DNA of 64,000 nucleotides from Pseudobythopirellula maris. Its GTDB lineage: Bacteria; Planctomycetota; Planctomycetia; Pirellulales; Lacipirellulaceae. This document shows, piece after piece, positions 1 through 64,000 of the stretch (within the stretch, counting starts at the first letter, position 1; every line of letters starts with the position of its first letter). The notes under the pieces were generated by a model, which saw only the letters and a list, made by a program, of their open reading frames with translations, did not search any database and had not been told where the DNA came from. The translations under genes and the position numbers were made by a program. The stretch spans positions 722,279-786,278 of the forward strand of contig NZ_SJPQ01000002.1 in NCBI RefSeq assembly GCF_007859945.1. The letters are read 5' to 3'.

Positions 1-146
1 CTAGAAACTGAGAACCAATCTCAATCCAGGAATCTTAGCTACGCAGATTACTTTCGGCAAGTGGGGGAGCGGAAATCCATCGAAGCCCCCCTCGAAAGCA
101 CCTGCCGGGAGCTTTCGTGGGTCGCCCGGCAAGCAGGCGCCGCGGG

Positions 147-1238
147 TCAAACGTTGAACAAGAAGTGGCAAACGTCGCCGTCGTGCATGGTGTACGACTT
201 GCCCTCGACCCGCATTTTGCCCGCGTCGCGGATCGCCTTCTCGCTCTTGAGCTCGGTCAGGTCGTCCACCGAGTAGACCTCGGCCCGGATAAAGCCACGC
301 TCGAAGTCGGTGTGGATCACGCCGGCCGCCTGCGGGGCCGTGGCGCCGATCGGAACGGTCCAGGCCCGCACTTCCTTTTCGCCAGCCGTGAAGTAGCTCT
401 GCAGGCCGAGCACCCGATAGGCCGCCCGCGCCAGCAACGCCAACGCCGGCTCCTCGAGGCCAACCGACTCGAGCAGCTCGGCCCGGTCGTCCGCGTCGAG
501 CTCGCTCAGCTCGGCCTCGAGCCGGGCGCAAACGGGAACGACCTCGCTCCCCTCGGCCTCGGCGTGCTTGCGAACACGCTGGACCAGCTCGCCCTCGCCC
601 TTCAGATCGTCCTCCTCGACATTGGCCACGTAGAGCACGCGTTTGGCGGTGAGCAGCTGGAAACTGGCCATTTCCTTCTGATCGGCCGGGTCTTCCAGCT
701 GAATACCCCGCACCGCTTTGCCGTCGGCCAGCAGGGCGTGGCATTGCTCGAGCAGCCCGACGCGACGCTTCGCGTCTTTGTCGCCCGTGCGGGCGGTGCG
801 CTTCGCCTTGTCGAGCATCGACTCGACCGACTGCAGGTCGGCCAGCATCAGCTCGGTGTCGATCGTCTCGATGTCGCGGAGCGGGTCGACCGAGCCGTCG
901 ACGTGGGTGATGTCGCCGTCCTCGAAGCAGCGCACGGCGTGCAGGATGGCGTCGACGTTGCGGATGTGCGTGAGGAACTTGTTGCCCAGGCCCTCCCCCT
1001 CGCTGGCGCCGCGGACAATGCCCGCGATGTCGACCAGCTGCAGGATCGCGGGGATCACCTTCTGGGTCTTGATGTAGCCCTGGATCACGTCCAGCCGTGA
1101 ATCGGGCACCGGCACGGCGCCGACATTGGGCTCGATCGTGCAGAACGGGTAGTTCTCGCTGGCGATGCCGGCCGACGTGAGCGCGTTGAACAGGGTGCTT
1201 TTGCCGACATTCGGCAGACCGACGATGCCGGCTTCCAT
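147..1238 (-). CDS. ychF: Redox-regulated ribosome-binding ATPase YchF
   Basis: Obg-related P-loop NTPase of the YchF/OLA1 family, a cytoplasmic ribosome-associated protein that prefers ATP to GTP. The start at the ATG giving [14 protein letters not shown] yields 363 residues, the usual family length, with the P-loop at residues 7-14; the open frame continues upstream without a stop but that part has no family similarity. The switch segment [12 protein letters not shown] lies near residue 65. The base-recognition motif reads NVEE (about residue 204) instead of the GTPase NKxD, as expected for an ATP-preferring YchF. A TGS domain occupies roughly the last 85 residues and ends in the typical [10 protein letters not shown]. 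It is divergent from the following TPR gene across a 322-bp gap. Identification is secure; the start is fixed by the P-loop position. Confidence 0.96.
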
Positions 1239-1560
1239 GGCGTGGGGGCGGGTTCGGGTAATGAATCGGTGGGGAAGGGGGGCGCGTCCCCCCAGCCGTG
1301 GGGCAGGGGGGGCGGCAAACCCTCTGGGGAGCGACGATTCTAGGCCCGTCGCCGCAACGAGAACAGCCGCCGCCCGGGCGGCGTACGGAACCATGCGCTT
1401 TGCTGCCACGTCGCACACTCTGCGCAGACGCCGCAAACCAACATGGCCTTCGGCCGAGTCTACCGCAATAATGCCCCCTAGAGCCGACGCCGGGCCTATG
1501 CAGCTCGGCCGAACGGCCCCGGACGGAATCGCTACGCCAGCCGACAGAAAGAGTCACCCG
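1239..1560. other. Divergent intergenic region, ychF / TPR gene
   Basis: A 322-bp spacer between two divergently transcribed genes, so it should hold both promoters. On the plus strand AATAAT at 1467-1472 resembles a -10 box about 90 bases before the TPR gene, but there is no good -35 partner. No hairpin, repeat or small gene was recognised. Confidence 0.4.
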
Positions 1561-3459
1561 ATGCGCCGCCACGTCTTGTCGCTCCCGATCGCCCTGCTTC
1601 TCGCCGCGGGCCTCGCCCTGCCCTGGTCCGCCCTGCCCGCCGTTGGGCAAGAGCCCGCCGAACAGACAACCTCGGAACAGGCAACCTCGGAATCGGCGGC
1701 CCCAGCCGAGGAACCCGCCGACGAGCCGGAGGAAGCCCTCGAGAGCGAAGCCGCCTCAGAACCCGAAGCACGCGAAGAGGCCGACCCCGAGCCCAACGCC
1801 AATCCCGGCCAGGCCGACCTCGATCGCGCTTTGGAGATGAAGTTCGAAGCAACCGGCATCGGCGACCTGAACAAGGTGGTCGACCTGATTGATCTGGCTT
1901 TGGAGAAGGGACTCGACGCGGAAAACACCGACTTCGCCGAGCAGGTGCTCACAGCCACGATCTTCCAGCGCGCCGCCGCCCTGTCGGCCGCGGTGCTCAA
2001 GAACCAGAACGTCGACCCGCGTCAGGACCCGCGTTGGACGCAAATCCGCTCGATGGCGCTGACCGACCTGATGCGTTGCGTGAGCCTCGACGAATCGCTG
2101 ACCGACGCGTGGATGCTGATCGGCCGCCTGCAGTCGCTCAAGATGGGCAACAAGAGCGAGGCCCGCCGGGCGCTCACCAAGGTGATCCAAGCCGCCGAGG
2201 CGGCCGCCCAAGACCCGGCGCTCGATCAGATCGAACCCGACAAGCTGGCGCAGGCGTACGCCCTGCGCGGCGTGGCCCGGGAGGACGGCGGCCGGCGCCT
2301 GAAGGACCTGAACCGGGCGGTGGAGCTCGTCCCGGAGAAAGTCGAATTCCTGTTGCTGCGAGCCAAGCACCACCAAGCCACCGGCGACGCCGAGTCCTGC
2401 CTGGCCGACATCGATCACGCCCTCGAGCTCGAGCCCGGCAACTTCGCCGTCCACGAACTCAAGGCGCTCGCGCTGCTCATGCAAAAGAAGAACGAGGAGG
2501 CGTTGGAGAGTTTCAACCGCGCCAGCGAGCTCGCCCCCGAAGCGCTCTCTCCGTACCAATTCCGCGGCAAGGTATACAACGAGCTTGGCGACACCGAAGC
2601 GGCGCTCGAGCAACTCGACAAGGCGATCGAGCTTCAGCCGAACGACCTCACTTCGCTGCTGATCCGCGCCGAGCTGTACAACGCCCAAGAGCGTTACCAG
2701 GAGGCGCTCGGCGATGTCGAGACTGCGCTCGCCCTGCAGCCCGGACTGGCAAGCGCCCACTTGATGCGGGTCCGGCTGCTCGAGGTGCTCGGCCGCGGCG
2801 AAGAGGCGCTCGCCACGATGCAAAAGATCGCCCAGGCCGCCCCCAATGACCCCGGGGTGCAGCTGCAACTCGGCTTGATGCACGTCAGCCGTGAACAAAC
2901 GGAGCCCGCCATCGAAGCGCTCTCACGCACCATCGACCTGGCGCCCGCGAACCCCATCGCCTACCAACTGCGCGGCGACATGCGGCTGCTCGTGGGCGAC
3001 CACGCCGGGGCGATCGAGGACTTCGATCGGGCGAACACGCTCGCGCCGGACAACCCGGGCGTGCTGAACAACTACGCCTGGACCCTGGCCACCTCACCGA
3101 ACGACGACCTCCGCGACGGGGCACGGGCGATCGAGCTGGCCCGTGAGGCGTGTGAGCTCACCGAGTACGAGCAGCCCCACATCCTCAGCACCCTGGCCGC
3201 CGCCTACGCCGAGAGCGGCGATTTCGAACAGGCCCAAGAGTGGTCCGCCAAGGCGGTCGCCATGGGCGACGAAGACTACGACGGCCAGCTCTCGAAGGAG
3301 CTGGCGAGCTACCAACGCGGCGAGCCGTGGCGCGAGCGGCAGACCGAAGGCGTGGAGGAGGCGGAAGAGACCGAGGGCGATGCTCCCGCGAGCGACGACG
3401 CCGACCCGATGGCCGACAAGCCCGCCGACCCGGCCCCGGCGCAGACGATGAGCTTCTGA
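1561..3459 (+). CDS. Secreted tetratricopeptide-repeat protein
   Basis: A 632-residue protein. It begins with a signal peptide (MRRHVLSLPIALLLAAGLAL, cleavage probably after VGQ or ALP-A), followed by a low-complexity acidic linker rich in Glu, Ala, Ser and Pro up to about residue 85. The rest is a long array of tetratricopeptide repeats, recognisable by spaced motifs such as ALALLMQKKNEEALESFNRA and AIELQPNDLTSLLIRAELYN, ending in an acidic tail. TPR arrays mediate protein-protein contacts; the partner cannot be told from sequence. The open frame extends upstream to 1165, but only the ATG at 1561 gives a signal peptide. The linker contains an imperfect 15-base duplication encoding TTSEQATSES. 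Exported location is inferred; the specific role is unknown. Confidence 0.85.
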   Translation: MRRHVLSLPIALLLAAGLALPWSALPAVGQEPAEQTTSEQATSESAAPAEEPADEPEEALESEAASEPEAREEADPEPNANPGQADLDRALEMKFEATGIGDLNKVVDLIDLALEKGLDAENTDFAEQVLTATIFQRAAALSAAVLKNQNVDPRQDPRWTQIRSMALTDLMRCVSLDESLTDAWMLIGRLQSLKMGNKSEARRALTKVIQAAEAAAQDPALDQIEPDKLAQAYALRGVAREDGGRRLKDLNRAVELVPEKVEFLLLRAKHHQATGDAESCLADIDHALELEPGNFAVHELKALALLMQKKNEEALESFNRASELAPEALSPYQFRGKVYNELGDTEAALEQLDKAIELQPNDLTSLLIRAELYNAQERYQEALGDVETALALQPGLASAHLMRVRLLEVLGRGEEALATMQKIAQAAPNDPGVQLQLGLMHVSREQTEPAIEALSRTIDLAPANPIAYQLRGDMRLLVGDHAGAIEDFDRANTLAPDNPGVLNNYAWTLATSPNDDLRDGARAIELAREACELTEYEQPHILSTLAAAYAESGDFEQAQEWSAKAVAMGDEDYDGQLSKELASYQRGEPWRERQTEGVEEAEETEGDAPASDDADPMADKPADPAPAQTMSF

Positions 3460-3478
3460 CCGGCGGGCGGCGCGGCGC

Positions 3479-4642
3479 CTAGAGCGGCGGCCGACGGCGC
3501 GTGGTGACACACAGGTCGTCGCCAAACTGCTCGCAGCTGAGCGGCTCGAACACGCGGGCGTCGGCGATCCGCTCGAGCCCCGTGCCGGCCACCGGACCGG
3601 GCGCCCCCGCCCCGCCGATCACCTTGGGGGCAAGGAACACGCGCGCCTCGTCGATCGCGTCGCGGTCGAACAGCGCGCCGAGCAGCCCGCCGCCCCCTTC
3701 GACCAAGACGTTCGTCAGCCGTCGTCGGCCTAGCTCTTCGAGCGTGCAGGCGGCGATCCCGCCAAGGTCTTGGCCCTCGGTCACGAGCACCTCAACGCCC
3801 CGCGATCGCAACGCCTCGGCGTCGCTCGCCGGGTAGTCGGCGCCCACCGCCGCGAGCACCGGGCCGTCGGCCAGCGAGTCGAACAAACGCCGCGTCGGGG
3901 GTCCCGGCCGTGTGAGACCCACGACGATTCGCAGCGGCACGCGGGGCCCTGGGGGGCGGGCCGTGAGCAGCGGGTCGTCGGCCGCGAGCGTGCCGGGGCC
4001 CACCACCACGGCGTCGACCACGCCGCGCAGCCGGTGGACCTGCTTGCGTGATTCGTCGCCCGAGATCCACTGGCTGTCGCCACCGGCGGCGGCGATCTTG
4101 CCGTCGAGCGTCATCGCCCACTTGGCGATAACCCACGGCAGGCCGCGCTGCTGAAGTTTGAGGTAGGGGGCGAGCAGCCGCAGCGCCTCGGCCCCGCCCT
4201 GCCCGACCTCGCACGCCACCCCCTCGCGACGCAAGCGCTCGAAGCCGCCGCCGTCGACCCGGGGGTCGGGGTCGCGGACCGCGGCGAACACCCGCTCGAC
4301 GCCGGCGTGCAAAATCGCCTCGACGCAGGGGGGCGTCTTGCCGGTGTGGGCGCACGGCTCGAGGGTGACGAAGAGCGTGGCGCCGCGCGCCTTGTCGCCC
4401 GCCTGAGCCAGCGCCGCGGCCTCGGCGTGGGGGCCGCCAAACCGCGCGTGCCACCCCTCGCCGACAACGCGGTACGCGCCCGCGTCGGTCCGCCGGGCCA
4501 CGACGCAGCCGACCATCGGGTTGGGCTCGACCGCCCCCTCGCCGCGGGCGGCGAGCTCCAGGGCACGGCGCATGCAGGCGGCTTCGTCCGCCAGCGTGTC
4601 GGGCGGGTCTGCGCCGTCGGTGGGATAGGGGTCGCGACTCAC
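3479..4642 (-). CDS. ribD: Bifunctional riboflavin deaminase/reductase RibD
   Basis: Catalyses steps two and three of riboflavin synthesis: deamination of 2,5-diamino-6-ribosylamino-4(3H)-pyrimidinone 5'-phosphate, then NADPH reduction of the ribosyl side chain. The N-terminal deaminase domain shows the zinc site HAEAAAL (about residue 72) and PCAHTGKTPPC (about 95-106). The reductase domain begins near WAMTLDGKIA (about residue 165) and keeps ISGDESRKQVHRLR and LVEGGGGLLGALFD. The chosen GTG start at 4642 overlaps the upstream gene's TGA as GTGA, suggesting translational coupling, and gives 387 residues; a GTG at 4654 and an internal ATG before RRALELAA are alternatives. No other rib genes or FMN riboswitch are nearby, so ribD is separated from the rest of the pathway. 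Confidence 0.93.
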   Translation of the reverse strand: MSRDPYPTDGADPPDTLADEAACMRRALELAARGEGAVEPNPMVGCVVARRTDAGAYRVVGEGWHARFGGPHAEAAALAQAGDKARGATLFVTLEPCAHTGKTPPCVEAILHAGVERVFAAVRDPDPRVDGGGFERLRREGVACEVGQGGAEALRLLAPYLKLQQRGLPWVIAKWAMTLDGKIAAAGGDSQWISGDESRKQVHRLRGVVDAVVVGPGTLAADDPLLTARPPGPRVPLRIVVGLTRPGPPTRRLFDSLADGPVLAAVGADYPASDAEALRSRGVEVLVTEGQDLGGIAACTLEELGRRRLTNVLVEGGGGLLGALFDRDAIDEARVFLAPKVIGGAGAPGPVAGTGLERIADARVFEPLSCEQFGDDLCVTTRRRPPL

Positions 4643-6885
4643 GTGGGGGTCCACAGCTTCTTCGAGCCGCCGGCGCCGCCCGCTTCGCCATCGGGGGTCC
4701 AGATCGCCCCCGCCGGTTCGGCGCCCTGCGGCGGCGAGGGGATGCCGGCCTCGGGGGGCGCGCCGGGCGCGTCGCGGGGATCGTCAGAAATCGCCCCGAG
4801 CGAGTAGAGCAACTGGTAGAGCTGCTCGGGAACGCCGGGCTCGCTGAGGTGCTCGTCGCGCAGGTGCGCTATCATCGTGTTGGCCTCTTCCGACTTGCCG
4901 AGCATGACCAGCAGCTCCAGCTCGAAGATGTCCCACGGCGCCGAGCTCTTGCCCTGGGCCTCGGCCGCTTGGCGGGCGCGCTCGACCCACTCGAGGGCCC
5001 GTTCGTGGTCGTCCTCGAGCGAGATGAGTCGCTCGAAAGCCTCGTCGGTCGACACAACACCAGCCAGCGAAGGACGGCTGACCACTTCGGCAGCGGCGCG
5101 AAGCAGCAGCGCCGTGGCGCCGGCCAGGGTCGCTCGCTGGTAGAGGCTCGCCAGCGTGTCGTCGGAAACCGCCGTCAAGTCGAGACGCGCCGCGCGGACG
5201 AGCGGCAGCGTTTCGGGGTCGGCGTCGGCGGGCGCGATCGGTGTCGGCTCGGCCATCGAGAGACGCCCACGAAGCTCGCGCAACGCCTCGGCGTGACGGC
5301 CCATGCCGGGGGTCTGCTCGAGGATGAGCATCGCCGCGGCGAGCGGCAGCCGCAGCGTGTCGTCGCCCACGGCGGCCTCGGGCGACTTGCCCGCCAGCGT
5401 GGTTTGCTCGAGCTTGGGCCACTGGTTGAGGATCACGTCGCGGCGGTGGGCGAGTTGCAGCTCGCGCCGCATCGCCGGGGTCGCGCCTTCGGGCAGGTGC
5501 GCCCGGTAGGCGAAAGCCCGCTCGATGGCCGGCGTCTGGTCGATCGTTTCGGTCTCGGTTTCATCGCCCAACGCGTCGCCGGCCGCCTCGGCCACGATCG
5601 CCCGCACGCGGTCGAAATCGTCGTCGCGGTCCGTGACCAGCACGAGACGTTCCTCGCGGTCGGTCCGCCGGCCGTAGTGCGACAGAAAGCCCATGATCCG
5701 CGGCGCCGTGGCGAGGGTCAGCCCGTCGGGGCTGTCGAGCGCGGGGCTGTCGAGCACCATGTACGCGCGACGCGGCGCCGGGCCGTGGCTCTCCTTCCAC
5801 TCGTTCGGGTCGACATCGTGCGGCACGAGCCGCTTGTCGACGGCGAGCCGCTCGACCACAGCCTCTTCGTCGGCGATCGCGTAAGTCACGCGCACCACGT
5901 CGTACGACACCTGATCGCCGCTGCGATCGAGCAGTTGGGCGATCGCAGCGGTCTCGACCGCGTCGTCCGCCAAGGAATCGCCCTCCGCTGGCAACGCGGC
6001 GGCGTAGGCGTGAAAGCCCTCGACCATGCGGTCGGTCTCGCCGAGCCAACCGAGCAGCAACGCGTGGTTGTAGACGAAGGTCGCCTCGTCGGGGTGCTGC
6101 TCGCACAAGGCCTCGAGCTTCTGGGCCGCCGCCCGCCACATGCCGCGGCTGGCGAGCAGCTGAGCGCGGTCGTGCTCGGCCTCGGCGGCGTGCTCTTCGG
6201 GCGTGTCGCGCAGGTAGAGCTGGTCGCGCAGCAAGAGCGGCATGCCGCCCATTTGGTTGAGCCGCATCAGCAACTGCATCGCGCGGGTGTCTTCGCCGCC
6301 GCTGATGCCCTGGTACAGCCACAGGTGGGCCCGGGCGGCGATCAGGTCGCCCGAGACCAACAAGGCCTGCCCCACCGCCCCAACGGCTTCGAGCACACGC
6401 AGCGGCAGGTCGCGCTCGATCAGCTCGAGCGCGCGTTGCAACGCGTCGACCGCTTGGCGGACCGTCTCTTTGTCGGCGACGGTCTCTTCGGCTCGGCTTC
6501 TGGGGAGCATGCTATCGGCGTGCTGGCTTGGCTCGGCCTGGCCGTCGCCGCTCTCGGCGGGGGCGACAGCCCGCGCCCCCGCTAGCATCGCCGCCAGTGC
6601 GTGCGCCGAGGGGCTGTTGGGGTCGACCTCGACCAGCTGGCCGACGGTTTGCTCGGCGGCGTCGTGGTCGCCGATCGACAACTCGATCGAGGCCTTCAAG
6701 TCGAGCAGCGAGGGTCGGCCCGGCGCTTTCTGGAGGGTCTGCTCGAGACGCTTGAGCGCGGCGCGAGGCTGATCGCCCTCGACCATGGCGTGGATCTTCT
6801 CGATATCGCCAAGCAAATCGCCACAGCAGAACTTCAGCTTTTTGCCACTGCCGCAGGGACAAGGCGAGTAGGGGTCTACCGACAT
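4639..6885 (-). CDS. SEC-C motif and TPR-containing protein
   Basis: A 748-residue protein beginning with a SEC-C zinc-binding motif (PCPCGSGKKLKFCC at residues 8-21), the small module first known from the SecA C-terminus and found in many unrelated proteins. The rest is Ala/Leu/Glu-rich helical sequence with TPR-like pairs (AALKRLEQTLQKAPGRPSLL; VYNHALLLGWLGETDRMVEG) and no recognised catalytic domain. There is no signal peptide, so it is probably cytoplasmic. Its stop codon overlaps the GTG of ribD (GTGA), so the two genes are probably co-translated, although no functional link to riboflavin is known. I do not recognise a specific function. The ATG is well placed because the SEC-C motif follows immediately. 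Confidence 0.82.
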   Translation of the reverse strand: MSVDPYSPCPCGSGKKLKFCCGDLLGDIEKIHAMVEGDQPRAALKRLEQTLQKAPGRPSLLDLKASIELSIGDHDAAEQTVGQLVEVDPNSPSAHALAAMLAGARAVAPAESGDGQAEPSQHADSMLPRSRAEETVADKETVRQAVDALQRALELIERDLPLRVLEAVGAVGQALLVSGDLIAARAHLWLYQGISGGEDTRAMQLLMRLNQMGGMPLLLRDQLYLRDTPEEHAAEAEHDRAQLLASRGMWRAAAQKLEALCEQHPDEATFVYNHALLLGWLGETDRMVEGFHAYAAALPAEGDSLADDAVETAAIAQLLDRSGDQVSYDVVRVTYAIADEEAVVERLAVDKRLVPHDVDPNEWKESHGPAPRRAYMVLDSPALDSPDGLTLATAPRIMGFLSHYGRRTDREERLVLVTDRDDDFDRVRAIVAEAAGDALGDETETETIDQTPAIERAFAYRAHLPEGATPAMRRELQLAHRRDVILNQWPKLEQTTLAGKSPEAAVGDDTLRLPLAAAMLILEQTPGMGRHAEALRELRGRLSMAEPTPIAPADADPETLPLVRAARLDLTAVSDDTLASLYQRATLAGATALLLRAAAEVVSRPSLAGVVSTDEAFERLISLEDDHERALEWVERARQAAEAQGKSSAPWDIFELELLVMLGKSEEANTMIAHLRDEHLSEPGVPEQLYQLLYSLGAISDDPRDAPGAPPEAGIPSPPQGAEPAGAIWTPDGEAGGAGGSKKLWTPT

Positions 6886-7234
6886 CGGGCCGCCAATTGG
6901 GGGAGTTTATGCGAGGGTCTCCTCAACCGCCACGCGCGGCCCAAAGGGGCCGGGGCGGGGGAGACGGTGTTTCCAAGCCCCCGATTCTACCGCCGCAGCC
7001 GGCGGCTTCCACCGCTAGATGGGCCGCTCGCGCGAAACTAGGAGGAATGCGCCGCGGGCGCCGATTTTCCGGATTCTGCCGGTAATGACTCCATTCCGGG
7101 CTGCACAAGGTCGATCTACCGGTACTAACGGCCCTGTTCTAAGCGGAGTGCGCCTCCGATCGGACAGCGGCAACCAAGGCCCTAGAAGGCCTCCCTAGCA
7201 GGGAAAGACACGCGTGCCTGAGGAGAAACGACAG
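6886..7234. other. Divergent intergenic region before the BBP7-like gene
   Basis: A 349-bp spacer between the divergent SEC-C gene and the barrel protein gene; it must hold both promoters and a leader for the latter. An AGGAGG followed after one base by ATG (near 7047) opens only a 12-codon frame and is not accepted as a gene. No convincing -35/-10 pair, terminator or RNA was seen. Confidence 0.4.
7220..7225 (+). promoter_or_regulatory. Ribosome binding site deciding the barrel protein start
   Basis: GAGGAG lies nine bases before the GTG at 7235. It falls inside the longer frame that would start at GTG 7214, and therefore supports the later start, which also places the signal peptide at the N-terminus. 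Confidence 0.6.
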
Positions 7235-8533
7235 GTGGCCAGTCCCCAAATCACGACCGCCGCGGCGTTTGCCGCGATATTGACGGCCCTTACCATGCCG
7301 GCCCTTGCGCAGAATCTGCCGACGCCGATGGAGGAGATGCCTCCCTCGAGCCGTCAAACGCTCACCATGCCCGGGCCCACGCTCGGCGCGGAGCCGACCG
7401 ATTCAGCGGCGCCGTCGGTCGACGACGTGATGCGCGTCGAGTCGGCCGAATCGAGCGGCGTGAAAATGTCGTACGACGACTACGCCATGAACCAGATGCC
7501 CGCGCTCACCGAGAGCTCGGCCACCTGGCTGCGGCGTGGGATATGGTACGCCGACCTCGAAGGCGTGGTGTACGATCGCGTCTGGGACCGCGAGGAGCTC
7601 TCGATCGCCACCAACACGGTCGCCTTCGGCAACAACTTGTTCGACATCGGTGCGATCGGCGTGAACGTGAGCGATCACGGCAGCGAAGGCCACGGTCGAT
7701 TGACGCTCGGCCGCTTCTTGTTTCGCGACCTGAACAACCGCGACCACACGGCCGAGATGGTTGTCTTCGGCGGCGGCGAGCACTACCAGCGTCAACAGGC
7801 CGATTCAACCTTTCCTGGCGGGATCACGCTGACCACCTCGGTGCTGATCGACAGCACGACCCCGAGCCTGGATCAATCCGATTCGATGTCGATGGACTAC
7901 GACAGCCGGTTCCACAGCTGGGAGTGGAACTACCGGGTCGCCGAACGCTTGAATCACGATCGGATGGAGCTGATGCCCTCGGGCAACTGGGTCCGTCGGG
8001 CGCCGCACGGTTACACCAAGGAGTACCTCTTCGGCTTGCGGCTGTTCGACCTCGAAGAGGAGCTGCTGCTCGAGGCCCAAGGGGTCCGTTCGGTCAACCA
8101 AACCGATGGATCAACCGACGGCGACTTCCGTGTGAAGACCAGCAACAACCTGTTCGGGCCGCAGTTCGGCCTCGGGCTGACCTACGAGACCGACCGTTGG
8201 AACGTCTCGTTCCACGGCAAGAACGGCGTGTTCATCAACGACGCCAGCCTCAGCCGCAGCTTGGCGTACAACAACTCGCCCTCCGGAACGGCGGACGATT
8301 TCTCGAGAGAAGTGAACCGCAACAAGCTGTCGTACATGATGCAAGCCGGCATCGTCGGACGCTACCACCTGCGGCCGAACCTGTCGCTGCGGGCGAGCTA
8401 CGAAGTGATGTACGTCACCTCCGTGGCGCTGGCCCCGGATGAGCTCGACTTCACGCCTGAGAAGATCGACTTCAGCGTGTCGGGCGACCCGTTCTACCAC
8501 GGCGTGTCGTTCGGCACGGAGTACTACTGGTAG
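7235..8533 (+). CDS. BBP7-like outer membrane beta-barrel protein
   Basis: A 432-residue predicted outer-membrane protein. The GTG at 7235 follows a good GAGGAG site and gives the signal peptide MASPQITTAAAFAAILTALTMPALAQ. After a Pro/Ser-rich linker, the mature part starts with a WYADLEGVVYDR strand and consists of alternating amphipathic strands with many aromatic residues (LTLGRFLFRDLN, FHSWEWNYRVAERL, LSLRASYEVMYVTSVAL). It ends in a C-terminal strand closing with YYW, the aromatic terminus expected for barrels assembled by BamA. This pattern resembles the planctomycete BBP7 putative porin family; that assignment is by eye and only moderately sure. The neighbouring plus-strand RND exporter starts 63 bases downstream and may be co-transcribed. 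Confidence 0.6.
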   Translation: MASPQITTAAAFAAILTALTMPALAQNLPTPMEEMPPSSRQTLTMPGPTLGAEPTDSAAPSVDDVMRVESAESSGVKMSYDDYAMNQMPALTESSATWLRRGIWYADLEGVVYDRVWDREELSIATNTVAFGNNLFDIGAIGVNVSDHGSEGHGRLTLGRFLFRDLNNRDHTAEMVVFGGGEHYQRQQADSTFPGGITLTTSVLIDSTTPSLDQSDSMSMDYDSRFHSWEWNYRVAERLNHDRMELMPSGNWVRRAPHGYTKEYLFGLRLFDLEEELLLEAQGVRSVNQTDGSTDGDFRVKTSNNLFGPQFGLGLTYETDRWNVSFHGKNGVFINDASLSRSLAYNNSPSGTADDFSREVNRNKLSYMMQAGIVGRYHLRPNLSLRASYEVMYVTSVALAPDELDFTPEKIDFSVSGDPFYHGVSFGTEYYW

Positions 8534-8596
8534 GCCGCCGACGAGTCGATGTTTCTCCCCTAGTTCCAGCGACGCGGCCACGAGCGCCCGAACGCG

Positions 8597-11578
8597 ATGT
8601 CCCGAGCGCCGACATTTCTCGATCGCCACACGCTGGGCCTGTCGAACTGGCTGTGGTTCGCGCTCGTCGCGACGCTGGTCGTGGCGATGACGCCACGGGC
8701 CGCCCGCCGCACGATCGAGTCGAGCGCCAACCGCGCCGAGGACTGGCTGCCGGCTAGCTACAGCGAGTCGGCCGACCTGGCTTGGTTCCAGCGTCATTTC
8801 TCGGGCGAGGCCGTGGTCGTCGTGTCGTGGGACGGCTGCACGCTCGGTCAGAACGACCGCATGCGGATGCTGGCCGCCAAGCTGCCCAAGGCCCGCGACG
8901 CCGAGGGCCGGCAGCTCTTCACCCGCGTGCTCACGGGGCCGGGGCTGGTCAACCAACTCATGAACGATGGCCCCGGGCTGTCGCGCGGGGCGGCCATCGC
9001 TCGGCTCGAGGGCGCCCTGGTCGGTCCACCCCCGGCCGCCGGCGCCGATGACGACGAGCGGCCCGTGGGAATGGTCGCCGCCATGTCGGCGGCGGCCTCC
9101 AGCGACAACCGCGGCATGCGCGCCGCCCTCGACGAGCTTGAGCGTCTCGCTACCGAAGAATGCGGCGTGCCGGTCGCGTCGCTCCACGTCGGCGGCCCGC
9201 CGGCCGACAACGTGGCGATCGACCGCGAGGGCCAACGCACCCTGATCCGCTTGGCGGGGCTCTCGGGCATCGTCGGCCTGGCGCTCACCTACTTCTGCTT
9301 CCGCAGCCTGCGGCTCACCGGGCTGGCGCTCGGCGTGGCGATCGCCGGGGCGGCGTTGTGCCTCGCGATGGTCTACTACGCGGGCGCCTTCGAGGTGCTC
9401 GTGCTCGGGTTGCCATCGCCGCGGCTGGGGGTAGCCGACGCCGTGCTCATGTCGGCGCCCGCCGTCGTGTACGTGCTCGCCCTCTCCGGTGCGGTGCACC
9501 TGATCAACTACTACCGTGAGGAACGCGCCAGCCACGGCCGCCACGGAGCCGTGGAGCGGGCGATCGCCTCGGCCGGCTTGCCGTGCGTGCTGGCGGCGCT
9601 CACGACGGCGGTCGGCCTCGTGTCGCTCGCCACGAGCGACGTGCTGCCGATCAAGAAGTTCGGCCTGTTCACCTCTTGCGCGGTTGTGGCGAGCGTGGGT
9701 CTGCTGCTGGCCGTCTCGGCGGCCGTGCTGCATGTTTACCCACCGCGGCTGCCGCGGCGCAAGAAAACGCCCAAGCGGCTGCCCGGCTGGCTCGACGCCT
9801 GGCGACGTTTCGTCACCGAACGCCACGCCTGGGTGAGCGCGATCGCGCTCGTCGCGTTGGCGGCGCTCGGCGGCGGGGTGGTCCGGACCGAAGCGAACGT
9901 GCAACTGCTCAAGCTGATCGACCCCAGCTGCGACCTGGTGCAAGACTACGCCTGGTTCGAGGCGAACCTCGGCAAGCTCGTGCCGATGGAGGTTGTCGTG
10001 CGGCTCGACGAGAGCCGCCTGCGCCAGCCCGACGAGTTGGCCGAGGGGGCCCACGCCTACCGCATGACCATGCGGGAACGGGCCGAGTTGGCGCGGCGGC
10101 TGGCGGGCCGGATCGAAACCCTCGAGCCGGTGGGCCGCACGCTCTCGGCCGCCACGTTCCTTCCCCCGCCGGGCGACCCGCTCGGCGCAGCGGGCGACTA
10201 CGCCGCCAGCCTGGCGTTCGAGCAAAGCCGCGACGATCTCGCCGAGTACGTCACGCGTGAACGCGACGCCGAGGGCCAGCCAACCGGGGCGGAGCTCTGG
10301 CGCCTCAGCGCCCGCTTGTCGGCGCTCGACGACGTCGACTACGGGCTGTTTGTCGAGGACCTCCGGCAACGCGTCGAGCCGGTGCTCAGCGCCTATCGGG
10401 CCCGCGACCGGATGGTCGCCGCCACCGAAGGGGGCTGCCGCGACGGCCGGTTCTGCCTGCTCTTCCGCGGCGAACGCGAAGACCAAACCGCCCCGGCCGA
10501 CTCGGCCGAGGCGATGCTCGTCGAGTTGCTCCGCGAAGCGTCGGGCCGGCGCGACGCGGTCGCCCAAGGCAACCTCACACGGATGGCCGGCAGCAAGGCG
10601 ACCGAGCTCGAGCGGCTCGCCGGCCAGTTGGCCGCGTTCGACGCCGTCGTCTGCCTCGACCGCCGCGCGTTGCTGAAGGCTCAAGAGCTACTGGGCGAAG
10701 ACGCGCCGGTCACGCTCATCGACTGCGGCACCGCTAGCAAGGACGCCAGCGGCGGCTGGGAGACCGGCGACGCGTCGATCACGCGGGCGACGTACACGGG
10801 CATCGTGCCGCTCGTCTACAAGACGCAGCGGCAGTTGATCGCGAGCCTCAAAGAGAGCCTGCTGTGGGCCGTGCTGCTGATCGCTGGCGTGATGATGATC
10901 GTGCTGAGGAGCCCGATGGGCGGGCTCGTGACCATGGCGCCGAACGTCTTCCCGGTCGCGGTGGTGTTCGGCCTGATGGGTTGGTTGGGCGTGAAGCTCG
11001 ACATCGGCGTGATGATGACCGCCAGCGTGGCGCTCGGCGTGGCGGTCGACGACACGCTGCACTTTACGACTTGGTTCCGTCGCGGCCTGAACGACGGCCT
11101 CTCGCGCCCCGAGGCGGTCCGCCACGCCTTCGAGCGGTCCGCCGTCGCGATGATCCAGACGACGCTGATCGTCGGGATCGGCATGGCGGTCTTCATGGCC
11201 AGCACGTTCACGCCGACCCGGCAGTTCGGGCTGCTGATGATGGTGCTGTTGTCAGCGGCGTTGGTAGGCGACCTGGTGCTGCTGCCCGCCTTGCTGTGCG
11301 GGCCCCTGGGCAAGTACTTGGTTCCGCGTCGGCATCGGCCCGCCAAGATCGAGACCGCAGAGGAGTCTTCGCCGGAGCCGATCGCCCTGCGGATCGTTGG
11401 CGAAGAAGGCGATGGCGCCGAGCTCGCCGAACCCGCTTCGCCCGAGCCGCCGACCGCAGTTCCCGCCGTAGCGCCGCGCGTTTACGCGCCCGACGAACCG
11501 CTCGAACCGGCCAACGCCGAGCTCCGCAACAAGCTCCGCAACCTGCGCCGGCCGCAGCGAAACGAGTCGGCGGGCTGA
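8597..11578 (+). CDS. RND/MMPL-family exporter
   Basis: A 993-residue inner-membrane protein of the RND superfamily, HpnN/MMPL-like predicted exporters. Membrane segment 1 is near residues 17-33 and is followed by a periplasmic domain to about 210. A block of helices (about 215-395, including GLSGIVGLALTYFCF and DAVLMSAPAVVYVLALSGAV) precedes a helix near 410 and a second periplasmic domain. The second block (about 750-905) carries the sterol-sensing-like segment ASVALGVAVDDTLHFTTWFR, with the GVAVDDTLH acidic pair typical of proton-driven RND/MMPL pumps. A polar cytoplasmic tail closes the protein. The substrate is unknown; lipids or hopanoid-like molecules are typical for relatives. Length and two-fold architecture fit a full-length transporter. 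It follows the barrel gene by 63 bases. Confidence 0.85.
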   Translation: MSRAPTFLDRHTLGLSNWLWFALVATLVVAMTPRAARRTIESSANRAEDWLPASYSESADLAWFQRHFSGEAVVVVSWDGCTLGQNDRMRMLAAKLPKARDAEGRQLFTRVLTGPGLVNQLMNDGPGLSRGAAIARLEGALVGPPPAAGADDDERPVGMVAAMSAAASSDNRGMRAALDELERLATEECGVPVASLHVGGPPADNVAIDREGQRTLIRLAGLSGIVGLALTYFCFRSLRLTGLALGVAIAGAALCLAMVYYAGAFEVLVLGLPSPRLGVADAVLMSAPAVVYVLALSGAVHLINYYREERASHGRHGAVERAIASAGLPCVLAALTTAVGLVSLATSDVLPIKKFGLFTSCAVVASVGLLLAVSAAVLHVYPPRLPRRKKTPKRLPGWLDAWRRFVTERHAWVSAIALVALAALGGGVVRTEANVQLLKLIDPSCDLVQDYAWFEANLGKLVPMEVVVRLDESRLRQPDELAEGAHAYRMTMRERAELARRLAGRIETLEPVGRTLSAATFLPPPGDPLGAAGDYAASLAFEQSRDDLAEYVTRERDAEGQPTGAELWRLSARLSALDDVDYGLFVEDLRQRVEPVLSAYRARDRMVAATEGGCRDGRFCLLFRGEREDQTAPADSAEAMLVELLREASGRRDAVAQGNLTRMAGSKATELERLAGQLAAFDAVVCLDRRALLKAQELLGEDAPVTLIDCGTASKDASGGWETGDASITRATYTGIVPLVYKTQRQLIASLKESLLWAVLLIAGVMMIVLRSPMGGLVTMAPNVFPVAVVFGLMGWLGVKLDIGVMMTASVALGVAVDDTLHFTTWFRRGLNDGLSRPEAVRHAFERSAVAMIQTTLIVGIGMAVFMASTFTPTRQFGLLMMVLLSAALVGDLVLLPALLCGPLGKYLVPRRHRPAKIETAEESSPEPIALRIVGEEGDGAELAEPASPEPPTAVPAVAPRVYAPDEPLEPANAELRNKLRNLRRPQRNESAG

Positions 11579-11748
11579 GGGGCGAGCCGCTCCGGCTGCA
11601 CGCGTGCAAGGCGTTGGCGCCCCTTTATTTCTTGGCTGGTCTCGCCAGCTATCGCCCATCCCCAGGGGTCGGGTGGCGTCTTCGCGCCGGTGCGGCGATC
11701 ATGGTGGGCTAGGATCTGACCACTATGCATTGAACCGGAAGGGCGGCG

Positions 11749-13908
<2,160 letters not shown>

Positions 13909-13923
13909 CCCCTCCCACTATTC

Positions 13924-13952
13924 TGTGGGAGGCGTCTGAGACGCCTCCCACA
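13924..13952. repeat. Family A palindromic repeat, copy 1 (short form)
   Basis: A perfect 29-base palindrome: TGTGGGAGGCGTCT, one central G, then its reverse complement. It lies between the prolyl oligopeptidase stop and the GH18 start. The arms equal the outer ends of the longer elements at 28072 and 48081, as if the inner loop had been lost here. It could fold in RNA but lacks a T tract. Confidence 0.85.
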
Positions 13953-13990
13953 TCCAACCCCCACACCCAACTCGGTTTGAGCGAATTGTC

Positions 13991-15094
13991 ATGCGGCGTT
14001 TGACGAGCGTAGTTCTGTTAGTGCTTGCTAGCATTCTCCCCGAGGCCGCCGCCGCGGCGCCGCCACGCGTGATGGTTGGCTACTACGCCACGTACGGCGA
14101 CCTGCCGGTCGAGCAGCTCCCGTTCGATGAGCTCACGCACGTTTGCCACGCCTTCTTGCGCACCGACGCCAAGGGCGAGCTCGTCACGACAGACGCCATG
14201 CCGAACCCGTCGCTCTGCGACGCCGCCCACGAGCACGGGGTGAAGGTGCTCGTCACGCTCGGCGGCGGGCTCACGGTCCAGGGGCTCGAGCTCGTGTCGA
14301 AAGACCCCGCCAAGCTCCAAGGCTACGCCGACCGCGTGGTCCAGCTGGTGAGGGACAACGGCTACGACGGCGTTGATCTCGACTGGGAGTTCCCCCGCGA
14401 CGCCGCGACCCGGGCGGGCCACGCGGCGCTCGTGGCGGCGCTGCGCGAAGGTCTCGACGCCGCGGCCGACGACGCCGACCGCGAAGCTCCCTACCTGCTC
14501 ACCGCGATGGTCAGCCCCACGGCGTTCTTCGGCCAGTGGATCGACGCCAAGGCGATCACGCCCCATGTCGACTGGCTGGCGGTGATGGCGTACGACCTGA
14601 GCGGCGAGTGGTCTCGCTTCGCGGGCCACCCCGCCCCGCTGTTCGCCTCGCCCCGCGACCCGGAGGCCGACGAGCGGAGCGTCGCCGGGGCGATGCGGTA
14701 CTGGCGCGACACGCGCGGCGTGCCCGCCGAGAAGCTCGTGATGGGGCTGCCGATGTACGGCCGCCTGCTGCCCGTGGCCGAGCCGTACGACCGCCTCGAC
14801 CCGGCCAAGGCCGAAGACCACCGCGCGGTCGGCTACGCCGAGATCCGCGAGCTGGTCGGCAAGGGCTGGCCCAGCGAGTGGGACAACGACAGCCAGGCGC
14901 CCTGGCTCCAAGCGATCGAAGGCCGCAGCGAGGTGATCGGATACGACGACCCCGCGTCGGTCGCCAAGAAAGCCGCTTGGTCCCAAGAGCAGAGCCTGCG
15001 GGGCATGCATTTCTGGGCCCTGCACCAAGACCGCATGCCGGACGGCAAGCACTGGCTGCTGCGAGCGGCCAACAAAGCCTGGCCGGCTGAATAG
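13991..15094 (+). CDS. Secreted glycoside hydrolase family 18 protein
   Basis: A 367-residue chitinase-like enzyme with a signal peptide (MRRLTSVVLLVLASILPEAAA). The GH18 barrel starts with VMVGYYATYGDLPVEQLPFDELTH; the SxGG-like segment is VTLGGG, and the catalytic DxxDxDxE motif is DGVDLDWE (residues 126-133) with Glu133 as proton donor. Further family motifs are LLTAMVSP, VDWLAVMAYDLSG and the C-terminal GMHFWALHQD. All catalytic acids are present, so hydrolysis of a beta-1,4-GlcNAc polymer by substrate-assisted catalysis is likely; whether the target is chitin, peptidoglycan or a glycoprotein glycan cannot be told. No carbohydrate-binding module is present. The ATG at 13991 is the only start with a signal peptide. 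Confidence 0.92.
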   Translation: MRRLTSVVLLVLASILPEAAAAAPPRVMVGYYATYGDLPVEQLPFDELTHVCHAFLRTDAKGELVTTDAMPNPSLCDAAHEHGVKVLVTLGGGLTVQGLELVSKDPAKLQGYADRVVQLVRDNGYDGVDLDWEFPRDAATRAGHAALVAALREGLDAAADDADREAPYLLTAMVSPTAFFGQWIDAKAITPHVDWLAVMAYDLSGEWSRFAGHPAPLFASPRDPEADERSVAGAMRYWRDTRGVPAEKLVMGLPMYGRLLPVAEPYDRLDPAKAEDHRAVGYAEIRELVGKGWPSEWDNDSQAPWLQAIEGRSEVIGYDDPASVAKKAAWSQEQSLRGMHFWALHQDRMPDGKHWLLRAANKAWPAE

Positions 15095-15223
15095 CTACCG
15101 ACTCTTCAATCAACCCGGATTTTACTGGCGCCGCACCCCCCCATTGGAGTAGGCTGTGCAGACATCCGCAATGTCAGCGCATTCCCCCCCAAGCGCCGCA
15201 CCCCTCCACCGGGTCGCTCAACG

Positions 15224-15916
15224 ATGAATTTCGCTTTCCACAAAGCTAGTAAAGTCTTGATTGCAGCGTTCGTCCTGATGGCGGTTTCAACCGCCCAGGG
15301 TTCGTTGCTGTTCACGTTCTCCGATTCGACGCTGGCGACCGAAATGGTCGTCGAGCAAGCGGGCGACGATCTGAAGTTCACTGTCTCGATCGTCGACTCG
15401 GTCAACACGGGCGATCTGCGCGGCGTTTACTTCCACGTGGCTAACGAATCGCTTCTTTCTGGTCTCAGTGCGACCGGCAGCCCAGGCACGGTGCTCGGCA
15501 ACGCACAAACGTTTTCCGCCAACAACGTAGCGAACATGGGAGGCGGCAATCCCAACATCAACCCGCTTGGCCCGTTCGACGTTGGCGTCGAGATCGGTCT
15601 TGGCAACGGGGCAGGGGGAGTCGACGACTATCAGACCGCGATGTTCGTGCTCTCTCACGCGACTGCAGCGCTCGATGTGGGTACTTTCTTCCCCTCGGCG
15701 TCTAGCGTTAGCGGGGGCTTGGTTGCTGGCGTTCGCGCCCAGACGGTCGGTGCTATCGGCGGCTCGCGAAACGGCAGCTCCAAACTCGGCGCAGGCGACC
15801 CAACCCAGTATGTCTCGCCGCCGCCTCCGGGCGAGTCGCCCGAGCCGGCTACCGCCGCCATTTGGGCCATGCTCGCCACCGGCGCGTGCCTGTCGCGTCG
15901 CAGAATCATGCGATAG
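15224..15916 (+). CDS. PEP-CTERM sorting-domain protein (short)
   Basis: A 230-residue exported protein with an N-terminal signal peptide (KVLIAAFVLMAVSTAQG) and a C-terminal PEP-CTERM signal: the motif ESPEPATAAIWAMLATGACL, a hydrophobic stretch and a terminal basic cluster SRRRIMR. Such tails direct processing by exosortase and surface or matrix release. The middle part is rich in Ser, Gly, Asn and Val with beta-rich character, no catalytic motif and a Pro-rich linker before the tail. I do not recognise a specific family. The transpeptidase partner is not in the window, but an EpsI-type gene is present at 61.3-62.0 kb. Confidence 0.85.
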   Translation: MNFAFHKASKVLIAAFVLMAVSTAQGSLLFTFSDSTLATEMVVEQAGDDLKFTVSIVDSVNTGDLRGVYFHVANESLLSGLSATGSPGTVLGNAQTFSANNVANMGGGNPNINPLGPFDVGVEIGLGNGAGGVDDYQTAMFVLSHATAALDVGTFFPSASSVSGGLVAGVRAQTVGAIGGSRNGSSKLGAGDPTQYVSPPPPGESPEPATAAIWAMLATGACLSRRRIMR

Positions 15917-15995
15917 GCGTGCGAGCCCCGCGATCGTGAATAGTTCCTCGCATGCATGCGAAATGAGTCATCGCAGCTAGGCGCCTTTTCTCGTC

Positions 15996-16013
15996 GCTGC
16001 TAGCAGCCTTTTT
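15996..16013 (+). terminator. Weak possible intrinsic terminator
   Basis: A short four-base-pair stem (GCTG/CAGC) with a CTAG loop is followed by a five-T run. It sits about 80 bases after the PEP-CTERM stop. The stem is too short to be convincing alone. Confidence 0.25.
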
Positions 16014-16263
16014 CTACACACCCGCCGCTTGCCTTTCAGTCGCGGGCTGGGCGGTCGCCACGGCTTGCTGGCGCCAGCGGCGCCGGCGCCCTGCTGCAGG
16101 CTATTTACGCCGATTCCGGCTATTCCGCCTGGATCGGTTCTGCCGACCGCGACGATACCGGATGCTGAGAAGCGCACAGAATACGCCCAGGCCTCTACCG
16201 CTCCCCCCATGCGTGGGGAGCTGCGATCGGCGCAGGCCGGGTGAATGAGCCGCTAGTGTGTTC

Positions 16264-16270
16264 AAGGAGG
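16264..16270 (+). promoter_or_regulatory. Strong ribosome binding site
   Basis: AAGGAGG seven bases before the ATG at 16278. Such a near-perfect Shine-Dalgarno is uncommon in this window, where most starts have weak sites, and it fixes the start of the TPR gene in preference to the ATG two codons later. Confidence 0.7.
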
Positions 16271-16277
16271 AACACCC

Positions 16278-18827
16278 ATGGTCATGCATAACCGTTCGAA
16301 GGACGCCCCCGCCCACCAGGCGAGCCCCTGGATTCGCCCGGCCGCAGGATTGCTCGCCGGGGCCCTGTGGCTCGGCGCCGGCGCCTCGCTGGCGACCGAA
16401 CCGGCCGCCGACGCGGAGCCGGCAGAGGCTCAATTGGCGATCCCCCAATTGACCGAACCCCAGCCGGCGGCGCCCCTGCAGCCAACACCCCTGCAGCCAA
16501 CGATGCAGCTACCGGAGACGGAGCAAGCGACGACGGAGCAAGCGACGACGGAGCAAGCCGACGCCTCAAACGACGCCGCCCCGCACGACGCCATCGTGCA
16601 GGTCGCCTCCGAGGAGCCCGCCGCCGAAGCGTCGCCCAGCTCCGACTCGGCGCTGACGCTCGACTCGGTTCTGGTCGCGGTGCGCCAAGAAGAAGGCGAG
16701 AGGGCCCCCTCCGAAGGCGAGGACGTGCTCGAGCCGATCTCGCAGTTCTCCGAGTACGAGCCCGAGTTGGCCGAGCCCCAGCCGGCTGCCGCGCCGCGGG
16801 ATGTGTCGAAGCGGGTGTCGGTTTCCGACCTCAACGGATCGCTCGAAGACGACAGCACAACCGTGTCCCCGGCCAGCTTCCACGGCGTGACGCCCGGCGT
16901 CACGAGCCGGGTCGAGCTGGTCGACGCCTGGGGCAAAGCCGCTTCGACGCAAGCCGTGGGCGAGGGATCGGCCGAGGTGCTGCATTACCCGGTCGCGTCT
17001 GACTCGCGAGTCGACGTGCTCGTCGAGGACCGGGTGGTCCGCCTGCTGCGGATCACACTCGCCGAGCCGGAACCGACCGCCGCGCTCGCCAAGCGATTGC
17101 GGATCGAGTCGGTCGAGTCGGTCGACATCCGCGACGCCACGGGCGAGCTGCTTGGCGTCGCTTACCCCGAGAAGGGCGTGATGCTGCTGATCGCCGAAGG
17201 CGACGCCGAGGCGAGCGGAGCCGACGAGGATCCGGCCGCCACCCACATTGTGCTGCAAGAGCTCGACGCCGAGGCGTTCGCCCTGCGAGCGGAGTTGCGC
17301 CCCGCGGACGAGCCGACCAAGGCCTTGGCCGATCTGGAGCAAGCGTTGGCGCTCGACCCCAAGAACGCCCACGCGCAGTGGCTGATGGCCGGCTGGGAAA
17401 CACGCATCGGCAAGAGCGACCGGGCCGAAGCCCACGCGGCGGCCGCCGTTAGGCTCGACCCGGAGAACGCCTCCTACCGCATCCGTTGGGCCGACACCCT
17501 GCTGGGAGTCGGGCAATACGACCAAGCGGTGCTCGAGGCCCGCAAGGTGATCGATGACCAGGACGCCCCCGACGCGGCGCGGGCGCAAGCCCTGCACACG
17601 CTCGGCCGGCTCGCCTCGCTGGGCGATCAAGAGATCGAGAGCAAGGCGATCGGGTTCCACAACGCCGCGATCGCTCTGGCCGATTCGGTCGCCACGCTGC
17701 CGGAAGGCGCCGACCGCAGGGCGGCCAAGGAGCTGCTCGTGGGCGCCCATCTGGCGGTCGCGAAGCAGATCGCCCGCGGCGAATACGCCCGCCAGGCGGA
17801 GGTCGTGGCCGAATGGATCGGCCGCGCTTCGGGCCTCGCCGAAGAGGCGATCGTTAGCGGCGATTGCGACCTGGGGCTGCGTATGCAGGTGGCCATCGGC
17901 GCCCTGGACACGCTCGCCGAGATGAAGCCGACCAAGGACCCCGGCCCTTGGATCAAAGAGGCCGACGAGACCGCCCAGGCGATGCTCGAAGGCTGCGACG
18001 ACGAACTCGAACGGGCCAACACAAGTTGGCTCCACGGCGTGGCCCACGCCCACGCCCTGCGGGTGGAGCACACCCGCCGCGAACCCGACGCCGCCCTCGC
18101 TTACGGCGCCAAGGCGATCGAGTTGCTGAGCGGCGGCGCCGAACCGCGGGCCGAGTCGAGCGAAGCCCAGCTCCAGGTTGGCCAGCTCTACTTCTACATC
18201 GGGGCCGTCAACGCGATCCACAAGCAAGACCACGCCGAGGCGGTCGCCTGGTTCGACAAGGCCCGCAGCATGATGGACATCGACCGCCCGCAGAGCGAGC
18301 TCTTCGTGCCGCGCCGCGAGGGCGAGACTCTCGTCAGCATGGCGGTCTCGTACTGGGACCAGGACCAACGCGAAGTGGCGATCGAACTGACAGAAACGGG
18401 CGCCGAGCAGATGGAACGGGCCCACACCGCCGGGGTGCTCGAGGAGAAGTCTCTCTCCGTGCCGTACGGCAACCTGGCGACGATGCACCGCAGGCTTGGC
18501 AACCGCGAGACGGCGGCCAAGTTCAGCAAAATGGCTCGCTTGTCGCGCCCCGATTCGGAGCCGAACGACGAGGTGGCGCAGGCGCCCGCGGCGGCGCCGG
18601 CCTCGCCCCCGGCCCGCAACGGGCAAACCGCGTCGAGGCAGTCGGGCTCCAAGACCGCGGCTGCGACGCAGCCGTCGCTGCAACCGATGAACTCGCTCGC
18701 CCGCCGCACGCAAGACCAGCGGTCGCAAGCGCAAGGGTCGAATCCGCAATCGGGCTCCGATGCGTCGACCTCCAGCCGGCCGATCCGGCGCCGTTCGCCG
18801 GTCACGGGCCGCATGCTGGTCCGCTGA
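16278..18827 (+). CDS. Secreted tetratricopeptide-repeat protein (large)
   Basis: An 849-residue protein. A basic start and hydrophobic stretch (AAGLLAGALWLGAGASLATE, about residues 18-37) form a signal peptide or anchor. It is followed by a long disordered acidic linker containing 15-base tandem repeats (TEQAT units near residues 80-95). TPR-like helices start around residue 340 (DLEQALALDPKNAHAQWLMA) and continue to about 760, including a full consensus-like segment NLATMHRRLGNRETAAKFSK. The C-terminus is again low complexity, rich in Gln, Ser and Arg. No enzyme domain is seen. It resembles the protein at 1561-3459 in layout (signal, acidic TEQAT linker, TPR array) without clear sequence identity. 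A perfect terminator hairpin follows, so it is probably a single-gene unit. Function unknown. Confidence 0.85.
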   Translation: MVMHNRSKDAPAHQASPWIRPAAGLLAGALWLGAGASLATEPAADAEPAEAQLAIPQLTEPQPAAPLQPTPLQPTMQLPETEQATTEQATTEQADASNDAAPHDAIVQVASEEPAAEASPSSDSALTLDSVLVAVRQEEGERAPSEGEDVLEPISQFSEYEPELAEPQPAAAPRDVSKRVSVSDLNGSLEDDSTTVSPASFHGVTPGVTSRVELVDAWGKAASTQAVGEGSAEVLHYPVASDSRVDVLVEDRVVRLLRITLAEPEPTAALAKRLRIESVESVDIRDATGELLGVAYPEKGVMLLIAEGDAEASGADEDPAATHIVLQELDAEAFALRAELRPADEPTKALADLEQALALDPKNAHAQWLMAGWETRIGKSDRAEAHAAAAVRLDPENASYRIRWADTLLGVGQYDQAVLEARKVIDDQDAPDAARAQALHTLGRLASLGDQEIESKAIGFHNAAIALADSVATLPEGADRRAAKELLVGAHLAVAKQIARGEYARQAEVVAEWIGRASGLAEEAIVSGDCDLGLRMQVAIGALDTLAEMKPTKDPGPWIKEADETAQAMLEGCDDELERANTSWLHGVAHAHALRVEHTRREPDAALAYGAKAIELLSGGAEPRAESSEAQLQVGQLYFYIGAVNAIHKQDHAEAVAWFDKARSMMDIDRPQSELFVPRREGETLVSMAVSYWDQDQREVAIELTETGAEQMERAHTAGVLEEKSLSVPYGNLATMHRRLGNRETAAKFSKMARLSRPDSEPNDEVAQAPAAAPASPPARNGQTASRQSGSKTAAATQPSLQPMNSLARRTQDQRSQAQGSNPQSGSDASTSSRPIRRRSPVTGRMLVR
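16518..16558 (+). repeat. Intragenic 15-base tandem repeat
   Basis: Two full copies and a partial third copy of ACGGAGCAAGCGACG, in frame, coding for repeated TEQAT in the linker of the large TPR protein. A second 15-base doublet (CCCCTGCAGCCAACA) lies about 35 bases upstream. In-frame units could vary in number without breaking the gene. Confidence 0.8.
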
Positions 18828-18865
18828 TCGCAGCTCGGCAAGCTCTCCACACCGCTATCCGCACA

Positions 18866-18900
18866 CGCCGCCCTGGGCTCGCCCAGGGCGGCGTTTGTTT
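18866..18900 (+). terminator. Intrinsic terminator after the large TPR gene
   Basis: A perfect 13-base-pair stem (CGCCGCCCTGGGC) with a two-base TC gap, followed by TTTGTTT. It lies 38 bases after the TPR stop codon and before the GH3 gene, so it should end the TPR transcript. Confidence 0.85.
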
Positions 18901-19069
18901 ATAGGTGGTTCGTGAGTTGGACGTTTCGGCGCCACGCTGGTTGCACGGCTGCCTCTTTACGGTTGCCCCCAACGCAATCGGCGTCCTTAGTTTGACCCCG
19001 CTGCGCCGCCATGCAAAACTTGCGCGCAGCCTTCTCTGACACTCTACTGATCTACGAGAACCAAGCGGC

Positions 19070-21529
19070 ATGGGCACGATGACAAGCTCCACGCGCCGAT
19101 GGGCGCTGATCGCCACGCTGGTCGCCTGCGTGGCCGGCGGCTCCTGGTCGCCGACCACTAGCGCCCAACAAGGGCCTTCGCAGCAAGAGAGCTTGCCGCC
19201 AACGAACGACGCCTCATCGGAAGAGAACATGCAGCCCGAGACTGGCCCTCAGTACGGAACGACGCGCCGGGCTAATACCGATAAGCAAACGCCGATCGAG
19301 CGGTTGAACATCGACCTCGAGAGCGGCGCGGTCGAAGAGCGTGTGGCTCGTCTGCTGGCGGTCATGACGCTCGAAGAGAAGATCGGACAGCTCTGCCAAG
19401 TGGCCCCCGGGGGTGAGACGCTCGCCGATGACTTGGCAGACGACATCCGCCACGGGCGGGTCGGGTCGGTCTTCTACACTGGGCACGCCGAGCAAACACG
19501 CGAAGCGCAACGCGTCGCCACGCAAGAGTCACGCCTCGGCCTCTGGCTGCTCACGCCGCGCGACGTGATCCACGGGTTCCGGACCGTGTTCCCGATCCCA
19601 CTGGGGCAGGCCGCCAGCTGGAACCCCGAGCTCGTTCGCCGGGCCGCCCGCATCGCCGCCGAGGAGGCGCGTGTCGAAGGGGTGAACTGGACCTTCGCGC
19701 CGATGCTCGATATCAGCCGCGACGCCCGCTGGGGTCGCATCGCCGAGTCGCTCGGCGAAGACCCGCAGCTCGCCTCGACGCTCGGCGCGGCGATGGTCGT
19801 TGGATTCCAGGGGGACAACCCTGCGCGGCCGGTTCTCGCCGCCTGCGCGAAGCACTTCGTCGCCTACGGGCTCACCGAAGGGGGCCGCGACTACAACCGG
19901 TCGATGGTGTCGATCAACGAGTTGCACAACACCTTCCTGCCGCCGTTCCGGGCGGCGCTCGACGCCGGCTGCCTGACGCTGATGACCGGCTTCAGCAGCG
20001 TGAATGGCGTGCCGCCCACGGGCAGCCGGGAACTGGTCGGCGACCTGCTCAAACGCCGCTGGGGCTTCGACGGCCTCGTGGTGAGCGACTGGGGATCGGT
20101 CGTCGAGATGATCGAGCATGGCTACGCCGCCGACAGCCGCGACGCTGCGCAGAAGGCGATCGCCGCCGGCGTCGACATGGAGATGGCCTCCGAGACCTAC
20201 CGCGAGAACCTGCTCGAACTGGTCGAGGCGGGCGAGACGCCGCTCGCCGAGATCGACGAAGCGGTCCGCCGGGTGTTGAGGCTCAAGCTGCGGGTCGGGC
20301 CTCCCCGCGAGTCGACCGCCGCGCTCAACGAGCCCGCCGAAGAGAGCCTCGCCGCCGCTCGGGAGCTCGCCACGCAAAGCGTGGTGCTGCTCAAGAACCG
20401 GCCGCCCAAGCAGCGGGCCCCGCAGCGCGGTCAAGCCATCTTGCCGCTCGACCCCGCAGCGCTGCGGCGTGTGGCGGTGGTCGGCCCGCTCGCCAACGCC
20501 GCCCGCGACCAGCTCGGCTGCTGGATGCTCGACGGCAAGCCGGAGGAAGCAATCACGCCGCTCGAGGCGCTCCGCAACGCGCTGCCGGAAGCCGAAGTCA
20601 CGCACGCCCCGGCGCTCGACTCCTCGACGGACACGAGCGAAGAGCGATTCGAGCAAACCCTGGGGGTGGTGTCGCGCGCCGACGTGGCGATCGCGTTCGT
20701 CGGCGAGGATTGGTGGCTCAGCGGCGAAGCCCGCTCGCGGGCCGACCTGAACCTGCCCGGCGCCCAGCCCGCCTTGGTCCGAGCCCTCGCCCAGACCGAC
20801 ACGCCGCTGGTGCTCGTCGTGCTGGCCGGCCGGCCGCTGACGATCGGTCACGAGGCGACTCTCGCCGACGCGGTGCTCTACGCCTGGCACCCCGGCACGA
20901 TGGGCGGCCCGGCGATCGCCGACCTGCTGCTCGGCGCCGCCTCGCCGAGCGGCAAGCTGCCGCTCTCGTTCCCGAAGCACGTGGGCCAGTCGCCCCTCTA
21001 CTACAACCACCCCAGGACCGGCCGCCCGGCGCAGGCCGAGGTGCGGGCGCTGATCGGCTCGGACCGCAGCGACTTCCCCGAGGAGATGAAATACCGCTCG
21101 CACTATCTGGACGTCGACCCTTTCCCGCTCTACCCGTTCGGCTATGGGCTCTCTTACACCACGTTCGGCTACAGCGAATTGGCGATCACGACTGCCGAGC
21201 TGCGAGCCGGGCAAACGCTCACGGCCCGCTGCCGCCTGACCAACACCGGCGACCACGCCGGCGCCGAGATCGTGCAGCTCTACACGCGTGACGTGGCCGC
21301 GAGTCTCGTACGGCCGGTGCGTGAGCTGCAAGCGTTCCGGCGTGTGACGCTCGCGGCGGGCGAATCGACCGAGCTCGAGTTCGAGCTGCCGGCCGAGCGC
21401 CTGGCGTTCTTCGACAACCGGGGCGAGTCGCGTCTCGAGCCGGGCGAATTCCGCTTGTGGATCGGCGGCGACTCGGCCGCCACGCTCGGCGGGGCATTCG
21501 AGCTCGTCGACGGTCCGGCGACGCCGTAG
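19070..21529 (+). CDS. Glycoside hydrolase family 3 beta-glucosidase-like protein
   Basis: An 819-residue exported GH3 enzyme of the BglX type. A signal peptide (RRWALIATLVACVAGGSWSP) is followed by a polar linker to about residue 85. The TIM-barrel domain starts at RVARLLAVMTLEEKIGQLCQ and includes KHFVAYG and the nucleophile Asp340 in VVSDWGS. The alpha/beta sandwich domain (SVVLLKNR onward) supplies the acid/base region. The C-terminal fibronectin-III-like domain (YPFGYGLSYTTFGY to ELVDG) completes the three-domain form. The likely reaction is release of beta-linked glucose or xylose from oligosaccharides in the periplasm or outside. It converges with the epimerase gene with only seven bases between stops and no terminator in the gap. 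Confidence 0.93.
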   Translation: MGTMTSSTRRWALIATLVACVAGGSWSPTTSAQQGPSQQESLPPTNDASSEENMQPETGPQYGTTRRANTDKQTPIERLNIDLESGAVEERVARLLAVMTLEEKIGQLCQVAPGGETLADDLADDIRHGRVGSVFYTGHAEQTREAQRVATQESRLGLWLLTPRDVIHGFRTVFPIPLGQAASWNPELVRRAARIAAEEARVEGVNWTFAPMLDISRDARWGRIAESLGEDPQLASTLGAAMVVGFQGDNPARPVLAACAKHFVAYGLTEGGRDYNRSMVSINELHNTFLPPFRAALDAGCLTLMTGFSSVNGVPPTGSRELVGDLLKRRWGFDGLVVSDWGSVVEMIEHGYAADSRDAAQKAIAAGVDMEMASETYRENLLELVEAGETPLAEIDEAVRRVLRLKLRVGPPRESTAALNEPAEESLAAARELATQSVVLLKNRPPKQRAPQRGQAILPLDPAALRRVAVVGPLANAARDQLGCWMLDGKPEEAITPLEALRNALPEAEVTHAPALDSSTDTSEERFEQTLGVVSRADVAIAFVGEDWWLSGEARSRADLNLPGAQPALVRALAQTDTPLVLVVLAGRPLTIGHEATLADAVLYAWHPGTMGGPAIADLLLGAASPSGKLPLSFPKHVGQSPLYYNHPRTGRPAQAEVRALIGSDRSDFPEEMKYRSHYLDVDPFPLYPFGYGLSYTTFGYSELAITTAELRAGQTLTARCRLTNTGDHAGAEIVQLYTRDVAASLVRPVRELQAFRRVTLAAGESTELEFELPAERLAFFDNRGESRLEPGEFRLWIGGDSAATLGGAFELVDGPATP

Positions 21530-21536
21530 CGCGAGA

Positions 21537-22604
21537 TCACAGCCAGCCCGCCGCGCGGTAGGCCTCGGCCGTTTGTCGGTAGCGTTCTTCTAGCGAGGCG
21601 GCGGGCGCCCAGCCGAGCGTTTCGATCGCCTTCTGTGACGAGCAGACCCAGCCCCCCGGGGCGGTCGCCTCGCGCAGCTTGTCCATGCCCACGATCGACG
21701 GCTTGCCGCGCAGCCTCGCGAGCAAGTCGCCCGCCATCGCCGGCAGCAGGAACGGGTACTTCCGGCGTCGCAGCACCCAAACCCGGCGCCCCATGGCGTC
21801 GGCCGCCAGGCGGCCCATCTCGGCGTAGGAAGAGACTTGCGGGTCCGCCACGTGGTACACGCCCTGGCCGGGCGGACCCGCGGAGGCGATCCGTTCGCCA
21901 CGCTCGGCGGCGCGCAGCAGCGCGTCAACCAGATCGTCCGCGGCCACGAGCGAGAGTGGCACCCCGTCGAGCTGAGGGGCCAGGTGAACGCCCCAGCGCC
22001 GGATCGCGCGGAACATCACCAAGCCGTCGCGGTCGCCTGGCCCAAAAACCACCGGCGGACGGACAATGGTAATCGGCGCCGCGGCGGCCGACTCGCGGGC
22101 GGCCCGCTCGCCGGCGAGCTTGCTACGGCCATAATCCGAAACCGGCGCCGGGGCGACGCTCTCAGCCAGCGCCCCCGCCGAGGCAGAGGGGCCCGCGGCC
22201 GAGAGCGAACTGACAACCACCACCACGGGCGGCGCCGACCGCTCCGCCGCCGCGCGGCAGACGTTCTGCACCCCCGCCTCGTTGACGGCGAGGAAGTCGG
22301 CGAGCGACAACGCGTGTGTCTTGCCCGCCAGGTGATAAACGGCGCCCACCCCTTCCAGCGCCGCGGCGACGCTCGGCGGGTCGGTCACGTCGCCCCGCAC
22401 CAGCCGCACGCCGGGCCGCTCGAGACCTTCGGTCCTCGACGAGCTCCGCACGAGGCACGCCACCTCGTCGCCACGCTCGACGAGCCGCTCGACAAGCCGC
22501 CGCCCGATGAATCCGCTGGCCCCGGTGACCAGAGAAATCCCATGAGGCCGTGGCCCATCGGGAGGCGTGGCGGGGCTGTCGGGATGCGTATGCGGCGCGG
22601 ACAC
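21537..22604 (-). CDS. NAD-dependent epimerase/dehydratase
   Basis: A 355-residue extended short-chain dehydrogenase/reductase. The nucleotide-binding GASGFIG is at residues 28-34, the second acidic strand is VRLVRGDVTD, the Ser is in VSSLSAAGP and the catalytic Tyr/Lys pair is YGRSK. Typical substrates are nucleotide sugars or sterol-like and dihydroflavonol-like carbonyls; the C-terminal half (VYHVADPQVSSYAEMGRLAA) fits this group but does not settle the substrate. The start is uncertain because about 20 polar residues precede the first beta strand; a start closer to HGISLVTG is possible. It converges on the GH3 gene and has no operon partner. General family sure, specific function not. Confidence 0.85.
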   Translation of the reverse strand: MSAPHTHPDSPATPPDGPRPHGISLVTGASGFIGRRLVERLVERGDEVACLVRSSSRTEGLERPGVRLVRGDVTDPPSVAAALEGVGAVYHLAGKTHALSLADFLAVNEAGVQNVCRAAAERSAPPVVVVVSSLSAAGPSASAGALAESVAPAPVSDYGRSKLAGERAARESAAAAPITIVRPPVVFGPGDRDGLVMFRAIRRWGVHLAPQLDGVPLSLVAADDLVDALLRAAERGERIASAGPPGQGVYHVADPQVSSYAEMGRLAADAMGRRVWVLRRRKYPFLLPAMAGDLLARLRGKPSIVGMDKLREATAPGGWVCSSQKAIETLGWAPAASLEERYRQTAEAYRAAGWL

Positions 22605-22678
22605 GCCCTAGGTTTTACCCCGGCGGCTCGGCCGCAGGCGCCCCCGGCCGCTGGGCCGGTCGTTCATCGCCGCGAGCC

Positions 22679-25534
22679 TCAGCGGCGGCGGCGACCGATC
22701 AGGCCGCAGGCCGCCAGCAAGGCGAGCAGGCACGAGGCGGGCTCGGGAACCGCCGCGGCCAGCGACACCATCGTCGGCGCCCCGCCGAATTGGGCGATGA
22801 TCACCGCGAAGTCGTCGAGGTCGACGTCGCCGTCGAGGTCGGCGTCGCCCTGGATGATCGAGGCCCCGCTGAGGATGCCGACGTTCATGCTCCAGATGGC
22901 GATGTCGGCGTCGTCGACAATGCCGTTGCCGTCGAAGTCGCCACCGATGGCAGAAGGCGCGGAGACCACGCCGAGCAGGATCTGATCGAGGCCGTAATCG
23001 TAGGTCACCTCCCAGAAGTCGCCCACCGCCAGGGCGGGCAGGTCGAAGCCGGTGAAGAAGCTATCTTCGCTCAGGTCGCCGCCGGCGCTCAGCAGCGAGG
23101 TGGCGAAGCCGGGGGCCGCGGTCTCACCCGTGGCGAACGAGAAGAACAGCGTGCCGCCCACGTCGGCGTCGCCCGCCACGTAGAACGAGGAGGTGGTCAG
23201 CGTCGAGGGCGACTCGGAGATAAACTGCAGCTCGCCCTGGTTCTGGAAGTCGCCGTCGATCGTCACCGACACGTTGTTCGGGCCGATGGCGAAGACCGCG
23301 TCGGGCCCGTTCATCACGTTGTCCTGGAAGGTCGCCGTGGTCTCGTTGCCGGTCACCAAGATCACGCCCTCTTGGACAAGCACGTCGACGACCGGATCGG
23401 CGTCGCTGTCGTAATCGTAGCCGGCGTTCATTACGTCGCCGGAGATGATGTTGTCGCCGCTCACTAGCTGCATCACGCCGGTGTTGTAGAGCCCCGACTC
23501 GAACCGCAGCGTGGCGTCGCGGCCGGTGATCACGCCGACCACCTCCCCTACCTTGGCGACCGGATCGACGGAGCTGTCGAGCTCCACAACGCGGGCGTTC
23601 CAGAACTTCTGCTCGAGCGGCGTGGTGACCACCGGGAAGGCGTCTTGGATGTTGCCGGTTTCGAACTCGCCGCCGGTGACCTCGATCTTGCCGAGGTTCG
23701 CCTGGAAGAAGTCACGACGCGAGCCGTCGATCTCGCCGTCGCCGTCTTCGTCGTCCGAGAGGATGGCGTCGAGTGAGTCGAACAGGATCGCGTCGGCGGT
23801 GCTCAGGCGAGGCGAGGCGTCGTCGTCGGCGGCGATCAGCCGCAGGTGTTGATCCGCGGAGACGACCACCTCGCCGAGCGAGCCGTTGTAGAACGTGCCG
23901 GAGGTGATTGTGCCGTTGGCCCGCAGCGAGCCGTCGTTGTAGAAGCCGTTGACCACGTCGACGCTCAGATTGCCCGACACATCGCCGAGGTTGTAGAACG
24001 AGCCGGTAGGGGTCGAATCGTCGCGGGGAGAGTTGCCGTCCACCCTGTCCTGCACCACGATGCGGAGCGTCTCACCCGGCTGTGTGCTGGCGGCGATCGA
24101 CCCCACGGCCGAGCCGGTCGCTCCGTTGAACAGGTACTTGGCGTTGATGTCGCCGTAGCCGCTGAACTCACCAAGGTTCACGAGTTCGTTGGTCACGTTC
24201 AAATCGCCGCCCGACATCGTCACCACGCCCTTGTCGGCGACCCACATGTTGGCGTTGCTCTCCTGGGTGTTCTCATAATTTTGGTTGTGGAGCACGTTGA
24301 CCTCGGCGCCCAGACCGATCGTCAGGCGCCCCGTGCCGAGCGAGCCGGGATCGGAATCACCGCTGACCGGCGATTCGCCGATAGCGAGCGCGGTCCGGTT
24401 GCCGGTGAATGCGTTCGCGCCGGTGGGGGCGGAAGTGACGTAGACATTCCAAGTGCTCCCGGGGCCGGTGACCTCGACGACGCCCTCGCCCACGGTCTGG
24501 GGATTCGCGATCTGCGGCACCTCGGGATTGCCGGCCGCATCGGTCAGCCACGTGCCGACTCCGGCGCCGTTGAACATCTCGACCATGGCGCCGTTCGTGA
24601 TGGTGAGCGTTCCCTTGCCAAAACCACCGATCACCGACGGGAGCTGCGTGGCGGGAGTCGATACGCCATCATCGTCGAGTTCGTCACGGCCATAGGCGGC
24701 CACGTAGGTGTCGGAACCATCGATGAACGCCTTGCCGTTGGCGCCAACGCCGAGGCCCAAGAACAGGGCGTCTTGGATCTCCATGCGACCGCCGGCGTTG
24801 ACAGTGAGCACGCCCCTGCCGAGCAGGCCAACGTGTACGTCGTAGCCGTCAGCGTTCTCGACCTGCTGCCGCTCCGAGACGTCGGGGGTCGTAAGCACCA
24901 AGGTGTCGAGTGGGTCACCTGCGGTGAAATTAAGCGCCGATTGGTACTCGCCGGGGATCACGTTGTAATCGTTGTTGAAAACGCTGCCCGCGCCGGTGAT
25001 CGTCATGTAGCCGATACCCGATGAGCTGGGCGCCGACGTGCCGCCCTGAGCGGCCATCACGATGTCCATCTGGAACTCGTAGTCGTTGTCACCAAGGGTG
25101 CCGAGTTCCAGCTCACTGTTTTCCCCGGTGGCGCCGCCGAGGACCAGGTGCTGGTACCGCAGCGCGCTGCCGGCGTTGATCTCGAGCGAGCCTTGTCCGG
25201 TGTAGCCGACCAGGATGTTTTGGGTCGTCTCGTAGTCGACCCACACGTCTGGATCGTCCCACGCCAGCCCGTTGCCGTTGCCGCCGTCCGGGTCGTTGGG
25301 GTCGACCAAGAAGTCGAAGACGTTGTTGCCTTGATCGTCGAGCACGTCGGCGATGAAATCGTTATCCTCGTCGATCGTGATGACGCCAAAGGTCGTGCCG
25401 ACCGGCCGGACATCGCCTTCCCAGTTCACCGCAGCGCGGGCCGCCTGGGGGGCGGCCATCAACGCCACAGCGGCGAGAGCCAGCGTCAGGGGGGCGAGCG
25501 TCAGGTCGTTGAAAAAGTGGCAATTGCGACGCAT
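22679..25534 (-). CDS. Large PEP-CTERM surface protein with dockerin-like repeats
   Basis: A 951-residue exported protein. The ATG at 25534 has AAGGAG ten bases upstream and opens a signal peptide (LTLALAAVALMAAPQAARA); the frame continues further upstream but without that support. The body is a beta-rich Gly/Asn/Asp/Thr sequence with repeated strand-turn units such as GQGSLEINAGSALRYQHLVL, GRGVLTVNAGGRMEIQDALF and GKGTLTITNGAMVEMFNG, resembling autotransporter-type beta-helices. Near the C-terminus two Ca-binding dockerin-like segments occur (DFDGNGIVDDADI and DADLDGDVDLDDF). The tail VPEPASCLLALLAACGLIG plus RRRR is a canonical PEP-CTERM signal. It is probably an exosortase-processed surface or matrix protein. 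The dockerin pair may hold an interaction module or act only as a calcium-binding spacer. Confidence 0.88.
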   Translation of the reverse strand: MRRNCHFFNDLTLAPLTLALAAVALMAAPQAARAAVNWEGDVRPVGTTFGVITIDEDNDFIADVLDDQGNNVFDFLVDPNDPDGGNGNGLAWDDPDVWVDYETTQNILVGYTGQGSLEINAGSALRYQHLVLGGATGENSELELGTLGDNDYEFQMDIVMAAQGGTSAPSSSGIGYMTITGAGSVFNNDYNVIPGEYQSALNFTAGDPLDTLVLTTPDVSERQQVENADGYDVHVGLLGRGVLTVNAGGRMEIQDALFLGLGVGANGKAFIDGSDTYVAAYGRDELDDDGVSTPATQLPSVIGGFGKGTLTITNGAMVEMFNGAGVGTWLTDAAGNPEVPQIANPQTVGEGVVEVTGPGSTWNVYVTSAPTGANAFTGNRTALAIGESPVSGDSDPGSLGTGRLTIGLGAEVNVLHNQNYENTQESNANMWVADKGVVTMSGGDLNVTNELVNLGEFSGYGDINAKYLFNGATGSAVGSIAASTQPGETLRIVVQDRVDGNSPRDDSTPTGSFYNLGDVSGNLSVDVVNGFYNDGSLRANGTITSGTFYNGSLGEVVVSADQHLRLIAADDDASPRLSTADAILFDSLDAILSDDEDGDGEIDGSRRDFFQANLGKIEVTGGEFETGNIQDAFPVVTTPLEQKFWNARVVELDSSVDPVAKVGEVVGVITGRDATLRFESGLYNTGVMQLVSGDNIISGDVMNAGYDYDSDADPVVDVLVQEGVILVTGNETTATFQDNVMNGPDAVFAIGPNNVSVTIDGDFQNQGELQFISESPSTLTTSSFYVAGDADVGGTLFFSFATGETAAPGFATSLLSAGGDLSEDSFFTGFDLPALAVGDFWEVTYDYGLDQILLGVVSAPSAIGGDFDGNGIVDDADIAIWSMNVGILSGASIIQGDADLDGDVDLDDFAVIIAQFGGAPTMVSLAAAVPEPASCLLALLAACGLIGRRRR

Positions 25535-26091
25535 CGCGGGGGAACTCCTTCGTAAGGCTCGCCAGAGGATTACTGGCTGGCCGGGGGGGTCGTGTTCGTC
25601 GGGGGTCAGCTCGCCGCAGTTTAGGCGAAATACACAAGCTGCGGCGCAACGGCGGCTAAAGAGACACTTTCCCACCACACGCTCGCCGTTGGTCCTCGTA
25701 GACCCCCAGCGACGGATAGAAATTGGCCTCGGTTGTTCTCTGTTCTCAATGACGGGTTCTTAACGGGCGGGGCGACTCGCGACGCCAACGGCGTGCGGCG
25801 GTTAACGCCATGCGGGGCGAGGTCGGAGGAGGGCGCCCCACCGAGGGGGCCGTCAAACCCCGCCCGGTCGTCCCATTTTCGCCACGCTGCTGCCGAACTG
25901 TCAAGCTTTTGACGCGACGTAAGTCCCTATGGGAATTGCCTCTAACGCGTCTCGAGCCCGGCGCGTGCCGGTTGTTCCTGTGATGACGGTTCGCCGCCCC
26001 CACGGGGCATTATTCCGCCCTGGGGACTCTTCGCGCCTGGCCGTAGCCGGGCAACGCGGTTCGAGGCGAACGGCGGGCGGGCGGCTGCGGC
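25535..26091. other. 557-bp gap upstream of the large PEP-CTERM gene
   Basis: Between the 3' end of moeA and the start of the PEP-CTERM gene, both on the minus strand. It includes the AAGGAG site at 25545-25550 and one promoter-like pair listed separately. It may carry a long leader of about 330 bases. No small gene, repeat family or clear moeA terminator was recognised. Confidence 0.4.
25875..25904 (-). promoter_or_regulatory. Possible sigma-70 promoter for the PEP-CTERM gene
   Basis: On the minus strand a perfect TTGACA (25904-25899) is followed after 18 bases by GAAAAT (25880-25875), four of six -10 bases. It would give a leader of about 330 bases to the ATG at 25534. A match by eye only. 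Confidence 0.3.
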
Positions 26092-27312
26092 CTAAATCAG
26101 CAGCGCGTCGAGCTGTTGGCCAGCAGCGAACTCGCCTCCCGCTGCGGGTACTCGCAACAGAGCATTCGCCCCCGCCAAAGCGGCGATATCAGCCGAGCCA
26201 CGCCACGGCAGCACCTGGGCCACGCCTGCATCGACGCGGGCCGGCAGGTAAGTCTCACGCCCCGGCGGCTGCGAGAACGCCCTGGCGAGCCGCACCGGCG
26301 CCGTGGCGGGCTGCACGAAGGGGGCGCCCCCCAGGGCGGCGAGCAGCGGGCGGACAAACAGCGAGAAACCGACCAAACTGCTCACCGGGTTGCCCGGCAG
26401 GCCGAAGACCCAGCAGCGGTGGCCGGCCCCCGAGGGGTCGTTCTCGCTCGCGTCGCGAACGCCAAACCAGAGCGGCTTGCCCGGTTTGACGGCGACTTTG
26501 TGGAAGACCTTGCGCACGCCGAGTTCGGCCAGCAGGCCGGGGACCAGGTCTTTGTCGCCCGCCGACACGCCGCCGCTCAGCAGCAGCACGTCGGCCCGGG
26601 CGAGGCCGGCGCCCAGCGCCAGCCGGAGGGCCTGCGGCGTGTCGACCGCGGCGCCAAGGTCGAGCGGCGTGGCGCCCGCGTCGCGCACCGCGGCGACGAG
26701 CATCGGGCCGTTCGAGTTGCGGATCTGGCCCGCCCGGGGCTTCTGGTCGGCGCCCACGAGCTCGTCGCCGGTCGAGAGCACCGCAACCCGCGGGGCGGGG
26801 ACCACGCTCGGCTCGGCGCAACCCGCCTCGGCCAGCACGGCGATCTCGATCGGCCGCACCCGCGCGCCTTCGGCGACCACCACATCGCCCGCCGCGACCG
26901 ACTCGCCGCGGCGCATCACGTGCTTGCCCGCGGCGATCGTGGGACCCAAGAACCGGACCCGGCCCTCGCCGAGCGTCTCGCTCCGCTCGACGGGGATCAC
27001 CGCGTCGGCGCCCGCCGGCAGTGGGGCGCCGGTCATGATGCGCGTCGCTTGCCCCGGCCCGAGGGCGACCGTAGGCACGGCGCCGGCCATGACCGTCTCG
27101 ACCACCTCGCGTTCGGCCGACGTGTCCGAAGCGACGACCGCAAAGCCGTCCATCATCGCCTTGTCGTGCGGCGGCGAGTCGACATCGCTCACCGCTTCCT
27201 CGGCCAACAGGCAACCTAACGCCGTCTTGAGCGCCACGCGGCGCGGCTCCAAGGACCGGGCTTCGGCCGTCACTAGGGCGAGCGCTTCGTCAACGGTGAG
27301 GAGTTCCGACAT
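26092..27312 (-). CDS. moeA: Molybdopterin molybdenumtransferase MoeA
   Basis: Inserts molybdate into adenylylated molybdopterin in the last step of molybdenum cofactor synthesis. The ATG at 27312 (MSELLTVDEALALV) gives 406 residues, the family length; the frame begins 11 codons earlier without support. Visible motifs are PPHDKAMMDGFAV near residue 50, GAPLPAGADAVIPVE, the MPT-binding-domain STGDELV, SNGPMLVAA, SGGVSAGDKD and GLPGNPVSSLVGF. The C-terminal domain IV region carries the expected beta-rich sequence ending GQQLDALLI. No other mo genes are nearby. The next minus-strand gene upstream is an amidotransferase subunit 118 bases away, probably unrelated. Confidence 0.95.
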   Translation of the reverse strand: MSELLTVDEALALVTAEARSLEPRRVALKTALGCLLAEEAVSDVDSPPHDKAMMDGFAVVASDTSAEREVVETVMAGAVPTVALGPGQATRIMTGAPLPAGADAVIPVERSETLGEGRVRFLGPTIAAGKHVMRRGESVAAGDVVVAEGARVRPIEIAVLAEAGCAEPSVVPAPRVAVLSTGDELVGADQKPRAGQIRNSNGPMLVAAVRDAGATPLDLGAAVDTPQALRLALGAGLARADVLLLSGGVSAGDKDLVPGLLAELGVRKVFHKVAVKPGKPLWFGVRDASENDPSGAGHRCWVFGLPGNPVSSLVGFSLFVRPLLAALGGAPFVQPATAPVRLARAFSQPPGRETYLPARVDAGVAQVLPWRGSADIAALAGANALLRVPAAGGEFAAGQQLDALLI

Positions 27313-27430
27313 ACAAACTAGCCGCAGATGAACGCGGATGCACAACGCTAGGCAAACGACTATCGGCTAGCAAGGAATCGCGGGTCCTACGCAAATCATC
27401 CGCGTGCATCTGCGCCGATCTGCGGCTGAT

Positions 27431-28015
27431 TCACAATTCTAAGAAGCGCTTCAGCAGCTGGCTGCCCTGGTGCGTGAGAAAACTCTCCGGGTGGAACTGC
27501 ACGCCGAACAGCGGCAGTTCCTTGTGCTCAACGGCCATGATCTCGCGGCCGCCGTGCGGCTCGTCGCACCAGGCGGTGGCGACCAGCTCATCGGGCAGCG
27601 TGTTGGGGTCGATCACCAGGCTGTGGTAGCGGGTCGCCTGGAACGGGTTGTCGAGGCCCGCGAGCAGCCGGCTCCCCTCGGCGTAGTGGATCTGATCGGT
27701 CTTGCCGTGCATCAGGTTCTTGGCCCGCACGATCGTGGCGCCGAGCGCCTGGGCGATCGATTGATGCCCGAGGCAGACGCCCAGCAGCGGCAGCTTGCCG
27801 GCGAAATGCTGGACGCACTCGACCGAAACGCCCGCCTCGCTCGGGGTGCAGGGCCCGGGCGAGACGATCAGCCGGTCGGGCTTCATGGCCGCCAGCTCTT
27901 CGACCGTGTGCTCGTCGTTGCGCACCACGCGGATGTCGAGCGAGGGGTCGATCTCGCCCAGCCGCTGCACGAGGTTGAACGTGAATGAATCGTAGTTGTC
28001 GACAATCAGGATCAT
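27431..28015 (-). CDS. Anthranilate/aminodeoxychorismate synthase glutaminase subunit
   Basis: A 194-residue class I glutamine amidotransferase that releases ammonia from glutamine for the chorismate-using partner (TrpE or PabB). The start MILIVDNYDSFTFNLVQ is the family N-terminus. The oxyanion strand is SPGPCTP, the nucleophile Cys lies in GVCLGHQ (about residue 80) and the His/Glu pair is in HPESFLT (about 172-175). TrpG and PabA cannot be separated by sequence alone, and the partner gene is absent here, so it may serve both pathways as in other bacteria. It is divergent from the M20 peptidase gene; a family A palindrome occupies the divergent spacer. Confidence 0.93.
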   Translation of the reverse strand: MILIVDNYDSFTFNLVQRLGEIDPSLDIRVVRNDEHTVEELAAMKPDRLIVSPGPCTPSEAGVSVECVQHFAGKLPLLGVCLGHQSIAQALGATIVRAKNLMHGKTDQIHYAEGSRLLAGLDNPFQATRYHSLVIDPNTLPDELVATAWCDEPHGGREIMAVEHKELPLFGVQFHPESFLTHQGSQLLKRFLEL

Positions 28016-28071
28016 GGCAGTGAGTTTATCGGGACAGCGCCCGCAAAGCCAACGGGGCGTGGGCTATGGAC

Positions 28072-28156
28072 TGTGGGAGGCGTCTCCGACGCCGATATCG
28101 GCTTCGGAGCTTATCAGGCTAGCAGCGCGTCATCGGCGTCGGAGACGCCTCCCACA
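28072..28156. repeat. Family A palindromic repeat, copy 2 (long form)
   Basis: Two perfect inverted 25-base arms (28072-28096 and 28132-28156, outer sequence TGTGGGAGGCGTCTCCGACG) separated by a 35-base loop. It lies in the divergent region between the amidotransferase and M20 genes, therefore in a promoter region and not at a gene end. Confidence 0.9.
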
Positions 28157-28253
28157 GCGGAACGATTGTGAGGGCGGACACGGTGAGGGTGGAAGTTTAC
28201 GCGATGCGTGGTCCAATAGAGCCTCTTCCCGAGTCCCCAGGTCCAGGCGTTCC

Positions 28254-29471
28254 ATGGCGAAAAAAGGCACCGCGGTCCCGCTCTCCGAACTCGAACAGGC
28301 CGTCTCCGACCGCGAGGCGGAGGACCTGGTCACCCGGCTCTTGGCCACCCGCGGCGGCAGCGGCTGCGAGGCGGAGGTGATGGCGATCGTGGCGTCGGAG
28401 CTGGCGAAGGCGGGCCTGCCGGAGGGCAAGCTCAGTCACGACACGGCCCACCGCCGCAGTGTTCACGGCGGCGAGATCGGCAACGCCATCCTCCGCATGC
28501 CCGGCAAGCGGAAGGGCCCCCGCCGGCTCTTCTCGGCCCACACCGACACGGTGCCGATCTGCCTCGGCGCCCGGCCGGTGAAGAAGAACGGCTTTATCAC
28601 CTCCAGCGACCCCGCCACGGGCCTGGGGGCCGACGACCGCTCGGGCACGGCCGTGCTGCTCACGACCGCGATCGCGCTGCTCCGCACCGGCGCGGCGCAC
28701 CTGCCGCTCACTCTGCTGTGGCTCGTGCAGGAAGAGACCGGCCTGCACGGCGCGAAGAACGTGACCGTCTCGAAGCTCGGCGGCGCCGAAGAGGGCTACA
28801 ACTTCGACGGCGGGGACTCGGCCAAGCTGCGTGTCGGCGCCACCGGGGCGTTCCGGCTCGACATCACGGTGAGCGGCATCCCGAGCCACGCCGGCATGGC
28901 GCCCGAGAAGGGGGTGAGCGCCATCGCTATCGCTTCGGTGGCGATCGCCGACCTCGTGGAGAACGGCTGGCAGGGGCTCATCGAGAAGGGCAAGAAGACC
29001 GGCACGAGCAACATCGGCGTGTTCCACGGCGGCGAGGCGACCAACGTGCTCACCGACCGCGTGAAGCTCCGCGGCGAGGCCCGCAGCCACGACCCGGCGT
29101 TCCGCAAGCGGATCGTCTCGGAGATCGAGAAGGCGTTCGCCCGCGCGGCCAAGAAGCTCAAGACCAGCGAAGGACGCCGTGGCGCCGTCGCCATTGAGGT
29201 GCGGCAGGACTACGAGTCGTTCCGGCTGAAAGATTCCGACCCGGTGGTTGTCGCCGCCACGATGGCGATCGAACACTGCTGCGGCGTTTCGGACCCGGTG
29301 ATGGCCGTGGCCAACGGCGGGTTGGACGCCAACTGGCTCACCGCCCACGGCGTGCCGACCGTGACCATGGGTTGTGGCCAGGAGAACATCCACACCGTGG
29401 ACGAGCGGCTCAACCTGAAGGACTTCCACTTGGCGCGGCGCATCGCCCTGCGACTGGCGACCAGTCCCTGA
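28254..29471 (+). CDS. M20-family metallopeptidase (PepT-like)
   Basis: A 405-residue dinuclear-zinc peptidase. The ATG at 28254 gives MAKKGTAVPLSELEQAVSDR; the frame runs further upstream through the repeat and is not supported there. Metal and catalytic motifs are SAHTDTVP (about residues 94-101), GADDRSG (about 125-131), the base Glu in QEETG (about 160) and later NGGLDANWL and GCGQENIHTVDERL near the C-terminus. The lid/dimerisation domain starts about residue 200 with GAFRLDITVSGIPSHAGMAP. It most resembles tripeptide aminopeptidase-like M20 members and should be cytoplasmic, since no signal is present. A BFD-like gene follows after 28 bases. Confidence 0.9.
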   Translation: MAKKGTAVPLSELEQAVSDREAEDLVTRLLATRGGSGCEAEVMAIVASELAKAGLPEGKLSHDTAHRRSVHGGEIGNAILRMPGKRKGPRRLFSAHTDTVPICLGARPVKKNGFITSSDPATGLGADDRSGTAVLLTTAIALLRTGAAHLPLTLLWLVQEETGLHGAKNVTVSKLGGAEEGYNFDGGDSAKLRVGATGAFRLDITVSGIPSHAGMAPEKGVSAIAIASVAIADLVENGWQGLIEKGKKTGTSNIGVFHGGEATNVLTDRVKLRGEARSHDPAFRKRIVSEIEKAFARAAKKLKTSEGRRGAVAIEVRQDYESFRLKDSDPVVVAATMAIEHCCGVSDPVMAVANGGLDANWLTAHGVPTVTMGCGQENIHTVDERLNLKDFHLARRIALRLATSP

Positions 29472-29499
29472 CCCCCGACCCCTGCCCCCTCCCCCTCTC

Positions 29500-29799
29500 T
29501 TGAATCCCGACGACGAACTCTGCCTCTGCTTCCACGTCTCGCGTCGCAAGGTGGAGAACTACCTGCGGGTCGAGCGGGTGCGGGCCGCCTCGCAGCTCTC
29601 CGAGTGCCACGGCGCCGGCACGGGCTGCGGCTGGTGCCGGCCGTTCCTGCGGCGGCTTTTCGAGGCCCACTGTGCTAGTACGTCAGGGGCGGAAACGGCC
29701 GCCGAACTGCCGACGCCCGAGGCGTACGCCGCGGAGCGGGCGGACTACGTCCGCCAAGGCGGCGGCGCCCCGCCGCCCGGCGCCACGCCGATCGAGTAG
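29500..29799 (+). CDS. BFD-like [2Fe-2S] domain protein
   Basis: A 99-residue protein whose first 55 residues match the BFD-like domain: CLCFHVSRRKVENYL, then CHGAGTGCGWC, giving CxC and CxxxxxxCxxC-type ligands for one [2Fe-2S] cluster. The C-terminal 40 residues are Ala/Pro/Gly-rich and have no recognised domain. The only plausible start is a TTG at 29500, without a purine-rich site before it; the 28-base gap from the M20 stop suggests co-transcription. BFD-like domains usually serve bacterioferritin, NirB or copper-chaperone partners; none is nearby. The domain call is good, the role unknown. Confidence 0.8.
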   Translation: MNPDDELCLCFHVSRRKVENYLRVERVRAASQLSECHGAGTGCGWCRPFLRRLFEAHCASTSGAETAAELPTPEAYAAERADYVRQGGGAPPPGATPIE

Positions 29800-29833
29800 C
29801 AGCGTCAAGTAAGCGCCTCGCCCCAAGAAAACA

Positions 29834-29917
29834 GCGAGCCGGGGGCGTAAGCCCCCGGTGTCTTCAGCGCACCGCCGTGTGCTGCTAGCACAGCGGGGGC
29901 TTACGCCCCCGGCTCGC
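29834..29917. repeat. Family B palindromic repeat, copy 1
   Basis: Inverted 23-base arms (29834-29856 and 29895-29917), outer part GCGAGCCGGGGGCGTAAGCC, separated by a 38-base loop. It lies between the BFD and DUF4254 genes, both on the plus strand, and can fold as a strong hairpin. It shares the GGCGTAAGCC core and the GGTG after the left arm with the copy at 43695. Confidence 0.9.
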
Positions 29918-30043
29918 CCTCTTTTGGCATGGGGAGCTGCGGGGGCTCTGCAAATCGCGGCAAGTCAGGCTTGGCTCGCTGGGCGAGAATCCTCTATAAG
30001 CCCACCCCGTATTTACCGACACGCTTGGGAAAGGACTCCCCCG

Positions 30044-30676
30044 ATGACGCTCGACGCCGCCGTGCTGGTGCGCCAAATCACCGAACTCCAGGCCGAAGCC
30101 GTCGTGCGCTGGCACGTGCTCGACGGGCGCCAGCACCCGCTCGACAACCCGTACACCGGCCTGCTCTCGGTTGCCTGCCAGCAGCACCAGTTCAATTACC
30201 AGCTGTGGCACGAGGAAGACGTGGCCCGGCGCCGCGACGTAACCGACGAGCGGATCGCCCAGGTCAAGCGCGCGATCGACGGCTTCAATCAGCAGCGCAA
30301 CGACTGGATCGAGCGCATCGACGAGACGCTGATCGGCTCGCTCGGCGCGTGGGGCGTCGAGCCCGTCGAAGGAGCGCGGCTCAACACCGAGACCCCCGGC
30401 TCGGCCGTCGACCGGCTGTCGATCATGTCGCTCCGTGTATTCCACCTGGAGGAAGAGCTCAGCCGCGACGGCGTCGACCGGGCGCACGTGGAGAAGGTCC
30501 GCACGAAACTCGCCCGCTGCGAGGAGCAGGCGGCCGATCTGGCCCACTCGCTCACCGAGCTGCTCGAAGACATCTTCGCCGGCCGCAAGCTGCTGAAGGT
30601 CTACCGCCAGATGAAGATGTACAATGACCCGACGCTCAACCCGTACCTGAACGGCGCGGCCCGCAAAGCGGGCTGA
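30044..30676 (+). CDS. DUF4254 family protein
   Basis: A 210-residue, largely helical protein. The ATG at 30044 follows AAAGGAC and starts MTLDAAVLVRQITELQAEAV; the longer upstream frame overlaps a repeat and is rejected. The conserved segment ACQQHQFNYQLWHEEDVARR (about residues 45-64) is the hallmark I associate with DUF4254. Another conserved stretch is INDW-like NDWIERIDETLI, and a long helix pair follows. No catalytic residues are established for the family, which is often found beside glycosyltransferases. Here it sits at the left border of a polysaccharide locus, converging on the polymerase gene (22 bases between stops), which fits that association. Confidence 0.75.
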   Translation: MTLDAAVLVRQITELQAEAVVRWHVLDGRQHPLDNPYTGLLSVACQQHQFNYQLWHEEDVARRRDVTDERIAQVKRAIDGFNQQRNDWIERIDETLIGSLGAWGVEPVEGARLNTETPGSAVDRLSIMSLRVFHLEEELSRDGVDRAHVEKVRTKLARCEEQAADLAHSLTELLEDIFAGRKLLKVYRQMKMYNDPTLNPYLNGAARKAG

Positions 30677-30698
30677 CGGGGCCAACCCACAGGGGGCG

Positions 30699-32063
30699 TC
30701 AGCCGTCGTGGTGTTGGTAGTGGCGGCTCGTGGCATGGCCCGCCGGATGCGACCATTGCGGCGCGTAGCGCTGCACCGGCTTGCCTAGCAGCTTGCTGAG
30801 CACGTACAGGATCAGCAGCGAGCCGACGAACGTCACGACGATGTTGATCGTGAAGTTCGCGATATCGCCCCGCGCCAACCCGAGGAAGTGACCCGAGCAC
30901 GACCCGGTCGCGAGCACGATGTACGGGTTGTCGATATTCAGGCTGATGAGCTCGTCGAACAACCGCACAAACCCGCCGAAGAATACCGCGTAAACAATCG
31001 CGGCGTAGATGCCCCCCTCGGCGGCGGCGTACCCTAGCACGCCTGGCGGCAGCGTGATCTTGCTGTGGTCGACCCCCTGGATCTGGGCGAGGGACGCCAG
31101 GTCGTTCGCCAATGGCTTGGGCTTGTCCTCCCACATCATGCGGGGGACGAATTGGATCACCATCTGACGGAGTGAAAACAGGTGGCGCATCTCGTTGGGT
31201 CGTGGGTAGTTTTCCACGCACCACATGGCCGCCGAACCGCAGGTCTGCCCGCTCAGCACGTCCTTGGCGCCCGAGCTGGCGTCTGACTGGGTCATCGACT
31301 TGAAGGTCTGAGAGAGGCTCCATCCCTCGGCGCGGGTTTCGCCGCGCATCGCCGTGAATGCCGACACGACCAGCAGCGTGGCCAGCAACATCGGCGAAGT
31401 CCAGATCAGCACCCGCAGCGGGTTGAGGTTGCGGCCGTAGCGGTAATAGACGCCCCACACGAGCCCGAATCCGACGGCGAGGATCGAACGCCTGCCAAAG
31501 GCGCCCCAGATCGCCACGCCCATGCAAATGCTGAACACCAGCAAGCCGACCGCCACGACCAGCGGATTAAACGACCGCTTTGCCCACACCCATCCGATCA
31601 TGCCACACGCGATCGCCGCGAGGCCGATCGAGAGGTGGTAGAGGACCGACGAGATCACGGGGATCGGCGGAGCGAGACGGATCAGGATCACCGCTCCGCT
31701 AATGCAGAGCGACAGCGTGAGCAGCAGGTAGTCAGACGAATCGGTCGCCTTCGGGCTGATCTTACGCGCCAGCCACTTGAAGCCCACGCCGTAGTGGTAG
31801 GCGATCAGGAAGCAAGGGATAAACACGCAGGCGTACCCCAGGAGCACCGAAGCGGCCGAGTTGATCCGCTCGACCTGGAACATGCCGGTCATCTGCGTGC
31901 TGACCACCACCGCCGGGTTGTAGAGCTGATAGACAATAAAGCCACCCAGGTACAAGTTGCGCACGCTGAGCAGCTCCACCTGGCGTTTGAGGCCCTGATA
32001 GACCATCAGCGCAAGCAGCCCTAGGGCGAGCAGCAAAAAACAGGGCGCCAGCAGGTCACTCAT
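30699..32063 (-). CDS. Oligosaccharide repeat-unit polymerase (Wzy-like)
   Basis: A 454-residue integral membrane protein with about ten hydrophobic helices (for example LAPCFLLLALGLLALMVYQG at the N-terminus, YLLLTLSLCISGAVILI, LVVAVGLLVFSICMGVAIWG and ANFTINIVVTFVGSLLILYV near the C-terminus). A long extra-membrane loop between about residues 250 and 340 contains SAMWCVENYPRP and IQFVPRMMWEDKPKP; the last resembles the xxRPxxxxDKP segment common in Wzy-type polymerases. The likely job is joining lipid-linked repeat units on the outer face of the inner membrane. The ATG at 32063 removes a non-homologous 46-residue extension. Neighbours (sulfotransferase, acyltransferase, glycosyltransferases, flippase) support the call; Wzy sequences diverge strongly, so it rests on topology and context. 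Confidence 0.78.
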   Translation of the reverse strand: MSDLLAPCFLLLALGLLALMVYQGLKRQVELLSVRNLYLGGFIVYQLYNPAVVVSTQMTGMFQVERINSAASVLLGYACVFIPCFLIAYHYGVGFKWLARKISPKATDSSDYLLLTLSLCISGAVILIRLAPPIPVISSVLYHLSIGLAAIACGMIGWVWAKRSFNPLVVAVGLLVFSICMGVAIWGAFGRRSILAVGFGLVWGVYYRYGRNLNPLRVLIWTSPMLLATLLVVSAFTAMRGETRAEGWSLSQTFKSMTQSDASSGAKDVLSGQTCGSAAMWCVENYPRPNEMRHLFSLRQMVIQFVPRMMWEDKPKPLANDLASLAQIQGVDHSKITLPPGVLGYAAAEGGIYAAIVYAVFFGGFVRLFDELISLNIDNPYIVLATGSCSGHFLGLARGDIANFTINIVVTFVGSLLILYVLSKLLGKPVQRYAPQWSHPAGHATSRHYQHHDG

Positions 32064-32178
32064 GGTCAGAACGCAGTCGTGTTCAGTAGGTGCGCGTAGT
32101 GGGGAACCCTGAATCCTACGACACGGTTGGGAGAGAGGCGATCCGCTACCGCTCGCTCGGGCGGTCCGATCATAGCGG

Positions 32179-33114
32179 TCACACCGACTGCGACGCCCCA
32201 TCGCTACGGGAGGCCGTTGCTCCGCCGGCCGCGGCGCTATCGGCGGCGCTATCGGCTGGGGGCGCCAGATCGTCCCACAGCGTCGGACGCCCCAGCATGG
32301 CGGCCAGTTCCGCCGCGTCGTCCGATAGCTCTGCTCGCAGCCAACGCAGCGTCGCCTCGCTCGGCGGCGCCGCGGGTGGGTCGGCCTTGGGCAGCAGCAG
32401 CTGGTAGGCCCACAGACGCAGCCTCAGCGGCGCCAGCCGCCGCAACCCCTGTCGGTACAGCGAGCTGCCGTGGACCGCGTCCCAGAAACGGTTGCGGCGT
32501 GGCTTGCGCTGCGACTGGTTGTAGGCCTTCTGGCGGCTCGACTCGGTGTCGAGCTCACGACCCAAGAACGCGCTGATGCGCGCCAACTCCTCCTGGCGGC
32601 GCTCGGTGTAGTCTTCAAAACGCACGACCAGAACACGCTCGGGCCCGATCGCCTCGAGCCACGGGGCGAGCTGCATCGCGTAGCGGCTGTAGTCGACATA
32701 CCGGCGGTGAACGCGGAGCTCCGCATCGATGTCGTCGCCCACGGTCCGCGCCACGTGGTCGTGACGGTAGTGGCTCAGGGCGCGCTCGACCGGGTGACGG
32801 ACAACGTAGATCGCCTTGAAGCCATCGGGAAGCACGGCCAACGCCCGCGACGCGACTCCCGGCTGGTCGGGCAACTTGGTGTAGCCGGTCGAGGCGTCGC
32901 AGAGCGGCGTGTCGGGAGAGGCGCCACGGTAAATATCGGCGTATTCCTGCCGCCCCTCCTCGCTGAGCACGCGGTCGTCACACAGGTGGTGCGGCTCCTT
33001 GTTCTCGGCGAGAAAAACCGCACCGAGGTTCGCCAAGTCCATGTACAGACTTGTTGTGCCGGACTTCATCGCCCCGATGATGAGCAGCTCGGGCAGGCGC
33101 GGCTGGGGTTGCAT
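32179..33114 (-). CDS. Sulfotransferase (PAPS-dependent), first copy
   Basis: A 311-residue member of the P-loop sulfotransferase group. The 5'-phosphosulfate loop is IIGAMKSGTTSLYMDL (residues 11-26), and the 3'-phosphate region is YVVRHPVERALSHYRHD (about residues 96-112). VLVVRFEDYTERRQEELARI with a following basic patch fits the C-terminal core. It should transfer sulfate from PAPS to a carbohydrate hydroxyl. Its place between polymerase and acyltransferase suggests that the glycan repeat unit is sulfated. The last 45 residues are Ala/Ser-rich and probably disordered. The ATG at 33114 places the P-loop at the standard distance from the N-terminus. A second, distinct sulfotransferase lies at 39.7-40.6 kb. 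Confidence 0.88.
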   Translation of the reverse strand: MQPQPRLPELLIIGAMKSGTTSLYMDLANLGAVFLAENKEPHHLCDDRVLSEEGRQEYADIYRGASPDTPLCDASTGYTKLPDQPGVASRALAVLPDGFKAIYVVRHPVERALSHYRHDHVARTVGDDIDAELRVHRRYVDYSRYAMQLAPWLEAIGPERVLVVRFEDYTERRQEELARISAFLGRELDTESSRQKAYNQSQRKPRRNRFWDAVHGSSLYRQGLRRLAPLRLRLWAYQLLLPKADPPAAPPSEATLRWLRAELSDDAAELAAMLGRPTLWDDLAPPADSAADSAAAGGATASRSDGASQSV

Positions 33115-33166
33115 GGCGAGGGGTCTCGGGTTCGAAAGACAGAGGCGTTGGCGATCGGCGCGAGGG

Positions 33167-33823
33167 CTAAACCCAGCGCGGCGTGCGGTCGAGGAACTGC
33201 TCGGGGCGCATCGGCTTCGATTTCGCCGGGGCCCCGACAGCGACGTGCCCAGGCGGCACCGGCTTGTTGACCACGGCGCGTGCCCCCACGATCGAGTCGT
33301 GCCCCACGACGCCTCCCTTGACCAAGATGCAACCGCTGTTGAGTTGCGCGCGGTCGCCGACCACGCCCGAGCAGACGTCGTCGCTCTCCCAAACGTGCAC
33401 GATCTCGGCGTGCTGTCGCAGGTAGACCCCCGCTCCGAGCCTCGCGCGGCTGTTGAGCACGATCCCCAGGGGGTGCGGCGCCCACAGGCCGGGGCCAATC
33501 TTCACGCTCGAGGGGATCACACAGTAGTACCAGTGGAAAATGAACTTCTCGACCAGGAAGCTGAGCGGGTAGAGCTTGCAGCGGTGGAAAAAAGCCCCGA
33601 ATCGGTAGGCAGCGACCATGTGGAACCCCGAGGAGAGCAGCGCCGCCGCGGCGAGGCCCAACCCGTACCGGCACCAACCACGACCCAGCCGCGGCGGAGC
33701 GTGGCGCATCAGGTCCGCGGCCAAGCCGGAGAGCGTAACCGGTTCGGCGATCTCGAATTCGGCCAGCGCGACCTCGGCCGCGGCCGGTTGGGGCAGTTCT
33801 GCGGGTTCTGCGTCTTGGTCCAA
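33167..33823 (-). CDS. Hexapeptide-repeat acyltransferase (serine acetyltransferase-like)
   Basis: A 218-residue protein with a left-handed beta-helix acyltransferase C-terminus: IGPGLWAPHPLGIVLNSRAR, LGAGVYLRQHAEI, SGVVGDRAQLNSGCILVKGG, VVGHDSIVGARAVVNKPVPP and the ending GHVAVGAPAKSKP, typical of CysE/WecD-like O-acetyltransferases. The segment FHRCKLYPLSFLVEKFIFHW with a preceding hydrophobic stretch suggests membrane contact. The His in APHPLGIV corresponds to the usual catalytic H. The start is TTG at 33823 with AAGGAC five bases before it. In this locus it likely O-acetylates a sugar; true serine acetylation for cysteine synthesis is less likely. Confidence 0.83.
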   Translation of the reverse strand: MDQDAEPAELPQPAAAEVALAEFEIAEPVTLSGLAADLMRHAPPRLGRGWCRYGLGLAAAALLSSGFHMVAAYRFGAFFHRCKLYPLSFLVEKFIFHWYYCVIPSSVKIGPGLWAPHPLGIVLNSRARLGAGVYLRQHAEIVHVWESDDVCSGVVGDRAQLNSGCILVKGGVVGHDSIVGARAVVNKPVPPGHVAVGAPAKSKPMRPEQFLDRTPRWV

Positions 33824-33947
33824 TGGAGTCCTTAGCCGGCGGGTGGGTCGGTCGTCGTCTGCGGAGGTCCTCGGAAGATCCGCGACAAGACTCTAGTATA
33901 GTATTCTTCACCGCACGAAGACCCCCGGCGACCCCCCGCCCCCGCGT
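33824..33947. promoter_or_regulatory. Divergent promoter region in the polysaccharide locus
   Basis: The 124-bp spacer between the acyltransferase (minus) and GT4 (plus) genes holds an A/T-rich core near 33895-33906 that reads TATAGT on the plus strand and TATACT on the minus strand, so each direction has a -10-like box. No good -35 partner was found for either. The only A/T-rich point in its surroundings. Confidence 0.3.
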
Positions 33948-35144
33948 ATGACGAATCACGCCACGATAGCCTCCTCGGCAGACCGCCGGGAGAAGACCGT
34001 CGCGATCGTCTGCAACACGCTCCCCCCCTACCGGCTGCACGCCCACCGGCGTTTCGCCTCGGAGCTCGAGGGGGTGCGGCTGCTGACGATCAACACGCAC
34101 CAAGACGCCACCCGCGACTGGAGCGTGTCGCTCCCCGAGTCGATCGGGCTGGTCGACGTGAGCGACGGCGACCGCGGCTCGGCCGGCCAGTTGCGCGAGT
34201 GGCGCAAGGGGGGGCGGGTCATCGACACGCTCGAGCGCGAGCGGGCCGACGCGGTCGTGATGAACGGCTACAACGACGCCGGCCGGCTGCGCACGATCCG
34301 CTGGTGCCGGCGCCACGGCGTGCCGTGCTTCTTGTGGGGCGACAGCAACATCAACTCCGCCCACCGCGGCGGGGCCCTCACCCAAGCGATCAAACGCCTC
34401 TACGTGCCGAAGGTCGTCGCCTGGTCCGCCGGTTGCTTCGCCTGCGGCAGGCTGGGCAAGGAATACTGGGAGCACTACGGCGCCGACCCCAGCCGGGTGT
34501 TCATCTCGCCCTACGAGCCTGACTACGGTCAGGTTTGGGGGCTCACCGACGCCGAGATCGACGAGGCCCGCCAGCGTTACGGCTTGGCCGAGGGCCGGCG
34601 GCGCATCGTTTACTGCGGGCGTCTCACCGAGGTCAAGCGCGTCGACCTGCTGATCGAGGCCTTCGTGGCGCTCGCCGCGGAGCGGCCCGACTGGGACCTC
34701 GTGATCCTGGGCGATGGCGAGCTGCGCAGCGAACTCGCGGCCGCCGTGCCGCCGGAGCTCAAGGACCGCGTCGTGTGGACCGGCTTCGTGGCCGAACAGC
34801 AGGACGTGAGCAAGATCTACCGGGCGAGCGACGTGCTCGCCTTGCCGAGCCGCTACGAGCCGTGGGCGCTGGTCGTCAACGAGGCGGCGGCCGCGGGCAT
34901 GGCGATCGTGGCGACCGACGCGGTTGGCGCCGCCGCCGAGCTGGTGCGCGACGGCGTCAACGGCCGCGTGATCCCCCGCGACAACGGCGAGGCCCTGAAG
35001 GACGCGTTGCTCGAAGTCACCGCGGCCGAGAACACCGACCGCATGAAGGCCGCCTCGGCCGAAGTCCTCGACGCCTGGCGCCGCAACGGCGACCCGGTCG
35101 AGGGGCTCCGCGAAGCGTTGCGGAGCGTCGGGATCGAGTCGTGA
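33948..35144 (+). CDS. Glycosyltransferase family 4 protein (1)
   Basis: A 398-residue GT-B retaining glycosyltransferase. The N-domain begins VAIVCNTLPPYRLHAHRRFA (about residues 18-37); the C-domain starts at RRIVYCGRLTEVKRVDLLIE (about 222-241) and keeps VILGDGELRSELA, VVWTGFVAEQQDVSKIY, the SRYEPWALVVNEAAAAGMAI E-x7-E sugar-nucleotide motif and GAAAELVRDGVNG. It transfers a sugar from an NDP-sugar in the cytoplasm to a lipid-linked acceptor. It is the only plus-strand glycosyltransferase in the locus, and converges with the next GT4 gene (35 bases between stops). Donor and acceptor cannot be assigned. Confidence 0.9.
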   Translation: MTNHATIASSADRREKTVAIVCNTLPPYRLHAHRRFASELEGVRLLTINTHQDATRDWSVSLPESIGLVDVSDGDRGSAGQLREWRKGGRVIDTLERERADAVVMNGYNDAGRLRTIRWCRRHGVPCFLWGDSNINSAHRGGALTQAIKRLYVPKVVAWSAGCFACGRLGKEYWEHYGADPSRVFISPYEPDYGQVWGLTDAEIDEARQRYGLAEGRRRIVYCGRLTEVKRVDLLIEAFVALAAERPDWDLVILGDGELRSELAAAVPPELKDRVVWTGFVAEQQDVSKIYRASDVLALPSRYEPWALVVNEAAAAGMAIVATDAVGAAAELVRDGVNGRVIPRDNGEALKDALLEVTAAENTDRMKAASAEVLDAWRRNGDPVEGLREALRSVGIES

Positions 35145-35179
35145 GACCCGCCGCTCGGCAGCCGCGGCCTCGGCGTGGG

Positions 35180-36466
35180 TCAGCCCCGCACGGCGCGCAG
35201 CAAACGGTAGAGCGTCGGCTGCGTCACGAGCCGTAACTTAAGCAGGTCGAGCGCGGCGGGCGATCCGATCCCATTGCGCAGCGTGCGGCGGACCTCGGCG
35301 TTGGGGATGCGCGTGGTGAGATCGGGGTCGCCCTCGAAGCGGCGAGCGAGGTCGGCCCGATCGGTCGAATCGACGGCGTGCGTGAGCGCTCGCAGGATGA
35401 GCGCTGCAACCCGGCTCGATTCGAAACGCTCGACGATCGACTCACGACCGCGGGCCGCCAGCCGCGTGCGCAAGGCGTCGTCGCGGTAAGCCTCGAGGAG
35501 CGCCTGCGGCAGATCCCCCGCCGAGAGCGCCACGAGCCCCGCCTCGCCGTGCTGGACGATCTCGGATTGGCTGTTGTCGCGCGGCGGGGTGTTCATCGTC
35601 AGCGGCGGGCAGCCGCACAGCATCGCCTCGGCCAGCACGAGGCCGAACGTCTCGCCGATCGTCGCGGCGTGCAAGAACACGTCGAACGACGAGTACAGCA
35701 ACGAGAGCCGCTCGTCGCTGTCGACGAGCGGGTGCTCGATGAACCGCTCGCGGATCTTCGCCGGCGCCGCGGCCAGTTCCTGGCGGGCAGTCTCGGGCAT
35801 TCCGATGACGAGCAGCCGGGCTTCGGGGCACTCCTCGAGAAGGGCGCCGAACGACTCGAGCAACGCGGGGCTCCACTTGCCGGGCAACGCCTGGCCGATG
35901 CGCCCGCACAAGAAGGCGTTCTCGGGCAGGCCGAGCTCGTCGCGGCGGAATGCGGCGATTTGCTCGGCCGGCGCACGGCGGAACCGTTCGACGTCGACCG
36001 GGTTGGGCGCCACGGCCGCCGGCTTGTTGCGCAAAGCGCGTCCCCCCCAGCGGCGCCAACGCCACAGGCACCAGCGGCTGATCTGCAGGTGGGCGTCGAT
36101 CAGCTCGCCGTCGAGCGAATGGTCGGCGCGGCCGAAGTGGCTGGTCTCGACCACTCGGCGATTGGCTGTTTTCAGGCGCCGCATCACCGCCCCCTCTTTG
36201 GCGTTGGCCATACCGGGGCGGTGGATGTGGATCACATCGGGGCCGAAGCGGTCCGCCTGGCCGAGCGCCGCCTCGAGGGCCGCGTTCTCGCCCCCGACAA
36301 ACACCGGCAGCCCGGCTTCGTGCAACGCCTTCTCGCGGACGCCCCCCGCGTCGATCGCCAGCAGACCGGTCTCGTGCCCCGCCTTGTGGTACTCCAGCGA
36401 CAACGTCTGCGCGACGCGTTGCGTGCCGCCGCGGCCCAGGTCTCGGCAGATCGTCAAGATGCGCAT
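35180..36466 (-). CDS. Glycosyltransferase family 4 protein (2)
   Basis: A 428-residue GT-B enzyme starting MRILTICRDLGRGGTQRVAQ, the glycine-rich acceptor-side motif of GT4. VIHIHRPGMA and RRVVETSHFGRADHS are in the N-domain; after AVAPNPVDVERF the C-domain shows FLCGRIGQALPGKWSPALLE, LLVIGMP, HPLVDSDERLSLLYSSFDVF and the E-x7-E segment GETFGLVLAEAMLCGCPPLT. It is the last gene of a minus-strand run from the flippase; the preceding GT2 gene ends 16 bases before it. All catalytic-region motifs look intact. Substrates are unknown. Confidence 0.9.
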   Translation of the reverse strand: MRILTICRDLGRGGTQRVAQTLSLEYHKAGHETGLLAIDAGGVREKALHEAGLPVFVGGENAALEAALGQADRFGPDVIHIHRPGMANAKEGAVMRRLKTANRRVVETSHFGRADHSLDGELIDAHLQISRWCLWRWRRWGGRALRNKPAAVAPNPVDVERFRRAPAEQIAAFRRDELGLPENAFLCGRIGQALPGKWSPALLESFGALLEECPEARLLVIGMPETARQELAAAPAKIRERFIEHPLVDSDERLSLLYSSFDVFLHAATIGETFGLVLAEAMLCGCPPLTMNTPPRDNSQSEIVQHGEAGLVALSAGDLPQALLEAYRDDALRTRLAARGRESIVERFESSRVAALILRALTHAVDSTDRADLARRFEGDPDLTTRIPNAEVRRTLRNGIGSPAALDLLKLRLVTQPTLYRLLRAVRG

Positions 36467-36482
36467 AGCTGCGGGGCGGGGG

Positions 36483-37403
36483 TCAAACGCGGCGGGTGAG
36501 TTGGCGCAGCGGCGGGACGGCGTACAGCAGCGGGAACAGCAGCAAATAACGAGCCCTGCCGAGCGACACGTTCATGCCGAGCGTCCGCCGGTAGAGGTCG
36601 AGCGCCAGGTCCGCGCGTCCTTGCCGCAGGCAGCGGAGGCTCACCGCGCGGACACGGCGGAGCACCTGCTCCCACCGCTGGCGGCGACGCGCCTCGCCGC
36701 CGGGGTACTCCCCCGTAGCCTCGTGGTCGAGGAGCATCACGGCGCCAGCGTGCGCCATCACCGGGTTGCCGATCACGCTGCTGCCGTGCTGGCGGTAGGC
36801 GAGCATCGGCGGCGCGTAAATCCTTGCGAAGCCGGGGGCGACCCCCATTCGTAGGAGCACGTCGCTGTCGGTGCCGTTGACGTTCCTCTCAACACAACCG
36901 CCGCAGGCGAGGTACGCCTCGCGGCGACAAACGGTGTGGGCCACCCCCATCGCAAAGCCGAGCCGCAGGGCGTCGCCCAAGAAGTCTTTGCCGGTCTCGT
37001 ACCGGAGCGGCTCGTTGCTCCATTGGGCGACCTCGGACTCGTCGAAGAACGGCGCCAGGGCGACGGCCACGATCGCCGGGCGATCGGCCTCTTCGATCAC
37101 ACGCCGTGCCGTTGCCAAGGCCCAAGGGCGCCACAGGTCGTCGCTGTCGAGGAAAGCCAGGTACTCGCCCGTCGCCTCGCGGGCGCCGAGGTTGCGGGCC
37201 GCCGCGCAGCCCTTGTGGTCTTGCTCGAAGATCTTCACCCGGTCGCCGTAGTCGCGCACGATGTCGAGGGTCGCGTCGCTCGAGCCGTCGTCGACGACGA
37301 TCACCTCGAAGTCTTGCAGCTCCTGCGCAAAGACACTGTCGAGCGTCGCGGCAACGAGCGACTCGCGGTTGTAGGTCGGGATGACAACGGAGAACAGCGG
37401 CAC
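36483..37403 (-). CDS. Glycosyltransferase family 2 protein
   Basis: A 306-residue GT-A inverting glycosyltransferase. The start is taken as GTG at 37403 giving MPLFSVVIPTYNRESLVAAT; the open frame extends into the neighbouring gene but has no meaning there. The nucleotide-binding motif is VIVVDDGSSDATLDIVRDYG (about residues 33-52) and the metal-binding DxD lies in YLAFLDSDDLWRPW (about 84-97). An acceptor-region NGTDSDVLLRMG follows near residue 190. The C-terminal 60 residues are basic and helical and may touch the membrane. It lies between two GT4 genes with 16- and 31-base gaps, so it is surely in the same transcript. Confidence 0.88.
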   Translation of the reverse strand: MPLFSVVIPTYNRESLVAATLDSVFAQELQDFEVIVVDDGSSDATLDIVRDYGDRVKIFEQDHKGCAAARNLGAREATGEYLAFLDSDDLWRPWALATARRVIEEADRPAIVAVALAPFFDESEVAQWSNEPLRYETGKDFLGDALRLGFAMGVAHTVCRREAYLACGGCVERNVNGTDSDVLLRMGVAPGFARIYAPPMLAYRQHGSSVIGNPVMAHAGAVMLLDHEATGEYPGGEARRRQRWEQVLRRVRAVSLRCLRQGRADLALDLYRRTLGMNVSLGRARYLLLFPLLYAVPPLRQLTRRV

Positions 37404-37434
37404 GGCGGTGTGTCGTTGGTTGCTTGGGCTGAGG

Positions 37435-38637
37435 CTAGGAAGCTGTGTTGGCGGCCTGGAGAAGCACGTCTTCGAGCAGCTGGACTTGCCCGGGGGTGTC
37501 GAAGCGGGAGATCTTCTCGCGGCCCGCGCGGCCCATGCTCTGTCGCAACTCGGGATCGGCGGCCAAACGGGCCAAGTGGTCGCCCATCGCACGCCAGTCG
37601 AGTTCATCACAGAGCAGGCCGGTGACCCCGTCGTCCACCTGCTCGGGGATGCTGGCGTGGCGTGTGGAAACGATCGGCAAGCCGGCGCCGGCCGCCTCGG
37701 CGATCGCCACCGGCCAGCCCTCTTTGTCGCCATCGTCGGCCGTGACCGAGTGCTGCACGAACGCCCCGGCCGAAGCGATCCGCTCTTTCACTTCCGAGAA
37801 CGGTCGGGCGCCCAGGAACTCCACGCGGTCGGACACGCCGAGTTCTTCCGCCAGCCCTTGGCACTCTTCGAGCATCGGGCCGTCGCCCACCACATCGAGC
37901 CGCGCGTCGGCGCCCGACTCGCGGCAGCGGGCCAGCGCGCGGATCGACAGGTCGGGCCGCTTCTTCGGCGTGAGCCGACCGACCATCAGGAAGCGGCACG
38001 GCTGCTCGCCGACGCGGTCGGCGCAAGGCATTTCATCGAGCGGCACGCCGTAAGGGATCTTGTGGATGCGGGCCGGGTCGCACCCGTGGCCAACAAGCCA
38101 ATCGCGCATGTAATCGGCCACGACCACACAACCGGCCCACCTCGGCGCCGAGCGGGCCAGCGACTCGCTGTACACCCGGCCGCGAACCGCCGAGGAGAGA
38201 TCGAACCCGTTGAAGTGGGCCACGACCGGCACGCCGAGGCTCGTGAGCAGCGGCGCCATCCGCACGGCCCATGTGCCGTAGTGGCAGAGGGCGACGCGGG
38301 GCCGGTCGCGCTCGACGAGCTCGGCCCATTTGGTGACTTCGCGGGGTGAGCCGCGGAAGCCTCCCGACCGGCGGTTGCGCCAAGCCCACAAGCGCGTTTT
38401 CGCCTGCCAGGCGAGCTTGCCGCCGGTGACCGGGCTGTACACGCCGATATCGTCGACCGAGAAGCCGTTGGGGCCGTAACGCCCGGGATCGGCGTGCTCG
38501 TTGGTGATCACCCGCAGGTCAAGCCTCCGCATCAGCGAAGCCTGGCGGTGCATCCACACCTCGCTCCCCACGCCGAACCGGCGCACGACGAGCCACGCGC
38601 GGGGGCAGATGGGTTTCGCTTCTGGGTTGCGTGACAT
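37435..38637 (-). CDS. Glycosyltransferase family 4 protein (3)
   Basis: A 400-residue GT-B enzyme, closest in style to colanic-acid-type GT4 proteins. The N-domain has VALCHYGTWAVRMAPLLTSL and VPVVAHFNGFDLSS; the linker is IHKIPYGVPLDEMPC; the C-domain begins CRFLMVGRLTPKKRPDLSIR and contains LDVVGDGPMLEECQGLAEEL, VEFLGARPFSEVKERIASAG and the E-x7-E segment EGWPVAIAEAAGAGLPIVST. The VQHSVTADDGDKEGWPV stretch is typical of this subgroup. The ATG at 38637 is directly before a polar N-terminus; a start a few codons later is possible. It likely extends the lipid-linked repeat unit. Confidence 0.9.
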   Translation of the reverse strand: MSRNPEAKPICPRAWLVVRRFGVGSEVWMHRQASLMRRLDLRVITNEHADPGRYGPNGFSVDDIGVYSPVTGGKLAWQAKTRLWAWRNRRSGGFRGSPREVTKWAELVERDRPRVALCHYGTWAVRMAPLLTSLGVPVVAHFNGFDLSSAVRGRVYSESLARSAPRWAGCVVVADYMRDWLVGHGCDPARIHKIPYGVPLDEMPCADRVGEQPCRFLMVGRLTPKKRPDLSIRALARCRESGADARLDVVGDGPMLEECQGLAEELGVSDRVEFLGARPFSEVKERIASAGAFVQHSVTADDGDKEGWPVAIAEAAGAGLPIVSTRHASIPEQVDDGVTGLLCDELDWRAMGDHLARLAADPELRQSMGRAGREKISRFDTPGQVQLLEDVLLQAANTAS

Positions 38638-38697
38638 GCTGCTCGATCGAGGGACGAGGGGGCGGGCGCCGCTGGTCTGGCCGGGCCTTAGGAGAAC

Positions 38698-39486
38698 TTA
38701 GAGCCCCTCAAGCGCTTCGGGACCAAGAGCTCGGAGCACATGTGCCCGACGCGATCGCCGCCGCATCAGCCTACGCGCCATCCTGCGGAACCAAGCCGGC
38801 GAGTGCTTGCGCGGACTCCGGTTGGCCGGGGCGCCGTACTCTAGGTCGCGCCGCAAGACCGCGTGCACGTACATCGATCGCTTCCAGACGTTGACGTAGT
38901 GTAGGTCGGCGACCGTCGCGTCGATGCTCTCGGCGATGCCGACGATGTCTTGGGTCGTAATGATCTCGTCAACCACCTGCAAGCCTTCCGGCTCGTGCTC
39001 CATCAAGTAGCGCTGGTGCTCGGGCGAGGGGATCGTCATAACGAGCGCGCCGCTCGGAGCGAGCCACTGCCGGAAGCTCGCGTGGCACTCGGCCCAGGCG
39101 TCGCGGGGGATGTGCTCGTGCACGTCAATCATCGCGATGAGATCAAACGGGCCCTCGACCACGCCGTCGCGGAGGTTCGACACCTCGAAGCGGACCCTGT
39201 CGGATCCGAAGAGCGCGCTAGCCACGCGCACGTTTTCGGGGCTGATGTCAACGCCGAGCACCTCGACCCCCGGGTGGGCGAGGGCGTACTCGTGTGATGA
39301 GAACCCTAGACCGCAGCCGATGTCGAGCACCCTCGCCGGCCCGGTGGGCAAGCTGCGTTTCACCAGGTCAATCGCCTCCTCGATCCGCGGGTTCCCCTTC
39401 AGGTAGTCGCCGATCAACCGGCGGTTGAACGTGTCGTAGAAGTCGGCGATCTCTTCGCGGCTGCTGGTGGTCGTTGCTTCGGGCAT
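38698..39486 (-). CDS. SAM-dependent class I methyltransferase
   Basis: A 262-residue Rossmann methyltransferase. SAM motif I is VLDIGCGLGFSSHEYA (about residues 53-68), motif II VEVLGVDISPENVRVA, motif III-like FEVSNLRDGVVEGPFDLIAM and the post-motif HEHIPRDAWAECHASFRQWL with GALVMTIPSP. The group is the UbiE/Methyltransf_11/25 type. The C-terminal 40 residues are very basic (RRMARRLMRRRSRRAH), suggesting contact with membrane or nucleic acid. Inside the polysaccharide run, the most probable role is methylation of a sugar or of a lipid-linked intermediate; this is inferred from position only. Confidence 0.87.
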   Translation of the reverse strand: MPEATTTSSREEIADFYDTFNRRLIGDYLKGNPRIEEAIDLVKRSLPTGPARVLDIGCGLGFSSHEYALAHPGVEVLGVDISPENVRVASALFGSDRVRFEVSNLRDGVVEGPFDLIAMIDVHEHIPRDAWAECHASFRQWLAPSGALVMTIPSPEHQRYLMEHEPEGLQVVDEIITTQDIVGIAESIDATVADLHYVNVWKRSMYVHAVLRRDLEYGAPANRSPRKHSPAWFRRMARRLMRRRSRRAHVLRALGPEALEGL

Positions 39487-39658
39487 AGCGGTGTTGCGAG
39501 TGGAGAGCGTGTCGGGAGCGGCGGTGTCGGACGGGTCATCAAGTATAGCCGATCGCCGTGCCGGGGCTTGTCCCAGCTGTGCGAGGGGCCGGTTGCGCCG
39601 GTGAGTGGGATCGTGCGCCCAACGGAGCGCGGCCCCGCAGGCGTGTCGCCACGCGGTG

Positions 39659-40609
39659 TCAGCGGAGCATCGACCTCATGCGGGGACGCGTCTTCACGAA
39701 GGAGAAAGCCGCGCGCGAAATGCCCCGTGAAGCCCGCACGACCCACGGCGCCTTGGCGCCGCGGACCTCGTATCCCAATTCGGCGAGCAGCGGACCGGCG
39801 TTCTCTTCGACGTCGGCCACCTGAAGACGCGGCATCGAGCCGCGCCAAGCGAACGCCCGCGAGGCGTCCACGGGCTTGCTGGCGAGCTCGAACAGCTGCG
39901 TGTGCTCCTTCGCGATATTCTTGTCCGAAGTGGTGTAGTACTCGAGCATGCCGCTCTCGTATTCGATGCCGAGCCACTCGGACATCCGCCGCAGCTCGTC
40001 TTCGGTCGATTGCAGCAGCCCCTCGTAGCGCATCTCGTAGTACCGCTCGGGGCCGAGCTTCTTGCCGGCGGCGATTCCGGCCGCCACGCGCGTGGCCCAC
40101 ATCTCGCCCGCCTTGCGGTAATTGGCTTGGAAGCGCGCCTTGACGATGCTGTGCGCCGTGTCACGGGCGTCGCGGATGATGTGAACGAAGCGGGCGCCGG
40201 GGAACGCCTCGGCGAGCCATTCCATCTCGAGGATGTAGGCCGGCGTCTTGTCGCCCCAAATCGTCTTGCCTTGCTTCGCCGCGTGCGCGTTGTAGAGCGC
40301 CGCGATGGCCCCCGGCAGCTCGCACGGCGCGGCCGCCTCGAGCGCCGCCAGCGCCTCGTCGACCTCCAGCTCGAAGCTGTCGAACGAGATCGTCTTCGAC
40401 GTCGCCTGCGACCACTGCAAGTCACGGATGAAAGCGTGCCGCGCCCAGGCGGTGTCGAAACGGCCGTAGTCGTCTCGCCTGTCGCGGACCACCGACAAGA
40501 AGTTCGACTCGCGGAGGATCGCGACCTGCGAGTGCTGAATAAGCATCAGCCGCAGCAGGGTCGTTCCCGAGCGGTCGCAGCCCACAATGAATATCGGATT
40601 CGAGGACAT
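39659..40609 (-). CDS. Sulfotransferase (PAPS-dependent), second copy
   Basis: A 316-residue P-loop sulfotransferase. The 5'-phosphosulfate loop is IFIVGCDRSGTTLLRLML (residues 6-23), immediately after the start, and the 3'-phosphate region is RFVHIIRDARDTAHSIVKAR (about residues 140-159). GKTIWGDKTPAYILEMEWLA is the conserved segment between them, and YYEMRYEGLLQSTEDELRRM gives the C-terminal core. It differs clearly from the first copy (SGTTLLR versus SGTTSLY, different length of spacer), so the two probably sulfate different positions or substrates. The gene lies between methyltransferase and flippase on the minus strand. Confidence 0.88.
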   Translation of the reverse strand: MSSNPIFIVGCDRSGTTLLRLMLIQHSQVAILRESNFLSVVRDRRDDYGRFDTAWARHAFIRDLQWSQATSKTISFDSFELEVDEALAALEAAAPCELPGAIAALYNAHAAKQGKTIWGDKTPAYILEMEWLAEAFPGARFVHIIRDARDTAHSIVKARFQANYRKAGEMWATRVAAGIAAGKKLGPERYYEMRYEGLLQSTEDELRRMSEWLGIEYESGMLEYYTTSDKNIAKEHTQLFELASKPVDASRAFAWRGSMPRLQVADVEENAGPLLAELGYEVRGAKAPWVVRASRGISRAAFSFVKTRPRMRSMLR

Positions 40610-40699
40610 CGCTTCGTTGATTGGTTCCGAGGCCGAGCTGCGGGCCCCCGTTGGGCGCCGGTTTGTTCGGCCAGCGTGCTGAGTGCTTGCGGTTAAAGA

Positions 40700-42370
40700 C
40701 TAGGTTGTTTCTTGCGGCTTGAGAGGCGCGGGGCCGGGATCCGGCTGGCCAGTATCCCCGCCGCCGGCTGCCTGGGCAACGCCGCCGCCGCGCAGTTCGC
40801 CGCCGACCCGCTTCAGTTCGAGGACCAAGCGACGGCTGCTGGGGATCGCCGCCAGGCTCGCCGCGTAGGCCACGGCCGTGACCCCCAGCGTGGCGGCCAC
40901 GCCGACCAGGGGGGCGGTCTCCTCGTCGAGCCACATCAGCAGCGGGAGGTTCGCCAGGGCGACGACCGCCGCGTGCGGCGCGGCGCGGAGGAGCGTGCCG
41001 ATCAGGTCGCGGGCCGAGACGGGCCCCCTGCGTCCCACCCACCAGAACAGCAGCGGCGTGCGGACCAGCAGCCCGCCGAGCGAGTACGCCAACGCCACCC
41101 CCACCGCCCCCCAGGGAAGCCCCACAAGGAACGACAGCAGGCAGAGCGACGAGCCAACGAGCCCCCACTGCAGCTGTTCACGACTGCGGCCCTGCGAAAC
41201 GAACAGCCAGCCGGTCGAGTTGGCGACCGGCTGCAGCATGCCCATCAGCAACAGGGCGCGGAAGATCGGCACGGCGGGCTCCCAGCCGGGGCCCAACGCG
41301 GCGGGGATCAGCCACGGGGCGGCGACCAACCCGTAGGCGGCCGCCGGGATGATCAGCAGCGTCGTGGCGCCCGTCACCTTGAGGTAAGCCGTGCGGTACC
41401 GCTGCGGGTCGCTCGTCAGCCGGCTCAAGGCGGGCACCATCACGTTCGCCACCGGCGCGTTGATCAACCGCATCGGCAACGCAAACAGCTTGTAAGCCTG
41501 GCCGTAGAAGCCGAGAGCGGCGTCGCCCCACCACCAGCCGATCAGCATGTTGTCGAGGTTCCGCGAGAGGTAATTGACGGTGCTGAAGCCGGTCAGGTCC
41601 GCGCCGAACACGATCATCTCACGCGTGCCGACCCCGCGCTTCGGGGCGTCGGGACGCCACGGGCAGACGAGCCAGCTGAGCGCCATCTTGGCCGCGGCCG
41701 TGGCGACGGGAATCGCCGCCAACGCCCAGTAGCCGTGCTCGCTCTCGTGCAGCCACCAGGCCATCGCGACGCCAACCCCTTGGCCGATGATCAACGACAC
41801 CACGGCCGTCATCGTCAGGCGGTCGTACTGCATCGCGCGCTTCATCATCGCCTGATGCTGCGAGGTCATCCCGCTGAACAGATACGCGCACGACAAGATG
41901 ACGACCACGGGCGTGAGCCGTGGGTCCTGGTAGAAGAGGCTCACCAGCGGCGATAGCAGCGAGACCAGCAAGGCGATCGCGAGGCCCATGGCCGTCGAGA
42001 ACCAGAACAGGTTGCTCACCTGCCGGCGGTTGATCTCCTCGCGTTGCACCGTGGCCATCGACATGCCCGCGTCGACAAACATCGCCGCGAAGCCGGTGAA
42101 CACCGCCGCTTTGAGGATGACGCCGAAGTCGGCCGACTCCAGCAGCCGCGACAGGATCGACAGCGCGACCAGCGAGATCACCGCGCTGAGCGCCTGCGAC
42201 ACCGCGACAAACGCCCCGCCGCGCACGGTCTTCTTCTTCAGCCCCTTGCGGAGCGAGTCGTTCGAAAAGTAGTCGTGCGGGGTCGCCAAGGGGCGGTGCG
42301 GATCGGTGGGGGGAGTCGGCCAAAAGATGGTGGGCCGGAGCGGCGGGCGGGCAACGCTCCAGCATATCAT
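40700..42370 (-). CDS. Lipopolysaccharide/polysaccharide flippase (Wzx-like)
   Basis: A 556-residue MATE-superfamily polysaccharide transporter. The core starts LRKGLKKKTVRGGAFVAVSQ and includes about thirteen to fourteen membrane helices (VISLVALSILSRLL, VVVILSCAYLFSGMTS, SLIIGQGVGVAMAWWL, FSTVNYLSRNLDNMLIGWWW, PWGAVGVALAYSLGGLLV). ALGFYGQAYKLFALPMRLIN is a family landmark. It should move lipid-linked repeat units across the inner membrane for the Wzy-like polymerase. The ATG at 42370 has a GGAG before it but gives an odd Pro-rich N-terminus; a TTG at 42289 (MATPHDYFSNDS, 529 residues) is a reasonable alternative. First gene of the minus-strand run, divergent from the 2-epimerase. Confidence 0.85.
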   Translation of the reverse strand: MICWSVARPPLRPTIFWPTPPTDPHRPLATPHDYFSNDSLRKGLKKKTVRGGAFVAVSQALSAVISLVALSILSRLLESADFGVILKAAVFTGFAAMFVDAGMSMATVQREEINRRQVSNLFWFSTAMGLAIALLVSLLSPLVSLFYQDPRLTPVVVILSCAYLFSGMTSQHQAMMKRAMQYDRLTMTAVVSLIIGQGVGVAMAWWLHESEHGYWALAAIPVATAAAKMALSWLVCPWRPDAPKRGVGTREMIVFGADLTGFSTVNYLSRNLDNMLIGWWWGDAALGFYGQAYKLFALPMRLINAPVANVMVPALSRLTSDPQRYRTAYLKVTGATTLLIIPAAAYGLVAAPWLIPAALGPGWEPAVPIFRALLLMGMLQPVANSTGWLFVSQGRSREQLQWGLVGSSLCLLSFLVGLPWGAVGVALAYSLGGLLVRTPLLFWWVGRRGPVSARDLIGTLLRAAPHAAVVALANLPLLMWLDEETAPLVGVAATLGVTAVAYAASLAAIPSSRRLVLELKRVGGELRGGGVAQAAGGGDTGQPDPGPAPLKPQETT

Positions 42371-42540
42371 GGGATCTCCCCGCCGGCTTTGCCGGCAAAC
42401 GGAGCGACCCGCACAGCCGTTGCGACCGACCACCGAGAGACCACGATTCAGACGCGTGGTATGGTTGATCGGTTCCCCGAAACGGGGCGGCGGTGGGCCG
42501 TAGCCTTTTCGCTATCTCTTTAACAGAAACACCGCACCCG

Positions 42541-43686
42541 ATGAAACGCCGCGTCCTCGTTCTGATGGGCACCCGCCCCGAGGCGATCAAGCTCGCCCCG
42601 GTGATCGCCGCCTTGGGCGACGACCCCGGCTTCGAGCCGCTGGTGGTGAACACCGGCCAGCACCGCGAGTTGATCGATCAGGTGATCGACCTGCAGGGCA
42701 TCCACGTCGACCGCGACATGGCGGTCATGAGGCCCGACCAATCGCTCGCGTCGCTCACCGGCCGGCTGATCGGCGCGATCGACGACGCGCTCGTCGCGCT
42801 CGAGCCCGACATGGTGCTTGTGCAGGGCGACACGACCACGGTGCTCGCCGGCGCACTGGCGGCGTTCTACCGGCGAACGCCGGTGGGCCACGTCGAGGCG
42901 GGCCTGAGGACCGGCGACTTGGCGTCGCCCTTCCCCGAAGAAGCGAACCGCCGGCTCACGACCACCCTCGCCACGCTGCACTTCGCCCCCACGCCGCAGT
43001 CGGCCCGCAACCTGCTGTCCGAGGGGGTCGACCCCGCGCGCGTCGTCGAGACCGGCAACACGGTCATCGACGCACTGATGCTCGAACTCGCCCGCCAGCA
43101 AGACCCGGCGGTCGGCGCGCCGATCGCCGGGCGGCTCGCCGAGGCCGTCGGCGCCGATTACGCCGAGCGCCCGTCGGTGCTGGTCACGGGCCACCGGCGC
43201 GAGAACTTCGGAGGCGGCTTCGAGCAGATCTGTGGCGCCATCGCCCAGCTGGCCGACCGCTTCGCCGACACGCTGTTCGTTTACCCGGTGCACCTGAACC
43301 CGAACGTGAAGGCCGTGGTCCACGAGCGATTGGGCGGCCGCGAGAACCTGCGGCTCGTCGCGCCGCAGGCGTACAGCGAATTTGTCGCGATGCTCGGCCG
43401 CTGCTCGCTGGTGCTGACCGACTCGGGCGGCGTGCAGGAAGAAGCCCCCAGTCTCGGCAAGCCAGTCCTCGTCATGCGCGACACGACTGAACGGCCCGAG
43501 GGCGTCGAGGCGGGCGTGGTCCGGCTCGTGGGGCCGAACGCCGAGGCGATCGTCGCGAGCGCCACCGAACTGCTGACCGACGAGACCGCCTACCGCCGCA
43601 TGGCCGAAGCGGTCAATCCGTACGGCGACGGCCAAGCGTCCGAGCGGATCGTCACAGCGATCAAGAAGTACTTCGCACCGAAGTAA
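42541..43686 (+). CDS. wecB: UDP-N-acetylglucosamine 2-epimerase (non-hydrolysing)
   Basis: A 381-residue GT-B-fold enzyme interconverting UDP-GlcNAc and UDP-ManNAc. The start MKRRVLVLMGTRPEAIKLAP (ATG at 42541) is the family N-terminus. Further family motifs are VVNTGQHRELIDQVID, VLVQGDTTTVLAGALAAFYR, VGHVEAGLRTGDLASPFPEE with the catalytic acids, NTVIDAL, VTGHRRENFG, YPVHLNPNVK, VLTDSGGVQEEAPSLGKPVL and RDTTERPEGVEAG. All known substrate-contact residues look intact. It provides ManNAc or its derivatives for the glycan made by the divergent cluster. No ManNAc dehydrogenase gene is in the window. A family B palindrome lies just after the stop. Confidence 0.94.
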   Translation: MKRRVLVLMGTRPEAIKLAPVIAALGDDPGFEPLVVNTGQHRELIDQVIDLQGIHVDRDMAVMRPDQSLASLTGRLIGAIDDALVALEPDMVLVQGDTTTVLAGALAAFYRRTPVGHVEAGLRTGDLASPFPEEANRRLTTTLATLHFAPTPQSARNLLSEGVDPARVVETGNTVIDALMLELARQQDPAVGAPIAGRLAEAVGADYAERPSVLVTGHRRENFGGGFEQICGAIAQLADRFADTLFVYPVHLNPNVKAVVHERLGGRENLRLVAPQAYSEFVAMLGRCSLVLTDSGGVQEEAPSLGKPVLVMRDTTERPEGVEAGVVRLVGPNAEAIVASATELLTDETAYRRMAEAVNPYGDGQASERIVTAIKKYFAPK

Positions 43687-43691
43687 TCGTG

Positions 43692-43775
43692 GCAAGCCGT
43701 CGGCGTAAGCCGCCGGTGCGCTTACTTCCGCGTACTCGTAGTGCGAAACTCCGGCGGCTTACGCCGACGGCTCGC
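43692..43775. repeat. Family B palindromic repeat, copy 2
   Basis: Perfect inverted 22-base arms (43695-43716 and 43751-43772, outer part AGCCGTCGGCGTAAGCCGCC), extending with one mismatch to about 43692-43775, with a 34-base loop. It fills the gap between the convergent 2-epimerase and DUF1570 genes and could serve both as a terminator-like hairpin, although no T tract follows. Confidence 0.9.
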
Positions 43776-43797
43776 CAACTGTTCGCCAACCGCTTGT

Positions 43798-44949
43798 TTA
43801 ATCGACGCGTGACATGCGGCGCAGAAAGTCGTTCAGCAACGGGCCCAGATCGCCAAAGTGTTCGCGGAACTCGGCCAGGCGGGTCTCGGCCGTGTCTTGC
43901 TCTAACGCCTTTTTCTTCGACAGCGTCTTCATGTACGCCACGTAGTCGTCGGGCCGGTACTTGATCAGGTAGTAGTTCAGCGCCCAGGCGTCGGCGTAGG
44001 CGACGCCCGCCGTCCTTGGGTCGCGCAGCCTGGCGCCGTCGGCCACCAGGCTCGTCAGCGAGGCGAGGTTCCATTGGTGGGCGTGGCGGCGGAACGTGTC
44101 CAAGCGGCGGTAGTTCACCTTGCCGATGCCGCGCCACCCGCGGGTGCTGCCGGCGTCGGGCGCCTCGAAGTAAACGGCCATCCCCTCGACCAGCCACATC
44201 GGCAGGTCGGAGTAGCGCTCCTGCAAGCCGCAGTTGTAGGCGATCTGGTGCGTCGCCTCGTGGACGATCGTCGCCACCAGCGGCACGGCGCGCGGCGTGG
44301 AGAGCATCCGCGTGATCTCGCGGCGCGAGCCGCGGCGCCCCGAGCCGCGCAGCTCTTGGCTGCCGGTGATGTCGAACATCGTCACACGGTTGTTCTTCAT
44401 GCTGTAGTAACCGACGACCCCCTCGCCGCCGTCGCCGATATCCTTCTGCACGGCGGCGCGGTAGTCGTCGTAGCTCTGGTGGATGATGATCGGCAGCGGG
44501 TAGTGGGGCTCCTCGAGTTCGAAGCCTTGCTTGCGCCAGTAGGCGAGGAACGCACGTTGCAATCCCTCCAGCAGCGAGCTGGTCCACTCGGCGTACTCAC
44601 GCGACGTGTCGTACGCCACCACGTAGTGCTCGGTCGTGTGCAGCCGGTAGCGATCCGGCAGGTCGGCCAGCAGCCGCTCGCCGAGCTCCTCGGTCGAGAG
44701 CGGTTCGAACGGCTCGGCGTCGCTCTCGCCGCTGACCACATCCTTGCTGTCGATCAGCCACAGCCCGCCCGCCCTGCCCTCCAGCAGCATGTCGCCCCGC
44801 AGGCCGCCGAGCAGCACCCGGCCGGTGACGCTGCGCTGCACGCCCTCGTCGTTGAACACCACGTGCTCCATCGCCCGCACGGGCGGGGCGATCGCGGCCG
44901 CGGCGAGCAGGGCGAGGGTGATACGCGGATTCAGCAGAGCGGATGGCAT
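43798..44949 (-). CDS. DUF1570 domain protein, gluzincin-like (1)
   Basis: A 383-residue exported protein (signal peptide LALLAAAAIAPPVRA). The planctomycete DUF1570 core starts near YRLHTTEHYVVAYDTSREYA (about residue 100) and includes a putative metallopeptidase site: IVHEATHQIAYNCGL with HEATH, and the downstream Glu in MWLVEGMAVYFEAP as third ligand. Upstream is VVGYYSMKNNRVTMFDITGS and downstream AYADAWALNYYLIKYRPDDY. The metal site looks complete, but activity of the family has not, to my knowledge, been shown. A paralogue with the same motif order lies at 56749-57843. Divergent from the ECF sigma gene with 99 bases between starts. Confidence 0.85.
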   Translation of the reverse strand: MPSALLNPRITLALLAAAAIAPPVRAMEHVVFNDEGVQRSVTGRVLLGGLRGDMLLEGRAGGLWLIDSKDVVSGESDAEPFEPLSTEELGERLLADLPDRYRLHTTEHYVVAYDTSREYAEWTSSLLEGLQRAFLAYWRKQGFELEEPHYPLPIIIHQSYDDYRAAVQKDIGDGGEGVVGYYSMKNNRVTMFDITGSQELRGSGRRGSRREITRMLSTPRAVPLVATIVHEATHQIAYNCGLQERYSDLPMWLVEGMAVYFEAPDAGSTRGWRGIGKVNYRRLDTFRRHAHQWNLASLTSLVADGARLRDPRTAGVAYADAWALNYYLIKYRPDDYVAYMKTLSKKKALEQDTAETRLAEFREHFGDLGPLLNDFLRRMSRVD

Positions 44950-45048
44950 GCGGGCGGGTGTGCTAGGTTTGACCTGAGAGGCGGCCCATAGGAAGTCCTC
45001 GGCTTGGGCGCATGTGGCGTGAAGAGGTAGAATCCTCTCGCCCCGTCC

Positions 45049-45927
45049 ATGTTACACACTACCCGTCCCCTCGGCCCAGGCGCATCTGGCATGCCCCCCG
45101 AAAAGCCGGCGACCAACGACGCCCCGCTCGGCGACGACGCGAGCTACGACGGCCCATCGGTCGAGGACCGGCTCAGCCGGATCGAGACGCTGTGGACCGT
45201 GGTGCGCCAGGCGCACGAGGAGACCGGCGCCGAGGGCGACACGTCCTCGCGGGCCGCAGCGCGGCGGGCGATCCTCGATCGCTACGGCGGCGCCGTGCGT
45301 CGCTACGCGCTAGCGGTGCTGCGCGACGCCGAGGGCGCCGACGAGGTGTATCAGGAGTTCGCCCTGAAATTCGTGCGCGGCGACTTCGGCTCGGCCGATC
45401 CGCAGCGTGGCCGGTTCCGCGCTTTCGTCAAGACAACGGTCTACCGGTTGGTGATCGACCAGTGCCGACTGCGGCAGCGCAACGCCCGCCGCGCGGGGCC
45501 GATGCCCGAAGGCTTCGAGCCTGCCGCCGCGCCGTGCGAGGAGGAAGACCACGACGCGATGCTCGTCAGGAGTTGGCGCGACGAGTTGCTCGGCAAGGCG
45601 TGGGAGCGACTCGAACTCTTGGAGGCCGAATCGGGCAAGCCGCACCACACCGTGCTGCGTTGCCGGGTCGAGCACCCCGACCTGCGCTCGCCCGAGCTGG
45701 CCGTGGAGTTCACCCAACTGTTGGGCAAGGACGTGAAGGCGGGCGCGGCGCGGGTGCTGCTGCACCGCGCGCGCGAGGCGTTCGCCGAGCTGCTGCTCGA
45801 AGAGGTCGCCCACTCGCTCGACGCCCCCGACCGCAACGCGATCGAGGAGGAGTTGATCGCGCTCGACCTGCTGGGCTATTGCAAGCCGATCCTCGAGCGT
45901 CGCCCGGTCCAGCGGGGTGGCGCGTGA
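45049..45927 (+). CDS. ECF-family RNA polymerase sigma factor
   Basis: A 292-residue alternative sigma factor. Region 2 is RRYALAVLRDAEGADEVYQE plus FALKFVRG, followed by RFRAFVKTTVYRLVIDQCRL (about residues 120-140), which is the DNA/core-contacting part. Region 4 is represented by HTVLRCRVEHPDLRSPELAV and the helix VKAGAARVLLHRAREAFAEL. The N-terminal 60 residues are an extra polar extension. The ATG at 45049 was chosen; an ATG 14 codons later is possible. The stop overlaps the kinase GTG as GTGA, so both are translated from one mRNA. Planctomycete ECF factors of this kind are often paired with serine/threonine kinases; signal and regulon are unknown. Confidence 0.85.
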   Translation: MLHTTRPLGPGASGMPPEKPATNDAPLGDDASYDGPSVEDRLSRIETLWTVVRQAHEETGAEGDTSSRAAARRAILDRYGGAVRRYALAVLRDAEGADEVYQEFALKFVRGDFGSADPQRGRFRAFVKTTVYRLVIDQCRLRQRNARRAGPMPEGFEPAAAPCEEEDHDAMLVRSWRDELLGKAWERLELLEAESGKPHHTVLRCRVEHPDLRSPELAVEFTQLLGKDVKAGAARVLLHRAREAFAELLLEEVAHSLDAPDRNAIEEELIALDLLGYCKPILERRPVQRGGA

Positions 45928-48038
45928 ACGGGACCAATCCGCACGCCCCGACCGAGTTGATGGAGCGCACGCCCGCTCCGCCGGACGATCGGCCGTTGGC
46001 GCCGCCGGCTATCGGCGCGGGCGGCGGCTCGCAGGCCGACGACGCCTCGTGGACCGTGCCGCCGCTCACGGGGGGCTCGCTGTCGGCTTCGCTGCTGGCG
46101 ACCGCCCGCCCGCCCAGCTACCCCGGCCCCGCCCCGCCCGCGCCGACCGGCGGACGCCCCGCCGACGGGCCGCCCGCCGAGCCGTTCGGCTCGGGCTCGG
46201 CGCCCTCCGACGCGCTGCCGCGACTCGACAAGGGGGGCCGCATCGACGACTTCGAGGTCGTTGAGATCTTGGGCAACGGCGCGTTCGGCGTGGTCTACCT
46301 CGCCCGCCAGCTGTCGCTCGACCGGGCGGTGGCGCTGAAGGTGACGGCCAACCACGGCAGCGAGGGGCGAACGCTCGCCCGGCTCGAGCACCCGCACATC
46401 GTGACGGTCTACTCGGAGAAGGTCGACGAGTCGGGCGACCTCAGGCTGCTCTGCATGCAGCTCGCGCCGGGCGCGTCGCTGCGCACGGTGATGGACGACC
46501 TGAAGACGATCCGCCGTGTCCGACGCGGTATGTTGGGCCAAGGCCACGCCACCCAGGGCCAGGTCGGCCCCGAGTGGACCGGGGCCGATTACCTGGCGTC
46601 GGTCGACACGCACGCCCGCGTGAGGGCGTCGCTCGACACGGCCGCGCTGCGCGACCGCGAGCTGCTCGCCCGCGCCGACGCGGTCGAGGCCACGGCCTGG
46701 ATCGGCGCCCGCTTGGCCGAGGCGATCCACCACGCCCACCAGCAGGGCGTGTTGCACCGCGACATCAAGCCGGCCAACGTGCTCGTGAACCAGTACGGCC
46801 AGCCGATGCTGGCCGACTTCAACATCTCACAAGAACGCGCCGACACGGCGCAGGAAACCTTGGGCGGCACGCTCGCCTACATGGCGCCCGAGCACGTCGA
46901 GGCGCTGCACCCCGAGTTCGACACCACCGCGTCGCAGGTCGGCGAACGGGCCGACCTCTACGGCCTGGGGCTCGTGCTCGAAGAGATGCTCACGGGCCAA
47001 ATCCCGTTCGCCCCGCCGTCGCACGACCTGGCGCCGCTCGAGCGGTTGCGGCGGATCGCCGAGGACCGACGCCGGGGACCGACGCCGTGGGCCCCCTCAC
47101 TCCCGTCGGCCGAGAAGACGCTGCGCTGCGTGCTCTCACGCTCGATCGCTCCCAACGAAGAGCTCCGCCCGGCGAGCGGCGAGGCGCTCGCCGCCTCGCT
47201 CGACGGCTGCCTCGCGCTGCGCGAGGCCGAGCGACGCTTCCCGCGCCCGGGCTGGCTCACCCGGGCCGCCCTGCGGCGGCCGATCGTTTGGCTGCTGATC
47301 GCCGCGCTGGCCCCGCAGTTGGTCGGCAGCGCGGTGAACATCACCTACAACACGACCGAGATCGTCACCAAGCTCACCGAGCCGCAGCAGCGCGAGTTTG
47401 TGAACGTGCTGATGATTTACAACCTGGTCGCCTACACGTTCGCCGCGGCAGTGGGGTGGCGCGTGCTGCGGCCGGTTGTGCGGGCGTGGCGGGCGATGTC
47501 CGGCGCGCGGCCGCCCGACGCCCGGCTAGTCGACGAGGGCCGCCGCGCCGCGTTGCGGGCGCCGCTCTGGCTGCTGATGCTGGCCGCCGTCGGCTGGCTG
47601 CCAGGCGGCGTGCTGTTCCCACTCGTGATCCACGCGGACAACGGGCCGCTGGCGCCGCACGTGTTCGCTCACTTCCTGACGTCGTTCACCCTGTCGGGTT
47701 TGATCGCCGCCGCCTACTCGTTTGGCGCCGTGCAGCACGTCGCCACGCGGGCGCTCTACCCGCGGCTGTGGGTCGACCCGGCCCGCTGCCGCGAGACCGC
47801 CCGCCGCGAACTGGCCGGCGTGCCATGGCGGCTGCGGCTGATGCAGTGGCTCTCGGGCTCGGTGCCGCTCGGCGCCGCGGCGGTGCTGCTGCTCGTGGCG
47901 CCCGACGAGGCGAACCGCTCGCTGCGGGTGCTGGTGGCGGCGCTCATCGTGGTCGGCATGATCGGCTACCAGTACACGGCGGCCGGCGCCCGACGCATGA
48001 CCCGCGTGCGGGCGGCTTTGACGGGGCTGGACGAGTGA
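45924..48038 (+). CDS. Membrane serine/threonine protein kinase
   Basis: A 704-residue PknB-like kinase. The GTG at 45924 overlaps the sigma stop. A Pro/Ala-rich N-terminus of about 105 residues precedes the kinase domain: glycine loop GNGAFGVVYLARQ, ATP Lys in RAVALKV, then a long insertion around residues 190-240 (RRGMLGQGHATQGQVGPEW), HRDIKPANVLVNQYG (catalytic loop), LADFNIS in place of DFG, and TLAYMAPEHVEAL. The catalytic Lys, Asp and Asn remain, so activity is plausible despite DFN. The C-terminal 260 residues hold about six membrane helices (IVWLLIAALAPQLVGSAVNI, LMIYNLVAYTFAAAVGWRVL, LRVLVAALIVVGMIGYQYTA) with no extracellular sensor domain. It probably signals to or through the coupled sigma factor. 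Confidence 0.88.
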   Translation: MNGTNPHAPTELMERTPAPPDDRPLAPPAIGAGGGSQADDASWTVPPLTGGSLSASLLATARPPSYPGPAPPAPTGGRPADGPPAEPFGSGSAPSDALPRLDKGGRIDDFEVVEILGNGAFGVVYLARQLSLDRAVALKVTANHGSEGRTLARLEHPHIVTVYSEKVDESGDLRLLCMQLAPGASLRTVMDDLKTIRRVRRGMLGQGHATQGQVGPEWTGADYLASVDTHARVRASLDTAALRDRELLARADAVEATAWIGARLAEAIHHAHQQGVLHRDIKPANVLVNQYGQPMLADFNISQERADTAQETLGGTLAYMAPEHVEALHPEFDTTASQVGERADLYGLGLVLEEMLTGQIPFAPPSHDLAPLERLRRIAEDRRRGPTPWAPSLPSAEKTLRCVLSRSIAPNEELRPASGEALAASLDGCLALREAERRFPRPGWLTRAALRRPIVWLLIAALAPQLVGSAVNITYNTTEIVTKLTEPQQREFVNVLMIYNLVAYTFAAAVGWRVLRPVVRAWRAMSGARPPDARLVDEGRRAALRAPLWLLMLAAVGWLPGGVLFPLVIHADNGPLAPHVFAHFLTSFTLSGLIAAAYSFGAVQHVATRALYPRLWVDPARCRETARRELAGVPWRLRLMQWLSGSVPLGAAAVLLLVAPDEANRSLRVLVAALIVVGMIGYQYTAAGARRMTRVRAALTGLDE

Positions 48039-48080
48039 CCGATGAGAGTAATACTCGTCGGTGTAGGCGGGCCATTCGGA

Positions 48081-48165
48081 TGTGGGAGGCGTCTCCGACG
48101 CCGATAACATTCTCCTATTCATATCGGCTCGCATGCCGTTATCGGCGTCGGAGACGCCTCCCACA
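48081..48165. repeat. Family A palindromic repeat, copy 3 (long form)
   Basis: Perfect 28-base inverted arms (48081-48108 and 48138-48165) around a 29-base loop; outer arm sequence identical to copies 1 and 2 (TGTGGGAGGCGTCTCCGACG). It sits between the kinase stop and the MFS start, both plus strand. The loop sequence differs from copy 2, only the arms being conserved. Confidence 0.9.
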
Positions 48166-48237
48166 TCAGCATCAATCCTTTCTGAGATCGACTCTTCCGA
48201 CGTTGCGACGACGCCCCATCGCGACTAGCGTGGGCGG

Positions 48238-49515
48238 ATGGAAAGCGGTGACGACCAACTCGTGCGACGCGGCATGCGGCTGGCTAACGCCAACGCCGCG
48301 TTGTGGGCCGTCGGCAACGGGCTCGTCTCCACGACGCTGGTCGTTTACCTAGCGCTCGACCTGGGCGCCCAAGGCTTGGCGATCAGCGCGATCCTGGCCG
48401 CCCCGCGCTTTGCCGGCGCGTTGCGATTAGCGGCGCCGGCGCTGATGGCCCGCACGCTACGGCGCAAGTCGCTCTGCCTGGCCGGCTACGCGCTGAGCGG
48501 CGCCGTGCTCGTGGGCATGCCTTTCCTGGCGATCGGGCTGGGACGCAGTAACACGGCGGTCGGTGTCGCTGTGCTCGTCGCCTCTTGGTGCGTTTACCAC
48601 TTGCTGGAGTACGTCGCCACCGTGGCGCTGTGGTCGTGGCTCGGCGACCTCATGCCCCCCGATGCCCGCGGCCGGCTGATCGGCCGACGCGAACGCTGGC
48701 TCACCGTGGGCCGGATGATCGGCATGGCGGCGAGCTTTGCGATCATCGCGCTTTGGAACCAAGTCGATCCCGATGTCGAGCGCTGGCGCCCGCTCGCCGG
48801 GTCGGCCGTCGTTGGCGCGCTCTTGCTCGTCATGTCGGTCTTGCCGCTCGCACGGATGCCGGGCCTCGCCAAACGCCCCAGCGCCGCCCCCCAGCGTCCC
48901 TGGCGCTCGCTGCTCGCTTGCCTAGCGGACGCCGACTACCGGCGGCTGCTGGTCTTCAGTTGTTACCTCGCCGTGGCGAACGGGCTGACAGGCATGGCCC
49001 AGAGCATGTACCCGCTGCGCGTGCTGGGCGTTGAATACCGCGGCATGCTGGCGATGCGGATGACCATGTACGCCGGCCAGTCCGCGTTGGCGCCGGCGGC
49101 CGGCGGCTGGGTTGCTGAGCTCGGCGCGCGGCGTGTGATGACGCTCTCGCAGCTTCTCGTGGCGACCGGGCCGCTGTTCTTCTGGATCGCCACACCGGCG
49201 GCCCCGTGGTGGGTGGCGGGGGCGTTCTTGGTTTGGATCGCCTACGTCGGCCTGAACGTCGGACTCGACACCATCAAACTCGACCTCGCCCCGGCCGAGA
49301 ACAACGCCCCTCATTTGGCCGTCTACTACACGCTCAGCGACTTGGCAAACGGCGTGATGCTGATCGGCGGCGGTTTGATGTACGACCGGCTCGTCGCCGG
49401 CGGCGCCCGAGCCGAGGCGGTTTACAGCGGGCTCTTCCTCGCCGGGTTCGTATTGCGGCTGCTGGCCGTGGGGCTGATCCTGCGGCTTCGCGAGCCGCCT
49501 CCCAGGGCTCTTTAA
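48238..49515 (+). CDS. Major facilitator superfamily transporter
   Basis: A 425-residue protein with about twelve membrane helices (ALWAVGNGLVSTTLVVYLAL, LCLAGYALSGAVLVGMPFLA, AVVGALLLVMSVLPLARM, LLVATGPLFFWIATPAAPWW, VYSGLFLAGFVLRLLAVGLI). The loop between helices 4 and 5 contains DLMPPDARGRLIGRRERWLT, an MFS-type DxxPxxxRGRxxG motif. The C-terminal half carries DTIKLDLAPAENNAPHLAVY, similar to secondary carriers of planctomycetes with unknown substrates. No soluble domain is fused. It stands alone after a family A palindrome. Family assignment is safe, the substrate is not assignable. Confidence 0.85.
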   Translation: MESGDDQLVRRGMRLANANAALWAVGNGLVSTTLVVYLALDLGAQGLAISAILAAPRFAGALRLAAPALMARTLRRKSLCLAGYALSGAVLVGMPFLAIGLGRSNTAVGVAVLVASWCVYHLLEYVATVALWSWLGDLMPPDARGRLIGRRERWLTVGRMIGMAASFAIIALWNQVDPDVERWRPLAGSAVVGALLLVMSVLPLARMPGLAKRPSAAPQRPWRSLLACLADADYRRLLVFSCYLAVANGLTGMAQSMYPLRVLGVEYRGMLAMRMTMYAGQSALAPAAGGWVAELGARRVMTLSQLLVATGPLFFWIATPAAPWWVAGAFLVWIAYVGLNVGLDTIKLDLAPAENNAPHLAVYYTLSDLANGVMLIGGGLMYDRLVAGGARAEAVYSGLFLAGFVLRLLAVGLILRLREPPPRAL

Positions 49516-49557
49516 GCCGTGTTGGACAAACCGCCGTGGGGCGATCAGTCTAGTAAG

Positions 49558-49953
49558 ATGCCCACACCCCGCCGCAACGCCGCCGTGATCGCCGCCGAGC
49601 GCCTCGCCCCGGGGGTTGTCGCCCCGTGGCTGATCGCCGCGGGCCTGCTCGGCGTGACGCTCGCCATGATTCAGCCCTTAGCGCCCGTGCTCACGCCGAT
49701 GCTGCTCATCGGCCTGGGGGCGACGCTCTTGCTGCGCGACCGGCTGGCCGGTCGGCCCGCCGCCGCGGAACTGCTCGTGCTGCAAGGGGCGGTCTACGCC
49801 GTGCTGCTACTCGTCGCCCTGCTGGCTCGCTGGGACGCGGCCCATGGCGAGCTGGCCCGCACGCTGCTCACGGCCGACGCCACGGCGAGCGCCGCCCTCG
49901 TCACGCTGGCCATCCGCTGGCTCAGTCGTTCTCGGGCCAGTCGACGCCGTTGA
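49558..49953 (+). CDS. Small membrane protein, unknown
   Basis: A 131-residue protein with three to four hydrophobic stretches ([68 protein letters not shown]) and short basic ends. No family is recognised. The ATG at 49558 was chosen; a GTG at 49519 directly after the MFS gene would add 13 polar residues and leave only three bases between genes, which makes co-transcription probable either way. The 3' end overlaps the convergent dehydrogenase gene by 32 bases, an arrangement that is unusual for two real genes; its hydrophobic, codon-coherent content argues that it is genuine. Confidence 0.6.
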
Positions 49954-50842
49954 TCTTGGCCAGCGCCAAGACGAGCGACTGCGTCCCCTTGCGCCCGCCG
50001 CCTTGCTTCTCAACTTCGCGGTAGAGCCGGTGCGCGAGCGCCGCGCCGGGCAACTCGATCCCCATCCGCTCGGCCTCGGCGAGGGCGACGCCCAGGTCCT
50101 TGATGAAGTGCTCCACGTAAAACCCGGGGGCGAAGTCGCCCCTGACGATCCGCGGGCCGAGGTTCGACAGGCTCCAGCTGCCCGCCGCGCCGGACGAGAC
50201 CGACTCGAGGACCGTGTCCAAGTCGAGCCCCGCCTTCTGGGCGTACACGAGCGACTCGCAGATGCCGATCATCGTGCAGGCGGCCAGCGTTTGGTTAACC
50301 ACCTTGGTGTGCTGCCCGGCGCCGGCGGCGCCTTGGTAAACCCACTTGGCGCCCATCACACGCCACAGCGGCTCGAGCGCGTCGAACGCCGCCCGGTCGC
50401 CGCCGACCATGATCGAAAGCTTGCCGTCGCGGGCGCCGACGTCGCCGCCCGACACGGGCGCGTCGAGCGACACCGCGCCCTTCTCAGCAAACCGTTCGGC
50501 CGCCTCCACGGCGAGCGACGGCTCGCTGCTCGTCATGTCGACAACGATCATCCCCGCGCGGCTACCGGCTAGGACGCCCGTCGTCTCGTCCAAGAGCACC
50601 TCACGCACGTCGTGCGGGTGGCCCACGATCGAGAAGACCACGTCGGAGGCCTCGGCCACGGCGCGCGGCGTGTCGGCCCACTCGGCGCCGATCGCAAGCA
50701 GCGGCTCGGCCTTGGCCCGTGTGCGGTTGTAGACGGTCACGGTGTAGCCAGCCTCACGAAGCAGGCGGGCCATGCTCGCGCCCATCACCCCCGTGCCGAT
50801 CCAGCCGAGTCTTGTTTCTTGGGGCGAGATGGGCGTCGGCAT
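49922..50842 (-). CDS. NAD(P)-dependent beta-hydroxyacid dehydrogenase (HIBADH family)
   Basis: A 306-residue enzyme of the 3-hydroxyisobutyrate dehydrogenase/tartronate semialdehyde reductase family. The dinucleotide motif [17 protein letters not shown] lies at residues 12-28; the substrate motif is [20 protein letters not shown] (about 125-144), and the catalytic Lys is in [13 protein letters not shown] (about 173-185). C-terminal [20 protein letters not shown] is the conserved last domain segment. It reversibly oxidises a beta-hydroxy carboxylate; which one is not told by context. It overlaps the convergent small membrane gene by 32 bases. Confidence 0.9.
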
Positions 50843-50949
50843 GGGTTGTCGTTTGTGGGGTGAATGCAGAATTCGGATTGCGGAGTGCGGAATCGCTCGC
50901 GGGCTGACTCGGGCGGCGCATCATTCCGCAATCCGCAATCCGCATTTGT

Positions 50950-51894
50950 TCACGGACGCAGCCCGTCCGGCAAGCCGTTCGGGAATTTCTCTTTGATCAC
51001 GCCCTGGATGTACTGCACACGGTTGGCCGGTTTGGGATGGGTGCTGAGCATCTCCGGCGGACCGCCGCCGCCCGACGCCTCGTCCAGGATGCGCATCAGG
51101 CCGATCATCGCCCGCGGGTCGTAGCCCGAGAGCGCCGTGAGCTCCACGCCCCAGCCGTCGCTCTCCAGCTCGTCCTGCCGGCCGTACTGCATGCTGACCA
51201 TCTGGGTGATCATCTGGGCGGTGCGGGCCGAGTTGGCGTCGCCCCCCAGGGCGCCGCCGGCCATCGCTAGGCCGCTGAACAGCTTCTGCTTCGCCATCCG
51301 CTTGTTGCCGTGCCGCGCGATCACGTGCCCCACCTCGTGCCCCAGCACGCCGGCCAGTTGGCCGTGCGTCTCGAGCCGCTCGAACAGCGCCTCGGTGATG
51401 AACACCTGCCCGCCCGGCAACGCGAACGCGTTGACGGTCTTCGGGTCGGCCAGCAGCGTGAACTCGAACTGATAAGGGTTCGTCAGCTCTTCGCCGGTCT
51501 CGGCCTCGCGATCGGCGATCCAGCGATCGAGCGCCACCAAGAGTTCGTCGCCAATCTCGTCGACCAGCTGCTGGGCGCCGCGGTCGCGGCTCGCCCCGCC
51601 ATGCTGCTGCACCATCTGCGGCGCCGCCTGCCGGCCGAGCGCCATCTCCTGGTCCTCCTCGGCGAGCGCCACGCGCTCCATCGCACCGGTGATCTGGTTC
51701 TCGTCCCCCGGGTTGCCGTAATACGAGACGAGCGCAAACAGCGCCAGGCCCACGGCGATCAGCAGCCGCATCTTCAGGCCGCCCATGCCGCGACCGCGCG
51801 AGGCGCCGCCGGCTGAGGAGGGCCGGCCGACGCCGAACATCGGCCGCTGCCGCTGGCTGTAGCCGCCCCGGCGGGTCGACGTTTGGCGGGGCAT
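50950..51894 (-). CDS. M48-family metallopeptidase (membrane-anchored)
   Basis: A 314-residue zinc peptidase of the HtpX/Oma1-like M48 group. The start MPRQTSTRRGGYSQRQRP (ATG at 51894) gives a polar Arg/Gly-rich N-terminus; a membrane helix MRLLIAVGLALFALVSYYG follows near residue 42. The core has FALPGGQVFITEALFERL, then HEVGHVIARHGNKR (about residues 193-206) as zinc site and DELESDGWGVELTALSGYD with the third-ligand Glu. The end STHPKPANRVQYIQ is the family C-terminus. The active site should face the periplasm, consistent with quality control of envelope proteins or assembly of exported partners. The open frame runs further upstream but shows no homology. Confidence 0.88.
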   Translation of the reverse strand: MPRQTSTRRGGYSQRQRPMFGVGRPSSAGGASRGRGMGGLKMRLLIAVGLALFALVSYYGNPGDENQITGAMERVALAEEDQEMALGRQAAPQMVQQHGGASRDRGAQQLVDEIGDELLVALDRWIADREAETGEELTNPYQFEFTLLADPKTVNAFALPGGQVFITEALFERLETHGQLAGVLGHEVGHVIARHGNKRMAKQKLFSGLAMAGGALGGDANSARTAQMITQMVSMQYGRQDELESDGWGVELTALSGYDPRAMIGLMRILDEASGGGGPPEMLSTHPKPANRVQYIQGVIKEKFPNGLPDGLRP

Positions 51895-52098
51895 CGGAAA
51901 GGGGAATCGCGCCAAGGCTCGGCCCTCGCTCGAAGGGTGCGGTGAAGAAAACAGCGGCAGAACAGCGACAGGAGAGCGAATATACCACAACCCAACCCCC
52001 CGGCGGTAAGGTTCGTCCGCCGCCCCACGCGTAAGATGGGGTCATTGGCCGAAGGCCTGTTTCTCCGTAGCCTGGGGCAACGCTCTAGGAAAACCGCT

Positions 52099-52422
52099 AT
52101 GACGCACGCCATGCCTGAACCGACCCGCACGCACCGCGTCGAGATCACCTACTGCACCGGCTGCCGCTGGATGCTGCGTTCCGCGTGGTACGCCCAAGAG
52201 TTGCTCTCCACGTTCGAGGCCGAGCTGGCGGAGGTCGCCCTCCGGCCCGGCTCGGGGGGAGTGTTCGAGGTTAAGGTCGGTCCCGCGGCGGGCCCCGCCG
52301 AGCTGCTCTGGTCGCGCGAGCGCGACGGCGGCTTCCCGGAGATCAAGCTGCTCAAGCAGCGCGTGCGCGACGCCGTTTCGCCCGCCAAAGACCTCGGCCA
52401 CAGCGACAAGCGGGCGGAGTGA
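52099..52422 (+). CDS. SelT/SelW/SelH-family thioredoxin-like protein (Cys form)
   Basis: A 107-residue protein of the Rdx selenoprotein-related family. VEITYCTGCRWMLRSAWYAQ near residue 14 carries the redox CxxC; both positions are Cys codons, so no selenocysteine is needed. LLSTFEAELAEVALRPGSGG, VFEVKV and FPEIKLLKQRVRD complete the thioredoxin-like alpha/beta fold. The ATG at 52099 follows AGGA nine bases upstream. Family members are small redox proteins of uncertain partner. It lies alone between the divergent M48 gene and the PhoX-like gene. Confidence 0.87.
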   Translation: MTHAMPEPTRTHRVEITYCTGCRWMLRSAWYAQELLSTFEAELAEVALRPGSGGVFEVKVGPAAGPAELLWSRERDGGFPEIKLLKQRVRDAVSPAKDLGHSDKRAE

Positions 52423-52619
52423 GCGGGCGCCGTGAGGGGACGCCATGCGTGGGCGAATGTGAAGATTTGGTGTAGGGCCGCTCGCCCCAAGTCTTCCTGG
52501 GTATAGTGACGCGTTTCGCACCCGCCGCGAAGCTTTCCGACGACTGGTAAGACGTCGGCTATCGCCCTTCGGCTTGCGATCTTCCGCACGAGCCTCTCCC
52601 CCTTTCGACACGCACGAAT

Positions 52620-54056
52620 ATGCCCGCCACGCGTCGCGATTTCCTCCGCAGTTCCGCCGCTTACGCCGCCGGCTTTGCCGGACTCCAGCAGCTAGTGGCC
52701 GCCGGTCCCGCCTGGGCCGACGCGCTCGTCGCCATGCCCACCGGCGCCTCGCCCTACGGCGAGCTGGTGGCCGATCCCGAGGGGCTGCTCGATCTGCCGG
52801 CCGGGTTCTCGTACCGCATCATCACCCGCTGCGGCGACGTGATGGACGACGGGCTGCTCACTCCCGCGCTGCCCGACGGCATGGCGGCGTTCAGCGCGCC
52901 CGACGGTCTCACCGTGGTGGTCCGCAACCACGAGATCAGCCCCGGCGACGCCGGCCCGTTCGGCGAGAACGGCGACGAGCTCGGCGGCTTCGACCCCGCG
53001 AAGCTGTTCGACAAGGGGGCGCCAAGCAAGGAGGGAACTCCGGGCAAGCCGGTTCCCGGCGGCACGACCACGCTGGTCTACGACACGAAGCAGCAGAAGC
53101 TCGTGCGTTCCTACCTGAGCCTCGGCGGCACGCAGCGCAACTGCGCCGGCGGTCCCACGCCGTGGGGCAGCTGGATCAGCTGCGAGGAGACGACCGACAC
53201 GCCCGAGCGCACCTTCGAGGGCGACTTCCAACTCGGCGAGTCGCACGGCTGGGCGTTCGAAGTGCCCGCCTCGGCCGAGATCGCCGTGGCCGACGCCACG
53301 CCGCTCAAGGCGATGGGCCGTTTCCGCCGCGAGGCGATCGCTGTGGATCCCGCCAGCGGCGTGGTCTTCCAGACCGAGGACCTCGACGACGGCGCCCTGT
53401 ACCGCTTCCTGCCTAACATGCCCGGCAAGCTGGCCGACGGCGGCCGCTTGCAAGCGCTCGCCGTGCGCGACAAGCCGAGCCTCGACACCCGCAACTGGGA
53501 AGGGACCACGATCACGCCGGGCGACCGCTTCGAGGTCGACTGGATCGACATGGACCAGCCCGAATCGCCGGAAGACGACTTGCGTTACCGCGCGTTCGAC
53601 GCCGGCGCGTCGCGCTTCGCCCGTGGCGAGGGGATGTGGCACAGCCGCAACGAAGCGGGCGGCGGCGACATCGTCTTCGCCTGCACCTCTGGCGGCGAGG
53701 CGAAGCTCGGCCAGCTGTGGCGCTACACGCCCAGCCCCCAAGAGGGCCAGCCGGGCGAGCGCGACGAACCCGCCACGCTCGAGCTGTTCATCGAGCCGAA
53801 CGACACGAACCTGGTCCACAACGCCGACAACCTCACCGCCACGCCGTGGGGCGACCTGGTGGTGTGCGAAGACCGTTCGGACGAGGTCGTCCGGCTGGTC
53901 GGCGTCACGCCCGAGGGCCGCTGCTACACACTGGCCAACCACCACGCCAAGTGCGAGTTCTCCGGCGCCACCTTCGCCCCGGACGGCACGACGCTGTTCG
54001 TCAACATCCAGCAAAAGGGACTGACGCTGGCGATCACGGGGCCGTGGCGGTCTTAA
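52620..54056 (+). CDS. Tat-exported PhoX-like phosphatase (DUF839)
   Basis: A 478-residue protein. The N-terminus has a twin-arginine signal (TRRDFLRSSAAYAAGFAGLQ). The mature part is a DUF839/PhoX-type beta-propeller: VVRNHEISPGD near residue 100, TLVYDTKQQKLVRSYLSLGG, NCAGGPTPWGSWISCEETTD, GRFRREAIAVDPASGVVFQT followed by EDLDDGALYRFLP, WHSRNEAGGGDIVFACTSGG, HNADNLTATPWGDLVVCEDR and FAPDGTTLFVNIQ. Experimentally studied PhoX enzymes are Ca/Fe-dependent phosphomonoesterases folded before export, which agrees with the Tat signal. Many planctomycete DUF839 proteins are untested. It is followed by the repeat-bounded segment and has no neighbour of phosphate metabolism. Confidence 0.87.
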   Translation: MPATRRDFLRSSAAYAAGFAGLQQLVAAGPAWADALVAMPTGASPYGELVADPEGLLDLPAGFSYRIITRCGDVMDDGLLTPALPDGMAAFSAPDGLTVVVRNHEISPGDAGPFGENGDELGGFDPAKLFDKGAPSKEGTPGKPVPGGTTTLVYDTKQQKLVRSYLSLGGTQRNCAGGPTPWGSWISCEETTDTPERTFEGDFQLGESHGWAFEVPASAEIAVADATPLKAMGRFRREAIAVDPASGVVFQTEDLDDGALYRFLPNMPGKLADGGRLQALAVRDKPSLDTRNWEGTTITPGDRFEVDWIDMDQPESPEDDLRYRAFDAGASRFARGEGMWHSRNEAGGGDIVFACTSGGEAKLGQLWRYTPSPQEGQPGERDEPATLELFIEPNDTNLVHNADNLTATPWGDLVVCEDRSDEVVRLVGVTPEGRCYTLANHHAKCEFSGATFAPDGTTLFVNIQQKGLTLAITGPWRS

Positions 54057-54084
54057 CGTCCGCGTCGAAGAAAAAAACCTCGCC

Positions 54085-54170
54085 TGTAGGGAACGCCCTC
54101 CGCGGCGTACCTGCCCCGGGTACACGCCCACCCGCCGGGGCCCGGGCCGCCACAGAGGGCGGCCCCTACA
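54085..54170. repeat. Family C repeat, copy 1 (complete)
   Basis: An 86-base element with imperfect inverted ends TGTAGGGAACGCCCTC and GAGGGCGGCCCCTACA, and a G+C-rich centre containing CCCCGGGTACACGCCCACCC. Same length and almost the same sequence as copy 4. It begins 28 bases after the PhoX-like stop. Confidence 0.9.
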
Positions 54171-54193
54171 GAGGCATAGCGGGATCTCGAAAC

Positions 54194-54262
54194 TGTAGGG
54201 AACGCCCTCCGCGGCGTTCCTGCCCCGGGTACACGCCCACCCGCCGGGGCCCGGGCCGCCAC
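54194..54262. repeat. Family C repeat, copy 2 (right end missing)
   Basis: Matches copy 1 from TGTAGGGAAC through GGGCCGCCAC, then stops; the AGAGGGCGGCCCCTACA end is absent. It is separated from copy 1 by a 23-base spacer containing TAGCGGG and ATCTCGAAAC, also found between copies 3 and 4. Confidence 0.88.
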
Positions 54263-54370
54263 GGCTCGACAAGTCGAATCAGCCCACTGTGCTTGCCTGT
54301 GCAAAGTCTGGGCGCCATGCTCAACGCATGTGTGACGAAGGGATCCCAGCGCACCGAAGGGTTTCAAGAC

Positions 54371-54898
54371 GTGAAGACAAAGCAACACCCTCTTGGATCG
54401 GATGTGCCGACTAGCCATCGGCGTGGTAAGAGAGTTCTCGCCGCTAGCTGTCGCGTGCCTCTGCTGGTTACTTTTGGTTGTTGCATCGCGATTGCGGGCT
54501 GCACTGGCGGGCAGGTTGCAGAGATGCAATTAGGGGACATTCCCTATGGAAAAGACCTCGTCAAGCGGGGTGAAAGTATCCCGTGCACCGTAGTGAGCAT
54601 CAGCAGCCCCCACGGTGAACGTGTGTGCCTGAAAGGGAGACTGCAGGAGGGCGTTACGCTGCCAGATCTGTTTCCTGTGCTCGATACCGTCACGAGCACG
54701 AATGGCGCAGACACGATGCTAGAGCGTATGCCGGAGTCGCTGCGTAGCAGCACTAACAATAGTGGAATGTTTGTAGCTGAAGACCGGATGTGGATTACTG
54801 GATCGAATATCGGAGCAAGCAATCGGAGGATCGCGATCTATGCTGCTGAGTCACTTTCCTCATCCGAGTTCTACTTCGATTATTCTTGGGGTCTATAA
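54371..54898 (+). CDS. Putative lipoprotein, unknown, atypical composition
   Basis: A 175-residue product if the GTG at 54371 (preceded by AAGGG nine bases upstream) is used; an ATG at 54317 is an alternative. A basic region, hydrophobic stretch and lipobox-like LVTFGCCIAIAGCTGGQ suggest a lipoprotein with Cys about residue 44, though the n-region is long. The remainder (FPVLDTVTSTNGADTMLERM, MFVAEDRMWITGSNIGASNR, FYFDYSWGL) matches no family I know. Composition differs from its surroundings: three 60-base rows have 34, 30 and 25 G/C bases, while flanking genes are near 70%. It is bounded on both sides by pairs of family C repeats. Probably acquired or lineage-specific; coding status is likely, not certain. 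Confidence 0.55.
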   Translation: MKTKQHPLGSDVPTSHRRGKRVLAASCRVPLLVTFGCCIAIAGCTGGQVAEMQLGDIPYGKDLVKRGESIPCTVVSISSPHGERVCLKGRLQEGVTLPDLFPVLDTVTSTNGADTMLERMPESLRSSTNNSGMFVAEDRMWITGSNIGASNRRIAIYAAESLSSSEFYFDYSWGL

Positions 54899-54942
54899 AA
54901 TCCGATTGCCCAGCTTTTACGTCAGACACAGCCTGCCCCCCA

Positions 54943-55022
54943 TAGTCCCTCCGCGGCGTTCCGTGCGCCGGGTACACGCCCACCCGCCGGGGCCCGGGCC
55001 GCCACAGAGGGCGGCCCCTACA
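54943..55022. repeat. Family C repeat, copy 3 (left end degenerate)
   Basis: Matches the family from CCCTCCGCGGCGTTCC through the complete right end GGCGGCCCCTACA; the TGTAGGGAAC end is changed (CATAGT). Located 45 bases after the putative lipoprotein stop. Confidence 0.85.
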
Positions 55023-55054
55023 GGGGCGTAGCGGGTAGCCTTGCATCTCGAAAC

Positions 55055-55140
55055 TGTAGGGAACGCCCTCCGCGGCGTTCCTGCCCCGGGTACACGCCCA
55101 CCCGCCGGGGCCCGGGCCGCCACAGAGGGCGGCCCCTACA
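55055..55140. repeat. Family C repeat, copy 4 (complete)
   Basis: A complete 86-base copy with TGTAGGGAACGCCCTC and CCCTACA ends, 32 bases after copy 3. The spacer to copy 3 repeats elements of the copy 1/copy 2 spacer (TAGCGGG ... ATCTCGAAAC), so copies 1-2 and 3-4 are related pairs. Confidence 0.9.
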
Positions 55141-55276
55141 GGGGCTGCGCCGCCCCGGCTGAAGAACCGCGGCCACCCGATCTGAAAGCGGCCCGCCGGA
55201 CGCCGAGCCTCGCCCAATACCACGTGCGGGGTATACTGCGGAGATCGACCTTATCGCACCGCAGGACGCCATCGCC

Positions 55277-55717
55277 GTGACCACCCCTGTTTCCAAAGAC
55301 GCCGCCTGGGCCAAGGGCCTGCTCCGCGACGCCGGACTCCGTGCGACCGCCGCCCGGTCCGCCGTGCTGCGGCGGCTCTCCGAGACCTCGACCCCGCAGA
55401 GCCACGCCGAGGTGGTCCAGCACCTGAGCGACGCGGGGTTCGATCAGTCGACGCTGTTCCGCTGCCTCAACGAGTTGGCCGGAGCCGGGCTGCTGGCGCG
55501 CCTCGACCTGGGCGATCAGGTGCGGCGGTTCGAATTGACCGGGCCCGACAGCGAGGGCGTCGCCGAGCACGCCCACTTCATGTGCGTCGACTGCGGCAAG
55601 ATGACCTGCCTCGAGGGATTCTCGGTCAAGCTCAGCCCGGAGCGCGGCCCGCGTCGCAAGGCGATCGGGGAGATCACCGAGGTGCTGCTGCGAGGCCATT
55701 GCGGCGATTGCGGCTGA
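55277..55717 (+). CDS. Fur-family metal-responsive regulator
   Basis: A 146-residue winged-helix regulator. The DNA-binding half contains GLRATAARSAVLRRLSETST and the recognition-helix segment AGFDQSTLFRCLNELAGAGL. The metal-binding half contains FELTGPDSEGVAEHAHFMCV with CVDCGKMTCLEG and the C-terminal HCGDCG, that is two CxxC pairs for a structural zinc, plus His residues at EHAHF. Whether iron, zinc, or peroxide is sensed is not decidable. The GTG start at 55277 is the usual beginning; a -10-like TATACT lies at 55232-55237, 40 bases upstream. The gene converges with the HExxH gene (17 bases between stops). Confidence 0.88.
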   Translation: MTTPVSKDAAWAKGLLRDAGLRATAARSAVLRRLSETSTPQSHAEVVQHLSDAGFDQSTLFRCLNELAGAGLLARLDLGDQVRRFELTGPDSEGVAEHAHFMCVDCGKMTCLEGFSVKLSPERGPRRKAIGEITEVLLRGHCGDCG

Positions 55718-55734
55718 CGCCCGCCGCGTGCGTT

Positions 55735-56316
55735 TCATCCCGCCCCGCCTTGGGCGTGCCACAGCGAGTCGCCGGTCGTCAGCCCGTCTAGCGCCCGCGC
55801 GATCTGGGCCGACCGGGCGATCGCCTCGTCGAGCACGGCGCCCCATTCCCCTTCTTGCGCGCGGCGCCATCCCGCTTGGGCCATCGCAATGGCCGCGGCG
55901 TCCGGCGAGCCGTCTTCCCCCCTCAGCGGTTCGCTCGGCAAGGCGTCGTAGTACGGCCGGAACATCGTGGTCGAGGCGAAGAACGCCCGCATGCCGTGCC
56001 GGTCGGCGAGCGCGGCTTGCAGCCGCAGGCAGGCGTGTTCGTGAGCCTTCTTGTCGCTGTTGTTGACGAGCCCCCAGTCGAGCTTGTCCCAACTCTCGGG
56101 CCCCTCGCAGAGCGCGTGGCACGCCTCGTGCAGCACCATCTGAGCGAGGCAATCGTCCGGGTCGAGCGTGTCGGCCGTGCCGATCGTCAGCAGCCCGGCG
56201 CCATCCCACGAAGCATTGACCTCAGCGCTCCGCTCGACGCGCATCCCCATCCGCTCGGCGGCATGGATCCACACGAGCGACAGGGGGTCGGTGTAAGTCT
56301 TCTCGATGCTTCGCAC
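55735..56316 (-). CDS. HExxH-containing protein, unknown
   Basis: A 193-residue protein without a signal peptide (GTG start at 56316; MRSIEKTYTDPLSLVWIHAA). MVLHEACHALCEG (about residues 60-72) is an HExxH zinc-peptidase-like motif, and the following VNNSDKKAHEHACLRLQAAL offers a further His/Glu pair (HEHA) that may be the third ligand. ERMGMRVERSAEVNASWDGA precedes it. No family name is recognised. The C-terminal half is Ala-rich and helical. Cytoplasmic location, putative metal site; the substrate and activity are unknown. It converges on the Fur-family gene. Confidence 0.72.
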   Translation of the reverse strand: MRSIEKTYTDPLSLVWIHAAERMGMRVERSAEVNASWDGAGLLTIGTADTLDPDDCLAQMVLHEACHALCEGPESWDKLDWGLVNNSDKKAHEHACLRLQAALADRHGMRAFFASTTMFRPYYDALPSEPLRGEDGSPDAAAIAMAQAGWRRAQEGEWGAVLDEAIARSAQIARALDGLTTGDSLWHAQGGAG

Positions 56317-56748
56317 GGCGGGGGGAGCGCTTGGTTGGCGGTTGGCGGTCAGCGGCCAGCAACTAACGGCTGACGGCTTGCGTAGGCGGCCAATTCTTTC
56401 TGGCGAATTATTTTAGCCGACTTACGTCGCGGCGTGTGGCGACGAAATTTAACGTAAACGCTGGCCCGCAAGCTGGTTGGGCGAAAATGCCTCTGGCCCA
56501 AAACTGATTTCTGCGCGCTGGCCCAATAACGATTGCAGAGATTTGGCGATCGATCGGTTATCAAGATAATTGGGCGCCGCAGGGGGTCGTTTTCCGAGCG
56601 GCCCGCTGCGATTTAGCAGACAAAGGCGCACCGCCTGGCCGATCCGCTGCGTTATTGGGGGCGAACGGGGCAGCGATCCGCTGGCGACTTTTTTCGAGCG
56701 GACCGCGCGGTGCGGCGGCGAGTAAATTTTTGGGCCAAGCCGCTTAGC
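56317..56748. other. 432-bp gap upstream of the HExxH gene
   Basis: Lies between the start of the HExxH gene and the stop of the second DUF1570 gene, both on the minus strand. It is A/T-richer than its surroundings and contains several short repeats of CTGGCCC and a distant inverted pair (GCCCAATAACG at 56521-56531, CGTTATTGGG from 56650) that could close a domain of about 120 bases. No ORF with a family, no tRNA and no terminator were recognised. Confidence 0.4.
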
Positions 56749-57843
56749 TCAGCGCAGCCGGGCGATGTAGCTCATGAACTGCGCGTCGAGCAGTTCCAAG
56801 TCGTCGCCGAACGCTTCGCGGAAGTCGGCCACCCGCTGGGCGGGCGGGTACTTGGCGAACAGCGGCCGGCGGGCCGTCGTGGCCAAGTAGCGGCTGTACT
56901 CCTGAGGGCGGGTCTCGCACAGGAAGAACGACAACGCCCACGCCTGGGCGTAGGCCGGCAGCGTGTTGCGCTCGAACGACTGGTCGCTGGCGATGAACGC
57001 CGCGATCTTGCCCGGGCTGCGAGTCGAGACGACCATCTCGCGGAAGTCGATCAGCCGGCCCCAGTTGAGCCGCTGGGTCTGCGTGTCGTAGCCGCGCGGG
57101 TCGTACACGCCGCGGGCCTCGAACATCATCGCCAGCCCCTCGGCCACCCAGCGCGGCGTGACGGTGAAGCGGCGGTGCAGGCCGGTGTTGTAGGCCGTTT
57201 GGTGGGTCGCCTCGTGGATCACCGTGGCGGCGTTCTCGGCCCAGTCGTCGCCGCGGAACTTCTGGTCGTACAGGTACACACGGTTCGACTTCGGCTCGTA
57301 ATGGCCCAGGGCGCCCTGGGGCGTGGCGACCGACGACTCCTGCACGTAGCTGCGATAGTCCGACCGGTTGGCGAACACCACCGCGACAAGCGGGTAGTCG
57401 GGCTCGCGCGGCGTGAAGCCGCGCACGCGGAAGTAGGCGACCAGCGAGCGGTACAGGTCCTCGAACCGCTGGGCCCACTCGGCCTTGTCGCCGCGCGGGT
57501 GGGCCACCAGGTAGTGCGACGTGGAGGTGAATCCGAACCGGCCGTCGAACTCCTCCTCCAGCGCCCGGCGCATCTCTTGGCTCGTGTAGCCGCGGAACGT
57601 GGGGGCGGTCTTCTTCGGCTCGAGCGCCTGCTTGGCGGCGAACTCGTAGAGGGCGCCGTCGCGTCCCAACAGCGCGATCGAGGTCTCGGTCCAGGTGAGC
57701 GGCCGGCCCTCGAGCCGGCGGCCGTCGACCTTCGCGCTGAACATGAACTCCGCCGCGGGGCTGCTTGCAGCGGCCGCTGCAAGCAGCGCAAAGAGAGCGC
57801 CGCGGGGGGCGAGGGCGAGGCGACGCTTCGGCTTGGGGGGCAT
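56749..57843 (-). CDS. DUF1570 domain protein, gluzincin-like (2)
   Basis: A 364-residue exported protein (signal peptide GALFALLAAAAASSPAA). After an N-terminal beta-rich part, the DUF1570 core begins at FGFTSTSHYLVAHPRGDKAE (about residue 104) and includes LGHYEPKSNRVYLYD, VIHEATHQTAYNTGLHRRF with the HEATH site and RWVAEGLAMMFEARGVYD with the third acidic ligand. SYAQAWALSFFL-like YAQAWALSFFLCETRPQEYS follows. The same motif order is present in the protein at 43798-44949, so these are paralogues. Neither lies with a recognisable substrate gene. Confidence 0.85.
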   Translation of the reverse strand: MPPKPKRRLALAPRGALFALLAAAAASSPAAEFMFSAKVDGRRLEGRPLTWTETSIALLGRDGALYEFAAKQALEPKKTAPTFRGYTSQEMRRALEEEFDGRFGFTSTSHYLVAHPRGDKAEWAQRFEDLYRSLVAYFRVRGFTPREPDYPLVAVVFANRSDYRSYVQESSVATPQGALGHYEPKSNRVYLYDQKFRGDDWAENAATVIHEATHQTAYNTGLHRRFTVTPRWVAEGLAMMFEARGVYDPRGYDTQTQRLNWGRLIDFREMVVSTRSPGKIAAFIASDQSFERNTLPAYAQAWALSFFLCETRPQEYSRYLATTARRPLFAKYPPAQRVADFREAFGDDLELLDAQFMSYIARLR

Positions 57844-58059
57844 CGGGCGGAGTCGAGCGGGGCTTGGAGGCTGGGCGGGGAGGGCGGGATCGGAACCGGA
57901 CCGGGGGCGCCTACTTCAAACCTAGTACCCACCACGCCGGGAACTCTCGACTAGCGAAGTCGCCAAGAGGCCCCGGCTCGGCGTACAATCGGAGCTGCCG
58001 GCACGACCGGCCCCACACCACGCCCCTCTGCAAACGTGTCCCATCAACGGCCAGGGCCC

Positions 58060-59466
58060 ATGCGAAGACTCTCCCGACTTCCCGCCGCTGTGGCGCTGGC
58101 CACGATCGTGTGGCTGCCGACCCTCGGCGTCGCCCAAGAAACCGCTCCGCCCGCCGAGCCGGAGGCCGCAGAGACCGACGCCCAAGCCGAGTTCAAAGAC
58201 GAGGTGATGCGACTCGTTCGCCAGCTCGACGCCCGCCGCGCCGGCGAGCGGGCCGCGGCGTTTGAGGGCCTTGTCGCGCTCGCCGGGCCAACGAGCGACA
58301 GCGCCGACCGGTTGCTGGCGGCGTTGCCGCGGGCCAACGACCGCATGCCGCCCGCTGTGCGGGCCGGTCTCGCCCGGGTGCAGCGTGAGGTGGAGACGCG
58401 TGTCGCGCAGTCGTCCACCGTGGAGAGCCGCGTGACGCTCGACGTCGAGGGCGCCACGCTCGCCGAGGTCGCCACGCTCATCGAGGAGCAGACCGGCAAC
58501 CGGCTGGCCGACAACCGGGGGAACTTCGGCCAGAACGTCGCGGTGAGCCCGATCACCGCCTCGTTTGACGACCGCCCGTTCTGGGAGGCGGTCGACTCGC
58601 TGCTCGATACGGCCGGTCTGACGGTCTACAACTACGGCGGCGACGACGCCCTCGCCCTGGTGGGACGCGACGACGGCGCCCGACAGCGTGTGGGCTCGGC
58701 CGCTTACGCCGGGCCGTTCCGCTTCGAGCCGCTGCGGGTGGTCGCCGTCAGATCGCTGCGCAACCCGACACAGAACGTGCTGAACGTGGAGCTCGAGGTC
58801 GCCTGGGAGCCGCGACTGCGGCCGATCGCCCTGTCCGTGCCGCTCTCCGAGCTCACGGCGCGCACCGCGTCAGACGCGCGGCTGTCGATGCTGCGTCCCG
58901 AGCAATCGATCGACGTGGAGGTGACGCCCGGCTCGAAGGCGGTCGAGATGACGCTGCCGCTGGTGCTGCCCGACCGCGAGACCGACAAGATCGCCTCCTT
59001 GAGCGGCGTGCTGCGGGCGCTGGCCCCGGCGCGGCGGGCGTCGTTCCGCTTCGAGGAGCTCGACCGCGTGCTCGAGCCCAAACGCGAGTCGCGCGGCGGC
59101 GTGACCGTGACGCTCGAGCGGTTCTTCGAGAACAACTCGATCTGGGAACTGCACATGCGTCTGCGGCTCGACGACGCCCAAGACGCCCTGGCGTCGCACC
59201 GTGGGTGGGTGTTCCAGAACACCTCGTACCTAGTGGACGAAGCGGGCGAGCGGATCGAGCATGCCGGGTTCGAGACCCTCATGCAAACCGAAACGGAGGT
59301 CGGCGTCGCTTACTTGTTCGATCTCCCCACCGCGAGCGAGGAGGATTCGCAACCGGACGAGGGCGACGCCAACCCCGCCGCGGGTTACTCGTGGGTCTAC
59401 GAGTCGCCCGCCGGGATTGTCCGCACGCCGATCGAGTTCAAGATCGAGTCGATCCCGCTGCCGTAA
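58060..59466 (+). CDS. Secreted protein with STN-like domain, unknown
   Basis: A 468-residue exported protein (signal peptide RRLSRLPAAVALATIVWLPT and following residues; ATG at 58060, with a GTG at 58036 as alternative). A helical segment (about 45-125) is followed by VTLDVEGATLAEVATLIEEQ, ITASFDDRPFWEAVDSLLDT and LTVYNYGGDDALALVGR, which look like the secretin/TonB short N-terminal (STN) domain. The C-terminal 250 residues are beta-rich with no recognised fold. There is no secretin pore domain, so it is not a complete secretin. It is the upstream neighbour of the DUF1559 pseudopilin-like gene, but 382 bases separate them. Function unknown. Confidence 0.7.
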   Translation: MRRLSRLPAAVALATIVWLPTLGVAQETAPPAEPEAAETDAQAEFKDEVMRLVRQLDARRAGERAAAFEGLVALAGPTSDSADRLLAALPRANDRMPPAVRAGLARVQREVETRVAQSSTVESRVTLDVEGATLAEVATLIEEQTGNRLADNRGNFGQNVAVSPITASFDDRPFWEAVDSLLDTAGLTVYNYGGDDALALVGRDDGARQRVGSAAYAGPFRFEPLRVVAVRSLRNPTQNVLNVELEVAWEPRLRPIALSVPLSELTARTASDARLSMLRPEQSIDVEVTPGSKAVEMTLPLVLPDRETDKIASLSGVLRALAPARRASFRFEELDRVLEPKRESRGGVTVTLERFFENNSIWELHMRLRLDDAQDALASHRGWVFQNTSYLVDEAGERIEHAGFETLMQTETEVGVAYLFDLPTASEEDSQPDEGDANPAAGYSWVYESPAGIVRTPIEFKIESIPLP

Positions 59467-59848
59467 GCCGCACGACGCTATCGCTACTCATGCTGAGCGC
59501 GTTTGTCGCAACAGGACAAGCAGTGGGGCAGCGGGCGTGTGGAGGCGTCGTAGAAGCCGCAAAACGCGTGAAAGTCGCGGGGCGGCCGCCGATCGGCGTT
59601 TGATGGACAATTTCGCAAAACCTTGTCACAATAGGGGTTCCGGCGATTCGGCGTTCGCACGCGTGGGAATACCTGCCGCGATTGTGTGCGAACCAGTACG
59701 ACGGAGGGAGCCTGTGCGCGCCGCCGGAACCGCTGTGCATGGCCCCAAGAACCATTGACCCCCCGCGACGCGGCGCTCCGTTCGCCCCGCCGCGCGACTC
59801 GCCCGGGCCGTTCGGCCCGCGGCGCCCGTTCTCAGGAGAGAAGAGACG
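59467..59848. other. 382-bp gap upstream of the DUF1559 gene
   Basis: Between two plus-strand genes. It contains the promoter candidate at 59604-59632 and, just before the ATG at 59849, AGGAGAGAAGAGACG as ribosome binding region. No RNA gene or repeat was seen in the remainder. Confidence 0.45.
59604..59632 (+). promoter_or_regulatory. Possible sigma-70 promoter for the DUF1559 gene
   Basis: TGGACA (five of six -35 bases) at 59604-59609, a 17-base spacer and CACAAT (four of six -10 bases) at 59627-59632. The region is locally A/T-rich. Leader of about 210 bases to the ATG. Confidence 0.4.
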
Positions 59849-61039
59849 ATGAGGCACAACCCATTCTCCCGCCGTTCGGCCGATGGCATTCGTCGCGGCT
59901 TCACCCTCGTCGAGCTGCTGGTGGTGATCGCGATCATCGGCGTGCTGGTGAGCCTGCTCTTGCCCGCGGTGCAGTCGGCGCGCGAGTCGGCCCGCAACAC
60001 GCAGTGCAAGAACAACATCAAGCAGCTGACCACGGCGCTGATCAACTACGACACCACGCAACGCGAGCTGCCGGGGCTGATCAACGAGATCAAGAACCCC
60101 GCCAGCGACAAGTTCGAAGGCAACGTGGAGAACTGGCGTCGGGCGAGCTGGATCGTGATGACGTTCCCCTACCAAGAGCAGGGCGCTCTGTGGGACACCT
60201 GGACCAAGGCCTTCCCGAGCGACGCCAACGCGGCGCTCTCAGACGGCTCCGCGGGGGGCGTCGACTACACGCCCGCGCTGGAGAGCTTGCTCTGTCCGAG
60301 CGACACGTCGATCATCCCCGGCAGCCCCGCCAACTCTTACGTCGGCAACGCGGGCCAGGCGTTCGGTGATCCCTCGAGAACCAGCAGCTGCGACAACACC
60401 CCGGCGGGAATGACCTGCACCAACTTCGAGTACGGCGCCAACGGCGTGTTCTTCGATTTGAATCGCAACCCGAACACGGGCGATAACAACCCGGAATTCG
60501 TGGCCGACGGCCGCGAGATCGGTGGATCGGCGAACCAAACGGCGGTGCAGTCGTCGATGAACTACATCTCGTCGGGCGATGGCACGAGCAAGACGTTCCT
60601 GGTGAGCGAGAACATGCACGCGGTGTGGTACACCTACCCGCCCACCAGCGACGACTTCAACAACGTGAACGACGTGCGCGACTCGAAGCACCACTTCGGT
60701 TTTGTCTGGCACAACCTGCCCGATCTCTCGGATTCGACGCTCCCGGCCGAGCAGCAGCGGATCAACGGCGCCACGCTCGAGGCGCCGCTCGACACGATGG
60801 CCGGCGTGCCGGAGCAGTGGGGCTACCCGTCGAGCAACCACCCGGGCGGGGTGAACGTCTCGTTCGCCGATGGCCACTTGCAGTACATCAACGAGAACAT
60901 CGAGCAGCGGGTGTACGCCCAGATGATGACGACCAAGTACAAGCGGTCGAAGTACTACGACGAGTCGATCACCTCGGGCAAGTACCCCAACGGCACGCCC
61001 GATCGCGAGCTGCCGCAGCCCTCGGAAGCCGACCTCTGA
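59849..61039 (+). CDS. DUF1559 domain protein (pseudopilin-like)
   Basis: A 396-residue member of the planctomycete-expanded DUF1559 family. The N-terminus is a type IV pilin/type II pseudopilin signal: RRGFTLVELLVVIAIIGVLV (residues 15-34) with G|FTLVE prepilin peptidase site and Glu at +5, then LLPAVQSARESARNTQCKNN. The large C-terminal domain contains VGNAG, SMNYISSGDGTSKTFLVSEN and the typical end HPGGVNVSFADGHLQYINEN. Such proteins are thought to be membrane-anchored through the pilin helix; their role is unproven. A clear ribosome site precedes the ATG, and a terminator hairpin follows 73 bases after the stop. Confidence 0.92.
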   Translation: MRHNPFSRRSADGIRRGFTLVELLVVIAIIGVLVSLLLPAVQSARESARNTQCKNNIKQLTTALINYDTTQRELPGLINEIKNPASDKFEGNVENWRRASWIVMTFPYQEQGALWDTWTKAFPSDANAALSDGSAGGVDYTPALESLLCPSDTSIIPGSPANSYVGNAGQAFGDPSRTSSCDNTPAGMTCTNFEYGANGVFFDLNRNPNTGDNNPEFVADGREIGGSANQTAVQSSMNYISSGDGTSKTFLVSENMHAVWYTYPPTSDDFNNVNDVRDSKHHFGFVWHNLPDLSDSTLPAEQQRINGATLEAPLDTMAGVPEQWGYPSSNHPGGVNVSFADGHLQYINENIEQRVYAQMMTTKYKRSKYYDESITSGKYPNGTPDRELPQPSEADL

Positions 61040-61112
61040 TCGTCGTCTCCTCGTGGCGAGGCGACGACGGCGCCGGTTGCGAGACGGACGCGATCGCCGG
61101 CCATCAACATCA

Positions 61113-61150
61113 AAAAGGCCGCGTCGGGCGACTGCCCGGCGCGGCCTTTT
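61113..61150. terminator. Bidirectional intrinsic terminator
   Basis: A 13-base-pair stem (GGCCGCGTCGGGC, one wobble) with GACT loop, followed by TTTTCTGTTT on the plus strand and by TTTTTG on the minus strand. It sits between the convergent DUF1559 and EpsI genes and can end both transcripts. Confidence 0.85.
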
Positions 61151-61178
61151 CTGTTTGCTCGGCTTTTGCTCGCTCGAC

Positions 61179-61212
61179 CAAGTGTGGTTCGGCGGCAAGT
61201 GTGGTTCGGCGG
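61179..61212. repeat. 17-base direct tandem repeat
   Basis: CAAGTGTGGTTCGGCGG occurs twice without a gap, between the terminator and the 3' end of the EpsI gene. Function unknown; it may be a simple slippage product. Confidence 0.85.
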
Positions 61213-61277
61213 GTTGTTCGGCTCGTTTGCCAGAGCGGTACGCAGGGGCGTCTCACTCTCCGTCGCGTCGTGCGATC

Positions 61278-61976
61278 TCAGCCTTCCTGGGTCGGGGGCC
61301 AAGCGTCGGCGAGGACCTTGTTGAGCTCGGGCAGGAAGAGCTCGGCGAAATCGATCGCCACGTTGTCCTCGGGCGCCTCGCCCGAAGTCGTCGGCGCGGT
61401 GAAGTAGAGCTTCATGAGAGTCTTGGCGCCGCCGAAAGCGTAGCGTGCGCTCTTCACCTTGTCGCCCGGCGCCTGCCAGACCACCTCGCCGCCGTCTTTC
61501 TCCGGCCTGAACCAAGTCCAAAACACGCGTACCGAATGCTCGCCCGTCTCGTCTGAACGGGTGAAGACCGCGGTCCAGAACTCAACCTCGTCGCCATTGC
61601 CGAGCGTCATCACGTGCTTGGCGGGGCTGATTTCCGGCTGGTAGCCTTGCGAGGGGTAACAGACATCGGGCGTGTGAACCGAAGTGTCGCGGGCGTGGCC
61701 GGCGATCAGCCAGAGGTTGACGAACGCCTTCTCTTTCTCGTTCACGTAATCACGCGACACGTATCCCTTGGCGCCGGCGATGATCTGGGTTCGGTCGTCG
61801 ACGACCTCGTCCGTGCCGACCCAGTTGCCCAACTCGTTGGGGGCGTCGCCGAGATGTTCGACGTAGGCGTCGAGCATGTGATTGGAGGTCGACCAGCGGT
61901 CGGAGATGCCCCCCTCGATCACGGTCATCGAGACGATCACGACTGCGGCGAGCACGAACGGGATTAAGCGGAGCAT
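61278..61976 (-). CDS. EpsI-type exosortase-associated protein
   Basis: A 232-residue protein with an N-terminal membrane helix (MLRLIPFVLAAVVIVSMTVI) and a periplasmic EpsI domain. NELGNWVGTDEVV is the W-rich start of the family, and HTPDVCYPSQGY (about residues 98-109) is its conserved H-x-P-x-x-C-Y-P-x-x-G-Y motif; VNLWLIAGHA and VRVFWTWFRPEKDG are further matches. EpsI proteins are encoded with, or fused to, exosortases and go with exopolysaccharide production; the exact role is not established. Here it lies downstream of a Wza-like export gene and a secreted Pro-rich gene on the same strand, but behind a terminator. No exosortase is within the window; it may lie nearby outside. Confidence 0.88.
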   Translation of the reverse strand: MLRLIPFVLAAVVIVSMTVIEGGISDRWSTSNHMLDAYVEHLGDAPNELGNWVGTDEVVDDRTQIIAGAKGYVSRDYVNEKEKAFVNLWLIAGHARDTSVHTPDVCYPSQGYQPEISPAKHVMTLGNGDEVEFWTAVFTRSDETGEHSVRVFWTWFRPEKDGGEVVWQAPGDKVKSARYAFGGAKTLMKLYFTAPTTSGEAPEDNVAIDFAELFLPELNKVLADAWPPTQEG

Positions 61977-62080
61977 TTCGACTCTCGGCGTACAGGTCGC
62001 CGGGCCGTGACGGCCCGGCAGAGGCGGCGAACGCCCGGGGAGGGCGCGTCGGAACCGGAATAAAGGGCGACCACTTTGCA

Positions 62081-62111
62081 AAAAAAGGCGTGGCCGCTGG
62101 GCCACGCCTTT
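62081..62111 (-). terminator. Intrinsic terminator after the Pro-rich gene
   Basis: A perfect nine-base-pair stem GGCGTGGCC/GGCCACGCC with a four-base loop; on the minus strand it is followed by TTTTTT. It lies about 95 bases after the 62206 stop and upstream of EpsI, so EpsI needs its own promoter or read-through. Confidence 0.85.
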
Positions 62112-62205
62112 CGGGGCGCTCTTTAAACGTTAGGTCTGAGACCGCATCCAGTCAAGCAACGCCCGCCGCCCAGGCGAGGGGGGGGGCTCAGCCGGCTGGG
62201 GAGAC

Positions 62206-63078
62206 TCACCGCGTAGCCGCCTCGGGCAGGTTCGCCTGACGGACAGCCCCGTAGGGCGTTCCCAGCGGGGCGGTGTAGTAAGCGGGTGCGGAGCGGTGAG
62301 CTTGATCCGAGGCCTCGGCTGGCATGGCGCCGCTCGCCCGCCACACGGAGGGATCGAACACCGGCGGCTCGCCCGCTACCGAGATGCGGGCCTTGGCGAC
62401 CATGGGCGCCGAAGCGGGCGCCGCGCCCGGCTTCATGCCAAAGTCGTCGAACGGGAACGCGGGCGGACCCGAATCGTCGTCCGCCGGCTCGTCGAACAGC
62501 GGTTGGAACTCCGGTTCTTGAGGTCGGGACGCCGGGGGCTCGACCATCGGCCGGGGCGCGGGACGCCCGGGGGCCGCCGGTCTTGCCATCGGTCCCGCCG
62601 CGGGGCGACCCGCCGGACGACCCGTCGGACTGGGTCCGTTCGCCCGACCGGAGGAAGCTTCGCGACTGGCGCGGTTCTCTTCTTCCACCTCGGCGAGCGA
62701 GGGGGGCGCCTGACGGTCTTCGACCGCGGGTTGGGGCGGGTCGAGAGGCCTGAGCAGCGGGTCTTGCGAGTCGATCGCTTCGGACGGATCGGCCGCGTCG
62801 ACATCGACATCGCCCGGCCAACGGCGCCAGCGCGTCGGGTAGTGACCGTAGGTCGATCGCTTGGGAACGCACGACCCGTCCGCCGCACAAGCAGGCAGGC
62901 CGGGGCCATCGAGGCACGGCAGGCACGACCCGTCGCAACCGCCGGGGCAGCCGCCGCAGGAAGACGAAGCCGCTCGCGGGAGCATCGTCGAGATGCCGGA
63001 TGCCATCGCGTCGGTCGAGTACAGGACGGCCGTCAGGCCGAGCGCCGTGGCGGCGGCGCTGATGAGCAAGCGTTTCAT
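62206..63078 (-). CDS. Secreted Pro-rich planctomycete protein
   Basis: A 290-residue protein with a signal peptide (MKRLLISAAATALGLTAVLY). A Cys-rich segment follows (SSCGGCPGGCDGSCLPCLDG, about residues 38-57), then YGHYPTRWRRWPGD near residue 76, a short motif I associate with many planctomycete secreted proteins of unknown role. The rest is disordered, very rich in Pro, Ala and Arg (ASREASSGRANGPSPTGRPA), ending in a Tyr/Pro-rich tail. No enzyme domain. It is encoded 78 bases after the Wza-like gene on the same strand, so is probably co-transcribed with it; a role in matrix or envelope architecture is a guess from context. Confidence 0.7.
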   Translation of the reverse strand: MKRLLISAAATALGLTAVLYSTDAMASGISTMLPRAASSSCGGCPGGCDGSCLPCLDGPGLPACAADGSCVPKRSTYGHYPTRWRRWPGDVDVDAADPSEAIDSQDPLLRPLDPPQPAVEDRQAPPSLAEVEEENRASREASSGRANGPSPTGRPAGRPAAGPMARPAAPGRPAPRPMVEPPASRPQEPEFQPLFDEPADDDSGPPAFPFDDFGMKPGAAPASAPMVAKARISVAGEPPVFDPSVWRASGAMPAEASDQAHRSAPAYYTAPLGTPYGAVRQANLPEAATR

Positions 63079-63156
63079 ACGACCGTATCCTCTAGGTAAG
63101 TCCGAATGGTGGATCGTGGCGACGCCGGGCCGCCATGCTGTTGGAGATCAAGCGTG

Positions 63157-64000
63157 TCAGCCGCCTTGGTTCTGGCCCAGACCGAACCGGACGATGCGGT
63201 TGATCGTCGCCGTGCCAAGCGAGACGGTGCCGAACACCCGCTCGATGGGCCGTGAGAATCGCGACAGGACGGCGTCGAGCTTGACCAGCGGGTCCTCGGC
63301 GATGAACACACGGTCGCCGGGGAGGATCTGGTAGTTGGTGGCGGTGGAGGCGCCGCGGGTGATGTCTTCGTAAGCGATGGGCAAGATCTGCTCGCAGCCG
63401 ACGCCGTTGGGGGCGGGGCGGGCGATCCAGATCTTGGTGGACGAGACTTGGCTGATGCCGCCCACCGCCGCGATCGCGTCGAGCACGGTCTCGTTGCCGG
63501 TGATCGGCTGCGGCACGAGGTTGTCGCCGAACCCGCCGCCCTGCGTGATGATGTAGTACTTCTTGCTGTTGTACGAGAAGACGTCGACAATCACTTCCGG
63601 GTCGGCGAGTTTCTCGGAGAGCTTCTCTTCGATCTTGGCCTTGGCCTCTTCCACCGTCAGGCCGGTGACGTACACCGAGCCGTAGGTGCCGAGGTTCACG
63701 CGTCCGTCGGGGCCGACGAGGTGCTCGCCGCTGATCGGCTGGGCGCCCGAAGAGAAGGCGAGCGAGATGCTCACCTGGGGCTCGGCCAGCACCTGGGCGA
63801 CCTGGCGACGGACGGCGTCTTGCGCCTCGTCGATCGTGAGGCCTGCCACGGGCACTTTGCCGTAGGCGGGTCCGAGGTCGACCATGCCCTCCGGGTCGAC
63901 GGCGAACGCGTCGGCGATCGGCTGGTCGGGCAGGGTGCCGGTCACTCGGATCAGCAGCCCGTCGAACGGCTGCACCTTGTGGGGCGGCTTGGGCACGATC
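63157..64000 (-). CDS. Polysaccharide export protein (Wza-like, SLBB), partial
   Basis: The C-terminal 280 residues of an outer-membrane polysaccharide export protein; the 5' part lies beyond the right edge. The Poly_export domain is KVQPFDGLLIRVTGTLPDQP plus AFAVDPEGMVDLGPAYGKVP and VAGLTIDEAQDAVRRQVAQV, with a second repeat (ISGEHLVGPDGRVNLGTYGS; VTGLTVEEAKAKIEEKLSEK). A SLBB segment follows (YIITQGGGFGDNLVPQPITG; TVLDAIAAVGGISQVSSTKI) and TNYQILPGDRVFIAEDPLVK. It should form the periplasm-spanning and outer-membrane conduit for exopolysaccharide, matching the synthesis genes at 30-43.7 kb. A GTG at 63996 is in frame but is probably internal. Confidence 0.9.
   Translation of the reverse strand, partial: IVPKPPHKVQPFDGLLIRVTGTLPDQPIADAFAVDPEGMVDLGPAYGKVPVAGLTIDEAQDAVRRQVAQVLAEPQVSISLAFSSGAQPISGEHLVGPDGRVNLGTYGSVYVTGLTVEEAKAKIEEKLSEKLADPEVIVDVFSYNSKKYYIITQGGGFGDNLVPQPITGNETVLDAIAAVGGISQVSSTKIWIARPAPNGVGCEQILPIAYEDITRGASTATNYQILPGDRVFIAEDPLVKLDAVLSRFSRPIERVFGTVSLGTATINRIVRFGLGQNQGG

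Follow-up and report, generated by a model that had tools for sequence, protein, structure and literature searches.

REPINs are described by Bertels and Rainey (2011, PMC3116915) as REP doublets that form hairpins, and the passages of that paper on ordered clusters present these as typically made up of nearly identical tandem REPINs, including the flanking sequence. GTAG-tagged REPs are divided into 24 families in the relevant sections of PMC3733652, with Planctomycetes and R. baltica among the carriers; most of their stems measure 6-9 bp, and the spacers of the dimers mostly 20-100 bp. The same sections report dimers reiterated in tandem with flanking DNA, and RAYT genes without flanking REPs in several species. 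REP sequences also appear as targets of insertion sequences in PMC1525189.

The locus compared here with these systems lies in a window of 64,000 nucleotides, by which we mean the whole stretch of DNA analysed, from the planctomycete Pseudobythopirellula maris. R. baltica in the above we take to be the planctomycete Rhodopirellula baltica. The genome of the locus contains 59 matches to SBP_bac_10 (PF07596), a family expanded in Planctomycetes; 58 of these exceed the cut-off, and 14 control genomes had none. In the window, an 86-bp element occurs four times in a single orientation, as two pairs with a common spacer that bracket a putative lipoprotein ORF.

Layout of the locus and anatomy of the repeat

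The features of the locus are:

52620-54056, plus strand: PhoX-family gene, upstream (PF05787, E 1.6e-72)
54085-54170, plus strand: REPIN copy 1, complete, 86 bp, with two inverted GTAG-tagged hairpins, tags outward
54171-54193, no strand: spacer 1 of the tandem unit, 23 bases
54194-54262, plus strand: REPIN copy 2, last 17 bases missing
54263-54942, plus strand: low-G+C segment inside the REPIN array, 680 bp, 54.9% G+C
54371-54898, plus strand: putative lipoprotein gene, starting with GTG at 54371 or, alternatively, ATG at 54317; by eye, an IAGC lipobox whose Cys codon is at 54500
about 54943-55022, plus strand: REPIN copy 3, left end damaged
55023-55054, no strand: spacer 2 of the tandem unit, 32 bases
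55055-55140, plus strand: REPIN copy 4, complete, 86 bp
55277-55717, plus strand: Fur-family regulator, downstream (PF01475, E 1.9e-11)

The original prediction had read 54085-55140 as four 86-base copies in two pairs, with complete outer copies 1 and 4, inner copies 2 and 3 each damaged at one end, and a two-copy unit with a common spacer duplicated locally. All four copies were located, the alignment agrees on the state of their ends, and the spacers are the same apart from a 9-base indel and two substitutions (54083-54290 aligned to 54926-55146). Copies 1 and 4 differ by one mismatch across 86 bp, and the 69 bases of copy 2 match the start of copy 4 without any difference; copies 1, 2 and 4 are 0-1 bases apart over their common length. 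The left end of copy 3 shows a 5-base gap and substitutions in pairwise alignment; its identity is 95-96% to copies 1 and 4, and 87% to copy 2, where it is the other end that is missing.

Compared with elements elsewhere, the window copies are less similar. Among the 19 of 44 elements that are 88 bp or shorter, four of which come from the window, the best identity to the 15 others was 91%, reached by copy 2; copies 1, 3 and 4 attained 85-88%. In BLAST, pieces of copy 1 that are shorter reach 90-96% elsewhere, for example 93% over 57 bases at locus L016, and it is thus over the full length, and in the spacer, that the local copies stand out as alike. This near-identity, together with the common spacer, points to an origin of the four copies by local copying and not by four arrivals; given the 9-base indel between the spacers of the two pairs, the copying would have been either inexact or not very recent. 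In copies 2 and 3 alike, the damaged end is the one toward the gene, which agrees with a segment having come into the array and taken these ends away. As damaged REPINs are present at other loci, with a single recognised arm also at L019, L028, L029, L030, L047 and L110, the two damaged inner ends could be due to chance.

Each end of the element consists of a GTAG tag and, next to it, a hairpin with an 8-bp stem and a 6-base loop. The left end reads GTAG plus GGAACGCC-loop-GGCGTTCC, and the right end, read on the opposite strand, GTAG plus GGGCCGCC-loop-GGCGGCCC; the two are inverted with their tags outward. A third hairpin lies between the two GTAG-tagged ones. Hence, the element, predicted as palindromic, does have inverted ends but is not one palindrome. 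Folded as single-stranded DNA, copy 4 is predicted to form three hairpins closed by an outer stem, with a z of -3.45 and none of 200 shuffles equally stable. The element is a REP doublet, i.e. a REPIN.

Like the REPINs in the cited passages of PMC3116915, it is an inverted pair of short, tagged hairpins that forms a dispersed unit with many copies, some of them in tandem clusters with flanks. It differs from those descriptions in that the middle of the 86-87-bp form is conserved and forms the third hairpin, in its planctomycete host, and in that no RAYT was found beside this REP type. With the GTAG REPs, as far as the sections of PMC3733652 characterise them, it shares the tag, the 8-bp stem, the inverted dimers and the tandem reiteration, a likeness of layout.

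A genome-wide REPIN population and its relation to RAYT genes

BLAST of the element against its own genome gave 74 matches, some of which represent the two strands of one element, and matches are present on all six contigs; the genome has roughly fifty such REPINs. By pattern, allowing at most one mismatch, 101 half-sites were counted in this genome and none with the reversed-pattern control. The pattern was also found in 8 other genomes of the 43 in the family, with 15 half-sites at most in one genome and one or two in five.

Covariation within the stem was evaluated on 100 distinct half-sites, drawn from 50 loci of the own genome and the window. For this set two mismatches were allowed, against one in the genome-wide count, and half-sites with identical flanks entered once; missing from it are, for example, those at C1:1524785, C2:825586, C2:990003, C2:1151828 and C3:4292. 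In 90 of the 100, the bases at the two variable positions of the stem are complementary, as against 45 on average and 59 at most when the partners were shuffled 5000 times; the pairs are AA/TT (61), AC/GT (18), GC/GC (6) and AT/AT (5). The half-sites form 42 inverted pairs whose tags face outward; 17 pairs, two of which lie in the window, measure 86-87 bp, and the others 98-174 bp.

Tandem copying is also seen at other loci. At L039 (C3:391900-394200, about 957-1277), one REPIN arm with flanking DNA occurs in three tandem copies with a 107-bp period and 88-91% identity, which is a clean case of local REPIN amplification, and L016 carries a tandem duplication with flanks at a shift of about 205 bp and 91% identity. 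The mean G+C content of REPIN flanks was 67.3% over 26 loci, with single 580-bp windows as low as 55.9%; the suggestion that REPIN flanks are generally foreign DNA is not supported by this mean.

The original prediction had proposed a genome search for the element and a matching RAYT gene. Both the element matches and RAYT genes are present, but no examined RAYT is flanked by this REP. Four places in the own genome match the Y1_Tnp family; of the three scanned, two are REP-associated tyrosine transposases (NF047646) and one is an IS200/IS605-family transposase (NCBIfam), and the fourth lies at L033, a partly masked locus. Similarity searches added a RAYT-like gene at C1:47286-47822 and a RAYT fragment at C2:921-1079, which lies outside the examined set. 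With the two own RAYTs as queries, the 43 family genomes were searched, and the 32 top-ranking loci were scanned for a flanking REP along with four own loci, 36 in all, two of which repeat the same place; the hairpins listed around them were limited to perfect stems of at least 7 bases. This REP type was found beside none of the 36 RAYT loci or own Y1 loci examined. Three near-matches to the head of the REP in L068 and L094 do not run on into the stem and were discarded.

A second REP type, GTAGGATGGGTGCTCGCACCCATC, forms a GTAG hairpin at C1:47863-47886, approximately 40 bases past the RAYT-like match at C1:47286-47822 (L099, C1:45800-49400). It has 10 half-sites in the genome, with 0 in the control, and 8 of them form four inverted pairs. 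The genome thus has a small RAYT-linked REPIN population that is distinct from the larger one at this locus. RAYT homologues in two relatives lie near other GTAG hairpins, at 2162 in L072 and on both sides of the gene, at 1409 and 2056, in L078; RAYTs of different genomes thus seem to be accompanied by different REP types.

The low-G+C segment and its putative gene

The lipoprotein gene had been described as far poorer in G+C than its neighbours, with no transposase inside the repeats and no known family, and these points were borne out. The G+C content of the ORF is 54%, compared with 70.5% for phoX and fur and 68.5% for the whole window, and the lowest 580-bp G+C stretches of the window fall at this segment. 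GC3 is 0.57 for the ORF vs 0.87-0.95 in six neighbouring genes; over the codon positions, the G+C content of the ORF is rather flat (0.56, 0.50, 0.57). The lipoprotein is the sole long ORF of the segment, and no transposase was seen inside. The ORF is free of stops for 211 codons; among 1000 mononucleotide shuffles of the segment, just 2 reached this in any frame, and since this length is so rare in shuffles, the ORF is probably a gene. The GTG start is plausible, with GAAGGG upstream, and a signal peptide and lipobox can be read by eye.

Elsewhere in the window, a 230-aa ORF with an N-terminal hydrophobic stretch (15224-15916) lies over the second lowest G+C stretch. Its C-terminal end resembles what we take to be a PEP-CTERM.

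Read as 193 aa, the lipoprotein matched no family in Pfam, NCBIfam or PHROGs, and no homologue was found in 38 relatives or 391 other genomes of the phylum. Among plasmid and phage records, a 124-aa piece had no homologue up to an E of 0.1, and with a 133-aa piece three stretches in IMG/VR showed the peptide pattern, none of which was confirmed. In 395 other genomes of the order, the 124-aa piece found no credible homologue and only two weak matches (E 2.5e-4 and 1.1e-3, 29% and 36% identity), which were judged to be chance. The translations examined, covering one strand only, showed no lipoprotein-like frame; a reading frame at one of these loci is presumably a formamidopyrimidine-DNA glycosylase. 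The gene is single-copy in its own genome. A single-sequence structure model had a mean pLDDT of 42.5, too poor for a fold search. An integron cassette was considered and rejected, as 54001-55300 contains no GTTRRRY site and one RYYYAAC. Neither terminal inverted repeats nor an attC-like pair were recognised for the segment.

The interval between phoX and fur was looked for in relatives. Strong Fur relatives (E below 1e-28) are present in 10 and PhoX relatives in 13 of the 42 other family genomes, with both genes in five. The two lie on one contig in G042 (about 2.8 Mb apart) and G043 (0.3 Mb apart), and on separate contigs in the fragmented assemblies G040, G048 and G008; phoX adjoining fur was not seen in any relative examined. 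Stretches of 5-11 kb were taken at 14 places, 9 around strong Fur relatives (out of 10) and 5 around PhoX relatives (out of 13); none had phoX and fur together, and at E 1e-3 they contained neither the lipoprotein gene nor any of five other neighbours. As no uninterrupted array was found at the site, insertion of the segment into an array is not proven.

Origin of the arrangement

In our judgement the arrangement is best explained by tandem amplification of REPINs followed by the landing of a foreign-looking segment in the array, with the REPINs as the landing place and not the vehicle, and we consider this likely. The GTAG-hairpin inverted pairs would have spread genome-wide as a small element that is not autonomous, its movement presumably provided in trans by a transposase of the RAYT type (Y1/HUH). 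Here a single REPIN would have multiplied in tandem along with short flanking DNA, as is common for REPIN clusters. A segment of approximately 680 bp with the orphan lipoprotein gene would then have inserted or recombined into the array, coming to lie between two copies and destroying the ends of the two copies it touched. Both the order of these events and a horizontal origin of the gene are what we infer from the layout and composition. The locus resembles the REP targets of PMC1525189 in having inserted DNA inside REP sequences; it differs in that the segment has no transposase or recognised ends.

The original prediction had favoured a cassette bounded or mobilised by non-autonomous repeats, and had held that repeats scattered at random between genes across the genome would speak against it. 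The repeats are non-autonomous, and the four window copies sit between likely genes. REPINs are dispersed genome-wide, which in part is the scattering it had named. Given this population and the published precedents, the local repeats are ordinary members of it and do not form a boundary dedicated to a cassette. The gene and the REPIN pairs could together make up a cassette that recombines or moves, if a circle with the gene and a REPIN-spacer-REPIN piece had entered a resident pair through homologous recombination, or if a RAYT had moved the bracketed unit. Integration of this sort would leave exactly the observed complete outer and damaged inner copies. The spacer is common to both sides yet not identical, and the gene is foreign in composition. 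However, REPINs elsewhere occur without the gene, and the gene is single-copy with no credible relative in 396 genomes of the order and 392 of the phylum (own genome counted), hence without any sign of repeated movement. No evidence was found for REPINs mobilising or carrying genes, and we regard a cassette as unlikely.

It is quite improbable that the gene is instead an old orphan of the lineage, on both sides of which REPINs settled, the pairs having been made alike by gene conversion or a second local copying. The position of the window REPINs between genes would fit, no empty site is known, and low G+C could come from fast evolution, but the composition is far from that of all six neighbouring genes measured. 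The spacer common to both pairs is not part of the REPIN, which makes independent settlement very unlikely and calls for a copying event across the gene. The ORF might also be spurious and the segment a remnant of foreign or decayed DNA, which would be compatible with any of the other histories; the lack of a credible homologue, the rather flat G+C content over codon positions and the poor single-sequence fold would agree with this. The rarity of its stop-free length in shuffles, the plausible start and the by-eye signal peptide with lipobox argue against a spurious ORF, which we hold to be improbable to the same degree.

The landing of a segment in a tandem array, which we prefer, could be taken further: REPIN arrays may act as docking sites, with exogenous DNA entering through recombination between near-identical units and orphan genes thereby becoming bracketed. 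Such a general role is highly improbable in our estimate; if true, it would constitute a transposase-free route of gene acquisition. The kind of repeat is known and the arrangement has precedent, while the enclosed gene is an unexplained orphan that probably landed there. The finding would matter more only if bracketed orphan genes recur in other REPIN-rich genomes. What it contributes is a populous GTAG REPIN family of a planctomycete genome, in which the stems covary cleanly and 86-87 bp is the preferred form, together with one case of foreign-looking DNA inside a REPIN array.
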